Positions 1-64,000 of a DNA stretch of 64,000 nucleotides are shown here, piece after piece. Position 1 is the stretch's first letter, and every line of letters begins with the position of its first letter. Position numbers and translations under genes: made by a program. This DNA is from Pseudomonadota bacterium. Lineage in GTDB: Bacteria > Pseudomonadota > Gammaproteobacteria > Burkholderiales > Burkholderiaceae_E. The notes under the pieces were generated by a model, which was not told where the DNA came from, did no database searches, and saw only the letters and a list, made by a program, of their open reading frames with translations. Location of the stretch: positions 1 to 64,000 of the forward strand of contig JAKPAM010000171.1 in NCBI GenBank assembly GCA_029779435.1, given 5' to 3'.

Positions 1-1
1 G

Positions 2-865
2 CTGGTCGTTACGCGCGGCGCGATGGGGGGCTTCTATGCGGCGGTGCCCGCCATCGGACAGGCGCTGATCGCCGACCACGTGCCGCCGGCGCGGCGAACG
101 GCCACGCTGGCTTCGCTGGGGGCCGCCAATGCGGTCGGACTGGTGGCCGGGCCGGCGCTCGCGGGGGTGTTGGCATCGATCGGGCTGGCCACGCCGCTGT
201 ATGCGACCGTATGGCTGCCGATCGCTGCGGTGGCCGTGCTGTGGCGTTCGCTGCCGCGCACCGCCGTGCGTCCCGCGGCCGGCGGCGCGCCGTTGTTGTT
301 GCGTGACCGGCGGCTGCGCCGGCCGATGCTGGTGTCGTTCACCGCGTATTTCTGCGTGTCGACCGCGCAGATCATCGTCGGCTTCTTCGCGATCGATCGG
401 CTGGGGCTGGCCGGCGGTGACGCCGCCCGCGTCGCCGGCATGTCGCTGACGATGGTCGGCGTATCGCTGATCGGCTCGCAGATGGTCGTGCGCCGGCTGG
501 GCTGGCCGCCGGCGCGGCTCGTGCGCTTCGGGTCGGTGATCGGCGCCATCGGCTTCGCGATGGTCGCGGCCAGCACGTCCAGTGCGATGCTCATCGGCGC
601 GTACTTCCTGACGGCGTTCGGCATGGGCTGGATCTTTCCGGCATTCGGGGCGATGGCGGCCAACGCCGTGCAGGCGCACGAGCAGGGGGCCGCGGCCGGC
701 GCGATCGGCGCGGCGCAGGGATTCGGCACCGTCGTCGGGCCGCTGGTCGGCACGCTGTGCTACGAGCTCGAGCCGAGCGCGCCTTACTGGCTGATCGTCG
801 CCATGCTGGTGCCGATGATCGTCTGGCCGATGCCGGCTGGGCGGTGCCCCCGAGACCGCACTTAG
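2..865 (+). CDS. MFS transporter, 5' end outside window
   Basis: The frame is open from base 2, so the N-terminal part lies upstream and the true start is not visible. The visible ~287 residues are hydrophobic with several membrane segments separated by short basic loops and glycine-rich helices, the pattern of a drug- or metabolite-type major facilitator permease. The last ~38 codons are repeated in diverged form at 12925-13044, about 87% identical by hand count, with most changes at third codon positions. The tail after the shared MPAGR (residues CPRDRT) differs from the other copy, so the end of this gene lies at or close to a recombination joint. Substrate unknown. Confidence 0.85.
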   Translation: MVVTRGAMGGFYAAVPAIGQALIADHVPPARRTATLASLGAANAVGLVAGPALAGVLASIGLATPLYATVWLPIAAVAVLWRSLPRTAVRPAAGGAPLLLRDRRLRRPMLVSFTAYFCVSTAQIIVGFFAIDRLGLAGGDAARVAGMSLTMVGVSLIGSQMVVRRLGWPPARLVRFGSVIGAIGFAMVAASTSSAMLIGAYFLTAFGMGWIFPAFGAMAANAVQAHEQGAAAGAIGAAQGFGTVVGPLVGTLCYELEPSAPYWLIVAMLVPMIVWPMPAGRCPRDRT

Positions 866-948
866 GGCCCGGGACTGCATCTCGCCCGACTTTCTCAACT
901 GTCGCGTGGAACTACCGATTTTGCGCAGCTCTAGCGGCAGAATTGTTG

Positions 949-1193
949 ATGCGTAAGGGCGTCTGGCTCGAAACGCGCGTGGTGCAGACCTTGCGCGAGG
1001 TGGTCGGCCTTTATCTGAGCCCGCCCCGGAACGTGCTGGTGATCTGCGTGGACGCGAAAGCCAGTGCCACGCCCCTGAGCGCATCCAGCCGATGCCACCC
1101 TTGGGGTCGGGCTACGTCGAAGGCGTCGCCGACGACTACGCCAGCCACAAGCATCCCGCCGTCAAGGCCTGGTTGGCGGCGCGCCACCGCTGA
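949..1193 (+). pseudogene. IS630-family transposase relic
   Basis: Two frame-shifted fragments of one transposase are visible. From ATG 949 the frame reads VVGLYLSPPRN then VLVICVDAKAS, matching the VGLYLxPPxxALVLCVDEKS core of IS630/Tc1 transposases, with the Asp of the first catalytic position kept but the normally following Glu-Lys altered. From about 1128, in another frame, it reads DDYASHKHPAVKAWLA, matching the second catalytic block (DNYATHKHP...). The ~100 or more residues that should separate the blocks are missing, so this is a deletion relic. It sits just inside the left joint of the inserted block. The rest of 866-1329 shows no gene I can support. Confidence 0.7.
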
Positions 1194-1329
1194 TTCCATC
1201 CTTCAAGAGCTTCAACGACTTTGCTCACGAATTAGCGGAACATCCCACTAATGGGCACCTTCGGCACGAGAATGGAGTTGCCTCGCTTGACATCGCCCTG
1301 AAGGGCGAGGCTTGCGCCTTGGCCCGTGG

Positions 1330-4086
1330 TCAACGCACGATGTCGAGACGCCGGCCTATCGCCGCCGCCTCGGCCCGGCTCCTGGCGTTGAGCTTCTGAT
1401 TGATGCTGCGCAGATGAGTTCTGACGGTGCTGTCGGAGATTGCCAGCTCGGCCGTGATTTCTGCGTTGGATTTTCCATCCGCGACCAGTTGGAGAACGCG
1501 AATCTCCTTGCGCGTCAGAGGGGCTGCAAACTGGTTTTCGACCGGCATGTCGCGGCTACCGGACAGTCCGAACTCTTTGACGAGGCGCGCTACATACTGG
1601 ACAAAAACCGGATCGCTGCGCTTTGCCGGCATGGCTTCGAGAGTTGCAAAGAAGCGCGCCACGAGCTTGCCGAACTCGGCCCCTTCTTCAACCAGCAAGC
1701 GAAAAAACCCCTCCCTGCTCGTTTGCCGCAACGTCGTTGCCAACGCTTCGATTGCCGCGGCCGGTTCCCCGCTCTTTTGGAGCGCCAGGCTTTGAAGCGC
1801 ACGCAATTTTTCGGCGCGCAACCGCCATTGTCTTTGCGCAGCCACCTCGAGTTCTGTTTGCACATTGGCAAGCGCTGCCTGCGCATCGCCGAAATGGATC
1901 TCCCACCTGATGCTGGCGAGTACATGGTCATTGGTTTCATGGGCAAGAAGCCGCTCGGACACCAATCGGTTCCATACATCGAGGTTCGCGGCGTGATCGA
2001 GTTCTTCCCGTGACGCCTGCCCGTCGCCCTGGAGCAGATGAAGCAGGCCCCGTTCCAGCCTCGCGCTGGCGATCAGGCGCGGAAGTCGTCTGCGATGACC
2101 GAGGTGCTCGAGCACGCTCAAGGTTTCGAAGGCTTTCTCGATGTCGCCGCGGTCAAATGCGATGCGCGCCCGTATCCTATGACCGATGATCATATGGTCG
2201 GGCAGTGCAGCATCGCACGCCATGGGCAGGTAGATATTGATGAGTTGGTCGGCAGCGTCCAGTTCGTTGGTTTCGTACATTGCCGCTGCATACAGAATGC
2301 CGGCCCAGGAGTTTCCGCTCACATGGCTGTAGGAAGTACCGCGAGACGCTTTGAGTGCGAGACGGAATTTGGCTGTTGCCGATTTGAGCTTTCCCCTGCG
2401 CAAGTCCAGAATGCCCGAAAGCGATTCGGCGTACATGTAGTTGAATGCGCTGTCGCCATACAATGTCCGCGCGTAATCGATCATGGCCTGCGCAGCATGG
2501 GCGTCCCCCGTGCTGGCGAAGATGGTGGCCATGGCATTGCACAGCACGCTATCGGCGAACGTGTCGCCGGTCGGCAACTTGGCTATGCTTGCCGGCCCGA
2601 CCTCACGGGCCTCTTGATATCGATCCTGCATGGCGAGAACGAGCGGACGTAGCGCATCGATATGCGGGGTCACGCGCGGGTCTTCCAGGGTCGAGGCGCC
2701 CAGGCCTGCCATGCGCTCGGTCGCGGTCCATGGTCCATGCGTGAACAGCGTTGCCCATATCCGAACGATCTCGAGCAGAGGGTCAACCGCAATATATTGG
2801 CTTGGGATGGTGTCGAGCCAATTCGAAAGCAAGCTCATCCGGCCCTGCTCGAGCAGGCTTATGCCGTTGCCCGCCAGCATCGAGACCGCAAACCCGAAAT
2901 CCCCGGCGCATATTGCATGATCGATTGCGGGGATGGGGCGGTTTTGGGTGGCAAACCAGCGAGCGGCGGCGAGATGCAGGGATGACATCTCTTCGGGCTG
3001 CCTGGAAGCCAGTCGCTTCCTCAGATAATCTGCGAAGAGCGAGTGGTAGCGAAATGTGCGCTCCTGGCCCGAAACCGGAATGACGAAAAGGTTCTGGTCT
3101 TCTAGAAGTTGGAGGGTCTCCGCAGCATCAATGTCGGGCAACAACGACTGGCATAGAGCGGGCGTGAAGTGACGAAGAATGCTGGTTTGCAACAAGAAAC
3201 GTTGCAGGCTTTCAGGCTGGAGGGCGAAAACCTCCTCCGAGAGGTAGTCCGCCACGGATTTGGTTGAGCCTGAGAAGCGCGCGACGAAATCATCGTTCGG
3301 ACCTTGGCGTTCGATCGACAACGACGCCAGCCAAAGACCTGTGATCCAGCCTTCCGTTTTCTCGTGCAAGCGCACCACAATCTCGTGAGTGATCCCGGGG
3401 ACCGACCGGAGCCGGAAATACTGCTCGGACTCCTTCATGCTGAACCGCATCTCATCGGGACCGATCTCGAGCAAGCGACCTGAACCTCGCAGCCTGGCCA
3501 GGCCGATCGGGGGCAAGGTGCGCGACGCGATGATCAAGCGGCCGTTCGGCGGCAGCCGCTCGATGACCGATTTCAGGAAGGTAAGGACGGCATGCTCTTC
3601 GATGAGCTCGAAACAGTCGATGAAGATCGCAAATGGCGCCGTATGCCTCAGCAAGGCATGCACCAGATCGATGGAGAGGTCGGCGCCGTCGTCGGCGTCG
3701 AGCATTTTCGCAGCGGAACCCAGCGCTTCGACGAACTGCGCTGGATTGTCGTGGATCCTGTCCAGAGTAAGCCAGGCGATCGAGACGCCTTGCGCCTCGA
3801 GCCTCGCTCGCACCTGCAGCATCGCAGTGCTCTTGCCGAATCCGGCCGGCGCGTGAATCAGAATCAGCCGCACCGCATCCGTGGCTGTTATTCGGTTGCA
3901 GATCTCCGTCCTGAATACTTGGACGGCAGGGCCTGGAAACGGCTTGAGCGGGGTCTCGAGGACAGGCGATCTCAGGCGCTGCAGCGGGTCCCCGTCCGCA
4001 ATTTCATTTGCCTCCATGGAGAAAATCCGCTTCGCCTGCATTCCCGAACCGAAGGCTCGATATCCGATGATACCGTCGGATGCCAC
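1330..4086 (-). CDS. MalT-like LuxR-family ATP-dependent activator
   Basis: A 918-residue protein with the layout of large LuxR (LAL/MalT) activators. A Walker A motif (APAGFGKST, about residues 79-87) lies in an N-terminal STAND-type NTPase domain. A long alpha-helical TPR-like middle follows, and the last ~60 residues form a LuxR helix-turn-helix (LTRKEIRVLQLVADGKS, then AEITAELAISDSTVRTHL). Such proteins bind ATP and an inducer and activate nearby catabolic operons. It lies 72 bp downstream of the P450 on the same strand, so it could be co-transcribed and control it. The long form starts at a GTG. ATGs at 4041 and 4017 are alternatives, and none has a strong ribosome site. A sampled row is about 60% G+C, lower than the flanks. 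Confidence 0.85.
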   Translation of the reverse strand: MASDGIIGYRAFGSGMQAKRIFSMEANEIADGDPLQRLRSPVLETPLKPFPGPAVQVFRTEICNRITATDAVRLILIHAPAGFGKSTAMLQVRARLEAQGVSIAWLTLDRIHDNPAQFVEALGSAAKMLDADDGADLSIDLVHALLRHTAPFAIFIDCFELIEEHAVLTFLKSVIERLPPNGRLIIASRTLPPIGLARLRGSGRLLEIGPDEMRFSMKESEQYFRLRSVPGITHEIVVRLHEKTEGWITGLWLASLSIERQGPNDDFVARFSGSTKSVADYLSEEVFALQPESLQRFLLQTSILRHFTPALCQSLLPDIDAAETLQLLEDQNLFVIPVSGQERTFRYHSLFADYLRKRLASRQPEEMSSLHLAAARWFATQNRPIPAIDHAICAGDFGFAVSMLAGNGISLLEQGRMSLLSNWLDTIPSQYIAVDPLLEIVRIWATLFTHGPWTATERMAGLGASTLEDPRVTPHIDALRPLVLAMQDRYQEAREVGPASIAKLPTGDTFADSVLCNAMATIFASTGDAHAAQAMIDYARTLYGDSAFNYMYAESLSGILDLRRGKLKSATAKFRLALKASRGTSYSHVSGNSWAGILYAAAMYETNELDAADQLINIYLPMACDAALPDHMIIGHRIRARIAFDRGDIEKAFETLSVLEHLGHRRRLPRLIASARLERGLLHLLQGDGQASREELDHAANLDVWNRLVSERLLAHETNDHVLASIRWEIHFGDAQAALANVQTELEVAAQRQWRLRAEKLRALQSLALQKSGEPAAAIEALATTLRQTSREGFFRLLVEEGAEFGKLVARFFATLEAMPAKRSDPVFVQYVARLVKEFGLSGSRDMPVENQFAAPLTRKEIRVLQLVADGKSNAEITAELAISDSTVRTHLRSINQKLNARSRAEAAAIGRRLDIVR

Positions 4087-4158
4087 CCGATAAAAAGAGT
4101 GGCCGTCTCATCATCATTCGAACTCTGACCAATGACCGAGCAATGCGCCGGACCGCTA

Positions 4159-7100
4159 TCAGCTCGAAGCCCAGACATCGACGCGGTAGCGTCCCCCCTT
4201 CATCATCTGATCGAAACCCGCCTCGGCCTCGGCCTCGGCGTCGCGGATGCCCAAGCCGTCGCTGACGACCCGCGTCAGCGCGCGTCGGACATCCGGTTCC
4301 ATCTTGCCGGCGTCGCCGCAGACGTAGATCAGCGCGCCCTGCTGAAGCAGTTCCCACACCCTGTTCCTCTCCCGCCAGATGAGGTCCTGAACGTAGACCT
4401 TTTCGGACTGCATCCGCGAGAACGCGACGTGCAGTTCGGTCACACCCTTTTCGGCGAATGATTGGAGTTCGTCGGCGTAGATGAAGTCGTTGTCGCGGTG
4501 GCGACAGCCGAAGAACGTCATCGACGGACCGATCGCCAAGCCGTCGCGCTTGCGCGCTTCGCGATCCTGCAGGAAACCGCGGAACGGAGCGAGCCCGGTG
4601 CCCGGGCCGATCATGATGACCGGCACCGAAGGATCGTCGGGCAGGTAGAAGGACGACTTCGTGTCGCGAACGAAAGCGTACGCATTGCTGCCTTCGCGCA
4701 GCCGGGCGATGTAGTTCGAGCACACGCCGGCATAACTGCCGCGCCCCGAGCGCGCCGGCCCGCGCACCGCGCCGACGGTGATGCTGAGGCGGCCACGGTT
4801 CTCTCGCGGAGACGACGAGATCGAATAATAGCGAGGAGCCAGCGGCGGTAGCATGCCGAGATAGATCTCGATCGGCAGACGGCACGCCCGGTACTCCTCG
4901 AGCAGATCGATGATCGAACGTCGCTTCTGCAGGATTTCCGTCCGGTAGGTGTCGCCCTCGGTGGCCGCCAGCTTCTCCAGCGCCGCCTTGGTCACCGGGC
5001 ATTCGGCGTACGCGGCGAGCAGCCTGATGTCGGAGCGCGACGCGATGCCCTGCAATTCCACGTAGTCGGCCAGAAGCCTGTGGACGGCGATGCGATCGTC
5101 GACCGGTAGGAACGTGCGGCGGTCATCGTGCTTGCGGATAAGGATCATGGTGTCCGGCGAGAAGCCGAAATGGCCGGCCACCCTTTGCACCAGATCGTCG
5201 CTGTTGTGGCTTATGACGCCGAGATGGTCGCCGGCACGATAGGTCACGCCCTCCGGCAGCTCGAGTTCGACATGCCGAGTCGACGGAGAATCCGGGCTGC
5301 CGTCGACACCGGACAAGAGTTCGCGGTTCTGCACGACCCGCATCGGAATCGCCCCGAGCGACGACACGAACGGGCTTTGCCTCTGCCCCGAAACCACTTC
5401 GACCGTGAACATCGGGCCGGTGATCTTGTGCCCGACCTCGAGACCGAACTGCTGCGCGAGCCTCGGCCACAAGCCCTCGTACCAGGCTTCGAACTGGCCG
5501 GCGAAATCGTCGGCCTCGTCACCTTCGCCGCGCTGGTAGACGCGTTGGGCGCCGGCGCGCTCCATAAGTTCGTCGACCTTGCGCGGTATCTCCTGGAAGG
5601 TCGCCGCCCAGTCGTGGTTGCCGCAGCCGAAGACCGCGTATTTGACGCCGGATAGCGCGCCTTTCTCGCACCCTTCCAGCCACTCCAGGAACCTGACCGC
5701 GTTGTCGGGCGGCGTGCCGTTATAGGTGGCGGTCACGATGATCACCGCGCCGTTGTCGGACAGGTCGTTCACGTGGTCGTCGAGCGGCGCGATCGTCGCC
5801 GAGAAGCCTTGCGACTTCGCGTCGAAGCCGATGCGCTGGGCATGATCCTCGGCATTGCCGAAATTGGAACCGTAGAGGACCAGGATCGGCGTGCCATGCT
5901 TCTTGTCGGACGCTGCCTGCGATAACTGCACGGACTCGTCCTGCGGAGCGAGCGCCGGCGTCGCGGCATCGCGCACAAGCGCGCCCTTGCGCCTGCCAGG
6001 CGTGAACTCGGCCTGCATGTGCTTGAAATTAGTGACGAAGCTCGAGCGCAGCCGCACCGGTTTGCCGACGATGCGCAGGTCGGGAATGCGGGTCAGCAGC
6101 TCGGTGAAGATGACGCGCGCCTCGAGCCGGGCGAGATTGGCGCCGAGACAGAAGTGAGTGCCGTCGCCGAACGAGATGTGTCGGTTGGGCGAGCGGCGGA
6201 TGTCGAAGACGTTCGGATTCTCGAACACGGCCTCGTCGCGGTTGGCCGAGGCGTAGTTGATGACCACCTTGTCGCCGGCCGCGATCTTCTGGCCGCCGAG
6301 TTCGGTGTCGACCACTGCCGTGCGGCGGAATTGGATGACCGGCGGCGCATAGCGCAGCATCTCCTCGATCGCGCTTGGAAGCAGGCTCATGTCATCGAGC
6401 AGTAGCTTCCTTTGCTCCGGATACATGGTCAGCAACTGCATGCCGTTGGCGATCAGACTGCGTGTGGTCTCGTTGCCCGCGATCATCAGCAATTGGAAGA
6501 AGCGATCGAGCTGGTTCTGGCTGAGCTGTTCGCCGTCGACGGTAGCGTTGGCGATCAGGCTCCAGACGTCGTTGCCGGGATTGGCGCGCTTCTCGGCCGT
6601 CTTGCGCGAAGCGTAGCCGAACATCTGCTTGACCGTCTCGATCAGCGCCAGGCCCTCCTGCAGGCCCGCATCCGGATCGTCATAAGCGATCATCGTGTCC
6701 GTCCAGCGGTGCAGCAACACGCGATCTTCGGATGGAAAGCCGAAAATGTCGGCCAGCACCAGCAGCGGCATTTCGGCCGCTACCCGCTCGAGAAAATCGA
6801 CGGACCCTTCTTCGATGATATTGTCCACCGCCTCGCGGGCGTGATCCTCTATGGAGTCCTTGAGCTGGTTGATGATCTGCGGCGTGAACACGCGGTTGAC
6901 GATCTTGCGCAGCTTGCTGTGCTGCGGCGGATCCATGTTCAGCATCATATGCCGAACGATCTCGAGGTCCTTCGGTCGCAGATCGCGAACCGTCGTGCCA
7001 CCGGCATAGGATGAGAATATCTCCGGATGCCGCGACACCTGCTGGATGTCCGCATGGCGGAAAACTGCCCAGTAGCCGGTTCCCCCGGCGAAATTCTTAG

Positions 7101-7215
7101 TGGGCGGCTCGTCCATCCAGCAAACCGGGCTTTCGCGCCGGTAGCGGGCCAAGGTGTCGTAGGGAATGCCCTCGTCGAAGAGCGCGAAATCCGCCAGATC
7201 TATCTTCTCGTTCAT
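4159..7215 (-). CDS. self-sufficient cytochrome P450 fused to diflavin (BM3-type) reductase
   Basis: A 1018-residue single-chain monooxygenase. Residues 1-410 are a P450 heme domain. It has an I-helix AGNETT (246-251), ExxR at 285-288, and a heme loop HISFGDGTHFCLGANLARLE with the thiolate Cys about 356. The run MLNMDPPQHSKLRKIVNRVF is typical of CYP125/124/142-like bacterial P450s, not CYP102. Residues ~442-585 are an FMN flavodoxin domain (VLYGSNFGNAE, TATYNGTPPDNA, VFGCGNHDWA). The rest is an FAD/NADPH reductase with RYYSISSSP, GPGTGLAPFRGF and the terminal RYRVDVWAS, all very close to BM3. The start is ATG 7215 with GGAG seven bases upstream. Its ATG overlaps the stop of a ligase fragment (ATGA). 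It should hydroxylate a hydrophobic substrate with NADPH without separate redox partners. Confidence 0.93.
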   Translation of the reverse strand: MNEKIDLADFALFDEGIPYDTLARYRRESPVCWMDEPPTKNFAGGTGYWAVFRHADIQQVSRHPEIFSSYAGGTTVRDLRPKDLEIVRHMMLNMDPPQHSKLRKIVNRVFTPQIINQLKDSIEDHAREAVDNIIEEGSVDFLERVAAEMPLLVLADIFGFPSEDRVLLHRWTDTMIAYDDPDAGLQEGLALIETVKQMFGYASRKTAEKRANPGNDVWSLIANATVDGEQLSQNQLDRFFQLLMIAGNETTRSLIANGMQLLTMYPEQRKLLLDDMSLLPSAIEEMLRYAPPVIQFRRTAVVDTELGGQKIAAGDKVVINYASANRDEAVFENPNVFDIRRSPNRHISFGDGTHFCLGANLARLEARVIFTELLTRIPDLRIVGKPVRLRSSFVTNFKHMQAEFTPGRRKGALVRDAATPALAPQDESVQLSQAASDKKHGTPILVLYGSNFGNAEDHAQRIGFDAKSQGFSATIAPLDDHVNDLSDNGAVIIVTATYNGTPPDNAVRFLEWLEGCEKGALSGVKYAVFGCGNHDWAATFQEIPRKVDELMERAGAQRVYQRGEGDEADDFAGQFEAWYEGLWPRLAQQFGLEVGHKITGPMFTVEVVSGQRQSPFVSSLGAIPMRVVQNRELLSGVDGSPDSPSTRHVELELPEGVTYRAGDHLGVISHNSDDLVQRVAGHFGFSPDTMILIRKHDDRRTFLPVDDRIAVHRLLADYVELQGIASRSDIRLLAAYAECPVTKAALEKLAATEGDTYRTEILQKRRSIIDLLEEYRACRLPIEIYLGMLPPLAPRYYSISSSPRENRGRLSITVGAVRGPARSGRGSYAGVCSNYIARLREGSNAYAFVRDTKSSFYLPDDPSVPVIMIGPGTGLAPFRGFLQDREARKRDGLAIGPSMTFFGCRHRDNDFIYADELQSFAEKGVTELHVAFSRMQSEKVYVQDLIWRERNRVWELLQQGALIYVCGDAGKMEPDVRRALTRVVSDGLGIRDAEAEAEAGFDQMMKGGRYRVDVWASS

Positions 7216-7475
7216 TGACTGTCTCCAAAACGCTTTCCAGGTTCGACCCTGAGCCGCTCGCCCGCGGCATTGCGCGGTAATTTCTCGACGATCTCGAGCC
7301 GCCGCGGCAGCTTGTAGCGAGCCAGGGTGTCGCCGCAAAACGACCTCGAGCCGTCGAGATCGAGGTTCTCGTCGGCTGCCAGCTCGACGATCGCGGCCTC
7401 CGTCTCGCCCCACTTCTCGTCGGACAGGCCGATGACGGCGACATCGGTCACCGCCGGATGCCTGAACAACACGTC
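7212..7475 (-). pseudogene. acyl-CoA ligase, C-terminal stub only
   Basis: This minus-strand frame encodes only the last ~85 residues of an AMP-forming ligase: HPAVTDVAVIGLSDEKWGET, then LARYKLPRRLEIVEKLPRNAAGE. The usual A10 lysine region PRNAAGK reads PRNAAGE. No adenylation core exists upstream, and the similarity stops near 7475. Its stop codon TGA shares bases with the P450 ATG (ATGA), the arrangement of a translationally coupled operon. The donor operon was therefore probably ligase-P450, and the 5' part of the ligase has been lost. A nearby complete ligase (10231-12069) may supply the activity. Confidence 0.8.
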
Positions 7476-7849
7476 ATCGATTCCGGCCGGCTCCGGCTGT
7501 CCGTCGTCGATCCGGTTCTCGCCAGAGCCAGGGCATACAGCTACGCCTGGATGGGCGGGGCGCCATCGTTGCTCCAGACGATGAGTTCCGACTGGCGATC
7601 CTGAACTGGTTCAGGGAAGGGGAGATCGTCGGTTCCGACGATGGGCCGGCGTTCGGGCGGCAATATGGTTCAAACCATGACGAATGATGATCATGGAGTG
7701 GTCCCCCTCGCCCGTTCGGCGTTTGCCGTCGTCGCTGCCGGGGTTGGCAGGCCGCAGGAACTCCGTGCCCGGAGGCTGGACCAGCAGGCTGCGGTGCCGT
7801 CGTGTGGCATGACGCCATTCGCCCGCAGGCCGCTCAGCGTCGATTTCGT
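7476..7849. other. scrambled spacer in the island
   Basis: No intact gene is visible. A short plus-strand frame (about 7530-7687, ending GSDDGPAFGRQYGSNHDE) looks protein-like but I cannot assign it. The ligase stub ends at its left border and the esterase relic begins at its right border. The stretch probably holds the joints of one or more deletions. Confidence 0.4.
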
Positions 7850-7982
7850 TGATCTGTTCGACAAAGGGAATGCAATCGGCGTCGACCGTTCGCGCCTGTC
7901 GATCGGTGGCGACAGTGCGCGCGGCAACATCGCGGCGGCGGCCCGGCCGTGGCGCAACGAGCCCTCCAATGGAGCAGGCTAG
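7850..7982 (+). pseudogene. HSL-family esterase/lipase relic
   Basis: The plus frame reads IGVDRSRLSIGGDSARGNIA and ends at TAG 7980-7982. This matches the nucleophile elbow of hormone-sensitive-lipase-like esterases (GIDPxRLAxGGDSAGGNLAA), with Ser conserved and one Gly changed to Arg. Neither the HGGG oxyanion block nor the Asp/His end of the domain is present, so it is a fragment, not a working enzyme. It ends six bases before the GTG of the PhaC-like gene. Confidence 0.55.
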
Positions 7983-7987
7983 GCGTC

Positions 7988-9046
7988 GTGAACGGCAAGC
8001 CCTCATTCGACCCTTGCGAAATCGACCGCGCGATCCAGCGTAACCTCAAGGGGTTCGGCTATCTCGGATCGCAAGGGCCGGCCATGGGGGTCTCGCCGAA
8101 GACCTTGCTGTACGAGCGCGGTACCTTGAGCCTGTACCATTACCTGCCGCTAACCAGGGAAGTGTATTCGGTTCCGCTGATCCTGGTCATGGCAACATCG
8201 AACAAGGCCTGTGTCTTCGACCTGGCACCGGGCCAAAGTCTGATCGAGTTTCTGCTGAAGCGGGGCCATGCCGTCTACGCCATGGATTGGAATCCTCCAT
8301 CCGGAGAGGAACGCTACCTGAAAATCGAGAACTATGTTCTCGATTTCATTCCCGACTCCATCCAGCGCGTGCAGCAACATTCCGGTGAGGATGAAGTCAC
8401 GCTGGTCGGCTATTGCGCGGGCGGTCTGCTTTCGGCCCTCTATGCCGCGCTGCATCCGGCAGGACCCCTCAAGAACCTGGTTTGCTTCACGACGCCGGTC
8501 GATTTCCGGGAAGTGACGCTCTATCGCGCATGGACCGGCGCCAGGCATTGCGACGTGGATCGCCTGGTGGATGCGGTCGGAATCATTCAGCCTGATGCGG
8601 TGGCCGCCGGCTTCGATGTGCTTCGACCGGCCAGCTACGCGGCGGCCAAGGTTCGGCTCTGGGAGAATATGTGGAACAACCCGTATGCCGAGGCTTTCCA
8701 GCAGATGGAACGCTGGGCCGGGGAGACGCTTCCGCTTGCCGGAGAATACTTCCGACAGTTCGTTCGTAAATTCCTGCGGGGTAATGACCTTTACGAGGGC
8801 GAACTGACGATCGGTGGAAAGCGGTTGAATCTCGCGGACATCGAGGTCCCGCTGCTGCACGTGCTCGCCCGGCACGATCGCATCGTGCCCCCGAAAAGCG
8901 CTCGGCCGTTGATCGAACTCGTCGGATCGACGGACAAGGAGGAGCTTACGCTGCCAGGCGGACATGTCAGCCTCTTCGCCGGTCCGAACGCGGTCAAGCG
9001 CATGTGGCCGAAGCTGCATCAATGGATTGGAGAGCGATCGGCGTGA
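7988..9046 (+). CDS. class III PhaC-like alpha/beta hydrolase
   Basis: A 352-residue protein the size of class III PHA synthase subunit PhaC. The lipase-like box is GYCAGG with Cys about 143 as nucleophile, the cysteine version that marks PHA synthases. An acid residue follows in LARHDRIVPP and a His in LPGGHVSLF near the C terminus. A PHA synthase polymerises 3-hydroxyacyl-CoA, but no PhaE or PhaR partner is encoded nearby. In this catabolic setting it could instead act as an acyltransferase or thioesterase on a CoA ester. The frame stays open back to 7949. GTG 7988 is chosen because it lies after the esterase relic's stop, with GGAG about 12 bases upstream. Start uncertain. Confidence 0.8.
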   Translation: MNGKPSFDPCEIDRAIQRNLKGFGYLGSQGPAMGVSPKTLLYERGTLSLYHYLPLTREVYSVPLILVMATSNKACVFDLAPGQSLIEFLLKRGHAVYAMDWNPPSGEERYLKIENYVLDFIPDSIQRVQQHSGEDEVTLVGYCAGGLLSALYAALHPAGPLKNLVCFTTPVDFREVTLYRAWTGARHCDVDRLVDAVGIIQPDAVAAGFDVLRPASYAAAKVRLWENMWNNPYAEAFQQMERWAGETLPLAGEYFRQFVRKFLRGNDLYEGELTIGGKRLNLADIEVPLLHVLARHDRIVPPKSARPLIELVGSTDKEELTLPGGHVSLFAGPNAVKRMWPKLHQWIGERSA

Positions 9047-9186
9047 GAACACGAGCTCGGCGCTATCCGCGTACGGTCGTCTCCGGCGATGCGGAAATCG
9101 TCATTTGCAGCACGTCCAGCGCGGACGCAGACGAATTTGCGCAGTTCAATACGGCCACAGGCACTGGCGGCGCCTGTGGCCTACAC

Positions 9187-9633
9187 TCAATGTGAGGAAG
9201 TAGTTGCTGTGGACCGATAGGTCTTATTCACTTCTATCGGCGCAAGACCACGTGCCAGCATGGAGCGGTAAGTGGCGAAAGGCATGAGCAACGGATGCAC
9301 CGCAGACAAACCGCCTAACCCCGGCAGCATGCGGCGCACCATCGAAGCACGCAAGCTCTCCATCCGCTCACCCATCATCAAGCCCAACAAAGCCACATCG
9401 CGTCCTAGCCGCAGCCTCGGCCAGGTGTGGTAATCGGAGGCGGCCTGGATGCTCACCTCCGTGCCCAAGGTGATTGACGCCTGGATGGCCGCGCTAAGCG
9501 AAGGGCGCATACACAGGCTGGTTGTGCGCGATGCGACGGGCACGATGGTAGGCTGCACCGCCCTGTTGACGGAAGAAATGACCTGGTAGGGTAATCTATC
9601 CAGCCGATGCGCCCCGACCGCACCGGGGAACAC
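9187..9633 (-). other. unassigned open frame, possible gene remnant
   Basis: The minus frame ends with a protein-like run (HTWPRLRLGRDVALLGLMMG ... AVHPLLMPFATYRSMLARGL) that I do not recognise. A plus frame at 9449-9589 (46 codons, including LSEGRIHRLVVRDATGTMVG) also looks coding. Both cannot be right, and neither has a clear ribosome site. The stretch lies between the PhaC-like gene and the IS91 relic and is probably a fragment of something carried in with the island. Bases 9047-9186 hold nothing recognisable. Confidence 0.25.
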
Positions 9634-9639
9634 TCGTTC

Positions 9640-10160
9640 TCACCCCCGCCAGTGCCCACCTCGACGGCCGGCGCCATCGAGCTGTACCCGCTCGTCCGAC
9701 AGCGCTGGCCGCGTGATGTACCGGCACAACCGCTCCAGCCGCTCGCGCTCGTGGGCTGCGCAGCGCACCGCCGCATGCAGGCTGAAACCGTCCATCTCGA
9801 CGCACAGCGGCTGGCGCGCCATGGTCTCGCGCGGCCGCGCGTCGCGCGGCCTCAGCACTTGTGCCCGGCCCGTGGCCCGAAGGCAATACGGTAGGTCAGC
9901 GCCGCGGCCTGCAGCAGCCGCAGCGTACGCGCCTCCCCACCATCCGTCTCAAGCTCGGCCAGCCAGGTCTCGCCCAGGTCCTGCTCCAGCACGCCCTGAC
10001 GCGTGAACAGCTTCATCAGCCGAGTGACCAGAGTCTGCAGCACAGCCTGGATCTGATCGTCGGTCGGCGCTCCCGCCTCGATGAACTTCGGCACGCCGTC
10101 GGCATTTCGCCTATACAGCCTCTCTTCACGAAACTCGTCGAATCCGACGATGCCAGCCGG
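9640..10160 (-). pseudogene. IS91-family (Y2) transposase relic
   Basis: Two minus-strand frames carry the C-terminal half of an IS91/ISCR-like transposase. The first reads APTDDQIQAVLQTLVTRLMK, then EARTLRLLQAAALTYRIAFG. The second reads ETMARQPLCVEMDGFSLHAA, then ERLERLCRYITRPALSDERV. A one-base frameshift near 9857 separates them, and the N-terminal catalytic HUH/Tyr region and the far C terminus are missing, so it is dead. IS91-type elements move adjacent DNA by rolling-circle transposition, so a relic here is relevant to how the block was assembled. Confidence 0.8.
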
Positions 10161-10230
10161 GCATACGGGCCCTAGAGTGATCACCGATAAGCTGGCGGAG
10201 GTGATACGCCGGCAAAACGGGAGAGAGACA

Positions 10231-12069
10231 ATGAGAAAAGCGCATTTCGAGCAGCGCGAGCTTGACGAACGGAACCGGACCGCCAATGCGTTATTGAGTG
10301 ATGCTCCCCGCGTCATCGATCTCATCGAACGAGGCGCTCACCTTAACCCCGACGGCGATGCGTTGGTCTTTCTGCGGGCTGCCGAGGATCGTCAACCAGC
10401 CAGGCTATCGTATCGGCAATTGGTCGCCACGATTGCTGGAACATGTGTTCGCCTCAGAGAACTCGGTGTCGGGCCACAAGATGTGGTCTCTATAATGGCC
10501 CCGCCGAGCCCCGCAACTTTCGTTGCAATCTGGAGCGCGATGGGCTGCGCGGTCGCGCATCCGCTGAACTTGCTCTTTTCCCGTGACGCGCTGGTGAGCC
10601 AATTGACCGCCGCGCGGACGAAAATACTGGTGGTACCGCCGAAGGGTGAGCCGGGAGGACTCTACGAGAAGGCGGAGGGATTGATCGACGAGGTTCCGAG
10701 TCTGCAGCGGATCGTCTCAGTTCCACTCGATGGCTCGATCAGCTTTGATGGCGTCGAAATCGAACCTGACTTGAATTGGTCGGGCACGCTGCGTGCGCTC
10801 AAGAAGGAGAAAGCGCCGGACCAGGTGACCGCGCTCTTCCCAACGGGCGGAACCACGGGGCACCCGAAGATCGCTTGCTTGACGGATCGATCGATGGCCG
10901 CTTCAGCCATCGGCTCGCTTCTCGCTGTCGACTACGGGCCGGAGGACCGGGTGTTTGTCGCCCTGCCGCTGTTCCATGTCGGCGGGGCATTCGTACTGAC
11001 CCTTGCCTCGCTTGCCGGCGGCGCGGCCGTCTATATTCCGACGATCCTTGGGGCGCGAGACCCGGCGGTGGTCAAGAACTTCTGGGGCATCGTCGATCAT
11101 TTCAGGATAACGGTAGCATCGCTCGTCCCGACGACGCTCGCGGCAATCGCGGTTTCGCCGCGCGATGGTCCTTCGACCGCCAGCCTGCGCTTCGTGGGTA
11201 CCGGCGCCGCACCTTGTCCGCCGGAGACCGCTCGCCAGGTGCTGGCGGCGTGGGGCGGTGACGCAGTGCGCCAGGTGTACGGAATGACAGAATTCAGCGG
11301 CGCGATTGCCCAGGTTCCGCACAACAAATTGCCAGCCGACGGCTCTGTCGGATTGCCAGTGGCGCTTGCCGAAGTGGCGATCTTGACGAATGAGGCGGCG
11401 CTGGACCGGTCCGCCCGAGAGATCGGCGAACTGGTGGTCCGCGGTCCGCAAGTCTTCTCCGGGTATCTTGACGTTGGCCACAACGATGGCACGTTCCATG
11501 AGGGATGGTTGCGAACCGGCGACCTGTGCAAGATCGACGACGCCGGACAGATTCACATTCTCGGGCGCATCAAGGACCTGATTATTCGTGGTGGGCACAA
11601 TATCGATCCGCTCATGATCGAGGATGCCGCAATGGAATACCCCGGCATTTCGACAGCTGCTGCGGTCGGACGGCCCGACAGCTATGCGGGCGAAGTGCCC
11701 ATGCTGTTCGTAACGCCGGCGGAAGGTCGTCTCATCGATGTCGACGATTTGCGGGCTTTCCTTGAGAAGCGAATTTCGGAGCGGCCGGCATTGCCGAAAT
11801 CGATCGAGGTTCTGGAGCAGATGCCGCTGACACTGGTGGGCAAGATCTTCAAGCCGCGCCTTCGCGAACTGGCGGCAGAGGTCGAAGTCAATTCGCTGGT
11901 GAGGCAGGCCGTCCCTGATGCAAACATCGCCGTCAAGGCTCTTATCGACCCCGCGCGGGGCGTTGTCGTGCAAGTTGCAAGCACGAAGCTGGACCAAGCC
12001 GTGCGAAATGCTGTGCTCAAGGTTTTGGCTAGCTTGCCGCTGCATTGCGAAGAGGTTGATCCCAATTGA
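10231..12069 (+). CDS. AMP-dependent acyl-CoA synthetase/ligase
   Basis: A 612-residue ANL-family enzyme that activates a carboxylic acid to its CoA thioester via an acyl-adenylate. The P-loop is PTGGTTGHPKIA, the A5 motif is YGMTEFSG, the A7 region is WLRTGDLCKIDDAG and the hinge is GRIKDLIIRGGHNIDP. The A10 lysine is present in LVGKIFKPRLRE. A ~70-residue C-terminal extension beyond the usual end is seen in some ~600-residue members. The upstream frame is open to 10081, but ATG 10231 has GGGAGAGA just upstream and falls after the IS91 relic. It is followed by a small gene 47 bp downstream on the same strand, a likely two-gene operon. It could activate the acid produced by P450 oxidation. 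Confidence 0.9.
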   Translation: MRKAHFEQRELDERNRTANALLSDAPRVIDLIERGAHLNPDGDALVFLRAAEDRQPARLSYRQLVATIAGTCVRLRELGVGPQDVVSIMAPPSPATFVAIWSAMGCAVAHPLNLLFSRDALVSQLTAARTKILVVPPKGEPGGLYEKAEGLIDEVPSLQRIVSVPLDGSISFDGVEIEPDLNWSGTLRALKKEKAPDQVTALFPTGGTTGHPKIACLTDRSMAASAIGSLLAVDYGPEDRVFVALPLFHVGGAFVLTLASLAGGAAVYIPTILGARDPAVVKNFWGIVDHFRITVASLVPTTLAAIAVSPRDGPSTASLRFVGTGAAPCPPETARQVLAAWGGDAVRQVYGMTEFSGAIAQVPHNKLPADGSVGLPVALAEVAILTNEAALDRSAREIGELVVRGPQVFSGYLDVGHNDGTFHEGWLRTGDLCKIDDAGQIHILGRIKDLIIRGGHNIDPLMIEDAAMEYPGISTAAAVGRPDSYAGEVPMLFVTPAEGRLIDVDDLRAFLEKRISERPALPKSIEVLEQMPLTLVGKIFKPRLRELAAEVEVNSLVRQAVPDANIAVKALIDPARGVVVQVASTKLDQAVRNAVLKVLASLPLHCEEVDPN

Positions 12070-12116
12070 TCGACCATGCATGACAGCTATTTTGCTGGGT
12101 TGTGGAGGATTGCCGC

Positions 12117-12923
12117 ATGAGCTTGTTGGAAGCAGAAGATTTCTTGGCGGAATGCGAAGCGCTTCATCAGCTTGCGGCAGCGCAGGATGAAACCCGTCTT
12201 CAGACAAGAACGCAATTCAAGGGTTGGTCGGTGGAAGATGTGCTGGTGCATCTCCATTTCTGGAACCGCGCAGCAGATCTCTCGCTGACCGACGAAGCGG
12301 CGTTCCAAGACTTGCTGGCCAAGGCAGGTCCGGCTTTGCGGTCAGGTCAGCTTCGCGCACTGGAGAACAGCACGATTGCCCAACGCGGCGTAGCCTTGCT
12401 CGATGCCTGGATCGCGCAAGCGCGCGACATGGCGAACCGCTGGCGTAGCCTCGATCCTAAATTGCGCCTGCCATGGGCGGGTCCCTCCATGTCGGCCCGG
12501 TCGTCGATCACGGCGCGCCAAATGGAAACCTGGGCGCACGGCTTCGAGGTTTTTGATGCCTTCGGAACGGTCAGGCAAGAGAGCGATCGGATCAAGAATA
12601 TTGTCGTTCTGGGCGTCAACACATTTGGATGGTCGCACAAGGTGAACGGCCTCGAGATCCCCGAGAAAATGCCGTTACTGCGACTGCTAGCTCCATCAGG
12701 CGCGATCTGGAGCTTCGGCGACTTGGCAGCCGGCGAAATTCTTGGACCGGCAGCGGACTTTGCCGCGGTGGTCTCGCAAACGCGCGCGGTCGCGGATACG
12801 CAGTTGACGGTTCGAGGCGCGGTCGCGGCGACCTGGATGGCGCATGCCCAATGCTTCGCAGGCCCCGCAGAACAGCCGCCATCGCCGCAAAGCCGATTCA
12901 TGAGCGTCACGGTCAGAAACTGA
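12117..12923 (+). CDS. TIGR03084/MDMPI-like DinB-fold protein
   Basis: A 268-residue protein resembling the TIGR03084 family, related to mycothiol-dependent maleylpyruvate isomerase and DinB folds. The N-terminal four-helix part carries FKGWSVEDVLVHLHFWNRAA and a later block reads RQMETWAHGFEVFDAFG, giving the spaced histidines that usually bind a metal. A C-terminal sterol-carrier-like half ends near the stop. The family is common in actinobacterial catabolic clusters beside acyl-CoA genes, but its reaction is not established. The start is ATG 12117, preceded by GGAGG eight bases upstream. It lies 47 bp after the ligase. The stop is only one base from the start of the second MFS fragment. 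Confidence 0.75.
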   Translation: MSLLEAEDFLAECEALHQLAAAQDETRLQTRTQFKGWSVEDVLVHLHFWNRAADLSLTDEAAFQDLLAKAGPALRSGQLRALENSTIAQRGVALLDAWIAQARDMANRWRSLDPKLRLPWAGPSMSARSSITARQMETWAHGFEVFDAFGTVRQESDRIKNIVVLGVNTFGWSHKVNGLEIPEKMPLLRLLAPSGAIWSFGDLAAGEILGPAADFAAVVSQTRAVADTQLTVRGAVAATWMAHAQCFAGPAEQPPSPQSRFMSVTVRN

Positions 12924-12924
12924 A

Positions 12925-13044
12925 GTGGGCCCGTTGATCGGCACGCTGTGCTATGAATTCGAACCGAGTGCGCCTTATTGGCTGATCGTCGCCATGCTGG
13001 TGCCGATGGCTGTCTGGCCGATGCCGGCCGGGCGTTCCGCTTAG
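12925..13044 (+). pseudogene. 3' stub of a second MFS transporter gene
   Basis: The plus frame encodes GPLIGTLCYEFEPSAPYWLI, then VAMLVPMAVWPMPAGRSA and a TAG stop. It corresponds to the last ~38 codons of the MFS gene ending at 865. About 15 of 114 bases differ, mostly silent, so the copies have been diverging under selection and are not a fresh duplication. Nothing upstream belongs to an MFS gene: the homology begins one base after the stop of the preceding gene. It marks the right border of the ~12 kb block. Confidence 0.85.
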
Positions 13045-13108
13045 TGTGCACAGACCCGGGCGCGCGTTTCCCACGCGGGGGACGCGAGACGCACGCGACG
13101 CGACAGTC

Positions 13109-14677
13109 TCAACGCCTGGTGTTCAAACGCTGCCGCAGCGCCTTCTTGTCCGGCTTGCCCAGCGACGACACCGGCAGCTCGTCGACGAAGACCACCGATT
13201 TGGGGGCGCTGACCGCGCCCTTCGCCTCCCGCACCAGCGCGATCAGTTCGGCCTCGTCCACCGCCCGGCCCGGCTTGCGCACGACCACGGCCGTGACGGC
13301 CTCGCCCCAGACCGGATCGTCCAGCCCGATGACGGCCGCCGCCGACACGGCCGGATGCGTGGTCAGCACGTTCTCGACCTCGGCCGGATAGACGTTGAAG
13401 CCGCCGGTGATGATCATGTCCTTGCTGCGGCCGACGATGTTCAGGTAGCCGTCGCGATCGCGGCGCGCCAGGTCGCCGGTGCGCAGCCAGCCGTCGCGCA
13501 GCGTCTGGCGCGTCTCCTCTGGCCGTTGCCAATAGCCGCGCATCACCAGCGGCCCCCGCACGCAGATCTCACCGGTCTCCCCGTCGGGCACCGGCCGGCT
13601 CTGCTCGTCGAGCAGTGCGACCTGGCTCGTGAAGATCGGCATCCCGCACGACGACAGGCGTTCGTCGCTGGCATCGATATGGTCGCGCTTGCGCAGCACG
13701 GTGATGCAGTTGGGCGCCTCGGACTGTCCGTACAACTGCATGAAGACCGGACCGAATCGCCCGATCGCCTCGCGCAACCGTGCCGGCGCCATCGGCGCGG
13801 CGCCATAGATGACCAGTTGCAGGCTGCTGGCGTCGACCGTGTGGGTGGCCGCATGATCGAGCAGCTTGTAGATCATCGTCGGCACGAGGAACGTCGCGTT
13901 GACGCGGTGCCGGGCGACGGCGTCGAAGAAATGCGCGGGTGTGAAGCCGTTGTCCATGACCACCGTGCCCGACCGCATCAGCGTCGGCATGATGCAGCCG
14001 CCGGCACCGTGGCTGATCGGCGTGATCGCCAGGAACACCGGCACCTCGGGCCACTCCCACTCGGCCAGTTCGGCCATCACCATCGACAGGTGCGTTCGAT
14101 GCGTGTGCATGACGCCTTTCGGGCGCCCGGTCGTGCCGCCGGTATAGATCAGCCAGCTCAGGTCGTCGACCTGCGCGCGCGAGCGCAGCGGCTGGACATT
14201 GAAGCGCGCGGCCGTCGCGATCGCATCGTCGGCGAACGGGCAGGGCCCGAGCGCTACCGGCCGCGCGCGGGCCAGGCGGTCGCGCAGCGCATCGACGCGC
14301 GCCCCGTGCGTGACCGGATCGAAGAACAGCACCGTCGCGCCGCAGTCGTCGACGATGAACGCATGATCGTCGAGCGAGGCCATCGGATGCAAGTTGGTCA
14401 CGCGCACGCCGGTCACGTAGCCGGCTGCGCCGACCAGGAAGGCCTCGACGCTGTTGCCGCCCAGGCAGGCGACGCCGTCGCCCCGGCGCAGGCCCAGCGC
14501 ATCGAACAACTGCACGAAGCGCGAGACCGATTGGCCGAACGCACGATAGGTGATCGAGCGGTCGCCCGACACGAACGCCGTGCGGTCGGCGCCGCGTTCG
14601 ATCGCGCGGATCAGCAGGTCGCCCATCGTGCATTCGAGATGAAGGTCCGATGCGTGGGCCGCGGCGTCGGAGGGCAT
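13109..14677 (-). CDS. AMP-dependent acyl-CoA synthetase (FadD-like)
   Basis: A 522-residue ANL ligase forming acyl-CoA from a free acid, ATP and CoA. Visible motifs are the P-loop IYTGGTTGRPKGVMHTH, the A5 motif LYGQSEAPN, the A7 region WLRTGDLARRDRDGYLN and the hinge GRSKDMIITGGFNVYPAEVE. The terminal lysine motif reads SSLGKPDKKALR. The length is normal. The start ATG 14677 has GAGGAG nine bases upstream. It converges with the MFS stub at 13044 and has flank-like GC, so I take it as native to the chromosome outside the island. Its substrate could be a medium-chain or aromatic acid; the sequence does not say which. Confidence 0.9.
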   Translation of the reverse strand: MPSDAAAHASDLHLECTMGDLLIRAIERGADRTAFVSGDRSITYRAFGQSVSRFVQLFDALGLRRGDGVACLGGNSVEAFLVGAAGYVTGVRVTNLHPMASLDDHAFIVDDCGATVLFFDPVTHGARVDALRDRLARARPVALGPCPFADDAIATAARFNVQPLRSRAQVDDLSWLIYTGGTTGRPKGVMHTHRTHLSMVMAELAEWEWPEVPVFLAITPISHGAGGCIMPTLMRSGTVVMDNGFTPAHFFDAVARHRVNATFLVPTMIYKLLDHAATHTVDASSLQLVIYGAAPMAPARLREAIGRFGPVFMQLYGQSEAPNCITVLRKRDHIDASDERLSSCGMPIFTSQVALLDEQSRPVPDGETGEICVRGPLVMRGYWQRPEETRQTLRDGWLRTGDLARRDRDGYLNIVGRSKDMIITGGFNVYPAEVENVLTTHPAVSAAAVIGLDDPVWGEAVTAVVVRKPGRAVDEAELIALVREAKGAVSAPKSVVFVDELPVSSLGKPDKKALRQRLNTRR

Positions 14678-14842
14678 GGGGTCGTCTCCTCGGGGATATC
14701 GGGTCGCGCGGTCTCGGCCGCTGCCGAGCCCATATTAGGGTCTGTCGACATACAAATCGAGCCTTGTATCGGCTCGACGCGGGTTCGACTCGCATTCAGC
14801 ATGTCAACGGACCCCCGGGCCTGATCGTGGACCGGGGAAAGC

Positions 14843-14866
14843 GGGGGCGCCGTGACAAGCGCCCCC
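14843..14866. other. 8-bp perfect hairpin
   Basis: Arms GGGGGCGC (14843-14850) and GCGCCCCC (14859-14866) flank an 8-base loop. No T-run follows on either strand, so this is not a standard intrinsic terminator. It lies between the ligase start and the SnoaL-like gene and might be a transcript-end or leader structure. The rest of 14678-14969 shows nothing else. Confidence 0.3.
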
Positions 14867-14969
14867 GACCTGGGGTCTAATCAGCGCCACGCCGCCCGTG
14901 GATCGCCGTGGCCGATGAACGAGCACGGCAAGCACCACGAGCAGAACCCGCAGAACGAGTAGCAGACGA

Positions 14970-15353
14970 ATGACCCAGGCAATCATCAACGAAATCGAGG
15001 CGCTGGACGCGCGCCGCGCACAAGCCACGCTCGCCAAGGACGCCGCGACGCTGGGCGAGCTGCTCGGCGACGATCTGGTGTACGTGCATTCGAGCGCCAC
15101 CACCGAAACGAAGTCGCAGTTCATCGAGCGTGCGACGACCGGCTTCTACGACTACCGCGCCTTGACGAGCCTCGAGCGCACGTTTCGCGTGATCGGCGAC
15201 GTCGTGCTGGTCAATGGCGACGTGCGGATCGAAGTCGTCGTCAAGGGGGCGACCCGGGATTTCGTCAGCCGCTATCTGCAGGTGTGGGCCAAGCGCGGCG
15301 ATACCTGGCAGATGGTGTCGTGGCAGTCGACGCCGGTGCCGGCGGCGCGCTGA
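14970..15353 (+). CDS. SnoaL/NTF2-like (DUF4440-type) protein
   Basis: A 127-residue single-domain protein. An N-terminal helix is followed by alternating strands, with LGELLGDDLVYVHSSATTET and RYLQVWAKRGDTWQMVSWQS matching the DUF4440/SnoaL-like variety of the nuclear transport factor 2 fold. Members are small cone-shaped enzymes or binding proteins of diverse function, so the role cannot be told. No signal peptide is present. The start ATG 14970 follows an AG-rich stretch. A gene for a small membrane protein follows on the same strand. Confidence 0.75.
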   Translation: MTQAIINEIEALDARRAQATLAKDAATLGELLGDDLVYVHSSATTETKSQFIERATTGFYDYRALTSLERTFRVIGDVVLVNGDVRIEVVVKGATRDFVSRYLQVWAKRGDTWQMVSWQSTPVPAAR

Positions 15354-15402
15354 TCGCGCGTTGACGGTTCGCAAGGGGGCGCTGGCTGAAGCGACCCTGG
15401 AC

Positions 15403-15846
15403 ATGATCTGCATGCATGATGAGAACATGAATCCTTCCGACCGTCCCAGACCCCAGCTTGGCGGGAATACCGTCAATCCCTTCGGATCGACGCCGAGATG
15501 GCTCACCGGCCCGCTGGGCCGGATCGTCGGCCTCACGGCCGGTGTCGTCGTGATGATCGCTGCCGTGTTCTTCTCGGCCGTCGTGTTGTCGGTGCTCCTG
15601 ATCGGCGGCGCCCTCGTGGGCGGTGTGCTGTGGTGGCGCACCCGCGAGATCCGTCGCCAGTGGCGTGGCGAGATCGAACGCATGCAGGCCGCCTTCGAGC
15701 GCGCGGCCAGTCACGACGCCGGCGCGGCCGCGCCCGAGGTTCGGCCCCGCGGCGGGTCGAGGCATTCGCCGTCGTCGTCCGGGAACGTGGTGATCGACGG
15801 CGATTTCATTCGCGACGTCGACGGGCCGGATACGCGGCGGAGCTGA
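15403..15846 (+). CDS. small inner-membrane protein, unknown
   Basis: About 147 residues. A polar N terminus is followed by a double or long hydrophobic stretch (IVGLTAGVVVMIAAVFFSAV, then VLSVLLIGGALVGGVLW), a basic amphipathic region (RTREIRRQWRGEIERMQAAF) and a Gly/Ser-rich tail ending in an acidic-basic segment. This suggests an inner-membrane hairpin with a cytoplasmic tail. No family recognised. Start ATGs at 15403, 15412 and 15427 are all possible and none has a strong ribosome site. Confidence 0.55.
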   Translation: MICMHDENMNPSDRPRPQLGGNTVNPFGSTPRWLTGPLGRIVGLTAGVVVMIAAVFFSAVVLSVLLIGGALVGGVLWWRTREIRRQWRGEIERMQAAFERAASHDAGAAAPEVRPRGGSRHSPSSSGNVVIDGDFIRDVDGPDTRRS

Positions 15847-15856
15847 GCCCTCGCGC

Positions 15857-17323
15857 TCAATGCCGCCCCGATATCGGCGCCGCGAGGTCTTCGAGGGTTC
15901 GCCGCTCGCTGTCCAGGCCCCAGCGCCATTGCACACCGGCGGCGATCAGCATCGATACCGCGCCGGCCGCGTATCCCCAGGCAATGGGCTCGCGCGAGCC
16001 GGTGCCGATCAGTTCGCCGAACAGCCAGGGCCCGGCGATGCCGCCCAGCGCCGTGCCCAGCGCGTAGAACAGTGCGATCGCCAGCGCGCGGATCTCGAGC
16101 GGGAATGATTCGCCGACCGTCAGGTATGCCGAGCTGGCGGCGGCCGATGCGAAGAAGAAAACCGCCGACCATGCGAGCGTCTGCCCGACGACGCCCAGTT
16201 GGCCATTGGCGAACAGCAGCGCGGTCACGGTCAGCAGCACGCCCGCCAGCGCGTATGTCGAGGCGATCATCGTGCGCCGCCCGATCGTATCGAACCAGTG
16301 CCCGAGCAGCAGCGGCCCGAGAAAGTTGCCGATCGCGAACGGCAGCAGATACAGGCCGACGTCGCGCGCCGGTACGCCGTAGAAGGTGCCGAGCACCAGC
16401 GCGAACGTGAAGAAGATCGCGTTGTAGCAGAACGCCTGTGACGACATCAGCACCAGCGCGACCACGGTGCGGCGCCGATGCTGGCGCAGCAGTGAGCGCG
16501 CGACGTCGGTCAGCGTCGCGCCGCGATAGTCGGCGCGCAGCCGCCAGGCTCGTCCGCCGGTCACGCCCCGGGCCGGGCCGGCCTCGCCATCAGCGCGGCA
16601 TGCCGCACCCGCATCGCGCAACGTCGCCTCGATGCGCGCGACCACCGCCTCGGCTTCGGCCGCCCGTCCGTGCGTGACCAGCCAGCGCGGACTCTCGGGC
16701 ACGCTGCCGCGCAGGGCGATGATCGCCAGCGCCAGAACGGCGCCGATTCCGAAAGCCAGCCGCCAGGCCAGTTCCTGCGGCAGCCATCCGCTGGCCATCA
16801 ACGCGTGGGAGCCGAGCGCCCCGGCGCCGGCGCCGAGCCAGAAGCTGCCGTTGACGATCAAGTCGGTACGGCCGCGATGGCGGGCCGGGATCCATTCCTG
16901 GATCGCCGAGCTGATCGCCGAATATTCGCCGCCGATGCCCGCGCCGGTGATCGCCCGGCACACCGCGAACGTCACGAAGTCCTGCGAGAAAGCCGTCGCC
17001 AGCGTGCCCAGCGCGTAGACCGCCAGCGTGATCCAGAACAGGCGCTTGCGGCCATGGCGGTCGGCGAGCCAGCCGAAGCCCAGCGCACCGATCACCGCGC
17101 CGGCCAGATACGCGCTGGCCGACAGGCCGACCTGCGCCTCGCTGAGCGCCAGCGTGGGACTCTCGCGCAGCGCCCCGGCGACCGATCCCGCCAGCGTGAC
17201 CTCGAGGCCATCCAGGATCCAGGTCACGCCCAGTGCGATCACGAGCCGCGTGTGGAATGCCGTCCACGGCAGGGCGTCGAGCCGCGCGGGAATGCGCGTC
17301 TCGATCATCGTCGGGGTCGTCAT
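15857..17323 (-). CDS. MFS metabolite:H+ symporter
   Basis: A twelve-helix permease of ~488 residues. MFS signature A is visible as GFGWLADRHGRKRLF in loop 2-3, and the second conserved loop carries VPESPRWLVTHGRAAEAEAV, the pattern of the sugar-porter/metabolite symporter branch. The RD-GE signature in helix 4 reads CRAITGAGIGGEYSA. It should import a small organic acid or sugar with protons. The frame is open to 17407, but ATG 17323 (MTTPTMIETRIPARLDALPW) fits family N termini. It is convergent with the small membrane protein gene. Substrate unknown. Confidence 0.88.
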   Translation of the reverse strand: MTTPTMIETRIPARLDALPWTAFHTRLVIALGVTWILDGLEVTLAGSVAGALRESPTLALSEAQVGLSASAYLAGAVIGALGFGWLADRHGRKRLFWITLAVYALGTLATAFSQDFVTFAVCRAITGAGIGGEYSAISSAIQEWIPARHRGRTDLIVNGSFWLGAGAGALGSHALMASGWLPQELAWRLAFGIGAVLALAIIALRGSVPESPRWLVTHGRAAEAEAVVARIEATLRDAGAACRADGEAGPARGVTGGRAWRLRADYRGATLTDVARSLLRQHRRRTVVALVLMSSQAFCYNAIFFTFALVLGTFYGVPARDVGLYLLPFAIGNFLGPLLLGHWFDTIGRRTMIASTYALAGVLLTVTALLFANGQLGVVGQTLAWSAVFFFASAAASSAYLTVGESFPLEIRALAIALFYALGTALGGIAGPWLFGELIGTGSREPIAWGYAAGAVSMLIAAGVQWRWGLDSERRTLEDLAAPISGRH

Positions 17324-17559
17324 GCGGCGGCGGTCATCGGGAAGGGTCGCGTCGAATCGCGGATCCCAGGCAGTCGCCGCGACGCTTCCAACCTTGACAG
17401 CGAGCACCGCCGATCGCCGCCCGATGTCGCCACCTAGTGCAATCGGATCATGCGAGTCGCGGAAACTTTACGATCGAGGAGGAATGCGTCACGGGACGGG
17501 GTTTACGCGATGTGCGCAAGGTGGCCGATTCGGATTACCGTTGCTGTCAATCGAAGGTG

Positions 17560-18156
17560 ATGACGATGAAGCCGTTGCTGATGACCGCGTCGTTCGTATT
17601 GATACTGCTCGTCGGCATGGCCGTCTCGTTATGGTGGCAGACGCATCCGTCGTACTCGAACGGCTGGCTCAGCGTGCAGGCGCCCGAAGGCGGCTGGCGA
17701 TTATCCAGTTCGTCGAACGCCGGCGTCGCTTATGCCGCCGCGGGCGAAGGGCCGGGCGAGAGCGCCTTCGTTTCGATGATCGGGCTGCCGGCGGATCTGA
17801 GTCCCGAGGCGATGGTCGAATTCGTTCGCCATGAATCGATGCACGATCCACGGATCGCGCGGATGCAGGTCGTCGAATCGGCGTTCGAGTACACGGTCGC
17901 GCGCGGCTATCCGTGCGTGCTGCACCGCCTGACGGCGCAGGCCCCGCGCGACCATCGTCTGCGCCAGCAGCAGGCGTTGACGTGCCGCCATCCGGACCGG
18001 CCCGGCATGGGCATCGTCATGGGTTTCTCCCGGCTCTCCGGTACCGGATCGACCGATCCGGCGTTCGAGCGCCAGGCCCAGGCGTTCTTCGGGGGCGTCA
18101 TCGTGCACAACGATCTCGGCGCCCCGCGGCATGCGGTGGCTTCGCTCGGACAGTGA
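17560..18156 (+). CDS. membrane-anchored periplasmic protein, unknown
   Basis: About 198 residues. An N-terminal hydrophobic segment (MKPLLMTASFVLILLVGMAV) looks like an uncleaved signal anchor. It is followed by a mixed alpha/beta domain with two cysteines (YPCVLHRL and ALTCRHPD) that could form a disulfide, suggesting export. I recognise no family. The start is ATG 17560 or 17566, with AAGGTG just upstream, although the frame is open further. It precedes a response-regulator gene by 132 bp, but no functional tie is evident. Confidence 0.6.
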   Translation: MTMKPLLMTASFVLILLVGMAVSLWWQTHPSYSNGWLSVQAPEGGWRLSSSSNAGVAYAAAGEGPGESAFVSMIGLPADLSPEAMVEFVRHESMHDPRIARMQVVESAFEYTVARGYPCVLHRLTAQAPRDHRLRQQQALTCRHPDRPGMGIVMGFSRLSGTGSTDPAFERQAQAFFGGVIVHNDLGAPRHAVASLGQ

Positions 18157-18288
18157 CCCCGTTGTCGGCCGATCACGTCGGCTTGTAGGACTGTTCTGGC
18201 AAGCGGCTTCGTCGCGAACTGATGGGGCGAGTACGAATACGCCGCCAAAATGAGGTGTCTATGGTCGTCTTACCAGGAAGCAAACAAC

Positions 18289-18942
18289 GTGGTCGCCGGG
18301 CTTCAAATTCGAGTGGGTATCTGTGACGATCATCCGATCGTGCGCAGTGGATTCGCGTCGCTGATCGCCTCGCACAGCGATCTGAAGGTCGTCGCAGAGG
18401 CCGCGACCGCACGTGAAGCCGAGGCGCTCGCGCGCAGTGGGGCGTGCGACGTGCTGCTGCTGGACATCGCGCTGCCCGAAGGCAGCGGCATCGATGCCCT
18501 GCGCAACATCACGCTGCGTGAAGGCGCGCCGTCGGTCATCATCCTGTCCGGCTTTCCTGAAGAGCAATATGCGATTCAGACGCTGAAGATGGGTGCCAAG
18601 GGCTACCTGTCCAAGGACGCCGAGCCCGACGAGGTCGTCCGTGCGGTCCGCATGGTGGGCGCGGGTCGCCGCTACGTCAGCGAGTCGGTCGGCGACCTGT
18701 TGGCCAGTGGGGTGTCGGCCAATGACCCGGCGACCGACAAGCCGCACATGCGCCTGTCCGACCGCGAGTTGCAGGTGTTCCTGCGGTTGGCCAATGGCGA
18801 GGCGGTCGGGCAGATCGCCAAGTCGTTGAATCTCAGCCCCAAGACCGTCAGCACTTATCGGTCGCGCGTGCTCGAAACGCTGGCGCTCGATTCGAACTCG
18901 GCGCTCACGCGCTACGCGTTGCAGCACCGGCTGATCCAGTGA
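18289..18942 (+). CDS. NarL/FixJ-type response regulator
   Basis: A two-domain regulator of 217 residues. The receiver has the acidic pair in ICDDHPIV, the phospho-acceptor Asp in LLLDIALPEG (about residue 59) and the conserved Lys in GYLSKDAEPDE. The output is a LuxR helix-turn-helix (LSDRELQVFLRLANGE, AVGQIAKSLNLSPKTVSTYR). It binds DNA as a dimer when phosphorylated. GTG 18289 has AGGAAG eight bases upstream and places the receiver at the very N terminus. An in-frame ATG at 18250 is the alternative. No histidine kinase is adjacent; the kinase at 23440 is 4.5 kb away. Confidence 0.88.
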   Translation: MVAGLQIRVGICDDHPIVRSGFASLIASHSDLKVVAEAATAREAEALARSGACDVLLLDIALPEGSGIDALRNITLREGAPSVIILSGFPEEQYAIQTLKMGAKGYLSKDAEPDEVVRAVRMVGAGRRYVSESVGDLLASGVSANDPATDKPHMRLSDRELQVFLRLANGEAVGQIAKSLNLSPKTVSTYRSRVLETLALDSNSALTRYALQHRLIQ

Positions 18943-18946
18943 TCGC

Positions 18947-18965
18947 TCGCGGCGCGAAGCCGCGA
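18947..18965 (+). terminator. possible terminator hairpin after response regulator
   Basis: Arms TCGCGGC and GCCGCGA with a 5-base loop start five bases after the response-regulator stop. No T-tract follows, so if it ends transcription it does so with help. The rest of 18966-19242 holds no gene I can see. Confidence 0.35.
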
Positions 18966-19242
18966 CGCCTCGCCCATCGTATCGGCGGCGGTCGTTCGAC
19001 CGCGCTGCTCCATTGAGCTCGTGACGACCGGCGCTTCGACTCGTCGAAGCAGGATCGTTGCATCCTCGCGCCATTGCCGTGACGCATCGTGTACCGGATT
19101 CTCCCCCTGATGCGTGCCGGGGCAAGGGTTTTGGCCTCGATCAAGACCCCGGGTCGATGGATTGGCGATAGTGAGGGGCGTGGATCGAGGGGCGGTTCGC
19201 GTGTCTGGGGCAGTCGGCCCCGCAGTTCAGGGGGGAACGACG

Positions 19243-21972
19243 ATGGATGACGCGAGTCCGCGAGCGGTGGATGCGCGCCTGCTGCGCGACGATTGGCACA
19301 GCCTGGCGGCCGATGAGGCGATGGCCGTGCATGGGGCGGACGAACGGGGGCTGACGGCAGTGGCGGCCGAGCAGCGGCTGTCGCTGTATGGCGCGAACGA
19401 ACTCGCGGCGGCCCAGACCACGCCGGCCTGGCGTCGTTTCCTGAACCAGTTCAACGATCCGTTGATCATGCTGCTGATCTGCGCGGCGGTCCTGGCCGCA
19501 TCGCTCGGGCATCCGATCGATGCGACCGTGATCGCGCTGGTGCTGCTGATCAACGCGATCGTCGGGTTCGTGCAGGAAGGCCGCGCCGAGCAAGCGCTGG
19601 CGGCGCTGCGCTCGATGCTCGCGCCCACTGCGCGCGTGATTCGGGCCGGCCACCGGATCGCGGTGCCCGTCGGCCAGCTCGTGCCGGGCGATGTCGTCGT
19701 GCTCGAAGCCGGCGACCGCGTGCCGGCCGATGCGCGCCTGTTGCGGTCGCGCGGACTGCGCGTCGACGAGTCGGTGCTGACCGGCGAATCCGTCGCCGCC
19801 GACAAATCGCCGTCGGCGACGGCGCGTGACGTACCGCTCGGCGAGCGATCGTCGATGGTGCATTCGGGCACGCTCGTGGTGTCGGGCCAGGCCACGGCGC
19901 TGGTGGTGGCTACCGGCGCGGCGTCGCAGGTCGGACGCATCGGCGAGCTGCTGGGCGGCATCGACGCGCTGACGACGCCGCTGCTGCGCAAGGTCGCGCA
20001 GTTCAGCCGCCGCTTCGCGGCGCTGGCGGTCGTCGCGGCGCTGGCGCTGTATGCGTACGCGGTGCTGGTGCGCGACTATGCGTGGCTCGATGCGCTGATG
20101 ATCGTCGTCGCGCTGGCCGTCGGCGTCGTGCCCGAGAGCCTGCCTGCCGTCATCACGATCACGCTGGCGCTGGGCGTGCGCCGCATGGCGCGGCGGCACG
20201 CGATCGTGCGGCGGTTGCCCGCGGTCGAGACGCTCGGAGCGACGACGGTGATCTGCACCGACAAGACCGGCACGCTGACCCGCAACGAGATGACCGTGCG
20301 GCGCGTCGTCACGGCCGCCGGCGCCGTCGACGTCGGTGGTGACGGCTATGCGGCCGAGGGTGCGCTGGCCGCGGTCGGCGACGATGCGGCGACGCTCGCG
20401 CAGGCACGCCGGCTCGCGCGGATCGGCGCGCTGTGCAACGACGCGCGCCTGCGCGAGCAGGACGGGCGGTGGGCGGTCGACGGCGATCCGATGGAGGGCG
20501 CGTTGCTGGCGTTGGCGGGCAAGGCGGGACTGGACCTGGCCACGCTGCGCGAGCAGCGGCCGCGTCTGGATGAAGTGCCGTTCGATGCCGAGCATCGCTT
20601 GATGGCCAGCCTGCACGCGGCCGCGTCCGGCGAGGCCGTGATGCTCGTCAAGGGGGCGCCCGAGCGCCTGCTGGCGCTCAGCCGTGCGCAGATCGCCGCG
20701 CACGGCGACGAGGCCGCGCTGGACGATGCGTATTGGCGCCAGGCGATCGCCGAGGCGGCCGGGCAGGGCCAGCGGGTACTCGGCTTCGCGATGCGCCGCC
20801 TGCCCGTGCCGCTCGCGGTGTTCATGCTGAGCGACGTCGCCGACCTGGTGTTCGTCGGCATCGCCGGCTTCGTCGATCCGCCGCGCGCCGAAGCCATCGA
20901 GGCGGTGGCCGACTGCCGGCGCGCTGGCATCGAAGTCAAGATGATCACCGGCGACCACGGTGCGACGGCCGCCGCGATCGCGCGGCAGATCGGGCTCGCC
21001 GCCGATCCGGTCGTCGTCACCGGCGACGAGCTGGATGCGCTGGCCGCCGACCAGTGGCACGACGTGGCGGCGCGTGCCAACGTGTTCGCGCGCGCCAGCC
21101 CCGAACACAAGCTGCGCATCGTGCAGGCGTTGCAGGCGCGCGGCCACATCGTCGCGATGACCGGCGACGGCGTCAACGACGCACCTTCGCTCAAACAGGC
21201 GGACATCGGCGTCGCGATGGGCCACAAGGGCACCGAGGCAGCCAAGGAAGCGAGCCAGATGGTGCTGGCGGACGACAACTTCGCGTCGATCGCGGCGGCC
21301 GTCCACGAGGGGCGCGCCGTCTACGACAACATCGTCAAGGTCGTCGCATGGACGATCCCGACCAACGGCGGCGAAGTGCTCGCGGTATCGGCCGCGATCC
21401 TGTTCGGCCTGGCACTGCCGATGACGGCGCCGCAGATCCTGTGGATCAACATGGTGCTGACCGTCACGCTCGGCTTGTCGCTGGCGTTCGAGCCTCCCGA
21501 GCGCGACATCATGTCCCGCCCGCCTCGCCGACGCGACGCCCCGCTGGTCTCGCCGTTCATGCTATGGCGGATCGCGCTGGTCTCGCTGCTGTTCACGATC
21601 GGCGCGTTCGGTATCTATCGATGGGGCCTGTCGCGCGGCCTGGGCGAGGCCGCGGCGCGCACGCTGGTCGTCAACCAGTTCTGCGTGATGGAGATCTTCT
21701 ATCTGTTCAGCGTCCGCTACCTGCACGAAGGCTCGTTCCACCTGCGGGGCGTGCGCGGCACGCCGGCCGTGCTGGGGGCGATCGCCGCGGTCGTCGTCGC
21801 GCAGGCCGCGTTCACCTACCTGCCGTTCATGCACCGCATGTTCGACAGCCGCCCGGTCGGCGCGCTGGAGATCGCCGTGATGATCGGCATCGGGCTGGCG
21901 ATCATGGTCGTGCTGGAGATCGAGAAGGCGATCCTGCGGCGGATCGGGTTGTTCGACGAGTTGCGTCGCTAG
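19243..21972 (+). CDS. P2-type cation-transporting ATPase
   Basis: A 909-residue P-type ATPase that pumps a cation across the inner membrane at the cost of ATP. The phosphorylation motif is CTDKTGTLT (Asp about 340). The A-domain motif is VDESVLTGESVAADK, the nucleotide-site Lys is in VKGAPERLL and the hinge is MTGDGVNDAPSLK. The M4 signature is VPESLP where SERCA-type pumps have PEGLP. The N-terminal cation-ATPase domain (LSLYGANELA) and C-terminal six-helix domain are present. This resembles Ca2+/Mg2+-type P2 pumps, but the ion cannot be fixed. The frame opens at 19114; ATG 19243 has a GGGGGGAA ribosome site. Confidence 0.92.
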   Translation: MDDASPRAVDARLLRDDWHSLAADEAMAVHGADERGLTAVAAEQRLSLYGANELAAAQTTPAWRRFLNQFNDPLIMLLICAAVLAASLGHPIDATVIALVLLINAIVGFVQEGRAEQALAALRSMLAPTARVIRAGHRIAVPVGQLVPGDVVVLEAGDRVPADARLLRSRGLRVDESVLTGESVAADKSPSATARDVPLGERSSMVHSGTLVVSGQATALVVATGAASQVGRIGELLGGIDALTTPLLRKVAQFSRRFAALAVVAALALYAYAVLVRDYAWLDALMIVVALAVGVVPESLPAVITITLALGVRRMARRHAIVRRLPAVETLGATTVICTDKTGTLTRNEMTVRRVVTAAGAVDVGGDGYAAEGALAAVGDDAATLAQARRLARIGALCNDARLREQDGRWAVDGDPMEGALLALAGKAGLDLATLREQRPRLDEVPFDAEHRLMASLHAAASGEAVMLVKGAPERLLALSRAQIAAHGDEAALDDAYWRQAIAEAAGQGQRVLGFAMRRLPVPLAVFMLSDVADLVFVGIAGFVDPPRAEAIEAVADCRRAGIEVKMITGDHGATAAAIARQIGLAADPVVVTGDELDALAADQWHDVAARANVFARASPEHKLRIVQALQARGHIVAMTGDGVNDAPSLKQADIGVAMGHKGTEAAKEASQMVLADDNFASIAAAVHEGRAVYDNIVKVVAWTIPTNGGEVLAVSAAILFGLALPMTAPQILWINMVLTVTLGLSLAFEPPERDIMSRPPRRRDAPLVSPFMLWRIALVSLLFTIGAFGIYRWGLSRGLGEAAARTLVVNQFCVMEIFYLFSVRYLHEGSFHLRGVRGTPAVLGAIAAVVVAQAAFTYLPFMHRMFDSRPVGALEIAVMIGIGLAIMVVLEIEKAILRRIGLFDELRR

Positions 21973-21981
21973 GGCGTGTTC

Positions 21982-23076
21982 TCAGCCTTCGGCGGCCAGC
22001 CGCCGGGCCACCGCGTCCAGCGTCGCCGCATCGACGTCGTCGATCGCGATCGGCCGCAGCTCGGCGCGTGCATAGTGCCGGTTGGACGTGCGCGCATAAG
22101 TGGGATCGTAATGGTCGCGCATCAACCGCTCGAACAGCGCCAGCATCTGTCCCGAGCCGGCCAGCGCCTTCCACTCGTCGAAGGTCTGGTGGCCGACCAG
22201 CGGGACCAGGTACTGCAGCCGATCGATCAGCGAGGTCGGGTCGTCGACGAAGTGGCCGAAGTCCTCGACCCAGACGCGCACGCGTTCGGGCATCGGCAGC
22301 GACAGCGAATAGAACACCGGCGCCGCGTGCATGCTCTCGTACAGCTCCAGCGGCAACTGCAGCGAACCGATCTTCTTGGATTCGGCCTCGACCCACACCG
22401 GGCGGGCCGGATCGAAGCGGCGCAGCGTGGCCAGGATCAGTGAATCGAACAGTTTCTGCCCGGGCTGCGCCACGCCGGGCACCGCACCGATCAGGCTGCC
22501 GCGGTGCGACGCGAGACCTTCGAGGTCGAGCACCTGTTCTCCGGCGCGCGCCAGCGCCTGGAGCAGCCGCGTCTTGCCGCAGCCGGTCGGCCCGCCGAGC
22601 ACGCGATAGCCGAGTCTCGGCGCCTGGCGTGCCAGCCCGTCGCGGACCCACTTGCGGTAGCGCTTCCAGCCGCCGGGCAGCACGTCGGTGCGGAATCCGA
22701 TCGTGCGCAGCGCGTCGGCCCACAACCGGCTGCGCTTGCCGCCGCGAAAACAGTAGACGAGGATTCGCGCGTCCGGCCCCAGGTGGCCGAGCTGCGTGTC
22801 GATCGCGTCGGCCATGTTGCGCAGCGAATCGGCGACGCCCCGCAGGTAGGCGCGGTGCCGGTCCCGCTTGTACATCGTGCCGACCACCGCGTACTGCTCG
22901 CTGTCGACGACCGGCAGGTTCAGCGCCTGCGGGATGTGGTCGTCGGAGAATTCGCGCGGGCTGCGCGCGTCGATGACGACGTCGTAGCTGTCGAACTCCT
23001 GGATGTCCATCTCGCCCGGGTGCGGCGCGGGCGCGATCGGGCCGCTCGCGGCGGCGTCGGAGGAAATGGTGGTCAT
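21982..23076 (-). CDS. selU: tRNA 2-selenouridine synthase
   Basis: A 364-residue protein, the length of E. coli YbbB/MnmH. The N-terminal rhodanese domain has its active Cys (about 109) in ILVYCFRGGKRS. The C-terminal P-loop domain has Walker A GGPTGCGKT (about 161-169). The enzyme geranylates 2-thiouridine at the wobble base of Lys, Glu and Gln tRNAs and replaces it with selenium from selenophosphate. It therefore implies a selD gene elsewhere. ATG 23076 gives the normal N terminus, although the frame runs to 23208. It converges with the P-type ATPase gene, 9 bp away. Confidence 0.93.
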   Translation of the reverse strand: MTTISSDAAASGPIAPAPHPGEMDIQEFDSYDVVIDARSPREFSDDHIPQALNLPVVDSEQYAVVGTMYKRDRHRAYLRGVADSLRNMADAIDTQLGHLGPDARILVYCFRGGKRSRLWADALRTIGFRTDVLPGGWKRYRKWVRDGLARQAPRLGYRVLGGPTGCGKTRLLQALARAGEQVLDLEGLASHRGSLIGAVPGVAQPGQKLFDSLILATLRRFDPARPVWVEAESKKIGSLQLPLELYESMHAAPVFYSLSLPMPERVRVWVEDFGHFVDDPTSLIDRLQYLVPLVGHQTFDEWKALAGSGQMLALFERLMRDHYDPTYARTSNRHYARAELRPIAIDDVDAATLDAVARRLAAEG

Positions 23077-23219
23077 GGCGTAGGAAGACGGCCCGGTGAG
23101 AAAACGATGCCCGAGGCTACAACAAATCGCGTGGCGCGAATGGGGGAGGCGTGGCTCGACCGGGGCGGGACCTCGGCCTACGCTGTCAAGGCCGTTGCAT
23201 CCGTGCATCGCCGGTATTG

Positions 23220-23340
23220 AATATGCAAATAGATCGATTTACGGCTGTATTAATGCGATTGTCCGGTTATCATGCAAAATGTGTAGCGTTTTGTGACACT
23301 CTTATACGTGCATGCGATAAATGTTAGATTTGCTCCCGAA
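23220..23340. promoter_or_regulatory. AT-rich promoter-like region
   Basis: This stretch stands out as AT-rich against its surroundings and lies between divergent genes (selU and the histidine kinase). On the plus strand TTGTGA (23291-23296) and CGATAA (23315-23320), 18 bp apart, form a plausible but weak sigma70-type pair for the kinase. The assignment is by eye only. Confidence 0.35.
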
Positions 23341-23439
23341 GGGGCGACACTAACCTGTTCAGGTGAGGTCGTCGCCTTCGGCGCCCCCTTCGCTTTCGTT
23401 GCGCCCGGCCAGGCGCTCAATCAACGGTAAGCGACGACG

Positions 23440-25419
23440 ATGGCGCGGCGCCGACCAATGGCAGGAGTCCGGCAGGCGCTGCGAACGCTGAGCCATCAGC
23501 GCCGCCACCTCCTCGGCCTGATGCTTCCATGGCTGGTGCTGACCGTCGTCGGCGTCCCGATGCTCTTCGTCGAGACCGAGAAGGCGATGCAGAAGGCGAC
23601 GCTGCGTGCGCGCGACGCCGTGCGCCAGGAAGTCCAGCAGGTGTTCGTCCGCACGCTGGACCTGCTGCGCCACGACGTGATCTTCCTGGCCGAGATGCCC
23701 GGCGCCGCGCGCCTCGACGACGTGTCGCCGGGGTCGGCCATGACGCGGTTGTTCGAGAGTTTCGCGCGCGGCAACCGCCATTACGACAAGGTGCGGTGGA
23801 TCGACGAATCCGGCCGAGAGCGGATAAGCATCGACCAGCACGATGGCCAGTTCAGCGTCGCACCGCCCGCGGCGCTGCAAGACCGGCACGGCAGCGCGTT
23901 CTTTCGCGACACCATCGATCTGGGCAAGGGGGCCGTGTATTTCTCGCCGATCGACCTCGGCGTCGAACGCGATAGGGATGCGCAGCCGCCCAAGCCGATG
24001 CTGCGCGCTTCCACGCCGGTCTTCGACGAACAGGGGCGGCGTGGCATCGTCATCATCGACTATTGCGCGACGTCGCTGATGGACCGGTTGCAGAGCCTGG
24101 CCGGCGGCAACGCGTTCGGCGTCTACTTGCTCAACGACGACGGCTATTGGCTGCGCGGCCCGGATCCTGCGGCCGATTGGGCGTGGCAGCGCGGCGCCCC
24201 GGAGCTGACCGCCAGCCGCCTGCATCCGGCGTTGTGGCACGCCATCGAAGCCTCGGACAGCGGCCTGGTGCGCGACGCCAGCGGCGAATGGACGTTCGAC
24301 CGGCTTTCGCCCTCGTGGCATCTCGGCGATCCCGATCGCTCGCTGCTGGCCGATCAGCAACTGGGCCTGCGCGTACTCGTGCACGTGCCGCGCGAGACGC
24401 TCAAGGACGTCGGCTGGCGGATCCGCGTCGCCGTCGGCACCGTGGCGCTGTTGTTGATCGTCGGCGGATCGGTGTTCGTGTGGCGGCTGGCCAGCAGCCT
24501 GGAGACGTCGGCTCGCCGCGCGCGCGAACTCGAGCGCCTGAACGGGGCGTTGGTCGATGCCGGCCGCAACCTGGATGCGATGCAGGGCGAGCTCGCGCGC
24601 GTGGCGCGCCTGTCGTCGCTGGGATTGATGGTGGCGGGGGTCGCGCACGAGATGACCGCGCCGCTGAGCGGCGTCGCCCAGGCCGTGGGCAGTGCCCAGC
24701 AGCACCTGGCCGAACTGATGCGGCGAGCGAACAACGGCATGCGTCGTTCCGAGCTCGATCGCCTGATCGGCGATAGCCGCGACGCCCTGCAGCAGGCGGC
24801 CGAGCAGGCGCGGCGCGCCAACGGCATCGTGCAGCGGTTCGAGCAGGTCGCCGTCGATCGCACGACGCTCGACCGGCGGGAGTTCGACCTCGCGGAGGTC
24901 ATCGCCGATGCCGACCCGCTGCTGTCGCACGCGGCGTCCGATCAGCCGGTGACCGTGCGCGTCGACCTGGCGCGCGGCATCGGGATGGACGGCTATCCGG
25001 GCCCGCTCGCGCAGGTGCTGTCCTATCTGCTGGCCAATGCGATCACGCATGGCTTCACGCCGGGGCGGACCGGCCTGGTCACCGTCAGCGCGCGCTCGGC
25101 CGGCGTCGATGAAGCCGTGATCTTCGTGCGGGACAACGGCAAGGGCATCCCGCAGGCGTCGCTGCCGCGGGTCTTCGATCCGTTCTACACGACGGCTCGC
25201 GGCAACGGCTGCACGGGCCTGGGGCTGCACATCGTGCATCAACTGGTGACCGAGGTGCTGGGCGGATCGATCTGGATCGAGAGCACCGCGTTGGCCGACC
25301 GTCCCGACGCGCTGCACCATGGCACGACCGTCACCGTGCGGCTGCCCCGCATCGCGCCGTCGATCGATCCGCTGGCCATGCAGGCCGCCGCCGACAGCCT
25401 CATTCGCGCCGAGCCCTAA
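23440..25419 (+). CDS. orphan sensor histidine kinase
   Basis: A 659-residue membrane kinase. A helix near residues 24-44 (LLGLMLPWLVLTVVGVPMLF) and another near 345 (IRVAVGTVALLLIVGGSVFV) bracket a ~280-residue periplasmic Cache/PAS-like sensor. A coiled coil leads to the dimerisation domain with phospho-His about 403 in GVAHEMTAPL. The usual HExxNPL-type box is altered to HEMTAPL, so the Asn is missing. The ATPase domain shows an N box LLANAITHGF, G1 DNGKGIP and G2 GLGLHIVHQL. No response regulator is adjacent. The ligand is unknown. The start ATG 23440 has GGTAAG upstream. It ends overlapping the convergent DUF4105 gene. Confidence 0.88.
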   Translation: MARRRPMAGVRQALRTLSHQRRHLLGLMLPWLVLTVVGVPMLFVETEKAMQKATLRARDAVRQEVQQVFVRTLDLLRHDVIFLAEMPGAARLDDVSPGSAMTRLFESFARGNRHYDKVRWIDESGRERISIDQHDGQFSVAPPAALQDRHGSAFFRDTIDLGKGAVYFSPIDLGVERDRDAQPPKPMLRASTPVFDEQGRRGIVIIDYCATSLMDRLQSLAGGNAFGVYLLNDDGYWLRGPDPAADWAWQRGAPELTASRLHPALWHAIEASDSGLVRDASGEWTFDRLSPSWHLGDPDRSLLADQQLGLRVLVHVPRETLKDVGWRIRVAVGTVALLLIVGGSVFVWRLASSLETSARRARELERLNGALVDAGRNLDAMQGELARVARLSSLGLMVAGVAHEMTAPLSGVAQAVGSAQQHLAELMRRANNGMRRSELDRLIGDSRDALQQAAEQARRANGIVQRFEQVAVDRTTLDRREFDLAEVIADADPLLSHAASDQPVTVRVDLARGIGMDGYPGPLAQVLSYLLANAITHGFTPGRTGLVTVSARSAGVDEAVIFVRDNGKGIPQASLPRVFDPFYTTARGNGCTGLGLHIVHQLVTEVLGGSIWIESTALADRPDALHHGTTVTVRLPRIAPSIDPLAMQAAADSLIRAEP

Positions 25420-26459
25420 TTTCGGCCCTTGGCGCCCGGCATTCCGTCGCGGATCCGTTCCGAGAAGTCCGGCGCGCGGTCGGCTGCCTTGGCCCGATCG
25501 GTGATCCGCCCCCGTGCGCGCAGCGTCGGCAGGTCGACGCCCGAGACCAGCGCGCCGACGTCGAACAGGTATTCGGGCAGGTAGCCCGAAGCCAGCAACC
25601 GCCAATCCAGCGGCAGCCCGCCGACGATCCGCGACGCCATCTGGTACACGATCGTCGTGCAGTTGGCGAACAACGTATCGTAGAACCGCGGCCGGCGCCG
25701 CAAGTCCCCGGCCTGCTCGACATAAGCGATGAACAGCGAGCGCATCGCGTCCCGCGGCATCCGTATCCGGTACAGGTAGACGTCTTCTCCGCGCACGTTC
25801 GTGCGCACGCGAAGGATGTCGCGCTCGTCGGCCGCGACCAGGCTGAGTTCGTACCGTTTGAAGAATCCCGCGATCGCCGAGAACTGCTCGCCGCGTTCCT
25901 TGCGGATCTCGATCGAGAACGTCACGTACTCGGTGCCGCCGCGGCCGTCGTCGAAGCCGAACGACACCAGCGTATGCGCGATCGCCGGGCCCATCCAGTA
26001 CGACATCGCGGCATCGACCGTCCGCAGCTTGTCCAGGTCATAAGTGCGGGTCTGCCAGCGTTCGGTGAAATCGTCGTCGCTGCGCCAGTCGAAGTCGCGG
26101 ACGTTGCCGAGCGTGGCCTTCGATCCTTCTATCCGGCCGTCCAGATGCCGCGCGACGTCAGGCGCCCAGTCGCGGTCGTCGGACGGTCGGATCGCCTGCC
26201 AGCCGATCATCAGCGCGACGAAAGCCAGCCCATAAGCGATCCGCCATCGCCGTGATCCGCGTGTGCCGGGTAGCCGACGCCACGGTTCGATCACGGCTGC
26301 CGCGGCCAGCCCGACCCACACGGCCGCCGCCATGCCCGCGGCCGTCGGCCCGCCGGGAACCTGGAACCACAGCGCGAACGCGCCCCACGTGGCACTCAGG
26401 ATGATCGGTATCGCCCATGCGACGCGGGCGGCCAGTTGCGTGATTCGGCTGATGGACAT
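25416..26459 (-). CDS. DUF4105 (Lnb N-terminal periplasmic domain) membrane protein
   Basis: A 347-residue protein. Three hydrophobic segments in the first ~90 residues anchor it in the inner membrane. The periplasmic part matches the DUF4105/Lnb N-terminal domain: WQTRTYDLDKLRTVDAAMSY, SFGFDDGRGGTEYVTFSIEI, a basic-aromatic block and YDTLFANCTTIVYQMA, with the conserved N-C-T. The domain is papain-like in predicted fold and its Cys and His are thought to be catalytic, but the reaction is unknown in bacteria. ATG 26459 is taken, since the first helix begins right after it. The stop overlaps that of the convergent kinase gene. Confidence 0.78.
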   Translation of the reverse strand: MSISRITQLAARVAWAIPIILSATWGAFALWFQVPGGPTAAGMAAAVWVGLAAAAVIEPWRRLPGTRGSRRWRIAYGLAFVALMIGWQAIRPSDDRDWAPDVARHLDGRIEGSKATLGNVRDFDWRSDDDFTERWQTRTYDLDKLRTVDAAMSYWMGPAIAHTLVSFGFDDGRGGTEYVTFSIEIRKERGEQFSAIAGFFKRYELSLVAADERDILRVRTNVRGEDVYLYRIRMPRDAMRSLFIAYVEQAGDLRRRPRFYDTLFANCTTIVYQMASRIVGGLPLDWRLLASGYLPEYLFDVGALVSGVDLPTLRARGRITDRAKAADRAPDFSERIRDGMPGAKGRN

Positions 26460-26502
26460 TCGAGGTTGGTGTAACGGCGGGGAGGGGCCGTGCATTGTGC
26501 GC

Positions 26503-26590
26503 TGTCGTGATGACCGCGCGCAAAGGTCGGATGCCACGCTTCCACATCCGATGGCGCCATCGTGACAAACCCGCGCAAACGTCAGGCCAC
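26503..26590 (+). repeat. two copies of a dispersed ~32-bp intergenic repeat
   Basis: Bases 26503-26534 and 26559-26590 are related to each other and to 33577-33608. The shared core is GTCGTGACAAACCCG followed by GCAAAGGTCG and ATGCC. The copies here are imperfect. They lie upstream of both the DUF4105 gene and the EEP gene, whose starts diverge. Confidence 0.5.
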
Positions 26591-26658
26591 TCCGCTGGCC
26601 TCCACGGATCATCGAGGAGAGAATCCCTCCAGGACAGCCTTCACCAAGAGCCCGGACA

Positions 26659-27537
26659 ATGCTGAAGATCCTGAGCTGGAACATCCAATATGGCACCGGC
26701 GTCGACGGCCGCGTCGATTTGCAGCGTATTCGCGACCATATCGTCGCGTTCGGCGATCCGGACGTCATCTGCCTGCAGGAAGTGGCCGTGGGCTTCGAGG
26801 ACATCGACGCGGGCGCCGACCAGGTCGCCCAGTTGACGGCCCTGTTCCCCGGCTATCGCGTGACTGCTCCGCCCGCGCTCGATTGGTGGGATGGAGAGCA
26901 TTGCCGGCGATTCGGCAATGCGGTGCTGACCCGGCTCCCGCTGGTCGATCGGCTCGTCCACGTGCTGCCGCGGCCTGCGGATGCCAGCACCTGCCACATG
27001 CAGCGGCAACTGATCGAGGTCGTCGTCGCCACCGACTTCGGCCCGCTGCGCGTCTGCACCACGCACCTCGAGTATTACTCGCGGATCCAGCGCGAAGCGC
27101 AGATCCAGCGGCTGCGCGAACTCGAATCTCAATGGGCCGCCACAAGCACCGCGCCGCCCAAGGCGCTGCGCGCCGGTATTTTCGGGCCGCGGCCGGTACC
27201 GGTCGGCACCGTGCTGTGCGGTGATTTCAACCTCCCTGTCGAGGAGCCGACCTACGCGGCCCTCCAGCAGCCGCTGGGCGAAGGCCGCTTCATCGACGCG
27301 TGGACCGTGGTCGGCCAAGGCAAGCCGCATGCGCCGACCTTCCGTGTCCACGATGCCCGGCGCGGGGCGAAGGGTGGGTTCGCATGCGACTTCTTCTTCA
27401 TATCGGCGCAGTTGGCGCCGCGCGTGACCGGGTTGCGGACCGACGTCGAGACGACGCTGTCGGATCACCAGCCGCTGCTGCTGACGTTGGCGGCCGAAGC
27501 CCCTTCGCCGGAAGGGGAAAATCGAAGAGGGAACTGA
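26659..27537 (+). CDS. endonuclease/exonuclease/phosphatase (EEP) family protein
   Basis: A 292-residue metal-dependent phosphoesterase of the DNase I-like fold. Motifs in order are the N-terminal Asn in LKILSWNIQYGTG, the metal-binding Glu in DVICLQEVAVG, TTHLEYYSRIQREAQI, the catalytic GDFNLPVEEPTY and the terminal SDHQPLLLTL. The family includes nucleases, phosphatidylinositol phosphatases and sphingomyelinases, so the substrate cannot be named. No signal peptide is seen, suggesting a cytoplasmic enzyme. It is divergent from the DUF4105 gene across a 200-bp gap that holds the repeats. Confidence 0.85.
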   Translation: MLKILSWNIQYGTGVDGRVDLQRIRDHIVAFGDPDVICLQEVAVGFEDIDAGADQVAQLTALFPGYRVTAPPALDWWDGEHCRRFGNAVLTRLPLVDRLVHVLPRPADASTCHMQRQLIEVVVATDFGPLRVCTTHLEYYSRIQREAQIQRLRELESQWAATSTAPPKALRAGIFGPRPVPVGTVLCGDFNLPVEEPTYAALQQPLGEGRFIDAWTVVGQGKPHAPTFRVHDARRGAKGGFACDFFFISAQLAPRVTGLRTDVETTLSDHQPLLLTLAAEAPSPEGENRRGN

Positions 27538-27635
27538 GCGGCAATCGCGGTAAGACGCACGCCATACGCCCGCCCCCGCGCGCCGGGCATCCGGTTTAGA
27601 ATCCGCGTTCACGTGCGATGGCACAGGAGCTCGCG

Positions 27636-28718
27636 ATGCGTCAGACCGTCAATTTCAGCGCCGGCCCGGCGGCGCTGCCCGAAGAAGTCCTTCAGCAGGC
27701 CGCCAACGAAATGCTCGACTGGCACGGCAGTGGCATGTCGGTCATGGAGATGAGCCACCGCGGCTCCGAGTACATGAGCATCCAGGCCCAGGCCGAGGCC
27801 GACCTGCGCGAGCTGATGGGCATCCCGTCGAACTACAAGGTGCTGTTCCAGCAGGGCGGCGCGACGTTGCAGTTCTACATGATTCCGCTGAACCTGCTGC
27901 GCGGCAAAGCGTCGATCGACTTCGTCCATACCGGCGAGTGGTCGAAGAAGGCGATCAAGGAAGCCAAGGGCCTGGCCAAGGTCAACATCGCGGCCAGCAG
28001 CGAGGATCGCAAGTTCACCTATATCCCCGCGCAGGCCGATTGGCGGCTCGACCGCGATGCCGCTTATGTGCACGTGTGCATGAACGAGACGATCGGCGGC
28101 GTCGAGTTCCACTGGATACCCGATACCGGCGACGTGCCGCTGGTCGGCGACCTGTCGTCGACCTTCCTGTCGAGCCGGCTCGACGTCAGCCGCTTCGGGC
28201 TGCTGTACGGCGGCGCGCAGAAGAACATCGGGCCGGCGGGCCTGACGATCGTCATCGTGCGCGACGACCTGATCGGCCACGCGCCGGCCGGCACCTCGCA
28301 GATGCTCGACTACCAGGCGCAGGTCGACAACGATTCGATGCTGAACACGCCGCCGACGTTCTCGATCTACCTGGCCGGCCTGGTGTTCCAGTGGCTCAAG
28401 CGCCAGGGCGGCATCGCGGCGATCGAAGAGCGCAACATCGCCAAGGCGAAGCTGCTGTACGACTACATCGATTCCACCGATTTCTATGCGAACCCGGTCG
28501 CGGTGCCCGACCGCTCGCGGATGAACGTGCCGTTCACGCTGCGCGACGCGTCGCTCGATGCGGCGTTCCTCAAGGGCGCCGAAGAGCGGCACATGGTGCA
28601 GTTGAAGGGCCATCGCTCGGTCGGGGGCATGCGGGCGTCGATCTACAATGCGACGCCGATCGAAGGCGTGCAGCGGCTGGTCGACTACATGCGCGAATTC
28701 GAAAAGCAGAACGGCTGA
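27636..28718 (+). CDS. serC: phosphoserine aminotransferase
   Basis: A 360-residue class V PLP enzyme converting 3-phosphohydroxypyruvate and glutamate to phosphoserine, and acting on the analogous step of PLP synthesis. The N-terminal signature is [14 protein letters not shown]. The PLP-binding Lys lies in [14 protein letters not shown], and [20 protein letters not shown] contains the phosphate/carboxylate-binding Arg and His. ATG 27636 is chosen because AGGAG precedes it and it matches the family N terminus; a possible ATG at 27618 adds six residues. A serA-like gene follows on the same strand, so the two cover the serine branch. Confidence 0.95.
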
Positions 28719-28781
28719 CGATCGTGCGCGGGTAAGGGAACGGGAACGGCCGGATCGCCGTGGACGAGATCGCGATGGGCC

Positions 28782-28823
28782 GGGCCGCGTAGGCTGGGCC
28801 GCAGAGGTCGGGCCACGTAGGCC
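28782..28823 (+). repeat. three tandem 14-bp units
   Basis: Units GGGCCGCGTAGGCT, GGGCCGCAGAGGTC and GGGCCACGTAGGCC follow head to tail between serC and the serA-like gene. A further related piece lies near 28840. No coding role is evident. Confidence 0.55.
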
Positions 28824-28942
28824 GCATCGCACAACCCTGGCCGCGTAGACCGGGCGCATGGACGCTCGCCGCCGCGCACCCGATGCGGCAACCCATCATG
28901 ACAAGAGGCGCGGCCCCAGGCGCGCCCGATCAGGAGACATCG

Positions 28943-30151
28943 ATGACGATCACACCTTGGCAGGTGCTGGTGCTCAACCAGATCTCGCCCTCCGGCCTGG
29001 AGCGGCTGCCGGCCCCCGACTATGCGCTGCATCGCGACGCCGAGGGGCGCGGTCGCCTGGCCGTCGAGCCCGACGCGATCCTGCTGCGGTCGGCCGATCT
29101 GCATCAGTATCCGATCGGCCCTAGCGTCAAGGCGATCGCCCGGGCCGGGGCCGGCACCAACAACATCCCGGTCGATGCGATGACCAAGCGGGGCGTGCCG
29201 GTATTCAACGCGCCGGGGGCGAACGCCAACGCGGTGAAGGAACTGGTGCTCGCCGGCATGCTGATGGCGGCCCGGCGCCTGCCGGCGGCGTTGCGGTTCG
29301 TCGCCGAGTTGGACACCACGGTGCCGGATCTGGACAAGATCGTCGAGGACGGCAAGAAGCGCTTTGCCGGTTTCGAGCTGGCGGGTCAGACGCTGGGCAT
29401 CGTCGGGCTGGGCCGCATCGGCTGCCAGGTCGCCGACGCCGCGCTGGCGCTGGGCATGCAGGTCATCGGCTACGACCCCGATATCACCGTCGACGCCGCC
29501 TGGAGCCTGTCGTCGCAGGTACGGCGCGCAATCACGCTCGATGAACTGCTGCGCGCCTCGAACTTCGTGACGCTGCACGTGCCGCTCGTCGACGCGACGC
29601 GAGGGTTGATCGATACCCGTCGGTTGGCCGTGATGCCGGACGGAGCCGTGCTGCTGAATTTCTCGCGCGAAGGCGTCGTCGAGGATGCGGCAGTGCTTGC
29701 CGCGCTCGAAACGCGCAAGCTCGGCCGCTACGTCTGCGATTTTCCGTCGGCCGCGTTGCATGATCGCGATGGCGTGATCGCGTTGCCGCACCTGGGCGCA
29801 TCGACGCGCGAGGCCGAGGACAACTGCGCGCGGATGGTCGCCGACCAGTTGCGCGATTATCTCGAACACGGCAACGTCAACAACGCCGTCAACTTTCCGC
29901 AGGCGCTGATGCCGCGCGGCACGCGCTGGCGGCTGGCGATCACGAACGCCAACGTGCCGAACATGCTGGGCCAGTTGTCGACGGCGATCGCGCAGGCCGG
30001 CCTGAACATCCATGACATGCTGAACAAATCGCGCGGCGATCTGGCCTACACGATCGTCGACGTCGACAGCGAGGTGCCCGCCAGCGCGATCGACGCGATG
30101 CGTGCGATCGACGGGGTGCTGGGGGTGCGGTACCTGCCGTTGGCGGGGTAA
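28943..30151 (+). CDS. serA: D-3-phosphoglycerate dehydrogenase (ACT-domain form)
   Basis: A 402-residue D-2-hydroxyacid dehydrogenase performing the first step of serine synthesis (3-phosphoglycerate to 3-phosphohydroxypyruvate, NAD+). The substrate-domain block is IARAGAGTNNIPVDAMTKRG. The NAD site is LGIVGLGRIGCQVADAAL, the catalytic Arg sits near NFSREGVVEDAAV, and the His is in IALPHLGASTREAED. The last ~75 residues (NMLGQLSTAIAQAGLNIHDM onward) form an ACT domain, which in this family senses serine. The sequence FSREGVV replaces the commoner ARGGVV, as in some bacterial SerA. ATG 28943 follows AGGAGACATCG. It lies downstream of serC. Confidence 0.88.
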   Translation: MTITPWQVLVLNQISPSGLERLPAPDYALHRDAEGRGRLAVEPDAILLRSADLHQYPIGPSVKAIARAGAGTNNIPVDAMTKRGVPVFNAPGANANAVKELVLAGMLMAARRLPAALRFVAELDTTVPDLDKIVEDGKKRFAGFELAGQTLGIVGLGRIGCQVADAALALGMQVIGYDPDITVDAAWSLSSQVRRAITLDELLRASNFVTLHVPLVDATRGLIDTRRLAVMPDGAVLLNFSREGVVEDAAVLAALETRKLGRYVCDFPSAALHDRDGVIALPHLGASTREAEDNCARMVADQLRDYLEHGNVNNAVNFPQALMPRGTRWRLAITNANVPNMLGQLSTAIAQAGLNIHDMLNKSRGDLAYTIVDVDSEVPASAIDAMRAIDGVLGVRYLPLAG

Positions 30152-30390
30152 GCGGCGGTTATCACCATCGGCATCCGTCGCCGGCTACGGCGTCTGCCAG
30201 CAGCGACGCGGCTGCGAGGATGCCCTGATCCGCATAACGGGTCCGACGGTCGCCGCGGGCGGCGGCGGTGATGCGGGGCAGATAGCGAAGCTCTTCGGCT
30301 GACTCTGTCCGGTGTGCATCAGTCTGCTGTTCGCGACATGTGCGATCGGATGGGCTGAGGGTGCAGCATCGGTCGCAGGCGGAAGGCTGG

Positions 30391-30478
30391 CTTCCAATCG
30401 GCGGATGGTCGACTTCCAATCAGCGGGGTCCTGACTTCCAATTGGCGGTCGCCCGACTTCCAATCAGCGGACCCTGAT
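30391..30478 (+). repeat. four tandem 22-bp repeats
   Basis: Copies begin at 30391, 30413, 30435 and 30457, a strict 22-bp period. The conserved half is CTTCCAATCRGCGG; the other half varies. It lies in the 548-bp gap (30152-30699) between the serA-like gene and the aldehyde dehydrogenase, which holds no gene I can support. Absence of unique spacers of constant length with long conserved repeats excludes a CRISPR array. Confidence 0.75.
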
Positions 30479-30549
30479 GCTGCCCTCCCCGCGGCGCCGG
30501 AGAGCGTCGAAACGCCATGTCTGCCAGGTGGGCAAGGGGGACGTCGACA

Positions 30550-30561
30550 GGGGGGGGGGGG
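30550..30561 (+). repeat. 12-G homopolymer tract
   Basis: An uninterrupted run of twelve G lies about 140 bp upstream of the aldehyde dehydrogenase start. Runs like this slip during replication. It is outside coding sequence, so any effect would be on promoter spacing or the leader. A sequencing length error is also possible. Confidence 0.7.
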
Positions 30562-30699
30562 CGCTATATCCACAAGAATACATCGCGCGTATCATGACTT
30601 CGGAACCCGCCCGATGCTGACCGTGTCTCGCTGGCCGGCCATGGTGGTGCGTTCGATCGGATTCGAACGGCGGCCAGGCCGCCAGACAAGGAGACACGC

Positions 30700-32220
30700 A
30701 TGAACCTCGCAGACATCAGTTCGCTGGGCGTCAGCAGCCCGTTCAAGTCGCGCTACGACAACCTGATCGGCGGCAAGTGGGTGCCCCCGGTCGGTGGCCA
30801 GTATTTCGAGAACATCAGCCCGGTCATCGGCCGGCCGTTCTGCGAGGTGGCCCGCTCCGGCGCCGCCGACATCGAACTCGCGCTGGATGCCGCGCATGCG
30901 GCCCGCGATGCCTGGGGCCGCACTGCGGCCGCCGAGCGCGCCGCGTTGCTGCTGAAGATCGCCGATCGCATGGAGGACAACCTCGCGACGCTGGCGCTCG
31001 CCGAGACGATCGACAACGGCAAGCCGATCCGCGAGACCACCGCGGCCGACATTCCGCTGGCGATCGACCACTTCCGCTACTTCGCTGGCTGCGTGCGCGC
31101 GCAGGAGGGCGCGCTGAGCCAGATCGACGACACGACGGTCGCTTATCACTTCCATGAACCGCTGGGCGTCGTCGGGCAGATCATCCCGTGGAACTTCCCG
31201 ATCCTGATGGCGGTCTGGAAGCTGGCTCCCGCGCTGGCCGCCGGCAACTGCGTCGTGCTCAAGCCCGCCGAGCAGACACCGGCCTCGATCATGGTGCTGA
31301 TGGAGATGATCCAGGATCTGTTGCCGTCGGGCGTCGTCAACGTCGTCAACGGCTTCGGGCTCGAAGCCGGCAAGCCGCTGGCGTCCAGCCATCGGATCGC
31401 CAAGATCGCATTCACCGGCGAGACGACGACCGGCCGCCTGATCATGCAGTACGCATCGCAGAATCTGATCCCGGTCACGCTCGAACTCGGCGGCAAGTCG
31501 CCGAACATCTTCTTCGAGGACGTGGCCAGCGCCGATGACGCATTCTTCGACAAGGCGCTCGAAGGCTTCGCGATGTTCGCGTTGAATCAGGGGGAGGTCT
31601 GCACGTGCCCGTCGCGCGCCCTGATCCAGGAGTCGATCTACGATCGCTTCATGGAGCGCGCGTTGCAGCGCGTCGCGGCGATCAAGCAGGGCAACCCGCT
31701 CGATCCGGAGACGATGGTCGGCGCGCAGGCGTCGAACGAGCAACTCGAGAAGATCCTGTCGTATCTGGACATCGGCCGCCAGGAAGGCGCCAAGGTGCTG
31801 GCCGGCGGCGAGCGCGCGACGCTGGATGGCGACCTGGCCGCCGGGTACTACGTCAAGCCCACGGTGTTCGAGGGCCACAACAAGATGCGGATCTTCCAGG
31901 AGGAGATCTTCGGGCCGGTCTTGTCGGTGACGACGTTCAAGGATGCCGACGAGGCGCTGGCGCTGGCCAACGACACCTTGTACGGACTGGGGTCGGGCGT
32001 CTGGACGCGCGATATCAATCGCGCTTATCGCTTCGGGCGCGAGATCAAGGCCGGCCGCGTCTGGACCAACTGCTATCACCTGTACCCGGCGCACGCGGCG
32101 TTCGGCGGCTACAAGCAATCGGGCATCGGCCGTGAGAACCACCGCATGATGCTCGATCACTATCAGCAGACGAAGAACATGCTGGTCAGCTACAGCCCCG
32201 ACAAGCTCGGGTTCTTCTGA
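30700..32220 (+). CDS. exaC: NAD+-dependent acetaldehyde/aldehyde dehydrogenase
   Basis: A 506-residue aldehyde dehydrogenase of the ExaC/AcoD type, which oxidises acetaldehyde (and others) to the acid. Visible are the cofactor site [20 protein letters not shown], the Gly-rich [10 protein letters not shown], the general base Glu in LELGGKSPN, and the nucleophile in [11 protein letters not shown] (Cys about 301, followed by a second Cys at 303). The C-terminal block [14 protein letters not shown] is typical. AGGAG lies six bases before the ATG. It is followed 16 bp later by a DUF779 gene, the usual partner of exaC, in one operon. Confidence 0.9.
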
Positions 32221-32235
32221 GCTTGAGTCCGTGCG

Positions 32236-32625
32236 ATGAGCGACGAGGCTCCGTCACGGGTCAGCGCAACGCCGGCGACGCTGGCGTTGCTCGACAAGCT
32301 GATCGCCAAGCATGGTCCGCTGCTGTTCCACCAGTCCGGCGGCTGTTGCGACGGCAGCGCGCCGATGTGCTATCCACGCGGTGATTTCATCGTCGGCGAT
32401 CGCGACGTGCGGCTGGGCTTTCTCGGTGACACGCCGTTCTACATCGGCGCCGACCAGTTCGCCTATTGGGAACATACGCACCTGATCATCGACGTCGTCG
32501 ACGGGCGCGGCGGCATGTTCTCGGTCGAAGGGCCTGAGGGAAAGCGCTTCCTGACGCGCTCACGGCTGTACTCGGATGAGGAGTGGGCGTCGCTGTCAGC
32601 GCAGCCGCTGCATCAGGGGGCTTAG
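32236..32625 (+). CDS. DUF779 protein, partner of exaC
   Basis: A 129-residue protein of the DUF779 family. The signature LFHQSGGCCDGSAPMCYPRG contains three conserved cysteines, followed by LGFLGDTPFYIGADQFAYWE and a beta-rich end. The gene regularly follows exaC-type aldehyde dehydrogenases and probably supports that enzyme, for example as a redox or maturation partner, but its role is not established. It sits 16 bp after exaC with no visible promoter. No signal peptide. Confidence 0.88.
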   Translation: MSDEAPSRVSATPATLALLDKLIAKHGPLLFHQSGGCCDGSAPMCYPRGDFIVGDRDVRLGFLGDTPFYIGADQFAYWEHTHLIIDVVDGRGGMFSVEGPEGKRFLTRSRLYSDEEWASLSAQPLHQGA

Positions 32626-32654
32626 AGAAGCACGTTGAAGAGTTTTTAGAGCGA

Positions 32655-33140
32655 TCAGTTCATCACCAGTACGATGGCCGCGGGAATGTTACATATGAAG
32701 TGCAGAGCAATTGCTAATGAAAGTGCTCTGTAAAATCCTGTGCTCCGATGTTCGAGAAAGACGTAGCCGAACCAGAAAAACCCCCATGCTGCTGGTGCAA
32801 AGGCGATCCACGAGCCGGCCCCCCACCAGTGGACTGCGCCGCTTGCCGTAGCTGTCAATCCAAGCGTGAGTTTATTGGATTTTCCAGATAGTCGATTCAG
32901 GAAATCAATTGATATGCTGAATATGGTGGTTTCCAGAACAGGTCCGAACACCAATATTCCAAACAGCAACATGCGTAAATTCTGTGTGAGCGATGGTGTC
33001 AATAAAATATTTTCCTCCCCAACACCAAACACCCCTCTGATCGTGATCATGTAGATCCACGTGGGAATGCAGATGAGAGCAGTCAATGTAAACATATTTT
33101 TGACAGTTGACCCTCTCTCAAGTCGAATGTCTGTTCGCAT
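32655..33140 (-). CDS. CPBP-like integral membrane protein, degenerate active site
   Basis: About 161 residues with at least four membrane helices. The arrangement GPVLETTIFSISIDFL, then TATASGAVHWWGAGSW and ALSLAIALHFICNIPA, recalls CPBP (Abi-like) intramembrane proteases, whose motifs are EExxxR, FxxxH and HxxxN. Here the second Glu and Arg of motif 1 are absent, so peptidase activity is doubtful. A sampled row is about 47% G+C, far below the neighbours, and codon use differs, which indicates recent transfer. ATG 33140 has GGAAA directly upstream; the frame continues to 33422 but crosses a hairpin repeat. It converges with the DUF779 gene. Confidence 0.65.
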   Translation of the reverse strand: MRTDIRLERGSTVKNMFTLTALICIPTWIYMITIRGVFGVGEENILLTPSLTQNLRMLLFGILVFGPVLETTIFSISIDFLNRLSGKSNKLTLGLTATASGAVHWWGAGSWIAFAPAAWGFFWFGYVFLEHRSTGFYRALSLAIALHFICNIPAAIVLVMN

Positions 33141-33235
33141 TTTTCCATGTTGTCGTTCAAGTTCCAACGATTTGACCGTAGCCGTGCTCCGTCCATATGA
33201 AACTTGCGTGGAGGCGTCACGGGGTCGCCGCCCTA

Positions 33236-33290
33236 GTGGGAGGGGCGACGTCCAACGAGACCGCTCGTAATCGGCCGTCGCCCCTCCCAC
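33236..33290. repeat. long hairpin element, copy A (inverted)
   Basis: A perfect 15-bp inverted repeat: GTGGGAGGGGCGACG (33236-33250) pairs with CGTCGCCCCTCCCAC (33276-33290). The 25-base loop (33251-33275) is the reverse complement of the loops of the other two copies except for its end bases. No T-run follows. The gap 33141-33843 around it holds no gene other than these repeats. Confidence 0.85.
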
Positions 33291-33503
33291 CAGGTCGACG
33301 CCCGGAGCCATTGTCAGCACACGGTTCGAGCCATGGGATGGCCGTGCCATCGTCTTGGTGGTACACGATTCATGCCTTGCAAAGAGCCATACTTGCCATC
33401 CGCAGCATATGGTCGGAGCCATGGGGCTGGCCGATATTCGACACCGTCCAAGACGTTGGCGTGCACCTCGCCGTTGAACTCCAATGGCTCCCAGGTGTCG
33501 ACG

Positions 33504-33566
33504 GGTGTGAAGGGGGGCGGCGACCGATTACGAGCGGTCTCGTTGGGCGCCGCCCCCCTTCACACC
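33504..33566. repeat. long hairpin element, copy B
   Basis: A perfect 19-bp inverted repeat: GGTGTGAAGGGGGGCGGCG (33504-33522) pairs with its complement at 33548-33566. The 25-base loop (33523-33547) contains GATTACGAGCGGTCTCGTT, matching copy C and, reversed, copy A. The arms differ in sequence between copies while the loop is kept, so the loop, not the stem, is the conserved signal. Confidence 0.88.
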
Positions 33567-33576
33567 TGGCGGCACC

Positions 33577-33608
33577 GTCGTGACAAACCCGAGCAAAGGT
33601 CGAATGCC
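33577..33608 (+). repeat. dispersed ~32-bp intergenic repeat
   Basis: The best copy of the core GTCGTGACAAACCCG plus GCAAAGGTCG and ATGCC, shared in weaker form by 26503-26590. It begins 10 bases after hairpin copy B, suggesting both belong to a larger intergenic element. Confidence 0.5.
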
Positions 33609-33843
33609 TCCCTCCCTCGCCCGGCTGCATCAGTGTGACAAACAGGATGGGCCTCGTCAGGGTTGCTGCCCGTAGAAAGAAGCCCTCGGTAGGTTCAGCG
33701 CTGCTGCTCTGGGCCGGGGAAGCGGCAGGGCTGGAGCACCCGAGCCGATGCCCGGGACAACCTGCCTCGCAACGTTAAGGGTAAGGTACGCGAACGCGAG
33801 ATCAGAAATCGCTTCTGGCGCGACATCGGACGGAGAGTTTGAA

Positions 33844-34623
33844 ATGCCTGCACTGAACGGAATGAAGATACTCATCAGCGGAGGCGCCACCGGCATCGGC
33901 CTGGCCATCGCGAAAAGTTTGACCTCCGGTGGCGCGGCGGTCTGCATCAGCGGGCGCAACGCGGACCGGTTGCGCGCGGCGCAGGAGGAATTGGCGAGTA
34001 GCGGTGCATCGGTGGACGTGCGCGCCTTCGACGTCTCGGATCGTGCCGCCGCCTTCGCGGCAGTGGCGGATCTGCATGCGGCCTGGGGGAGGATCGATGG
34101 GCTCGTGAACAACGCGGGCGTATACAAAGTCGCCCCGTTTCTTCAGTTCGAAGCGGCGGATTTCGAGCGCTTGTTTCAGATCAACGTGATGGGCTGTGTG
34201 AACCTGATGCAGGCGGTGCTTCCGCTCATGCTCGCCCAGGGGGCGGGACGCATCGTCAACATCGCCTCCACCGCCGGCAAGTGGGGCTCGATGAATCAAA
34301 GCGCCTACAACATGTCCAAGCATGCGGTGGTCGGTTTGACGCGATGCGTGGCATTGGAGACGGCTGCGAAGGGCGTCACGGTGAATGCGATCTGCCCCGG
34401 CCTGGTGGAAACCGACATGATGGACGACCTTCTCGCCACGCAGTCCAGGCTGACCGGAGCGGCAACGGATGCAGTAAGGGCCTCTTGGGAAGCGCGCATT
34501 CCGTTGGGCCGCGTCATCCGCCCCGACGAGATAGGTGCGCTGGCCGCGTTCCTGTTCTCGCCGGGCGCCGCCGGCATGACGGGTCAATCGATCCTGTATG
34601 ACGGCGGCATGCTGCAAGTCTGA
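33844..34623 (+). CDS. SDR-family oxidoreductase
   Basis: A 259-residue classical short-chain dehydrogenase. The cofactor site is SGGATGIGLAIAKSL, followed by LVNNAGVYK, and the catalytic Ser and Tyr-x-x-x-Lys occur as IASTAGKWG and YNMSKHAVV. The end NAICPGLVETDMMDDLLATQ is close to 3-hydroxybutyrate or 3-oxoacyl reductase-like members. It reduces or oxidises a hydroxy/keto substrate with NAD(P). ATG 33844 has GGAGAG upstream. The promoter region contains the hairpin elements. Downstream lies a convergent DMT transporter gene. Substrate unknown. Confidence 0.88.
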   Translation: MPALNGMKILISGGATGIGLAIAKSLTSGGAAVCISGRNADRLRAAQEELASSGASVDVRAFDVSDRAAAFAAVADLHAAWGRIDGLVNNAGVYKVAPFLQFEAADFERLFQINVMGCVNLMQAVLPLMLAQGAGRIVNIASTAGKWGSMNQSAYNMSKHAVVGLTRCVALETAAKGVTVNAICPGLVETDMMDDLLATQSRLTGAATDAVRASWEARIPLGRVIRPDEIGALAAFLFSPGAAGMTGQSILYDGGMLQV

Positions 34624-34674
34624 AGCGCGTGGCGGCCGGGCTCCCGGCTCCGGATACACGCGCAGGCCGACGCT

Positions 34675-35124
34675 TCACCTGCGCACGAGCACCACACCCA
34701 GAATCAGGCACGCGACACCGACGACACGGGGCAGGCTGATCGAATGCTGCTGCACGCCGAACAGCCCGAAATGATCGAAGATGACCGTGCCCGTCATCTG
34801 CCCCACGACGATCAAGGCCAGGGTCGTCGCCGCTCCGAGCCGGGGAATCATCAGGATGACGACCGCGATGAAGATCGCGCCGAACAGGCCGCCGATCCAA
34901 CTGAACCAGGCTCCCGCGCCTTGAATGCTTTCGGTGAGGACCGGCTTGGGCGAAGGAATCGCCACGGCCAGCATCACGACAAGGCCGACGAAGTAGCTGA
35001 CGGCGCCCGCCCACCAGGGAGAGCTGATCTGCATTCGAAGATTGGCGTTGAGAACTTGTTGAAGCGCCACGCTGACACCCGCGGCAACGACGAAAAGGCA
35101 CGACAAGAAGGTCGATAAGGACAT
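34675..35124 (-). CDS. DMT-family transporter, DUF606 (YdcZ-like)
   Basis: A 149-residue protein with five hydrophobic helices, the size of a DUF606/YdcZ half-transporter. Landmarks are SVALQQVLNANLRMQI, SPWWAGAVSYFVGLVVMLAV, GGLFGAIFIAVVILMIPRLG and VGQMTGTVIFDHFGLFG. Such proteins pair to form a ten-helix small-molecule exporter; the substrate is unknown. Start ATG 35124 is preferred, with 35154 an option. It is divergent from a LysR gene, with only ~110 bp between their starts, so the regulator probably acts on it. Confidence 0.85.
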   Translation of the reverse strand: MSLSTFLSCLFVVAAGVSVALQQVLNANLRMQISSPWWAGAVSYFVGLVVMLAVAIPSPKPVLTESIQGAGAWFSWIGGLFGAIFIAVVILMIPRLGAATTLALIVVGQMTGTVIFDHFGLFGVQQHSISLPRVVGVACLILGVVLVRR

Positions 35125-35234
35125 TTGTATTTGCCTGATTCCAATGTGCTTCATCAGGGAGAGCGGCGCTATGCTGAGCCGCGATGGGGTATAACGCAAA
35201 TATCGAATATCGACGCGACCCATCTGATTTCGGC

Positions 35235-36119
35235 ATGCCGTCGTTGCGACAAATCCAGTACTTCCTGACCGTTGCGGATCTGGGCGGGTTCACGCAGGCG
35301 GCAGCGTCGCTATACGTGGCGCAGTCGGCGTTGAGCAGGCAGATGGGTTTGTTGGAGGACGAACTGGGCTTCGCGTTGTTCGACCGTGGACCCAAGGGCG
35401 TGCGACTGACTGCCGCGGGAGCGGTCTATCGGGGGCGTGTCGCCTCGATCCCCGCCACGCTGGAGGCAGCGGCGGAGGAGGGCTTGCAGTTGGCACGTGG
35501 TGAAGCCGGTGTTCTGCGACTGCTTCATTCCAGCACGCTGCCGATCGACAGCCTGATGCCGTATCTGGATCGCTTCATGGCCGCGTGTCCGCGAGCACGC
35601 ATCGATCTGGACCGAATGTCCTCGGAGGAGCAGGTCTCGGAAGTCGCCAGTGGCAAAGCCGATATCGGATTGATCCGGTTTCCGGTGCTGCGTCGCGATG
35701 CGCGCGTCAGATTCATCGAGCTTGCCGCCGAACGTCTCTGGGTCGGTCTACCCGCCAACCATCCGCTTGCCAAACAGAAAAGCATCGCGGTATCCCGTTT
35801 GCGACAGGAGCCGTTCGTGTCGGCGGCAAATCGTGAAAGAGGAGGGCTGGCGCGCGTCGTGACGGATCTTTGCTTGAAACGGGACTTCGTTCCGGCCGTC
35901 GCCAGGATCGTGTCGCCCAAGACATCCATGCTGAACCTCGTGGCTGCTGGCTGGGGCATCGCCATCGTGCCGCAACGAATGACCGGCTTGGGGATCGATG
36001 GCGTCGTGTTCATCCCGCTTTCCGACGACGACGCCACTTCCGTGTGCGCGTTGGTGCTACCGCGGGAGCCGACGGTTCTAGCTCGGACGTTCGCCAGCAT
36101 CGCTGCTCCCGTTCGATAG
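35235..36119 (+). CDS. LysR-type transcriptional regulator
   Basis: A 294-residue LTTR. The N-terminal winged helix-turn-helix shows LRQIQYFLTVADLGGFTQAA, ASLYVAQSALSRQMGLLEDE and LFDRGPKGVRLTAAG. The effector domain follows with ERLWVGLPANHPLAKQKSI and NLVAAGWGIAIVPQRM. ATG 35235 is used; the frame is open to 35184. It is divergently arranged with the DUF606 transporter gene and their control regions overlap, the usual layout for an LTTR controlling its neighbour. Effector unknown. Confidence 0.9.
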   Translation: MPSLRQIQYFLTVADLGGFTQAAASLYVAQSALSRQMGLLEDELGFALFDRGPKGVRLTAAGAVYRGRVASIPATLEAAAEEGLQLARGEAGVLRLLHSSTLPIDSLMPYLDRFMAACPRARIDLDRMSSEEQVSEVASGKADIGLIRFPVLRRDARVRFIELAAERLWVGLPANHPLAKQKSIAVSRLRQEPFVSAANRERGGLARVVTDLCLKRDFVPAVARIVSPKTSMLNLVAAGWGIAIVPQRMTGLGIDGVVFIPLSDDDATSVCALVLPREPTVLARTFASIAAPVR

Positions 36120-36150
36120 GCGGACTCCAATGGCTCAGAGGTGTCGCCGG

Positions 36151-36207
36151 GTGTGAGCGGGGCGGCGACCGATTACGAGCGGTCTCGTTGGGCGCTGCCC
36201 TGCCAAC
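36151..36207. repeat. hairpin element, copy C (decayed arm)
   Basis: The 25-base loop at 36168-36192 is identical to that of copy B, and the upstream ~45 bases (from about 36123) also resemble the flank of copy B. The left arm GGGTGTGAGCGGGGCGGCG no longer pairs well with the right arm (CGCTGCCCTGCC...), so the stem has decayed. It lies between the LysR gene and the convergent DMT gene. Confidence 0.75.
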
Positions 36208-36210
36208 CCG

Positions 36211-37200
36211 CTAAGCCGTCACCTCCACCGCGACCGGCCGCCGATGCGCCGCCACGCACGACAGCACGCTCAGCGTCACGCAGGCCAGCGCCGTGGTCTC
36301 CAGTGGCGTCGGCAACCGCCGTTCCCACAGCATCCCGTACAGCAGCGCGAACACCGTCTCGCACAGGATCATCTGCCCGACCAGCGTCAACGGCAGCAGC
36401 CGGCTCATCTGGTTCCACAGCGCGTTGCCCAGCAGCGACGCGAATACCGCCACCGCCGCAGAGACCGCGCCCAGACGCAGCCATGCGCCGGCTTCGTGGT
36501 GGCTTGCGTCCAGTGCGAGCGCGACGGGAATCAGCACCAGACTTTGCAGGCCGGTGACGACGCCGGTCAGCAGATTCCAGTCATGCGCGGAAACCCGCGG
36601 CAGCCGTCGCAGGCAGCGGGCATTGCCGATCGCATACGAGGTCCACGAGGCCAGCGCACCGATCGCGCACAGCAGCCCGATCACCCGTTGGCCGGTCGAG
36701 CCGTCCTGTTGTCCATCTAGTGCCTGCGCGCCGATGCAGAGCGTGCCCGCCGCACACAGCAGCAGTGACGGAACGAGCCTGCGCAACGGTACCGCGCCCT
36801 CGTCGCGACTGCCGATGATCGTGACCGCCACCGGCATGAAGCCGATGATCAACGACGTCATCGCGATGCCGCCCGTCTGCACGGCGGTAGTCAGCAGCAG
36901 GTAATACAGCGTGTTGCCGGCGATGGACAGCCATGTCAGGTCCTTCCATTGGCCCGTCCCGATGTGCGGTCTGACCGCGCGCCAGCGCGGCGCGAGCAGC
37001 ATCGCGGCCACCAGGCCATAACCCAGGTATCGGCCCGTCGACAGATGTAGCGCACTGAAATCGCGGACCCATTCGGGCGCCACGAACACCAGCCCCCATA
37101 GCGCGCCCGCGCCGATGCCGCAAGCGATTCCCTTCGCTGACGCACGCGAGCCCAGGGCAGCGCGCCCCGCAGCGTCGCTCGACCCGTCCGGAGAGGTCAC
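36211..37200 (-). CDS. EamA/DMT-family transporter
   Basis: About 329 residues with ten membrane helices in two five-helix halves (GIGAGALWGLVFVAPEWV; WLSIAGNTLYYLLLTTAVQT; RVIGLLCAIGALASWTSYAI; LPLTLVGQMILCETVFALLY), the layout of EamA-type metabolite exporters. The GTG at 37200 overlaps the TGA stop of the preceding gene (GTGA), so translation is probably coupled. The open frame runs on to 37467 but inside the upstream gene. It is the last gene of the minus-strand group starting at 39651. Substrate unknown. Confidence 0.82.
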   Translation of the reverse strand: MTSPDGSSDAAGRAALGSRASAKGIACGIGAGALWGLVFVAPEWVRDFSALHLSTGRYLGYGLVAAMLLAPRWRAVRPHIGTGQWKDLTWLSIAGNTLYYLLLTTAVQTGGIAMTSLIIGFMPVAVTIIGSRDEGAVPLRRLVPSLLLCAAGTLCIGAQALDGQQDGSTGQRVIGLLCAIGALASWTSYAIGNARCLRRLPRVSAHDWNLLTGVVTGLQSLVLIPVALALDASHHEAGAWLRLGAVSAAVAVFASLLGNALWNQMSRLLPLTLVGQMILCETVFALLYGMLWERRLPTPLETTALACVTLSVLSCVAAHRRPVAVEVTA

Positions 37201-37778
37201 GCGCGTGACGATCCGGTCGGCAGCCGCCAGCGCATGCCCGCGCGAAACGTCTCGGTGATCAGCATGCACGTCGATTCGGGCATCTGCAGCAGGTACGCGC
37301 GCACCGCCGCCGGGTCCGGTAACCCCGATCGACCCCATAGGCGCGCGACGACGTCGTCGATCGGCTCGACCGTCTGCTTGCGCGTCCAACGCTGGTCGAA
37401 CAGGTGGCCGATCGGCGCCGTGCCGTCCAGCAGATACTGGCGAAGCGCGGGGTCGATCCTGTCGCACGCGACATAAGTGAGGTTGTCCATCATGACCTCG
37501 TCATCGAAGGACAGGCACACCTGCCGCTCGATGAACGCGTCGCCGGGCAACTGCCGGCGGACCTCGTCCGGCACGTCGTCCGTGATGATCTGGTGCGTGA
37601 CGTCGAGCCGTATCGGGCCTCCGGCGACGAGCTCGCACAGCAGCGTGGCCGAGCCGTCCTGCTCGAGCAGCACGCGCAGCCAGTGCCGCGCCCAGGCGGT
37701 CGTCGGATCGTCGGGCGGCAGCCCATCGAGGAACCGGCGCCGAACCAGCGCCTCGACCGGTGTCGGTGGTCGATTCAT
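37197..37778 (-). CDS. conserved protein of unknown function
   Basis: A 193-residue soluble protein without signal peptide or membrane segment. The mid region LVAGGPIRLDVTHQIITDDV, then GDAFIERQVCLSFDDEVMM and DGTAPIGHLFDQRWTRKQ faintly recalls chorismate-lyase-like (DUF98/UbiC) folds, where an Arg pair and a PLG turn matter, but the match is too weak to assign. Its ATG overlaps the yaaA stop and its stop overlaps the next gene's start, so it is translationally embedded in the group. Confidence 0.65.
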   Translation of the reverse strand: MNRPPTPVEALVRRRFLDGLPPDDPTTAWARHWLRVLLEQDGSATLLCELVAGGPIRLDVTHQIITDDVPDEVRRQLPGDAFIERQVCLSFDDEVMMDNLTYVACDRIDPALRQYLLDGTAPIGHLFDQRWTRKQTVEPIDDVVARLWGRSGLPDPAAVRAYLLQMPESTCMLITETFRAGMRWRLPTGSSRA

Positions 37779-38635
37779 GCCCGTATGCTCCGATCGCCGC
37801 TTACGCCGCTTACGCCGCTTACATGGCTCACGCCGTCCACGCCATCCCCCTCGGCGCGCCGCCGGAACACCAGCCGCTCGTCGCTGGACACCGTGCCGTC
37901 ATAACGATAACCGTCGGCGTCGAACGCGCGCAGATCGTCCGGCGATCGCGCCTGCCGCTCGATCGCGAAGCGCGCCATCATGCCGCGCGCCCGCTTGGCT
38001 GGAAAGCTGATGATCCGGTACTGGCCCTTATGCCACTGCTCGAACACGCATTGAACGACGCGCGCCTTCAGCCGCTTGCGGTCGACCGCGTGGAAGTACT
38101 CCTCGGACGCGAGATTGACGACGACGCGCGCGGTGTCACCATCCTTGGCGCCCGCCTGCCGGCGGTTCAGGTACTCGGCGATCGCCGCACCCCAGAACGC
38201 GTACAGGTCCTTGCCGCGCGCGTTGGCCAGCCGCGTGCCCATCTCCAGCCGGTAAGGCTGCATGCGATCGAGCGGCCGCAGCACGCCGTACAGGCCGGAC
38301 AGCATCAGCACGTGGTCCTGCGCCCACGCCAGTTGCTCGGCGCTCAGCGTGCGCGCTTGCAGTCCGTCGTAGACGTCGCCGTCGAACGCCAGGATCGCGG
38401 GGCGCGCATTGTGCGCGTCATGGCGCGGCCGCCACGCCTGGTAGCGGTCGACGTTCAACGTGGTCAGTGCGTCGGACAGGTCCATCAGCGCGGCGATCTC
38501 GGCGTGCGAGCGCTGGCGCAGCAGGTCGATCAGCGTTTCGGCTTCGTTCACGTAGGCCGGCCGCGTCAGGGGCAGGCCGGCGGGCCCTCGCCGCTCGAAG
38601 TCCAGCGACTTGGCCGGAGACAGCAGGAACAGCAT
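37775..38635 (-). CDS. yaaA: peroxide stress protein YaaA (DUF328)
   Basis: A 286-residue YaaA-family protein. The N terminus MLFLLSPAKSLDFE is diagnostic. Further blocks are PAILAFDGDVYDGLQA, LYGVLRPLDRMQPYRLEMGT, NLASEEYFHAVD and FPAKRARGMMARF. In E. coli YaaA limits free iron and oxidative damage under peroxide and binds DNA. The C terminus carries a tail of repeated Val-Ser-Gly (from three 9-bp units near 37795-37822) beyond the normal end, an unusual extension. It begins 8 bp after the oxidoreductase stop and its own stop overlaps the next start by ATGA. Confidence 0.93.
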   Translation of the reverse strand: MLFLLSPAKSLDFERRGPAGLPLTRPAYVNEAETLIDLLRQRSHAEIAALMDLSDALTTLNVDRYQAWRPRHDAHNARPAILAFDGDVYDGLQARTLSAEQLAWAQDHVLMLSGLYGVLRPLDRMQPYRLEMGTRLANARGKDLYAFWGAAIAEYLNRRQAGAKDGDTARVVVNLASEEYFHAVDRKRLKARVVQCVFEQWHKGQYRIISFPAKRARGMMARFAIERQARSPDDLRAFDADGYRYDGTVSSDERLVFRRRAEGDGVDGVSHVSGVSGVSGDRSIRA

Positions 38636-38643
38636 CGCGCGCG

Positions 38644-39651
38644 TCAATCCACCTTCAGCATGATCTTGCCGATGTGCGTCGACGACTCCATCAGCGCGTG
38701 GGCGGCCGCGGCATCGGCCAGATCGAACACCTCGTGGATCACCGGCTTGATCTCGCCCCGCGCGATCCGCGGCCAGATCTGCGCGCGCAGGTCGCGGGCC
38801 ATCGCGGCCTTGTCGGAGGCCGAGCGCGGCCGCAGCGTCGAGCCGGTGTAAGTCAGCCGCTTGGTCATCAGCGCCGTGAAATCGACCTGCGCCTTCGGCC
38901 CCTGCAGGAATGCGATCTGCACGAGCCGGCCGTCGAGGGCCAGCGAGCGCAGATTGCGGGCGATGTAGTCGCCGCCGACCATGTCCAGGATCACGTCGAC
39001 GCCGCGCTTGCCCGTCAGCGCGGCGATCTCGGCGACGAAATCCTGCGTCTTGTAGAGGATCGCCGCATCGGCGCCTGCCGCCAGGCAGGCCTGCGCCTTG
39101 TCGTCGCCGCCTACCGTCGTGTATACGGTCGCGCCCCAGGCCTTGGCCATCTGGATCGCCGTCAGGCCGATGCCCGACGAGCCGCCGTGCACGAGGAATG
39201 TCTCGCCGGCCTTCAGCCGTCCGCGTTCGATGACGTTGGTCCAGACAGTGAACAGGTTTTCGGGCAGCGCCGCGGCCTGCAGCAGGTCCATGCCATCGGG
39301 CACCGGCAGGATCTGGCCCACGGGCACCGCGACGTACTGCGCATAGCCGCCGCCGTTGCACAGCGCGCAGACCTCGTCGCCGATCGCCCACCCCGCGTCG
39401 CCGGCTTCGCTATCGTCACCCAGCGCGACGATCCGGCCCGACACTTCCAGCCCCAGGAGCGGCGAGGCGCCGGGCGGCGGCGGATAGCTGCCCGCGCGCT
39501 GGGCGACGTCCGGACGGTTGACGCCGGCATAAGCGACGCGGATCAGCACTTCACCGGGTTGGGGAACGGGCACCGGGCCGGTGGCGATCGTCATCACGTA
39601 AGCGGGACCGCCGCTGCCGTGCGCGATGTGAGTCATTTGATCGGGGATCAT
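38644..39651 (-). CDS. NAD(P)H quinone oxidoreductase, PIG3 type
   Basis: A 335-residue zinc-independent MDR-superfamily enzyme like TIGR02824/PIG3, reducing quinones with NADPH by one electron. The N-terminal block is VAYAGVNRPDVAQRAGSYPP, then SPLLGLEVSGRIVALG. The cofactor site is FLVHGGSSGIGLTAIQMAKA and GVDVILDMVGGDYIARNL follows. No zinc-ligand set is present. ATG 39651 has AGAGGAA upstream. It is the first gene of a minus-strand group that continues with yaaA, so a role in redox stress is plausible by context. Confidence 0.9.
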   Translation of the reverse strand: MIPDQMTHIAHGSGGPAYVMTIATGPVPVPQPGEVLIRVAYAGVNRPDVAQRAGSYPPPPGASPLLGLEVSGRIVALGDDSEAGDAGWAIGDEVCALCNGGGYAQYVAVPVGQILPVPDGMDLLQAAALPENLFTVWTNVIERGRLKAGETFLVHGGSSGIGLTAIQMAKAWGATVYTTVGGDDKAQACLAAGADAAILYKTQDFVAEIAALTGKRGVDVILDMVGGDYIARNLRSLALDGRLVQIAFLQGPKAQVDFTALMTKRLTYTGSTLRPRSASDKAAMARDLRAQIWPRIARGEIKPVIHEVFDLADAAAAHALMESSTHIGKIMLKVD

Positions 39652-39714
39652 CGGGGTTCCTCTGTAGCGAAGTCGATTCGCGAATGTCGTTCGCGTGGCG
39701 CGGGCGCCACGCGG

Positions 39715-40638
39715 TCAATCATCGATCTGGACCGAATGCAGCGTCTGCGTGCCGGTCCAGCTCTGGCCGGGTTCGAGCGTGACCGGCCTGCCGATCCGGG
39801 CCGCCTCGATGCAGACCATCTGGCGATAGCCGTTGCGCGGCAGATCGTTCAACTGGGCCGCCTTCTGTGGTCCGGGGTTCCAGACCACGGCATCCTCGAA
39901 GCCGTTCATCGTCAGGTCCAGGCATGCGCCGTCGTCGGCCAGGCCGTCCTTGCCAGGACCGCGCTCGCGCAGCCGCAGCCGCCCGCCGGCCTCGAAGTAG
40001 ATGCGGTCGACCTCGTCGTCGAAATCGACGAACCGGCGCTGCTCGATATCCGTCACCGTATCGTCGGCCGCCTGCGGTGCCTGCCGGGCGGTGAGTGCCG
40101 AATCGCGATAGCGGTGATGGACGAGGCCTTCGATGAGCGCGTTGCCGATATCGGCGACCTTCAGGTAAGTGTGCAGCGCGGCCGTGAAGGCATAAGGATC
40201 GGCGCCGGGATTGCCGGCCGTCAGCGCGAGCTCCAGATGACGCCGCCCCAGCGTGACCTTCAGTTCGAGCACGAACGCGCGTGCCCAGGCGCTCATCGTC
40301 GCGTCGTCGTGCGTCAGTTCGAACTTGGCGAACACCGTGTCGTCGCCCTGGCCGCTCTGCAGCAGCCGCCATGCGCGCGTACGCGCGATGCCGTGCCGCG
40401 GTACGCCCGCCTCGGGGCCGGCGCGATCGAACTGGGGGAAGATCACCGGCACGCCGCCGCGGATCGCCTGGCCGGGCGCATAGACCGCCTGCTCGGACAG
40501 GTAGAGCTGTTCCGGCGCGCCGGCGGGCACCCAGCTCACGACGTGCGCGCCATGCAGCATGATCGTCGCCATGCCGCCATCGCTGGCGCGCAGCCGCACG
40601 GCGGGCATTCCTCGGATATCGGCGTGGGCTGCGTTCAT
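39715..40638 (-). CDS. D-hexose-6-phosphate mutarotase (YeaD-like)
   Basis: A 307-residue aldose-1-epimerase-fold protein. Characteristic are HGAHVVSWVPAG, IRGGVPVIFPQF, PRHGIARTRAW (active-site His), AFTAALHTYLKV and a C-terminal acidic motif near FEDAVVWNPGP. YeaD-type enzymes interconvert the anomers of glucose-6-phosphate and related hexose phosphates. No signal peptide, so cytoplasmic. The gene is followed 63 bp later by the oxidoreductase group on the same strand. The 290-bp gap to the next plus-strand gene contains no recognisable feature. Confidence 0.9.
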   Translation of the reverse strand: MNAAHADIRGMPAVRLRASDGGMATIMLHGAHVVSWVPAGAPEQLYLSEQAVYAPGQAIRGGVPVIFPQFDRAGPEAGVPRHGIARTRAWRLLQSGQGDDTVFAKFELTHDDATMSAWARAFVLELKVTLGRRHLELALTAGNPGADPYAFTAALHTYLKVADIGNALIEGLVHHRYRDSALTARQAPQAADDTVTDIEQRRFVDFDDEVDRIYFEAGGRLRLRERGPGKDGLADDGACLDLTMNGFEDAVVWNPGPQKAAQLNDLPRNGYRQMVCIEAARIGRPVTLEPGQSWTGTQTLHSVQIDD

Positions 40639-40928
40639 GGAGCGGGTTCTCGTCGGAGGGGCACCGGGCCATTCGCCCGCGCGAACGGCGCGCCGCCGCC
40701 TTTTCGAACGGATGTTAACCGATGCATCGCCGCGTGGCCGTGACTACGGGCCAAAGCGCAGGCCTCGTCCTTGCAGGGCGAGGTCAAGCGAGGCAAGCCC
40801 GTTCCGGCGCCTTAGGGGCCCGGCCAGGCGCCCGGCTAGGCCCCCCGGCCTCGTGGCGAGGACGCGCTCGCCTTCAGGCGGGAGTGACTCACTCGACAGG
40901 CACGATGGGGCGATGCTAGCGTCTCGGG

Positions 40929-42281
40929 ATGAAACCTTCTTCGGCGGCCGGCGCGGGCCCATCTCCAGACGCGCAATCGCGAGCGCCAACCGACAGCGAC
41001 GCCTACCGAGAGGCCGCGCGGGCGGCCGTCGTGCACGACAAGCCCGATGCGGAGCGGACCGATCCGCGCGTGCTCGGCTGGATGGCGGGATTTCCGCCAC
41101 CGCTCGACAAGCGGGTGTCGATGGCCTCGGACAGCCGCGCGTTCCCTCGGACCCGGTATACGTTCAGCCACATGCGCGAGATGCTGCCTACCCGCGCGGT
41201 GCGGCGAGGTCCGGGGCCGGCATCGATGCTGTCGGCGGCCGAATCCGGTGCGATCGCCGAGGCCGACGTCGATGCGCTGCGCTTCGTCGACGGCACCGGC
41301 GTCGAGCGCCGCTTCGACGAGGCGATGGCGCTGTGCTACACCGACGGCATCATCGTGCTGCACCGCGGGCGCGTCGTTTATGAACGCTACTTCGGTGCGC
41401 TCGACCGCGTGACGCCGCATCTGGCGATGTCGGTCACCAAGTCCTTCATCGGCACGCTCGCCGCGATGCTCGTGCACGAACGCGAGATCGATCCGGCGCG
41501 GCCCGTCATCCATCACATACCCGAACTGCGCGAGTCGGCGTGGGGCGATGCGACGGTGCGCCAGGTCATGGACATGACGACCGGCCTCGATTATTCCGAG
41601 GTCTACGCCGATCCGTCCGCGACGATCTGGGACTACGCGCGCGCCTGCGGCTCGATGCGCAAGCCGCCCGATTACCGGGGGCCGAGCAGCGTCGACCAGT
41701 TCCTGCTGACGGTGCGCAAGCGCGGCGAACACGGCGAGGGCTTCGCGTACAAGACCGTCAATACCGAGGTACTGGCCTGGATCCTGCGCCGCGTCACCGG
41801 CCTGTCGGTGGCCGAGTTGATGTCGCGGCGGCTGTGGCAGCCGCTGGGCGCCGAAGAGGACGCGTACTTCGCCGTCGACGAGGCCGGACAGGAAACCTGC
41901 GGCGGCGGATTGAATCTGACGCTGCGCGACCTGACGCGTTTCGGCGAGGCCCTGCGTGCGGAAGGCGCGTTCGATGGCAGGCAGATCATCGATCCGGCCG
42001 TCGTCGACACGATCCGGCGCGGCGGCGACCGGCGCCTGTTCGAATCGGGCGGCTATCCGCTGCTGCCCGGCTGGAGCTATGCGAACCAATGGTGGCTGTC
42101 GCACGACGCGCACGGCATGTTCGAGGCGCGCGGCATCCATGGCCAGCGGCTGCACGTCGATCCGCATGCGCAGATGACGATTGCGCGGTTCGGTTCGCAT
42201 CCGATCGCGGCCAACGCCGGCAACGATCCCTACACGCATCCGGCGTTCCGTGCGCTGGCACGGCGGCTGCTGGAGGCATGA
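40929..42281 (+). CDS. NylB-like serine hydrolase (beta-lactamase fold)
   Basis: A 450-residue serine beta-lactamase-fold enzyme like 6-aminohexanoate-dimer hydrolase NylB and EstB esterases. The SxxK motif is MSVTKSFIG (Ser about 168, Lys 171) and the catalytic Tyr lies in TTGLDYSEVY (about 222). The distal motif and length also fit. No signal peptide is evident, so the enzyme is cytoplasmic. It probably hydrolyses an amide or ester; nylon oligomer activity is only a family property. Start ATG 40929. The stop overlaps the ATG of the next gene (ATGA), so the two are probably co-expressed. Confidence 0.88.
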   Translation: MKPSSAAGAGPSPDAQSRAPTDSDAYREAARAAVVHDKPDAERTDPRVLGWMAGFPPPLDKRVSMASDSRAFPRTRYTFSHMREMLPTRAVRRGPGPASMLSAAESGAIAEADVDALRFVDGTGVERRFDEAMALCYTDGIIVLHRGRVVYERYFGALDRVTPHLAMSVTKSFIGTLAAMLVHEREIDPARPVIHHIPELRESAWGDATVRQVMDMTTGLDYSEVYADPSATIWDYARACGSMRKPPDYRGPSSVDQFLLTVRKRGEHGEGFAYKTVNTEVLAWILRRVTGLSVAELMSRRLWQPLGAEEDAYFAVDEAGQETCGGGLNLTLRDLTRFGEALRAEGAFDGRQIIDPAVVDTIRRGGDRRLFESGGYPLLPGWSYANQWWLSHDAHGMFEARGIHGQRLHVDPHAQMTIARFGSHPIAANAGNDPYTHPAFRALARRLLEA

Positions 42282-43042
42282 CGATCATCATGGGACCGTG
42301 CGTTTCGCGCCACACCCTCTCGCGTCGGTTCGCTTCGCTCCCTTCGTGGCTGGTGGCTGCCTGGCTGGGTGCCGCGGGCCTGACCGCCGCGCACGCCGCC
42401 ACGCCGGCCGAGCCCGCATCGGCGAAGGCATCGCCGTCTTCGTCATCAGCGCCTTCATCGGCAGCCGTCAAGTCGCCTGCCAAGACGGCCGTACCCAAGC
42501 CGGCTGCACCCAAGACCGCGGCTAAGTCGGCTGAGCCCAAGCCGGTCGCATCCAAGCCGGCTGCACCTAAGCCGGCCGCATCCAACCCCGCCGCACCGAA
42601 CGCCGCCGCCTCCAGGTCGGCGGCCGCGAAGTCCTCGGCGCCCAAACCCTTGGCCTCGAAGCCCGTGGCCTTCAAGGCCGCCGATGCCCGCGCCGCCGAT
42701 CCCAAGCCGTCCGCGAGCCAGGCCGTCGCATCGTCCGCGCCGCGTGCGGCGATGCCTTCGGGCCGGCTGCACGAGGCCGAGCGTCTCCACGTCAGGTCGA
42801 TCAGCGGGGACGTACCGACCTCGGTGCGCTTCGCCAATCGCAGCGGGACCCGGATTCGTATCCATTGGCTCGACTATCACGGCGTGCGCAAGCTGTACCA
42901 GACGCTGGATGACGGCGCGCAGTACGTGCAGAAGACCTTCGTCACGCATCCGTGGCTGGTCACCGATGAACACAACAACGCGTTGTCGGTCTACTTGCCC
43001 GACGCGCAGCCGCGCACGGTCACGATCACGCCGCGCGGCTGA
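42278..43042 (+). CDS. secreted protein with VHL beta-like domain
   Basis: A 254-residue protein. An N-terminal basic segment and hydrophobic helix ending AHAATP form a signal peptide. Residues ~40-170 are a Pro/Ala/Lys/Ser-rich low-complexity linker (repeats of PKPAA and SKPA). Residues ~178-250 read SVRFANRSGTRIRIHWLDYH, then GVRKLYQTLDDGAQYVQKTF and VTHPWLVTDEHNNALSVYL, which follows the human von Hippel-Lindau beta domain closely (xFxNRS, WLxxxG, YxxLxxG, TxxxHPWLxxD). In eukaryotes this domain binds hydroxyproline peptides. The ATG overlaps the previous stop (ATGA), with GGAGG just before. Bacterial function unknown. Confidence 0.8.
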   Translation: MTIIMGPCVSRHTLSRRFASLPSWLVAAWLGAAGLTAAHAATPAEPASAKASPSSSSAPSSAAVKSPAKTAVPKPAAPKTAAKSAEPKPVASKPAAPKPAASNPAAPNAAASRSAAAKSSAPKPLASKPVAFKAADARAADPKPSASQAVASSAPRAAMPSGRLHEAERLHVRSISGDVPTSVRFANRSGTRIRIHWLDYHGVRKLYQTLDDGAQYVQKTFVTHPWLVTDEHNNALSVYLPDAQPRTVTITPRG

Positions 43043-43201
43043 CCGCCACGCGCAGCCGCCCGTCCGCCTCGGTTTCCGCTCGTGCCCGGACGAGGCTAGG
43101 CTGGCCTCGGGAGGCGCTGGACGATTCCTTCCGGCCGCCGCGCTCGCCCGTTGGACGCGCTGCCGCGTTGCCACGTGATCAGCATTTGCCTTGGGGGCGT
43201 C

Positions 43202-45043
43202 ATGACGATCAATCCGTTGAACAACCGCGCATTGAACGACCGCGTCGGCGAGGTGACCGAACGCATCCGCCAGCGCAGCGCCGGCACCCGCGGCCGCTAC
43301 CTGGCCGGGCTGGATGCGGCCGCATCGGCCAAACCCTCGCGCAACCGGCTCGGCTGCGCCAATCTCGCGCATGGCTTCGCCGCGTGCGGGGCCGGCGACA
43401 AGGCGCGCCTGCGCGGCGGCGATACGCTGAACCTGGGCATCGTCACCGCGTACAACGACATCCTGTCGGCACACCAGCCTTACGAGACGTACCCGGCGCT
43501 GATCCGCGAGGTCGCGCACGAGCTAGGCGCCACCGCGCAGGTGGCCGGCGGCGTACCCGCGATGTGCGATGGCGTCACGCAGGGCGAGGCCGGCATGGAG
43601 CTGAGCCTGTTCTCGCGCGACGTGATCGCGCTGGCCACCGGCGTCGCGCTGTCGCATCAAATGTTCGACGCGGTCGCGTGTCTGGGCATCTGCGACAAGA
43701 TCGTGCCGGGGTTGATCATCGGCGCGCTGTCGTTCGGGCACCTGCCGACCGTCTTCGTGCCGGCCGGGCCGATGCCATCCGGGTTGCCGAACGACGAGAA
43801 GGCCAAGGTGCGGCAACTGGCGGCCGAAGGCAAGGTCGGGCGGATCGCGCTGCTCGACGCCGAGGCATCGTCCTACCACGCGCCCGGCACGTGCACGTTC
43901 TACGGCACGGCCAATTCCAACCAGATGCTGATGGAGATCATGGGTCTGCATCTGCCCGGCGCGTCCTTCGTCAATCCCGGCACGCCGCTGCGCGAGGCGC
44001 TGACCCGCGAGGCGGTGCGGCGCGTGCTCGACCCGGGCACGTGCCCGCCGCTGGGCTGGGTGCTCGACGAGCGGGCGTTCGTCAACGGCATCGTCGGCCT
44101 GCACGCGACCGGCGGTTCGACCAACCTGACGATCCATCTGATCGCGATGGCCGCGGCCGCCGGTGTGCGCCTGACGTGGCAGGACTTCGCCGACCTGGCC
44201 GAGGTCGTGCCGCTGCTGTGCCGGATCTATCCGAACGGCAAGGCCGACGTCAATCACTTCCACCACGCGGGCGGCATGCCGTTCCTGATCCGCGAGCTGC
44301 TGTCCGACGGGCTGTTGCACGAGGACGTGCAGACGATCATCGGGCAGGGGTTGTCGTCCTACGTGGCCGAGCCGTCGCTCGACGAGGCCGGGCGGCTGCG
44401 CTGGGGCGCGGTCCGCGACGACAGCGGCGACCGCGACGTGCTGCGGCTCGCGGTCGAGCCGTTCCAGCCCACCGGCGGGCTGCGGATGCTGTCCGGATCG
44501 CTGGGCACGGCGGTGATCAAGGTATCGGCCGTTGCGCCCGAACGGCACGTCATCGAGGCGCCTGCGCGCGTGTTCGACAGCCAGGAAGCGCTGCAGCACG
44601 CGTTCAAGGCCGGCGAACTGACCGGCGATTTCGTCGCGGTCGTGCGCTTCCAGGGGCCGCGCGCCAACGGCATGCCCGAACTGCACAAATTGATGCCGCC
44701 GCTGGGCGTGCTGCAGGATCGCGGGCAGCGCGTGGCGTTGGTGACCGATGGCCGCCTGTCCGGCGCGTCGGGCAAGGTGCCGGCGGCGATCCACCTGACG
44801 CCCGAAGCGGTCGACGGCGGTGCGATCGCGTCGATCGCCGATGGCGACCCGATCCGTGTCGACGCGGTCGCCGGCACGCTCGAATGGCTGGTCGATCCGG
44901 CCGTGCGCGCGGCACGCACGCCGGCGCGGCCCGACTTGTCCGCGAATCACGTCGGCGTCGGGCGCGAGATGTTCGCGGGCTTTCGCGCGCTGGTCGGGCG
45001 TGCCGATGACGGCGCGTCGATCTTCGGGGTGCCGCCGTCCTGA
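43202..45043 (+). CDS. edd: 6-phosphogluconate dehydratase
   Basis: A 613-residue IlvD/Edd-family enzyme converting 6-phosphogluconate to KDPG in the Entner-Doudoroff path. Conserved blocks are [40 protein letters not shown] and [20 protein letters not shown], plus [20 protein letters not shown], which holds a cluster-ligand Cys. Late ones are [19 protein letters not shown] and [19 protein letters not shown]. It needs a [4Fe-4S] cluster. The start ATG 43202 has GGGGGC upstream. No aldolase gene (eda) is in the window; the upstream mutarotase feeds the same sugar-phosphate pool but is not linked. Confidence 0.95.
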
Positions 45044-45223
45044 GAATTCGGGAACGAAGCGGCCACGCTCGACGTGACGCGCCGGGGTGATGCCGCTCGC
45101 GCCTCCGCTGCATCCACGGGTTCCGACGCGATCGGCGTCGATGGCCCGCATGGGGCGAAGGCGCCGATCGGTCGCGGTATCATCGGCCGCGGATCGGACG
45201 CGTGAGCGATGAGGCACGGAGAC

Positions 45224-46453
45224 ATGGAACAGATCGTCGTGATTGGGGGCGGGCATGCCGCCGCGCAACTGTGCGCGGGATTGGTCGAAGCCGGTATCGG
45301 GCCGCGGGTGCACCTGGTCTGTGAAGAGCCGCTGCTGCCGTACCAGCGTCCGCCGCTGTCCAAGACCTTCCTGAAGAATTCGCAGGAAGCCACGCAGGTC
45401 CACAAGGCCGAGAACTGGTACCAGCAGGCGGGCATCACCGTGCATCTGGGCGACCCGGCCGTGCGGATCGATCGCGAGAACCGGCGCGTGCACCTGCGCT
45501 CGGGCGCCGAGTTGGCGTGGACCCGTCTCGTGCTGGCGACCGGCACGCGGGCCCGCGCGATGCCGGGCTGGCCCGCCGGCCTCGCCAACGTCATGCCGTT
45601 GCGCATAGCCGAACATGCGACGCGCCTGCGCGCGCAACTCGCCGACGCCCCGTCGGTCACCGTGATCGGCGGCGGCTTCATCGGGCTGGAGGTGGCGGCG
45701 ACCGCCGCGGCGCTGGGCAAGTCGGTCACGGTGATCGAGTCGGCGCCCCGGTTGATGGGGCGGGCCGTGTCGCCGATGCTGTCCGAGTTCGTTCTCGGCG
45801 TGCATCGTGCCAACGGCATGGACATACGGCTCGCGTCGCGCATCGATGAGGCGCGCTTCGATACGGGCCCCGATCGCTTGGCCGCGCTAAGTGTCGACGG
45901 CCGGCCGGTAGCCGTCGATCTGGTCGTCATGGGTATCGGCGCCGTCCCCGAGACGACACTGGCCGAGGCGGCCGGCCTCGAATGCGCCGACGGCGTGCTC
46001 GTCGATTCGGCGATGCGCACGAACGATCCGGCGGTGCTGGCGATCGGTGATTGCACGCGCTTCACCGATCGGCGTTCGGGCAAGGTACTCCGGCTCGAAT
46101 CCGTGCAGAACGCCAACGACCAGGCGCGCACGGCGGTGGCGACGCTGCGCGGCGAACCGCGCGATCACGACGCCGTGCCCTGGTTCTGGTCCGACCAGGG
46201 CACGATCCGATTGCAGATGGCGGGCCTGGTCCCGCCCGAGTCCACGCCGGGCCATCAGGTCGTGCGGCGGCCGGGCGCGAACGAACGCTCGTTCTCGCTG
46301 TTCCACTACGTCGACGGCCAATTGCGCTGCGTCGAATCGGTCAACGCGGCGCCCGATCACATCGCGGCGCGCAAGCTGCTCGAACAGCACCGTAATCCCG
46401 ATCCGGCGATGGTCGGCGATCCGGCCGTCGCGTTGAAGACGCTGCTGGTTTGA
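45224..46453 (+). CDS. FAD-dependent ferredoxin/rubredoxin reductase-like
   Basis: A 409-residue flavoprotein like the reductases of Rieske dioxygenase or P450 chains (BphA4/ThcD type). An FAD site VVIGGGHAAAQ opens the protein. PYQRPPLSKTFL gives the conserved Lys-bearing segment. The NADH site is VTVIGGGFIGLEVAATAAAL, and the second FAD block reads AIGDCTRFTDR. It passes electrons from NADH to a ferredoxin, but no ferredoxin, P450 or oxygenase gene is adjacent. ATG 45224 is placed right before the FAD motif; ATG 45209 is possible, and neither has good ribosome-site spacing. Confidence 0.88.
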   Translation: MEQIVVIGGGHAAAQLCAGLVEAGIGPRVHLVCEEPLLPYQRPPLSKTFLKNSQEATQVHKAENWYQQAGITVHLGDPAVRIDRENRRVHLRSGAELAWTRLVLATGTRARAMPGWPAGLANVMPLRIAEHATRLRAQLADAPSVTVIGGGFIGLEVAATAAALGKSVTVIESAPRLMGRAVSPMLSEFVLGVHRANGMDIRLASRIDEARFDTGPDRLAALSVDGRPVAVDLVVMGIGAVPETTLAEAAGLECADGVLVDSAMRTNDPAVLAIGDCTRFTDRRSGKVLRLESVQNANDQARTAVATLRGEPRDHDAVPWFWSDQGTIRLQMAGLVPPESTPGHQVVRRPGANERSFSLFHYVDGQLRCVESVNAAPDHIAARKLLEQHRNPDPAMVGDPAVALKTLLV

Positions 46454-46704
46454 GAATTCGCGGTCGAATCGGACGTGGCCGATTCGTTCACGGGTTCTGA
46501 CGGCGCGTTCATCTCTCGCCCCGCGCGCGCGTAGGACGCGCGGTTCGGCCGTAGGACGTGAACTACCGGTCGAATCGCGATCGTCCGGTGGGGACCCTGC
46601 GGGCATGGCGAGACACTGGCACTTCCGAGCCTGCCGTGCGGCAGTGCGTCGACTCGCTCGACGCTGGCCGGCGCGAAACGGCTCTCATGTGTCAGGAGAA
46701 CAAG

Positions 46705-47169
46705 ATGACCTCGCTCAAGACCTCGCTGAAGCTGACCTCGCTTGCCGCGGCCCTCCTCATGGGAGCGGTGGGCGCGCATGCCGCCAACATGAGCGCCGAG
46801 GACTATTCGGCGGCCAAGAAGCAGATCAGCGCGACCTACAAGTCGGACAAGGCTGCCTGCGACGCGATGAAGGGCAATGCCAAGGACGTGTGCGTCGAGG
46901 AGGCCAAAGGCCGTGAGAAGGTCGCCAAGGCCGAACTCGAATACAAGAACACCGGTTCCGAAAGCGATCAGATGAAAGTGACGACGGCCAAGGCCGAGGC
47001 GGAGTATGACGTCGCCAAGGAACGCTGCGACGACCGCCAAGGCAAGGACAAGAGCGCCTGTGTCGAAGAAGCCAAGGCGACGCGCGACCGCGTGCTGGCC
47101 GACGTGAAGGCGCAGCGCGATGCGGCCGGCGGTTCCTCGATGCGCTCGCCGATGCCGAAGACGCAGTAA
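46705..47169 (+). CDS. periplasmic repeat protein of Burkholderiales type
   Basis: About 154 residues. A signal peptide (LAAALLMGAVGAHAA) precedes an almost entirely helical, charged domain with two similar units: AACDAMKGNAKDVCVEEAKG and ERCDDRQGKDKSACVEEAKA. Each has a Cys pair spaced about ten apart. Proteins of this pattern are common in Burkholderiales, usually unannotated; a stress or metal-binding role in the periplasm is possible but unproven. AGGAG precedes ATG 46705. The 250 bp upstream (46454-46704) hold no other gene. Confidence 0.8.
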   Translation: MTSLKTSLKLTSLAAALLMGAVGAHAANMSAEDYSAAKKQISATYKSDKAACDAMKGNAKDVCVEEAKGREKVAKAELEYKNTGSESDQMKVTTAKAEAEYDVAKERCDDRQGKDKSACVEEAKATRDRVLADVKAQRDAAGGSSMRSPMPKTQ

Positions 47170-47303
47170 TACCGGGTGAAGCGCTCGCGAAAGATGATAG
47201 AAAGGCGAGGCCGCGCGCCGGCGCAACGATGGGCCGATCGTGATCGGCTCATTCCGGCTGCGGCGTTCCGTAGTGCCTTTCCCTCATTTCTCGCGGAGTT
47301 CTC

Positions 47304-48326
47304 ATGTTCTCATGCTCTCGCCGCCGGTTCGTCGGGGCCGGCGCCGGTGCGACGGCGCTATCACTAAGCGGCTTGTCGACCGTGCCGGGCATCGCTCGTG
47401 CCGATGAAGCCTACCCCAACAAGGTGATAAGTCTGGTCGTCCCCTACCCGGCGGGCGGGGCCAGCGACGTCAGCGCACGCATCTTCGCCGGGTCGTTCAC
47501 GACCACGCTCAAGCAGCAGGTCGTCGTCGAGAACGTCAGTGGCGGCACGGGCGTGCTCGGCGCCAATCGCATACTGCAATCGCCGGCCGACGGCTACATG
47601 CTGTTCCATGGCTCGGACAATGAAGTCTTCCTGGCGCCGATGCTGAACCCGCACGCGCGCTATCGTCCCGCTGATTTCACGTACGTCGCGCCGATCAGCG
47701 AAGCGACGCTGGTGATCCTGTCGCGCCAGGATCTGCCGGTGCGTACGATCGACGAGTTCGTCGACTACGCGAAGGCGGATCCGGGCCGGCAGTTGACCTA
47801 CGCGACCGTGGGGATCGATTCGCTGTACCACCTGATGGGCGAGGCGCTGGCGCTGCGCACCGGCACGAAGCTGCTGCACGTGCCGTACAAGGGCGGCGCG
47901 CCTGCGTTGCAGGATGTGGCCGGCGGGCAGGTGGATTTCGCGATCCTGCCGTTCCAGACCAATTTCCAGGCGATGCAGGAGCAGAAGCGGTTGCGGATCC
48001 TGTCGAGCTTCTCGCGGGTGCTGCCCGCGCCGCTGGCCGACATCCCGTTGATCACGCAAAGCCGGCACCTGTCGGATTTCGTCTATACGATCTCTGGCGG
48101 CTATTTCGTTCGCAAGGGCACGCCGCTGGAGCGTCTCGACGTACTGCGCAAGGCGGTCGAAGTGGCGCTGACGACGCCGGACATCCGCAGCCGGCTCGAA
48201 CAGGAAGGGCGGCACATCGCCACGCCGGTCAAGTCGCAGGCCGAGGCCGACAAGGCGTTCGCCACCCAGCACCAGCGTATCGACGGCCTGGTCAAGCTGG
48301 TGGGGCGCAAGGTCAACAACGCTTAG
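47304..48326 (+). CDS. Bug-type (TTT family) solute-binding receptor
   Basis: A 340-residue periplasmic binding protein of the tripartite tricarboxylate transporter family. The N terminus has a twin-Arg-like RRRFVGAGAG motif and a hydrophobic stretch ending in IARADEA, a signal peptide. Then come VISLVVPYPAGGASDVSARI, VVVENVSGGTGVLGANRI and HVPYKGGAPALQDVAGGQ, all Bug signatures. It delivers a small organic acid. No TctA/TctB membrane partners are present, as is usual for orphan Bug proteins in Burkholderiales. GGAG lies six bases before the ATG. A strong palindrome follows the stop. Confidence 0.93.
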   Translation: MFSCSRRRFVGAGAGATALSLSGLSTVPGIARADEAYPNKVISLVVPYPAGGASDVSARIFAGSFTTTLKQQVVVENVSGGTGVLGANRILQSPADGYMLFHGSDNEVFLAPMLNPHARYRPADFTYVAPISEATLVILSRQDLPVRTIDEFVDYAKADPGRQLTYATVGIDSLYHLMGEALALRTGTKLLHVPYKGGAPALQDVAGGQVDFAILPFQTNFQAMQEQKRLRILSSFSRVLPAPLADIPLITQSRHLSDFVYTISGGYFVRKGTPLERLDVLRKAVEVALTTPDIRSRLEQEGRHIATPVKSQAEADKAFATQHQRIDGLVKLVGRKVNNA

Positions 48327-48342
48327 CGCTGGTGGGATCTGA

Positions 48343-48374
48343 CCCGGAAAGCGCGGGATCCCGCGCTTTCCGGG
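48343..48374. terminator. 32-bp perfect palindrome, bidirectional terminator
   Basis: CCCGGAAAGCGCGGGA and its exact complement meet without a loop at 48343-48374, between convergent genes (Bug receptor and amidohydrolase). T-rich stretches follow at 48383-48386 and 48402-48408. Position and symmetry suit a terminator for both strands. Confidence 0.75.
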
Positions 48375-48409
48375 CCTCCGCGTTTTCGGCCTGGGTCTCA
48401 GCGTTTTTT

Positions 48410-49708
48410 CTACCGGTCCCGGCGGCCGACCACTTTCGCGTGGCCGAGCATCGCGTGCAGCAGCACGTTGCACCCGGCTTCCAGATGCTCGGGCTTGGCG
48501 TCCTCGATCTCGTTGTGGCTGATGCCGTCCTTGCATGGCACGAAGATCATCGAGGTCGGGGCCAGTCGCGCCATGTACACGGCGTCGTGCCCGGCGCCCG
48601 AGACCGCATCCATCTGCGAATAGCCGAGCGCCTGCGCGGCCTGCCGGACCGCGGAGACGCAGGTGACGTCGAACGGGCAGGGCGCGAAGCTGGATACCTT
48701 CCGCAGGTCGATCGCCAGCCCCGTGTCGCGCCGCACATCGTCCAGCACCGCGTGCAGGTCCGCCTCCATCCGTTCGAGCAGTTCCCCGCTGACGTTGCGC
48801 AGGTCGATCGAGAACGTGACCTGGCCGGGGATGACATTGCGGCTGTTCGGAAACACCTGGACCATGCCGACCGTGCCGCGGCCATAAGGAGGGTAGCGGT
48901 CGGCGATCGCGATCACCTGCTGCATGATGCCGGTGGCCGCCTGCAGCGCGTCGCGGCGCAGCGCCATCGGTGTCGGGCCGGCATGCGCTTCCATGCCGGT
49001 CACCGTGCAGTCGTACCAGTTCAGCCCCAGTACGGCGTCGACGACGCCGATCGTCACGCCGGCATCCTCGAGCACCGGCCCTTGTTCGATATGGGCCTCG
49101 AAATAAGCGCCGATCGGATGGTCGCCGGGTGTCTGGTCGCCGACGTAGCCGATGCGCGCGAGTTCGTCGCGCACGCTGCGGCCCTCCACGTCGGTCGCCG
49201 CGTAGGCATGATCGAGCGAGAACGCGCCGGCGAACACGCCCGATCCCATCATGACCGGCACGAAACGCGAGCCTTCCTCGTTGGTCCAGAACGCCACTTC
49301 GAGCGGCGCTTCGGTCTCGATGCCCGCGTCGTTCAGCGTGCGCATCACTTCCAGGCCGGCGAGCACCCCGTAGTTGCCGTCGAACTTGCCGCCGGTCGGC
49401 TGCGTGTCGATGTGGCTGCCGGTGACGATCGGCGGCAGCGCATCGTTGCGGCCCGCGCGCCGCAGGAAGCCGTTGCCGATACGGTCGATCGTCACGGTCA
49501 GGCCCGCCTCTCGCGCCCAGCCTACGACCAGGTCGCGCCCCTGCCGGTCCAGGTCCGTCAAGGCCAGACGGCACACGCCGCCCTTGGGGGTCGCACCGAT
49601 CTTCGCCAGCGCCATCAGCGAGTTCCATAAGCGCCGGCCGTCGACGCGCAATTGACGGATCGTCGGGTCCGCCGTAGTCGGCTGGGGGGAGTTTTCTCGG
49701 GCGTTCAT
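48410..49708 (-). CDS. M20-family Zn amidohydrolase (N-carbamoyl amino acid / allantoate type)
   Basis: A 432-residue hydantoinase/carbamoylase-family enzyme that removes the ureido or acyl group from an amino acid derivative. Metal ligands are visible: the His and Asp of GSHIDTQPTGGKFDGNYG, the Glu pair in WTNEEGSRF, HIEQGPVLED and the terminal His in DGISHNEIEDA. The lid domain begins GLNWYDCTVTGMEAHAG. Family members act on N-carbamoyl-L-amino acids, 3-ureidopropionate or allantoate; choice not possible here. AGGAA lies six bases upstream of ATG 49708. Confidence 0.9.
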   Translation of the reverse strand: MNARENSPQPTTADPTIRQLRVDGRRLWNSLMALAKIGATPKGGVCRLALTDLDRQGRDLVVGWAREAGLTVTIDRIGNGFLRRAGRNDALPPIVTGSHIDTQPTGGKFDGNYGVLAGLEVMRTLNDAGIETEAPLEVAFWTNEEGSRFVPVMMGSGVFAGAFSLDHAYAATDVEGRSVRDELARIGYVGDQTPGDHPIGAYFEAHIEQGPVLEDAGVTIGVVDAVLGLNWYDCTVTGMEAHAGPTPMALRRDALQAATGIMQQVIAIADRYPPYGRGTVGMVQVFPNSRNVIPGQVTFSIDLRNVSGELLERMEADLHAVLDDVRRDTGLAIDLRKVSSFAPCPFDVTCVSAVRQAAQALGYSQMDAVSGAGHDAVYMARLAPTSMIFVPCKDGISHNEIEDAKPEHLEAGCNVLLHAMLGHAKVVGRRDR

Positions 49709-49904
49709 CGGGATTCCTCATGTTTGTCGCAACGCGTCTTGACCGCCGCGTGCGTTCGTCCTAATCTTTCCTCACGCGACACGTTCTTGTCCAGGCGGGC
49801 CGAGCGGACCAACCCTGGGGCGACGATAGCGCCCTAACCCCCCGCGAGGTCGACCGTATCGGAGAGAGGGTGCCCGCGTCAAAGCAGCCGCCACTCGCGG
49901 CTCG

Positions 49905-49932
49905 GGGGCGCAGTCTGACCTGCGCCCCTTTT
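49905..49932 (+). terminator. intrinsic-terminator-like hairpin without an upstream gene
   Basis: Arms GGGGCGCA (49905-49912) and TGCGCCCC (49921-49928) with an 8-base loop are followed by TTTT then CATTT. Another hairpin (AGCCGC/GCGGCT) lies 15-20 bases earlier. No plus-strand gene ends here: the amidohydrolase is divergent. This may close a small RNA or act in the leader of the SMUG1 gene. Elsewhere in 49709-50046 I see no gene. Confidence 0.55.
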
Positions 49933-50046
49933 CATTTCGAATCCACGCATACGGCGTCCTTGTCGGGATCCGTGGTCATTGGCGGCTATCATGATTGTCG
50001 TGCCTGCGTCCCCGCTGGCGCGGTTTCCTTGCTCCACGCCATTTCC

Positions 50047-50841
50047 ATGCCTTCTTCGTCCCCCCGTCCGATCGCCGTGGCGCCCGCCGATGCCGACCCG
50101 GCCGCTTCGATCAGCGCCGGTCTGATCGCCGCCGCGCGCCGGCTGTCGGATGAGCTCGACACCCTGCGGTTCGCCCCGCCGGTCGCGCACGTCTACAACC
50201 CGCTCGACTACGCGTGGGCGCCGCATCGGCTGTACCTGGAGCGCTTCGGCAACAGCCGCAAGCGGATCATGTTCCTGGGCATGAATCCGGGGCCGTTCGG
50301 CATGATGCAGATCGGCGTGCCGTTCGGCGAGGTGGCGGCGGTGCGCGACTGGATGGGCATCGTCGCGCCGGTGTCGCAGCCGGCGGACATGCATCCGAAG
50401 CGGCCGATCGAGGGCTTCGCGTGCAAGCGCTCCGAGGTCAGCGGCCGCCGCCTGTGGGGCTGGGCCGCCGAACGCTGGGGCACGGCCGACCGGTTCTTCG
50501 CCGAGTGCTTCGTCGTCAACTACTGCCCGCTGGGCTTTCTCGAGGCGAGCGGGCGCAACTTCACGCCGGACAAGCTGCCCGCGCTCGAGCGGGCGGCGCT
50601 GTACGCGGCGTGTGACAAGCACCTGGCGACGGCGCTGGCGCTGCTGAAACCCGAGTTCGCGATCGGCATCGGCGGTTTCGCCAAGGCGCGGCTGCAGGCG
50701 GTCGTCGATACAATGCCCGCGTCGGGAGCGGTGCCGCGAATCGGCTCGATCCTGCATCCGAGCCCGGCCAGCCCGGCTGCGAATCGCGGTTGGGCCGAGC
50801 AGGTCGACGCGCAGTTGCGGGCGTTGGGGGCGCTGTCCTGA
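50047..50841 (+). CDS. SMUG1-type uracil-DNA glycosylase
   Basis: A 264-residue family-3 glycosylase that removes uracil and oxidised pyrimidines from DNA. Motif 1 reads LGMNPGPFGMMQIGVPFGEV, which matches the SMUG1 GMNPGPFGMAQTGVPFG, and motif 2 is HPSPASPAANRGW. FVVNYCPLGFLEASGRN lies between. Bacterial SMUG1 proteins are scattered in proteobacteria. ATG 50047 is used; the frame opens at 49870 through a region with a hairpin. No neighbour suggests an SOS operon. Confidence 0.93.
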   Translation: MPSSSPRPIAVAPADADPAASISAGLIAAARRLSDELDTLRFAPPVAHVYNPLDYAWAPHRLYLERFGNSRKRIMFLGMNPGPFGMMQIGVPFGEVAAVRDWMGIVAPVSQPADMHPKRPIEGFACKRSEVSGRRLWGWAAERWGTADRFFAECFVVNYCPLGFLEASGRNFTPDKLPALERAALYAACDKHLATALALLKPEFAIGIGGFAKARLQAVVDTMPASGAVPRIGSILHPSPASPAANRGWAEQVDAQLRALGALS

Positions 50842-50930
50842 CCCGGCCGCCGGCTCCGACCCCCGATCGGTTTTCCCGTGGTTGGCCTTTCGATTTGCCC
50901 TATCCCCGTTCAGTTCAGGAGTGGATGTCC

Positions 50931-52097
50931 ATGAAGCATGCGCGTCTTTCGGCGCTTCGGGTGGCGCTTGCGGCCATCGTGGCTGCCGGCCTCTCATCGG
51001 CTGCCGTCGTCCAGGCTCAGGTCAAGGTCGGTGTCCTGGTGTCGGCAACCGGCCCGACGGCGCAGGTCGGCATCCCGCAGCGCAATACCGTGCCGCTGCT
51101 GCCGACCCGCATCGGCGATCTGAGCGTCGAATACACGACGCTGGACGATGCCAGCGACACGACGGCGTCGGTCACGGCCGCCAAGAAGCTGATCGCCGAA
51201 CAGAACATCGATGTGCTGATCGGCCCGCCGGGCACGCCGAACGCGATGGGCGTATTGCCGTTCATCGCCGAGGCCGGCGTACCGATGCTGTCGCCCACCG
51301 GGGGCGCGATCGTCGTGCTGCCGATGACCGAGCAGAAGAAGTGGGTGTTCAAGACCACGCAGAACGACGACATCATCGCCGAAGCGCTGATCGGGCACAT
51401 GGTCAAGGTGGGCGTCAAGACGGTGGCGCTGTTCGGCACCAACGATCCCTACGGCGAGAACTGGCACAAGGTCTTCTCGGCGATGGCTGAGCCCAAGGGC
51501 CTGAAGGTCGTGGCCAGCGAGAAGTTCAATCGCACCGATACGTCGGCGACCGGCCAGGGGCTGCGCGTCATCGCGTCCAAGCCCGATGCGGTGCTGATCA
51601 CGGCCCCGGGCGGCCCGTCGGTGTTGCCGCAAGTGACGCTGTACGACCAGGGTTATCGCGGCCGGATGTACCAGACCCACGGTGCGGCGTTGCCCGACTT
51701 CCTGCGGCTGGGTGGCAAGAAGGTCGAGGGCACGGTGCTGGCGGCCAGCCTGATGCTGGTGCTGCCCGAGATCGCCGACAGCAACCCGTCCAAGAAGATC
51801 GCGACCGACTACATCGCCGCTTACGAGAAGATCAACGGCAGCAAGCCGGCCACGTTCGGCGCCAACGTCTTCGATGCGGGGTTGCTGTTGCAGCGCACGG
51901 TGCCGATCGCCGCCGCCAAGGCCAAGCCGGGGACGCGCGAGTTCCGCGTCGCGCTGCGCGACGCGCTCGAGAACGTCAAGGACCTGGTCGGCACGCAGGG
52001 CGTCTACAACATGACGCCCGACGACCACAGCGGGTTCGATCAGCGCGGCCGCGTGCTGATCACCGTCAAGGACGGCAACTGGACGCTGCTGAAGTAG
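50931..52097 (+). CDS. branched-chain amino acid-type ABC receptor (LivK-like)
   Basis: A 388-residue periplasmic type I binding protein. The signal peptide runs to VVQAQVKVGVL. The following GVLVSATGPTAQVGIPQRNT, LIAEQNIDVLIGPPGTPNAM, FGTNDPYGENWHKVF and the C-terminal TFGANVFDAGLLL are typical of the LivJ/K fold. It should bind an amino acid or aromatic acid and hand it to an ABC permease, but no liv permease genes are adjacent. AGGAG lies ten bases before ATG 50931; ATG 50925 is also possible. It converges with arfB. Confidence 0.9.
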   Translation: MKHARLSALRVALAAIVAAGLSSAAVVQAQVKVGVLVSATGPTAQVGIPQRNTVPLLPTRIGDLSVEYTTLDDASDTTASVTAAKKLIAEQNIDVLIGPPGTPNAMGVLPFIAEAGVPMLSPTGGAIVVLPMTEQKKWVFKTTQNDDIIAEALIGHMVKVGVKTVALFGTNDPYGENWHKVFSAMAEPKGLKVVASEKFNRTDTSATGQGLRVIASKPDAVLITAPGGPSVLPQVTLYDQGYRGRMYQTHGAALPDFLRLGGKKVEGTVLAASLMLVLPEIADSNPSKKIATDYIAAYEKINGSKPATFGANVFDAGLLLQRTVPIAAAKAKPGTREFRVALRDALENVKDLVGTQGVYNMTPDDHSGFDQRGRVLITVKDGNWTLLK

Positions 52098-52135
52098 CGG
52101 CTGACCGGTGTGAAAAGGCCCCCGGAGGGCGGGCG

Positions 52136-52564
52136 CTAATCGTCCCGCCCCGATCCGCTCACCGTGCGCCGCAGGCCCTTGACCTGCGCGCGCCGGGCCT
52201 TGCTTTCGAGGCGCCGGAACATCGACGCCCGCGTGGGGGTGGTGGCCCGTCGCGGCGGGTGCACGACCGACGCCGCGGTCACCAGGTCGCGCAGCTTGTC
52301 CAGCGCGTCGCGCCGGTTCAACTCCTGGCTGCGGTGGCGCTGTGCCTTGATCACCAGCACGCCATCGCTGGTGATGCGCCGGTCGTTCGACGCGAGCAGC
52401 CGCTCGCGGATCGATTCGGGCAGCGACGACGCCCGGATGTCGAAGCGCAACTGGATCGCCGTCGACACCTTGTTGACATGCTGTCCGCCCGCGCCTTGCG
52501 AGCGGATCGCGCTCAGCTCGACCTCGTCGTCGTGCAGAACGATCGTCGAGGTGACCGGGATCAT
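52136..52564 (-). CDS. arfB: ribosome-rescue peptidyl-tRNA hydrolase ArfB
   Basis: A 142-residue class I release-factor-like hydrolase. The catalytic GGQ is at residues 26-28 in SQGAGGQHVNKVSTAI, followed by the fold core and a basic C-terminal tail (LESKARRAQVKGLRR) that enters the mRNA channel of stalled ribosomes. It frees peptide from ribosomes on truncated mRNA without a stop codon. ATG 52564 overlaps the TGA of the MBL gene upstream (ATGA), so it is coupled to it. Confidence 0.93.
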   Translation of the reverse strand: MIPVTSTIVLHDDEVELSAIRSQGAGGQHVNKVSTAIQLRFDIRASSLPESIRERLLASNDRRITSDGVLVIKAQRHRSQELNRRDALDKLRDLVTAASVVHPPRRATTPTRASMFRRLESKARRAQVKGLRRTVSGSGRDD

Positions 52565-53652
52565 CGCGGCGCGGCGGTCGCCGAGAACCGGATGACGCCG
52601 TCGGCGCCCAGTTCGCGACGCACGAGACCCTGGTACCACAGCGCATGCAGGTGCGCGAGCGTCTCGCCGATCGCGAACGTCGACTGCTGCGCGTCGAACG
52701 TGCGCTGGAACATCACCGGCACCGTTTCGGCCGCGTGCATCGGGCGCAGCCGGCAGGCCTCGAGCACGACGGCCAGCCGGTCCTCGTGGTGCTCGATCAA
52801 CTGCGCGACGCGCCGGTGGACGTTGCGGAACGGCCGGCCGTGCGCCGGGAACGCCAGCGTATCGGGTGCGCAGTCCTCGTAGCGGCGCAGCGAGTCCATG
52901 TACCAGGCCACCGGGTTGGCTTCCGGTTCCATCTCGAAGACCGACACGTTGGTGGAAATGCGCGGCAGGACCATGTCGCCGGAGAACAGCAGATGGCGGC
53001 CCTCGTCGTACAGCGCGACGTGTTCGGGCGAGTGACCGTAGCCGAAGATCGGGCGCCAGCCGTGCTTGTCGCCGCGCCGGCCGATCTCGATCGTCTCGCC
53101 CTCGATGATGCGGCGGAAGCTGCCGGGCATCGACGGCACCAGCGACGTGAACGGCCGGTCGCTGCGCTCGCGCACGCCGTCGAGCAGCGGGCCGTCCTGC
53201 ACGCCATGCCGCTGGAAATGCGCGAGGTTCATCTCGACCGAGCGCTCGTCGCGGATCGACCAGGTGCGTCCGGTCGAATACTCGCCCAGGCTCATCCACA
53301 GCGGCGCCCGGAAGCGCTGGCCGATCCAGTCCGCCAGGCCGATGTGGTCCGGATGCGTGTGCGTGCACAGCACGCGCACGATCGGCAGCCCGTCGAGCTG
53401 CCCGGCGAAGATCCGTTCCCACAACGCTCGCGTATCGCGCGTCGATGCGCCGGTATCGATCAGCGTCCAGCCGTCGCGGCCCGCGAATTCATCACGCACG
53501 AGCCACAGGTTGATGTGGTCGAGCGCGAACGGCAGCGGCATCCGGACCCAGAAGATGTCGGGAGCAACCTCGATCCGCTCGGCGGGCGCCGGCAGTCGCT
53601 CGCCGAACGGATAGATCAGTTGTTGCTCGAGGATATTGGCGGGCGCGTTCAT
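52561..53652 (-). CDS. MBL-fold metallo-hydrolase
   Basis: A 363-residue metallo-beta-lactamase-fold protein. The metal motif is THTHPDHIGLADW, with additional ligands in GYGHSPEHV, FSGDMVLPRIS and PAHGRPFRNV. The C-terminal ~90 residues add a helical cap of the kind seen in glyoxalase II-like and lactonase-like hydrolases. The substrate is unknown; hydrolysis of a thioester or ester is typical. It precedes arfB with a 4-bp overlap. ATG 53652 has only a weak ribosome site. Confidence 0.88.
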   Translation of the reverse strand: MNAPANILEQQLIYPFGERLPAPAERIEVAPDIFWVRMPLPFALDHINLWLVRDEFAGRDGWTLIDTGASTRDTRALWERIFAGQLDGLPIVRVLCTHTHPDHIGLADWIGQRFRAPLWMSLGEYSTGRTWSIRDERSVEMNLAHFQRHGVQDGPLLDGVRERSDRPFTSLVPSMPGSFRRIIEGETIEIGRRGDKHGWRPIFGYGHSPEHVALYDEGRHLLFSGDMVLPRISTNVSVFEMEPEANPVAWYMDSLRRYEDCAPDTLAFPAHGRPFRNVHRRVAQLIEHHEDRLAVVLEACRLRPMHAAETVPVMFQRTFDAQQSTFAIGETLAHLHALWYQGLVRRELGADGVIRFSATAAPR

Positions 53653-53870
53653 GCCGTGCCGCCGATGTCATTAGGTTTGCTCATTGAAACTCCATCAGGG
53701 AAGCGTTGATGCATTCATCCGATTCGACCCACGCGGGAGCGGGATGCGGTGAACCGCGGAATGAATCGGCGTCTCCCTCGAACTACAATCGTCGTTTGCG
53801 TGAAGTGTACGTCGGTCGCCCCGGTCCTGCTGGCGCCGGCCGCCTGGGAAGGGCAATGGAGAACAGCTCG

Positions 53871-54353
53871 ATGTCGATCATCGTGCCCGATGGTTGGGTG
53901 ATGCGGCCTTATCGTGACGCGGACCGCGATGCGGTCGTCGCGCTGTGGCACGCGTGCGGACTGGTGCGACCGTGGAACGATCCGCACAAGGACATCGCCC
54001 GCAAGCAGGCGGTGCAGCCCGAATGGTTCCTGGTCGTCGTTCCCGCGGATGGCGAGGCGTCCGATCGGGCGGGGAGCGCCGCGCCGGACCGGGCGCCGAT
54101 CGCGTCGGCGATGATGGGTTATGACGGACATCGCGGCTGGGTCAACTACCTGGCCGTTTCGCCGGCCTGGCGTCGCCGCGGCATCGGCGCCTGGCTGATG
54201 GACGAACTCGAACGGCGGCTGGCCGCGTTCGGCGGCCCCAAGCTGAACTTGCAGGTGCGCGGGTCTAACCGCGAGGCGGTCGCGTTCTACGAGCGGCTCG
54301 GCTATCGCGTCGATGACGCCGTCAGCCTCGGTAAGCGTTTGATCGACGATTAG
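53871..54353 (+). CDS. GNAT acetyltransferase (YpeA-like)
   Basis: A 160-residue GCN5-type N-acetyltransferase. The N-terminal strand-helix VMRPYRDADRDAVVALWHAC, the acetyl-CoA loop AVSPAWRRRGIGAWLMDELE (Q/RxxGxG/A type) and the end NREAVAFYERLGYRVDD match YpeA and its relatives. The substrate is unknown. ATG 53856 (five residues longer) or 53871 may be the start; GGAG lies nine bases before the latter. It is divergent from the MBL gene. Confidence 0.85.
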   Translation: MSIIVPDGWVMRPYRDADRDAVVALWHACGLVRPWNDPHKDIARKQAVQPEWFLVVVPADGEASDRAGSAAPDRAPIASAMMGYDGHRGWVNYLAVSPAWRRRGIGAWLMDELERRLAAFGGPKLNLQVRGSNREAVAFYERLGYRVDDAVSLGKRLIDD

Positions 54354-54462
54354 GGGACTGTTCCCACTAAGATCGAGCCCACGTGAAGCCCTCCTGGCGC
54401 CTGCAGCAACGCGCAAAGCACAGCCATGGCGGGGCTATGGCGAGCCTTTGCAACGCGGCGGT

Positions 54463-54951
54463 CTACGGCAATCGCGGCAATTGCTCGCGATGCGCGGCCG
54501 TGATCGGCGGGAGCGCGTGCGATCCGCAGGTGGCGTTGAAGATCGCGTTCATCAGCGGATTGGCGGGGGCGATCTCGAATCCCTGGCGGGGAGCCGCGGT
54601 GCGCAGCGCCTTGCCCTCGCCCATGTGCCCGTCGAAATAGACGGCGCCGGACATCCGATAGGCGCGCGCCCGGCAGTCGACCTCCCAGCGCTGGATCTGC
54701 GACGAATAGGTCTTCATGTTCAGCAGGCCGAGCATCAGCGCGATCTTGCGATCCTCCAGATACCAGATCCGCGTCGTCGGGTTCTGGCCGGCCTGGCCCT
54801 GTTCGGGCGCCTCTCGCAACAGGTGGATCGACGACTCGGGCGATTCGAAGACCGGCGCCCAGGGCAGCGAGACGGGATTGCCGAAAGCCGGCGCCGCGCC
54901 GGCCGTCATCGCCGCGCACAGGGCCAGGGTCGTGTTCCACGGTTTGATCAT
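54463..54951 (-). CDS. secreted surface-adhesin-E-like protein
   Basis: A 162-residue exported protein. The signal peptide is LALCAAMTAGAAPAFG. The mature part matches the adhesin-E domain layout: TTRIWYLEDRKIALMLGLLN, then IQRWEVDCRARAYRMSGAVY with the conserved Trp-x-x-Asp-Cys, MGEGKALRTAAP and a second Cys in NATCGSHA that would pair with the first. The name comes from a Haemophilus protein; here function is unknown. ATG 54951 is taken because it gives a clean signal peptide. Confidence 0.7.
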   Translation of the reverse strand: MIKPWNTTLALCAAMTAGAAPAFGNPVSLPWAPVFESPESSIHLLREAPEQGQAGQNPTTRIWYLEDRKIALMLGLLNMKTYSSQIQRWEVDCRARAYRMSGAVYFDGHMGEGKALRTAAPRQGFEIAPANPLMNAIFNATCGSHALPPITAAHREQLPRLP

Positions 54952-55237
54952 CAGTCGGTTCCGTCCTGTGAGCCCATCGTCGTCGGGGCCCCGTTCTTCG
55001 TCGTACGTAGCACGGCCCCCCGATCGCCTGACCACGGACCCCTTCAGCGGGGGGGATTCACCGTCGCGTGCGCCAGCATGCCATGGATGGGCTGTCGTGG
55101 TGCCGATGAACGGGTCGAGTACGGGATTGCGAGCGGAGCTGGAAGAGCGTCAGTTCGCCGACGATCGAACGACGGAACGCGACGATTCGGGAATTGGCGG
55201 GTCGACACTTTCCTCGTTCGCCGTTGTCCGCTAGATT

Positions 55238-55269
55238 GTGCGGCCTCCGAAGTCGTGCGGCCTCCGAAG
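55238..55269 (+). repeat. 17-bp-period direct repeat
   Basis: GTGCGGCCTCCGAAG occurs at 55238-55252 and 55255-55269. It is a small tandem duplication in the 439-bp gap (54952-55390) between the adhesin-like gene and a small exported protein; no other feature is visible in that gap. Confidence 0.6.
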
Positions 55270-55390
55270 GTCGTATGACCTTCTCGGTGCGGCCTTTCCC
55301 GGTCGATGGCCTGGCATCCGTCCCAATTCATGCGGGGCCGAGGGATTCGCTCCCGCGAGTGACCGGCATCCCCTTTACCGGAATAACACG

Positions 55391-55906
55391 ATGATACGAT
55401 TGTCTGTTCCCATGATCCTGGGTGCGATTGCCGTTTCCGTGATGGCCGTTCCCGCGATCGGTTACGTACCCTGGGGCCACGACGACAGCGCCCCGGCGCG
55501 CCCCGCGCAGATCCAGGCGCTGACCCGTGTCGATACGTCCACGCCCGGCAGCGAGCAGTGGGCCGAGTTGCGCGGCAAGGCGCAGGGTGCGCTCGACCAG
55601 CTCACCGGCCGCGATTCGGGCAAGGCGCGGGATGCGATCGATCAGTTGAGCGCGAGCTGGCGGGCCGGCAAGCCGCAGTTGCAGGCGAACCTGCCCGACC
55701 AGGGCGAGAGGCTCGACAAGGCGGTGGCCCGGGCTTCGCAGCGCTTGAGCGCGCCCAAGCCCGAACTGCTGCTCAGCAAGGCCGCCGTGCTCGACGTGCT
55801 CAGCGCGCTGGACACCGCCGCGGCCGCGACGCGCGCCAAGGCCGAAGCTGCTGCCGCCGGGTCGACTGGGGATGCCAAGGCCGGCGCGTCGAATCGGGCG
55901 AATTGA
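55391..55906 (+). CDS. small exported helical protein, unknown
   Basis: A 171-residue protein. An N-terminal hydrophobic stretch ([16 protein letters not shown]) looks like a signal peptide or anchor. The rest is Ala/Gln/Lys/Arg-rich and predicted helical, with [20 protein letters not shown] and [17 protein letters not shown], ending in a low-complexity Ala-rich tail. I recognise no family. ATG 55391 is chosen by the signal peptide; the frame opens at 55238. Confidence 0.6.
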
Positions 55907-56108
55907 TCAGCGCTTCTGCTGCACGGCGGACCGAGCACCGGCCCGCCGTGGGAGACCCCGGCACGGGATCGTGGCGTGGGCGAGTCGGCCACGCTTTCCG
56001 CCGCTCGCTGCTTGCCGAGCCCGCCGGCGAAGACTAAGATCCCAGGCGTCGCGCAACGCGGCCACGTCGCTCGGACGGTTCCGGGCGCTTACGTACAGGA
56101 TCTCTTTC

Positions 56109-57335
56109 ATGTCCGCTTCTCCGGGCAAGCGTCGCTTCGCGCGCATCGATCGCCTTCCCCCCTACGTTTTCAACATCACCGCCGAACTCAAGCTGGCTGC
56201 CCGCCGCCGTGGCGAGGACATCATCGACATGAGCATGGGCAATCCCGATGGCGCCACGCCGGCGCACATCGTGGACAAGCTGTGCGCGACCGCGCAGCGG
56301 CCCGACACGCACGGCTATTCGGCCTCGCGCGGCATCCCGCGGCTGCGCCGCGCGATCTCGCATTGGTATCGCCAGCGCTACGATGTCGACATCGATCCGG
56401 ATACCGAGGCGATCGTCACGATCGGGTCGAAGGAAGGGCTCGCGCACCTGATGCTGGCGACCGTCGATCGAGGCGATACCGTGCTGGTGCCCGACCCCAG
56501 CTATCCGATCCACATCTATGGCGCCGTCATCGCCGGCGCGCACATCCGCTCGGTGCCGCTGGTGCCCGGCGTCGATTTCTTCGCCGAGCTGGAATCCGCC
56601 ATCCGCGGCAGCTATCCGAAGCCGAAGATGATGGTGCTGGGCTTTCCGTCGAACCCGACCGCGCAGTGCGTCGAGCTGGACTTCTTCGAACGCGTGATCG
56701 CGCTGGCGCGCAAGCACGACATCCTGGTCGTGCACGACCTGGCGTACGCCGACATCGTGTTCGACGGCTGGAAGGCGCCGTCGATCATGCAGGTGCCCGG
56801 GGCCAAGGACGTCGCCGTCGAGTTCTTCACGCTGTCCAAGAGCTACAACATGGCCGGCTGGCGGATCGGCTTCATGGTCGGCAATGCCGACCTGGTCGCC
56901 GCGCTCGCGCGGATCAAGAGCTATCACGACTACGGCACGTTCACGCCGCTGCAGGTGGCGGCGATCGCCGCGCTCGAAGGCGACCAGCAGTGCGTGCGCG
57001 ACATCGCCGCCACCTACCAGCGTCGGCGCGACGTGCTGGCCAAGGGGCTGCACGAGGCCGGCTGGCCGGTCGAGGTGCCCAAGGCGTCGATGTACATCTG
57101 GGCGCGGATTCCCGAGCGCTATCGCGCGATGGGGTCGCTGGCGTTCGCGACGCTGCTGCTCGAGAAGGCCAAGGTCTCGGTGTCGCCGGGCATCGGTTTC
57201 GGCGACCACGGCGACGACCACGTGCGCTTCGCGCTGATCGAGAACGAGTCGCGGATCCGCCAGGCGGTGCGCGGCATCAAGGCGATGTTCAAGGCCGACG
57301 GGATCGCGCCCGGGACGCGTCCGGCATCGCTCTGA
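56109..57335 (+). CDS. alaC: alanine/aspartate-family aminotransferase (AlaC-like)
   Basis: A 408-residue class I PLP aminotransferase. The start [20 protein letters not shown] leads to [20 protein letters not shown]. The PLP-Lys is in [17 protein letters not shown], with [11 protein letters not shown] and [19 protein letters not shown] between. The protein is closest to AlaC-type alanine transaminases, which interconvert pyruvate and alanine with glutamate. In many proteobacteria it precedes hom and thrC; here it does not. ATG 56109 has AGGA nine bases upstream. Confidence 0.9.
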
Positions 57336-57455
57336 CAGGCCGATCCGGCGCCCCGTCGACGCCGGGCGGTCGGGCATAATGGTCGGGGCCCCCTCGCGCG
57401 GGCCGTTCCGGCGCGCGACTGTTTCATGCGACCGCTTCTCCAGGAGACACGACCC

Positions 57456-58667
57456 ATGGTGACGATTCCCGGTTTGCAGTTCGATCTGGGCGAGGACATC
57501 GCGATGTTGCGCGATTCGCTGCAGCAATTCGTGGCAGCCGAGATCACGCCCCGCGCGCAGGAAGTCGACCGCAGCGATCAATTCCCGATGGACTTGTGGC
57601 GCAAGTTCGGCGACCTCGGCGTGCTGGGCATGACGGTGTCCGAAGAGTACGGCGGCACCGACCTGGGTTATCTGGCGCATGTCGTGGCGATGGAGGAGAT
57701 CTCGCGCGGGTCGGCGTCGATCGGCCTGTCGTACGGCGCGCATTCGAACCTGTGCGTCAACCAGATCCACCGCAATGGCTCGGCCGAGCAGAAGCGCAAG
57801 TACCTGCCCAAGCTGGTTTCGGGCGAATACGTCGGCGCGCTCGCGATGTCCGAGCCCAATGCCGGGTCGGACGTCGTGTCGATGAAGCTGCGCGCCGATT
57901 TCCGGGGCGACCGCTGGGTGTTGAACGGCACCAAGTTCTGGATCACCAACGGTCCCGACGCGGACGTCATGGTCATCTACGCGAAAAACGACCTGGAGGC
58001 CGGCCCGCGCGGCATCACCGCTTTCCTCGTCGAGAAGGGGTTCAAGGGGTTTTCGGTCGCGCAGAAGCTGGACAAGCTCGGCATGCGCGGCAGCTCCACC
58101 GGCGAACTGGTGTTCGAGGACTGCGAGGTGCCGGCCGAGAACGTGCTGGGCGGCCTGGGCGACGACCCGGCCACCGGCGTCGGCCGCGGCGTCAACGTGC
58201 TGATGAGCGGGCTCGATTATGAACGCGCGGTGCTGTCCGGCGGACCGCTCGGCGTGATGGCCGCGTGCATGGATGTCGTCGTCCCTTATGTCCACGACCG
58301 CAAGCAGTTCGGCCAGCCGATCGGCGAGTTTCAGTTGATGCAGGGCAAGCTGGCCGACATGTACACGACGATGATGGCGTGCCGCGCTTATGTCTACGAG
58401 GTCGGCCGCCAGTGCGATCGCACGCGTGCCGGCAAGGCCGACGCCCGCGCGCTGCGCAAGGATGCGGCCGGCGCGATCCTGTACGCGGCCGAGAAGGCCA
58501 CCTGGATGGCCGGCGAGGCGATCCAGTGCCTGGGCGGCAACGGCTACATCAACGATTCGCCGACCGGCCGCCTGTGGCGCGACGCCAAGCTGTACGAGAT
58601 CGGGGCCGGCACGTCGGAGATCCGCCGGATGCTGATCGGGCGCGAGCTGTTCACCGACACCCGCTGA
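57456..58667 (+). CDS. ivd: isovaleryl-CoA dehydrogenase
   Basis: A 403-residue FAD acyl-CoA dehydrogenase of leucine catabolism, oxidising isovaleryl-CoA to 3-methylcrotonyl-CoA. The catalytic Glu sits in helix G of IVDs, here [20 protein letters not shown] (Glu about 256), a trait separating IVD from other ACADs. Blocks [20 protein letters not shown] and [11 protein letters not shown] bind FAD. AGGAG precedes ATG 57456. Thiolase follows 63 bp later on the same strand, as in liu clusters, but the carboxylase genes are not in view. Confidence 0.93.
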
Positions 58668-58730
58668 TCGCCGCGGCTTGCGCTTTGTCCCGAATTTGAA
58701 TCACCACGAATCCGAACAAGGAGAATCGAC

Positions 58731-59912
58731 ATGAAGGATCCCGTCGTCATCGTTTCGGCGGCTCGCACGCCCATCGGCAGCATGATGGGCGCGTTCTCGC
58801 CGCTGGCCGGGTATCAGCTCGGCGCCGTCGCGATCAAGGCGGCCGTCGAGCGCGCCGGTATCTCGCCCGAGGCCGTGCAGGAAGTGATCATGGGCTGCTG
58901 CCTGATGGCCGGCCAGGGCCAGGCGCCCGCGCGCCAGGCGACGCTGGGCGCCGGGCTGCCGATCTCGGCCGGCGCCACGACGCTGTCCAAGATGTGCGGC
59001 TCGGGCATGAAGTCGGCGATGTTCGGTCATGACCTGCTGGTGGCCGGCAGCCAGGACGTCGTCGTGGCCGGCGGCTTCGAGAGCATGACCAACGCGCCTT
59101 ACCTGATGCAGCAGGGGCGCGGCGGCTATCGCTATGGCCACGCGATGATCTACGACCACATGGCGATCGACGGGCTCGAGGACGCTTATGAGCGCGGCAA
59201 GGCGATGGGCGTGTTCGCCGAGGCCTGCGTCGACAAGTACGCGTTCACGCGCGAGGCGCAGGACGATTTCGCGATCGCATCGACCCGGCGCGCGATCCAG
59301 GCCAACGAGGACGGTACGTTCCAGTGGGAGACCGCGCCGGTCACGATCCCCGGCAAGAAGGGCGACACCGTCGTCGAGCGCGACGAGCAGCCGTTCCGCT
59401 CGCAGATCGACAAGATCCCCGGACTGCGGCCAGCGTTCAAGAAGGATGGCACGATCACGGCCGCCAACGCATCGTCGATCTCCGACGGCGCCGCCGCGCT
59501 GGTGCTGATGCGCCGTTCGACGGCCGACCGGCTCGGCGTCAAGCCGTTGGCGACGATCCTGGGCCATACCACGCATGCGCAGGAGCCCGAGTGGTTCGCG
59601 ACCGCGCCGACGGGTGCGATCCGCAAGCTCTACGACAAGGTCGGGTGGACGACGAAGGACGTCGACCTGTTCGAGATCAATGAAGCCTTCGCCGCCGTCA
59701 CGATGGCCGCGATGCGCGAGTTCGACATCGGGCATGACCGCGTCAACGTGCATGGCGGCGCGTGCGCGCTCGGCCATCCGATCGGCGCGTCAGGAGCGCG
59801 GATCATCGTCACGCTGCTCGGTGCGCTGCGCAAGCAGGGCGCGCGTCGCGGCGTCGCGGCGCTGTGCATCGGCGGCGGCGAGGCCACCGCGCTGGCCGTC
59901 GAGATGGCCTGA
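58731..59912 (+). CDS. acetyl-CoA acetyltransferase (thiolase)
   Basis: A 393-residue thiolase joining or cleaving acetoacetyl-CoA. The nucleophilic Cys is in TLSKMCGSGMKSAM (about 89), the catalytic His in GGACALGHPIGASGAR, and the second Cys in ALCIGGGEATALAVE. The protein resembles acetyl-CoA C-acetyltransferases, suited to the end of leucine degradation and to acetoacetyl-CoA supply. AGGAG is seven bases before the ATG. It is flanked by ivd upstream and another acyl-CoA dehydrogenase downstream, all on the plus strand. Confidence 0.93.
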   Translation: MKDPVVIVSAARTPIGSMMGAFSPLAGYQLGAVAIKAAVERAGISPEAVQEVIMGCCLMAGQGQAPARQATLGAGLPISAGATTLSKMCGSGMKSAMFGHDLLVAGSQDVVVAGGFESMTNAPYLMQQGRGGYRYGHAMIYDHMAIDGLEDAYERGKAMGVFAEACVDKYAFTREAQDDFAIASTRRAIQANEDGTFQWETAPVTIPGKKGDTVVERDEQPFRSQIDKIPGLRPAFKKDGTITAANASSISDGAAALVLMRRSTADRLGVKPLATILGHTTHAQEPEWFATAPTGAIRKLYDKVGWTTKDVDLFEINEAFAAVTMAAMREFDIGHDRVNVHGGACALGHPIGASGARIIVTLLGALRKQGARRGVAALCIGGGEATALAVEMA

Positions 59913-60070
59913 GAACTTGTGAACGATGCGCTCGGCGTTCGTCATCGGCACGTCGAGAGGGTGCGTGCGCGGTGATCGCTGATGCCGGTGCGCGTATCCG
60001 GATGGCGGGTCCCACGATTGGCGTGGCGAGACGCCGCCGTGGCAAGGGATGACAGACGGGGGGACGCAGG

Positions 60071-61213
60071 ATGGTACTGAACGATGACCAGCGGATGGTG
60101 CGCGATGCGGTGCGTGCGTTCGTCGACGAGAAGATACGGCCGTTCGCGGCCGAATGGGATCGCGACGGCACGTTTCCGGCCGAGGCGTTGAAGGGGCTGG
60201 CGGCGCTGGGCTGCTTCGGCATCGCCGTGCCCGATGCGCATGGCGGCGCGGGGCTGGACTATCGCTCGCTGGCGATCATCCTCGAAGAGATCGCCGCGGG
60301 CGATGGCGCCACGTCGACGATCATCTCGGTCAACAACTGTCCGGTCTGTTCGATCCTGATGATGTTCGCGAACGACGCGCAGAAGCAGCAGTGGCTGGTG
60401 CCGCTGGCGCGGGGCGACATGCTCGGCGCGTTCTGCCTGACCGAGCCGCAGGTCGGTTCGGATGCGTCGGCGCTGAAGACCACCGCGACGCGCGACGGCG
60501 ATCACTACGTGATCAACGGCGTCAAGCAGTTCATCACGTCGGGCAAGCACGGCGACGTCGCGATCGTCATGGCCGTCACCGACAAGGCCGCCGGCAAGCG
60601 CGGCATTTCGGCCTTCCTGGTGCCGACGTCGACGCCCGGTTATCAGGTCGCGCGGCTCGAGGACAAGCTCGGCCAGCACGCGTCGGACACTGCGCAGATC
60701 GTGTTCGAGAACTGCCGCGTGCCGGCGTCGAACCTGCTGGGTGAAGAAGGCCAGGGCTACAAGATCGCGCTGTCGGGTCTGGAAGGCGGCCGCATCGGCA
60801 TCGCGTCGCAGTCCGTCGGCATGGCCCGTGCCGCGTTCGAGGCCGCGCTGCGCTATGCGAACGAGCGCGAAGCCTTCGGCCAGCCGATCTTCAATCACCA
60901 GGCCGTGCAGTTCCGGCTCGCCGACATGGCGACGCGGATCGAGGCGGCGCGGCAATTGATCCTGCACGCGGCGAGCCTCAAGGATGCCGGGCTGCCGTGC
61001 CTGAAGGAAGCCGCGATGGCCAAGCTGATGGCATCGGAGATCGCCGAGCGAGTGTGCTCGGACGCGATCCAGATCCACGGCGGCTACGGATACCTGGCGG
61101 ATTTCCCGGTCGAACGGATCTACCGCGACGTGCGCGTGTGCCAGATCTACGAGGGAACCAGCGATATCCAGCGGATCCTGATCGGGCGGGCGCTGGCGAG
61201 CGGTGGGGCGTGA
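60071..61213 (+). CDS. acyl-CoA dehydrogenase
   Basis: A 380-residue FAD acyl-CoA dehydrogenase of short/branched-chain type. FAD-binding blocks are [20 protein letters not shown] and [14 protein letters not shown]. The catalytic base is in the C-terminal [10 protein letters not shown] (Glu about 365), the position used by most ACADs and different from ivd. [20 protein letters not shown] precedes it. It may take isobutyryl-, 2-methylbutyryl- or butyryl-CoA. It lies 158 bp after the thiolase and may be co-expressed. Start ATG 60071 follows GACGCAGG. Confidence 0.9.
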
Positions 61214-61321
61214 TCCGGGCGGTTTCGATGTCGGCTGGCAGCGGCACGGGGCGTAGCGCTCGATAAGTGCTGGCAAGCAAACAAAGAGATGACATAGCGT
61301 AATCAGACTGGGAAGAGGCGG

Positions 61322-62107
61322 ATGGAGACGCAGATTTTCGCCGGCAGGACGGCGGTGGTGACGGGCGGCGCCTCGGGCATCGGTGCGGCGCTCGCGCGCA
61401 AGCTGCACGGCCAGGGGGCAGCGGTGGTGATCGGCGACCTCGATGCCGGCAAGGGCGAGGAACTCGCCGCCGCGCTCGGCAATGGTCGCGCGCTGTTCCA
61501 TGCGACCGACGTCTCGGATCCCGGCGCGGTCGCGGCGCTGATCGACAGGGCCGTGAGCGCGTACGGCGGGCTGGACATGTTGTTCAACAACGCCGGGATC
61601 GGCAGCTTTTCGCGGATCGAGGCGCTGTCGGTCGAGGATTGGCGCCGGGTCGTCGCGATCAACCTGGACGCCGTCTTCTACGGTCTGAAGGCAGCGATCC
61701 CGGCCATGAAGGCGCGGGGCGGCGGCTCGATCGTCAATACGGCATCGGCTTCCGGCATGGCGGCGGATTTCGGTTTCGCGGCCTACAACGCCGCCAAGGC
61801 CGGCGTGATCAACCTGACCCGGACCGCCGCCATCGATAATGCCCGCTACGGTATCCGGGTCAATGCGGTTTGTCCCGGCCCGGTCGATACGCCGATTCTG
61901 TCCGGCATCTCCAGCATTCCCGACCTGCGCGCGAAATGGGAGGACGTGGTGCCGATGGGGCGCTTCGCGAAGCCGGAAGAGATCGCGTCGGTCATCGCCT
62001 TTCTGGCATCCGACGCAGCCTCCTACGTCACCGGGGCGATCATTCCGATCGACGGCGGTCTGACGGCCCACACCGGCCAGCCGAATCTGTATCGATCGAT
62101 CGGATGA
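61322..62107 (+). CDS. SDR-family oxidoreductase
   Basis: A 261-residue classical short-chain dehydrogenase. TGGASGIGAALARKLH is the nucleotide site, NNAGIGSFSR follows and the catalytic Tyr-Lys is in FAAYNAAKAGVINLTRTAA. The preceding Ser is in NTASASGMA. The end (SYVTGAIIPIDGGLTAH) is standard. AGAGG is upstream of ATG 61322. It starts a three-gene plus-strand run with the epoxide-hydrolase-like and alcohol-dehydrogenase genes. Substrate unknown. Confidence 0.9.
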   Translation: METQIFAGRTAVVTGGASGIGAALARKLHGQGAAVVIGDLDAGKGEELAAALGNGRALFHATDVSDPGAVAALIDRAVSAYGGLDMLFNNAGIGSFSRIEALSVEDWRRVVAINLDAVFYGLKAAIPAMKARGGGSIVNTASASGMAADFGFAAYNAAKAGVINLTRTAAIDNARYGIRVNAVCPGPVDTPILSGISSIPDLRAKWEDVVPMGRFAKPEEIASVIAFLASDAASYVTGAIIPIDGGLTAHTGQPNLYRSIG

Positions 62108-62205
62108 TCGGGTTCGGTCGCGGGACATCGATTCCCGCGCCATCGCTCCGCGCGCGGATCGCCGGACCGAATGAACGAACGAACAACGAGCGGAGAGACG
62201 AAACC

Positions 62206-63177
62206 GTGCGCGACGAAACCGTTCTTTTGCCGTCCGGGCCTTATCGGCTTTCCACGCGGGTGGTCGGTGCAGGTCCTCTGGTCATCCTGATGCACGGCTG
62301 GCCGGAACTGGGCCTGTCGTGGCGGCATCAGATCCAGCCGCTTGCCGCCGCCGGCTTTACCGTCGCGGCGCCCGACATGCGCGGTTATGGCCGATCGTCG
62401 AAGCCCGATGACGTGCGGGCTTATGGCCTGAACGTTCTGGCCGACGACATGGCCAACATCGCCACCGCGCTGGGCCATCAGCGCTGGGTGTCGATCGGCC
62501 ACGACTGGGGCGCGCCGGTCGCATGGCGGACGGCACTGCGTTTTCCGGGCCGCGTCGCCGCGGTCTTCGCGCTCAGCGTGCCGTTCTCGCCGCCGTCCCC
62601 CATTCCCGCGCTGCAAGCGTTCGATCTCGGTTTTCCCGACCGGTTCTTCTACATGCGCTATTTCCAGAAGGTCGGCGTCGCCGAGGCCGAGCTGGAACGT
62701 GACGTGCGGGCGTCGCTGAAACGCATCTTCCATTCGCTGTCGGGCGATGCGCCGAAGGACGATTGGCTCGGTCCGCGCCCGATCGATGGTCCGATGCTGC
62801 CGGGCCTGTCGCCGTCGCCCGAAGGTCCGCTGTCGTTCATGTCCGACGACGAGCTGGACGACTATGCGGCCGCCTACGAGGCCGGCGGCTTCTTCGCGCC
62901 GATATGCTGGTATCGCAATCTGGATACGGATTTCGTCGAGAGGCAAGGTTATGGCGACGCCATCATCCGCCAGCCCGCGGGCCTGCTGTACGGCGACAAG
63001 GAAATCGTCCTGTCGATGCTGGCGCCCAATGCGCTGGAGAACATGCGCAAGCACGTGATCGATCTGCGCACGCATGTCGTGCTGCCCGGCGCGGGACACT
63101 GGATCCAGCAGGAGCGGCCCGCCGAAGTCAATGCGGCGCTGCTCGATTTTCTGGGGCAGGTTCGCCCGTTGATTTGA
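62206..63177 (+). CDS. epoxide hydrolase-like alpha/beta hydrolase
   Basis: A 323-residue alpha/beta hydrolase of the soluble epoxide hydrolase type. The oxyanion segment is HGWPELGLSW. The nucleophile is an Asp (about 100) in VSIGHDWGAPVAWR, the mark of epoxide hydrolases and dehalogenases rather than esterases. The cap domain follows, and the catalytic His is in LPGAGHWIQQERP (about 298). No ATG fits; the frame runs from GTG 62206, which has GGAGAG nine bases upstream. It opens epoxides to diols in the cytoplasm, here between a dehydrogenase and a zinc alcohol dehydrogenase. True substrate unknown. Confidence 0.88.
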   Translation: MRDETVLLPSGPYRLSTRVVGAGPLVILMHGWPELGLSWRHQIQPLAAAGFTVAAPDMRGYGRSSKPDDVRAYGLNVLADDMANIATALGHQRWVSIGHDWGAPVAWRTALRFPGRVAAVFALSVPFSPPSPIPALQAFDLGFPDRFFYMRYFQKVGVAEAELERDVRASLKRIFHSLSGDAPKDDWLGPRPIDGPMLPGLSPSPEGPLSFMSDDELDDYAAAYEAGGFFAPICWYRNLDTDFVERQGYGDAIIRQPAGLLYGDKEIVLSMLAPNALENMRKHVIDLRTHVVLPGAGHWIQQERPAEVNAALLDFLGQVRPLI

Positions 63178-63254
63178 CTCCCAACCCTCTCGGCCGGCCG
63201 GGCGTCGCGCGGTTCACGCGGCCGCGGGATGGCTGACTCTTCAGGATATCGACC

Positions 63255-64000
63255 ATGCGCGCTGCCGTTCTCCAGGGAAAGTCCATTTCGATCCGGACGT
63301 TGCCCGATCCGTCGCCCGCTGCCGGGCAACTTCTGGTGCGGCCGGTCTACACCGGCATTTGCGGCAGCGATCTGAGCACCCGCAAGCAGATGGCCGCCCT
63401 CGCCGAGACCCAGCCGCAGGACCGGTTGCCGGCGATCGTTCCCGGCCATGAATTCTCGGCGGAGATCGTCGGCATCGCGCCCGGCACCGACACCGGCTTG
63501 CGCGAGGGAGACCTGATCACCGGCCTGCCGTTTACGCATTCCCATAAAGGCCTGCAGTGCATCGGCCTGTCGCCCGATCACGGCGGGGGCCTCGCGGAAC
63601 TGAGCTGCATAGACGCGGTGCGCAGCTTTCGCGTGCCGCCGGGCGTGCCGGCCGATCTGGCGGCGCTGACCGAACCGCTGTCGGTCGGCCTGCATGCGGC
63701 GAACCTCGCCAGCCGCAACCCGGGGCCGAACGTCGTCATCGGCTGCGGCCCGGTCGGTCTCGCGGTCATCCTGGCGCTGACCTTGGCTGGACGGGGGCCC
63801 GTGCTCGCGGCGGATTTTTCGCCGGAGCGGCGAACCGCCGCCGCCGCGCTCGGCGCCGATATCGTGCTCGACCCGGCGGCTGACTCGCCGTTCACGCACT
63901 GGGACGATCTCGGTCTGACGCCGCACCCGACGTCGCCGCTGCTGGCGCGTGATTTTCGCGGCCTGCCGCCCGGCGCCAACATCTTCGAATGCACGGGCGC
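63255..64000 (+). CDS. zinc-type alcohol dehydrogenase, 3' end outside window
   Basis: The frame is open from ATG 63255 to the window edge (~248 residues). It is a zinc medium-chain dehydrogenase: the catalytic Zn ligands are the Cys of YTGICGSDLSTR and the His-Glu of IVPGHEFSAEIVG. The cofactor site reads VVIGCGPVGLAVILALT. The four-Cys structural zinc loop of most family members is not present; the segment HSHKGLQCIGLSP stands in its place, so it belongs to the branch with a reduced lobe. AGGA lies eight bases before the ATG. It follows the SDR and epoxide hydrolase and may oxidise their product. Confidence 0.88.
   Translation, partial: MRAAVLQGKSISIRTLPDPSPAAGQLLVRPVYTGICGSDLSTRKQMAALAETQPQDRLPAIVPGHEFSAEIVGIAPGTDTGLREGDLITGLPFTHSHKGLQCIGLSPDHGGGLAELSCIDAVRSFRVPPGVPADLAALTEPLSVGLHAANLASRNPGPNVVIGCGPVGLAVILALTLAGRGPVLAADFSPERRTAAAALGADIVLDPAADSPFTHWDDLGLTPHPTSPLLARDFRGLPPGANIFECTG

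What the first reader, a model, noticed from the sequence alone, without database searches (positions are those of the whole stretch)
4159..7215. Self-sufficient P450 with a CYP125/124-like heme domain and a BM3-type reductase
Natural P450-diflavin fusions known to me have CYP102/CYP505 heme domains. Here the reductase half follows BM3 almost motif by motif, but the heme half has bacterial class I features (MLNMDPPQHSKLRKIVNRVF, FGDGTHFCLGANLARLE). That implies a gene-fusion event joining a sterol/terpenoid-type P450 to a CYP102-type reductase, and a potentially useful new catalyst class.
Basis: partly seen in the sequence, partly recalled or inferred. Interest (0 to 1): 0.9.

Follow-up and report, generated by a model that had tools for sequence, protein, structure and literature searches.

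The report
Natural CYP125-like P450 fused to BM3-type reductase
One bacterial genome carries two related enzymes in which an oxygen-inserting P450 of a kind that normally needs separate helper proteins is joined in one chain to an electron-supplying half like that of P450 BM3, a combination that engineers have built and that would be a useful natural catalyst if it works.

Summary
Confirmed. window:4159-7215 (-) is one intact 1018-aa frame: P450 heme domain (1-406), a linker of about 33 residues, then FMN, FAD and NADPH domains with the main motifs present. The halves have different histories. The heme half is CYP125/CYP124-like: 52% identical to a reconstructed CYP125 ancestor, 38-39% to two real CYP125s. 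It groups with two Rhodococcus plasmid P450s (51%) that have ferredoxin and ferredoxin-reductase genes next to them. It lies outside the CYP125 clade (AU p 1e-6) and far from CYP102. The reductase half groups with proteobacterial CYP102-type reductases (99/96); origin from inside CYP102 is likely but not decisive (AU p 0.07). A second fusion, 58% identical, on another contig of the same genome shares the ancestry of both halves: probably one fusion, then duplication. One unrelated parallel turned up: a Paracoccus plasmid P450 fused to another diflavin reductase. The window copy lies in an atypical 12-kb stretch with acyl-CoA ligase genes. Best reading: a natural self-sufficient NADPH-driven monooxygenase; the substrate (sterol, terpenoid or branched-lipid side chain) is inferred, not shown.

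The parts
4159..7215 (-). Self-sufficient P450, 1018 aa, one frame
5998..7215 (-). Heme domain, residues 1-406, CYP125/124-like; AGNETT from 246, EMLR 285-288, heme ligand Cys356
5899..5997 (-). Linker, about residues 407-439, poorly conserved; the FMN domain begins at HGTPILVLYGSN (440)
5482..5880 (-). FMN (flavodoxin) domain, residues 446-578
   Evidence: YGSNFGNAE at 448
4711..5346 (-). FAD domain, residues 624-835, RYYS at 795
4285..4614 (-). NADPH domain, residues 868-977; GPGTG 870, SRMQSEKVY 933-941, CGD 966; C-terminal W1015 lies behind it
7215..7541 (-). 109-residue stretch matching an AMP-binding C-terminal domain, read as the remnant of an acyl-CoA ligase gene; its stop overlaps the start of the fusion gene (ATGA)
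   Evidence: best match among held loci a Rhodococcus sp. 008 ligase, 45.7% over 81 aa
1330..4086 (-). MalT-like regulator (TPR_MalT and LuxR-type GerE domains) just downstream, same strand; possible regulator of the gene (inference)
   Evidence: a distant (31% over 383 aa) regulator of the same type lies about 5 kb from the second fusion
7949..9046 (+). PhaC/alpha-beta hydrolase-like protein in the same atypical stretch
10081..12069 (+). AMP-binding acyl-CoA synthetase-like protein in the same atypical stretch
1300..12950 (.). Compositionally atypical stretch, probable island: GC 61.9% against 67.6% for 13.1-64 kb

Best explanation
The gene encodes a natural self-sufficient P450 monooxygenase. 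NADPH gives hydride to FAD; electrons pass one at a time through FMN to a heme domain of the CYP125/CYP124-like type, which hydroxylates a hydrophobic substrate. The domain order and the motifs are shown; the electron route and oxygen chemistry follow from established knowledge of P450 BM3 and bacterial P450s; that it works is inferred. It probably arose when a P450 of a kind whose nearest relatives have ferredoxin and ferredoxin-reductase genes beside them became joined to a CYP102-type reductase; the fused gene was then duplicated. The substrate is probably a sterol, isoprenoid or branched-lipid side chain oxidised at a terminal methyl and passed on to CoA ligation (chance about one in three).
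For: Intact frame and four domains. Heme, FMN, FAD and NADPH motifs present and kept in the second fusion and, with small changes, in four of five CYP102-type reductases aligned. Heme half: best solved structures are the CYP125 ancestor, CYP125, CYP124 and CYP268 by sequence and CYP125 and CYP124 first by fold (model pLDDT 89.7, TM 0.93 to 8vxi). Heme trees: fusion pair 100/99, sister to L189/L190 100/98; the 13 CYP102-type heme domains put in form a separate group, 100. Reductase tree: fusion pair 99/97, joined to proteobacterial CYP102-type reductases 99/96. The P450 genes of L190 and L189 are followed by ferredoxin and FAD-reductase genes. Second fusion 65% in the heme half, 53% in the reductase half, 58% overall. 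Engineered precedent: CYP153A joined to the BM3 reductase works (PMC3815936, passages read).
Against: No activity data. Known here from one incomplete draft genome (83.7% complete, 3% contaminated). The AU test does not firmly reject a reductase that branched before CYP102 (p 0.072; 0.217). The ligase stretch just upstream is a fragment, so the original pathway may be partly lost. No direct evidence on substrate.
Confidence: 0.85

Rival explanations
1. Assembly chimera or artefact that joins two genes.
For: The source is a draft genome in 289 contigs, and the gene lies 4 kb from the start of its contig.
Against: A second fusion with the same layout and 58% identity lies on another contig; both pairs of halves are sisters in their own trees; no frame break.
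Confidence: 0.02
2. An ordinary but divergent CYP102 (P450 BM3 family) member.
For: The reductase half and overall layout are of CYP102 type.
Against: 13 CYP102-type heme domains group apart from it with support 100 and a very long branch; heme half 52% to the CYP125 ancestor and 51% to two Rhodococcus P450s.
Confidence: 0.01
3. The two fusions arose independently, the reductase being captured twice.
For: Reductase identity between the two copies (53%) is only slightly above that to CYP102-type reductases (up to 51%).
Against: Both halves of the two proteins are sister pairs with support 99/97 and 100/99.
Confidence: 0.07
4. The fusion is made but works poorly or is decaying, the true electron donor being another reductase.
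For: The stretch shows decay (ligase fragment), and a ferredoxin-reductase-like gene lies elsewhere in the window (33.9% at 45221-46228).
Against: The flavin and NADPH motifs are kept in both copies, which decay would not be expected to preserve.
Confidence: 0.06
5. The substrate is a plain fatty acid, as for BM3, and not a sterol or terpenoid.
For: CoA ligases nearby would also fit fatty acids.
Against: The heme half resembles P450s solved with cholestenone, sitosterol, phytanic acid, farnesol and pseudoionone (titles).
Confidence: 0.25

Closest known systems
CYP102 (P450 BM3), class VIII self-sufficient P450s
   Same: Domain order heme-FMN-FAD/NADPH; reductase half closely related (up to 51% identity)
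   Different: Heme half from another part of the P450 tree, CYP125/124-like
CYP125 / CYP124 / CYP268 (mycobacterial steroid and branched-lipid P450s)
   Same: Heme domain fold and sequence (38-39% to two real CYP125s, 52% to a reconstructed ancestor)
   Different: CYP125 and CYP124 work with separate ferredoxins and reductases (PMC6469627, passages read); this one is fused and lies outside the CYP125 clade
Engineered CYP153A-BM3 reductase chimera (PMC3815936)
   Same: A bacterial class I heme domain joined to a BM3-type reductase
   Different: Man-made; the present one is natural, with another heme family
CYP116B (class VII)
   Same: Self-sufficient
   Different: Reductase with FMN and 2Fe-2S domains; a gene of that layout (P450 plus Fer2) is elsewhere in this genome (L005)
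Paracoccus sp. TOH plasmid P450/diflavin fusion (L111:3746-6658)
   Same: P450 outside CYP102 fused to a diflavin reductase
   Different: Heme half 27% to this one; reductase groups with the outgroup of CysJ-like rows

Membership tests
Class VIII self-sufficient P450 (heme-diflavin fusion) | P450 and FMN/FAD/NADPH reductase in one chain | tested here: met
Class VIII self-sufficient P450 (heme-diflavin fusion) | NADPH-driven turnover without partner proteins | not testable with these tools
   needs purified protein
CYP102 | Heme domain groups with CYP102 heme domains | tested here: not met
   13 CYP102-type rows apart, support 100
CYP102 | Reductase half groups with CYP102 reductases | tested here: met
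   nesting inside CYP102 not decisive, AU p 0.072
CYP125 | Heme domain within the CYP125 clade | tested here: not met
   AU p 1.05e-6; with the Rhodococcus pair added 2.8e-4
CYP125 | More than 40% identity to members (nomenclature rule, recalled) | tested here: inconclusive
   38.8% and 38.3% to two real members, 51.9% to a reconstructed ancestor
CYP125 | Steroid C26/27 hydroxylation | not testable with these tools
   assay needed
CYP116 (class VII) | Reductase of phthalate-dioxygenase type with a 2Fe-2S domain | tested here: not met
   Flavodoxin_1, FAD_binding_1 and NAD_binding_1, no Fer2

The most novel reading that the evidence does not exclude
A separate natural family of self-sufficient P450s in which a CYP125/124-like class I heme domain runs on a CYP102-type reductase; with the unrelated Paracoccus case, P450s have captured diflavin reductases at least twice outside CYP102, so the modular swap that engineers perform is a recurrent evolutionary route.
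Probability: 0.65. Interest if true: 0.72.

Novelty: new variant of a known kind. Interest (0 to 1): 0.62.

Why it matters
P450 BM3 is prized because heme and reductase come in one efficient chain, but its heme half is a fatty-acid enzyme. A natural enzyme that drives a sterol/terpenoid-type heme domain with the same kind of reductase would give a ready catalyst for side-chain oxidation without partner proteins. The two diverged copies would also show what linker and interface changes evolution made to let a ferredoxin-type P450 accept electrons from FMN, which is directly testable against engineered chimeras.

Tried and rejected
Assembly join: set aside because of the second copy. CYP102 membership: rejected by the heme tree. 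CYP125 membership: rejected by AU test. A first AU test of that (p 8e-6) left out row L175, which lies inside the clade; it was repeated with L175, and only one search is used. L168, first taken as a possible fusion because of its 908-aa open frame, ends right after the heme domain. L195 (941-aa frame) carries a reductase without a P450 (the upstream part judged by eye, and no heme match). The scan of genome contigs used only two heme-side peptide patterns; of 117 relatives the best 80 were kept, none a fusion, so it says little about other fusions. Viral contigs: nothing. Single-sequence structure model useless (pLDDT 35.6); the one with 41 sequences is good. Rfam: no match in the window at gathering thresholds. 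Promoter and terminator scan: no more than chance. Island test: the first version compared stretches with a baseline that contained them; it was repeated leaving each test stretch out, and the contrast held. Papers: ten library searches, of which 63 and 97 were not aimed at the architecture and 10 and 11 returned no paper; judged from listings (titles, abstract openings) and, for five papers, passages.

Full report
Observation. The frame window:4159-7215 (-) reads through 1018 codons without a stop. Pfam-A finds p450 (best stretch 213-376), Flavodoxin_1 (446-578), FAD_binding_1 (624-835) and NAD_binding_1 (868-977), each above its cut-off. Against solved structures, residues 5-406 align with CYP125 chains and 420-1017 or 195-1017 with bifunctional P450/reductase chains.

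Motifs. The heme side has AGNETT from 246, EMLR at 285 and FGDGTHFCLG at 349 with Cys356; the reductase side has YGSNFGNAE at 448, RYYS at 795, GPGTG at 870, SRMQSEKVY at 933, CGD at 966 and DVWA at 1013. In an alignment with the second fusion and five CYP102-type reductases (L010, L014, L023, L182, L184), the second fusion and the first four keep them with small changes (for instance NLGTAE for NFGNAE, RFYS for RYYS, DVWV for DVWA); L184 departs in GPGTG, SR and K.Y. That SR...K.Y reads NADPH and that the C-terminal tryptophan covers the FAD is recalled from P450 BM3, not tested.

Heme half. Against solved structures: reconstructed CYP125 ancestor 447 bits, CYP125 324 to 314, CYP124 309 to 299, CYP268 299, CYP126 281, CYP142 229. 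Identity by blastp: 51.9% to that ancestor, 38.8% and 38.3% to two real CYP125s. A model made with 41 sequences (pLDDT 89.7) matches the same structures first (TM 0.93 to 8vxi). Among held sequences the nearest besides the second fusion (64.6%) are two Rhodococcus plasmid P450s, L190 and L189 (51.0%), then a Chloroflexi one, L024 (49.9%). In a 45-row tree the fusion pair (100/99) is sister to L189/L190 (100/98). Holding the pair together with seven CYP125 rows is rejected (AU p 1.05e-6; with L189/L190 added 2.8e-4). In an 82-row tree the 13 CYP102-type heme domains put in form a separate group, support 100.

Electron partners of relatives. In L190 the P450 gene is followed at once by a ferredoxin and an FAD-dependent reductase gene, within a cluster of CoA ligases, acyl-CoA dehydrogenase, thiolase and alcohol and aldehyde dehydrogenases. 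L189 has the same ferredoxin (69.7%) and reductase (66.8%) next to its P450. So the two nearest relatives have a class I arrangement. The same two queries found nothing beside the P450s of the other seven P450-bearing loci searched; other stand-alone relatives were not examined for this.

Reductase half. In a 32-row tree rooted on six CysJ-like rows (my label, from hits annotated as sulfite reductase) the two fusions pair (99/97) and join a clade of 14 proteobacterial reductases (99/96). Of the 24 CYP102-group rows, 13 had their heme half checked in the tree; ten others (L011, L012, L015-L022) are called CYP102 from their reductases and layout alone, and L187 is annotated as a gene separate from its P450. 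The genome's own CYP102-type gene (L003) lies in another part of the tree and is not the likely source. A tree in which all 24 stand apart from the fusions is not rejected at 5% (p 0.072; with one distant outgroup p 0.217). Nesting is likely, not proven.

Second copy and genome. The window is the first 64 kb of a 192,664-base contig of a 4.97-Mb draft genome (83.7% complete, 289 contigs; probably metagenome-assembled, an inference). It holds a second full-length fusion at C50:11894-14950 (58%), a CYP102-type gene (C194) and a P450 with a C-terminal 2Fe-2S domain, CYP116-like by layout (C166).

How common. Searches with the heme half listed no other genome with a frame long enough for the fusion, save one frame of 908 aa that is not a fusion (L168), in 369 (class), 300 (order), 289 (class of G132), 246 (phylum of a Rhodococcus) and 131 (phylum of a Chloroflexi genome) genomes. 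With the whole protein none in 61, 74 and 398, nor in 11 genomes or records reached through loci, save the unrelated Paracoccus plasmid fusion. The sets overlap and include the window's own genome where it belongs to them; each call had its own E-value limit and scored only the best few first-look candidates per genome in the larger sets (two). Of 204 loci held, 176 frames in 165 loci match the heme half at E up to 1e-20; eight frames have 300 or more residues behind the match: the two fusions (five frames, repeats), the CYP116-like gene, and two frames of one Paracoccus gene. In 72,556 plasmid records the best place of each of 1519 matching records is under 60% identity, and five records cover 80% or more of the query. 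The first 16 listed hits span both halves; I fetched nine (H1-H4, H6, H7, H10, H11, H16): seven have heme halves that group with CYP102 (L181-L186, L188), one is L187, one is Paracoccus. H5, H8, H9 and H12-H15 were not fetched.

A parallel. Paracoccus sp. TOH plasmid p2 encodes a 970-aa frame (L111:3746-6658) with p450, Flavodoxin_1, FAD_binding_1 and NAD_binding_1, annotated only in its reductase part. Its heme half is 56-58% identical to annotated P450s of Ruegeria and Gordonia plasmids whose matches cover the heme half only; its reductase half is up to 53% identical to plasmid flavoproteins, several annotated as sulfite reductase, and falls with the CysJ-like rows, support 100. This looks like an independent fusion. 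Only one of 1293 matching plasmid records covers 80% of it: itself.

Setting. The stretch 1.3-12.95 kb has GC 61.9% and a tetranucleotide distance of 0.261 from the host baseline; 20 overlapping 11.65-kb stretches of 13.1-64 kb, each left out of the baseline, give 0.079-0.153 and GC 64.8-68.9%; a C194 piece 0.101 and an 8-kb piece further on in C127 0.157. The second copy's surroundings are also atypical, less so (0.236 and 0.17). The window stretch holds a MalT-like regulator, the fusion, a PhaC-like hydrolase, an acyl-CoA synthetase-like protein and a TIGR03084 protein. Directly upstream of the fusion lies a 109-residue stretch matching the C-terminal domain of an AMP-binding ligase, whose stop overlaps the fusion's start codon; among held loci its best match is a ligase of the L190 cluster (45.7% over 81 aa, against 40.7% to one in this genome). 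This suggests an earlier ligase-P450 operon and supports, weakly, a side-chain oxidation role.

Mechanism and literature. CYP125, CYP142 and CYP124 oxidise the terminal side-chain carbon of cholesterol with separate ferredoxins and reductases (PMC6469627, passages read). A class I P450 (CYP153A) joined to the BM3 reductase was built in 2013, and its authors said that to their knowledge it was the first active fusion of a bacterial class I heme domain to such a reductase (PMC3815936, passages read). Reviews and introductions seen in passages give P450 BM3 or the CYP102 family as the bacterial class VIII type (PMC11173547, PMC9112060, PMC12126322); one also lists P450 AZC1 of Azorhizobium, whose heme family I could not check. 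Ten library searches listed no natural fusion of this make-up.

Verdict. The fusion is real, with a heme half foreign to CYP102. By anatomy it works like a class VIII enzyme; it is not a CYP102 and, on the tree, not a CYP125. New variant of a known kind.

Noticed in passing
L111:3746-6658 (Paracoccus sp. TOH plasmid p2, NZ_CP098363.1): 970-aa fusion of another P450 family to a sulfite-reductase-like diflavin reductase; only the reductase part is annotated.
   Followed up: partly
L005 (G000:C166) and L003 (G000:C194): The same genome also has a P450 with a C-terminal 2Fe-2S domain (CYP116-like layout) and a CYP102-type gene: four self-sufficient P450s of three types in one genome.
   Followed up: partly
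window 7217-7950: Apart from the ligase stretch, a plus-strand piece resembling an esterase (GGDSARGN) looks like a further gene remnant; judged by eye only.
   Followed up: no
L187 (Rhodococcus gordoniae plasmid pDND3A): A P450 and a CYP102-type diflavin reductase are annotated as two adjacent genes instead of one; true split or frameshift not decided.
   Followed up: no
L191:4532-11597 (G000:C50): Next to the second fusion lie a LuxR-type regulator, a weak cytochrome c match and a DUF1800-DUF1501 pair.
   Followed up: partly
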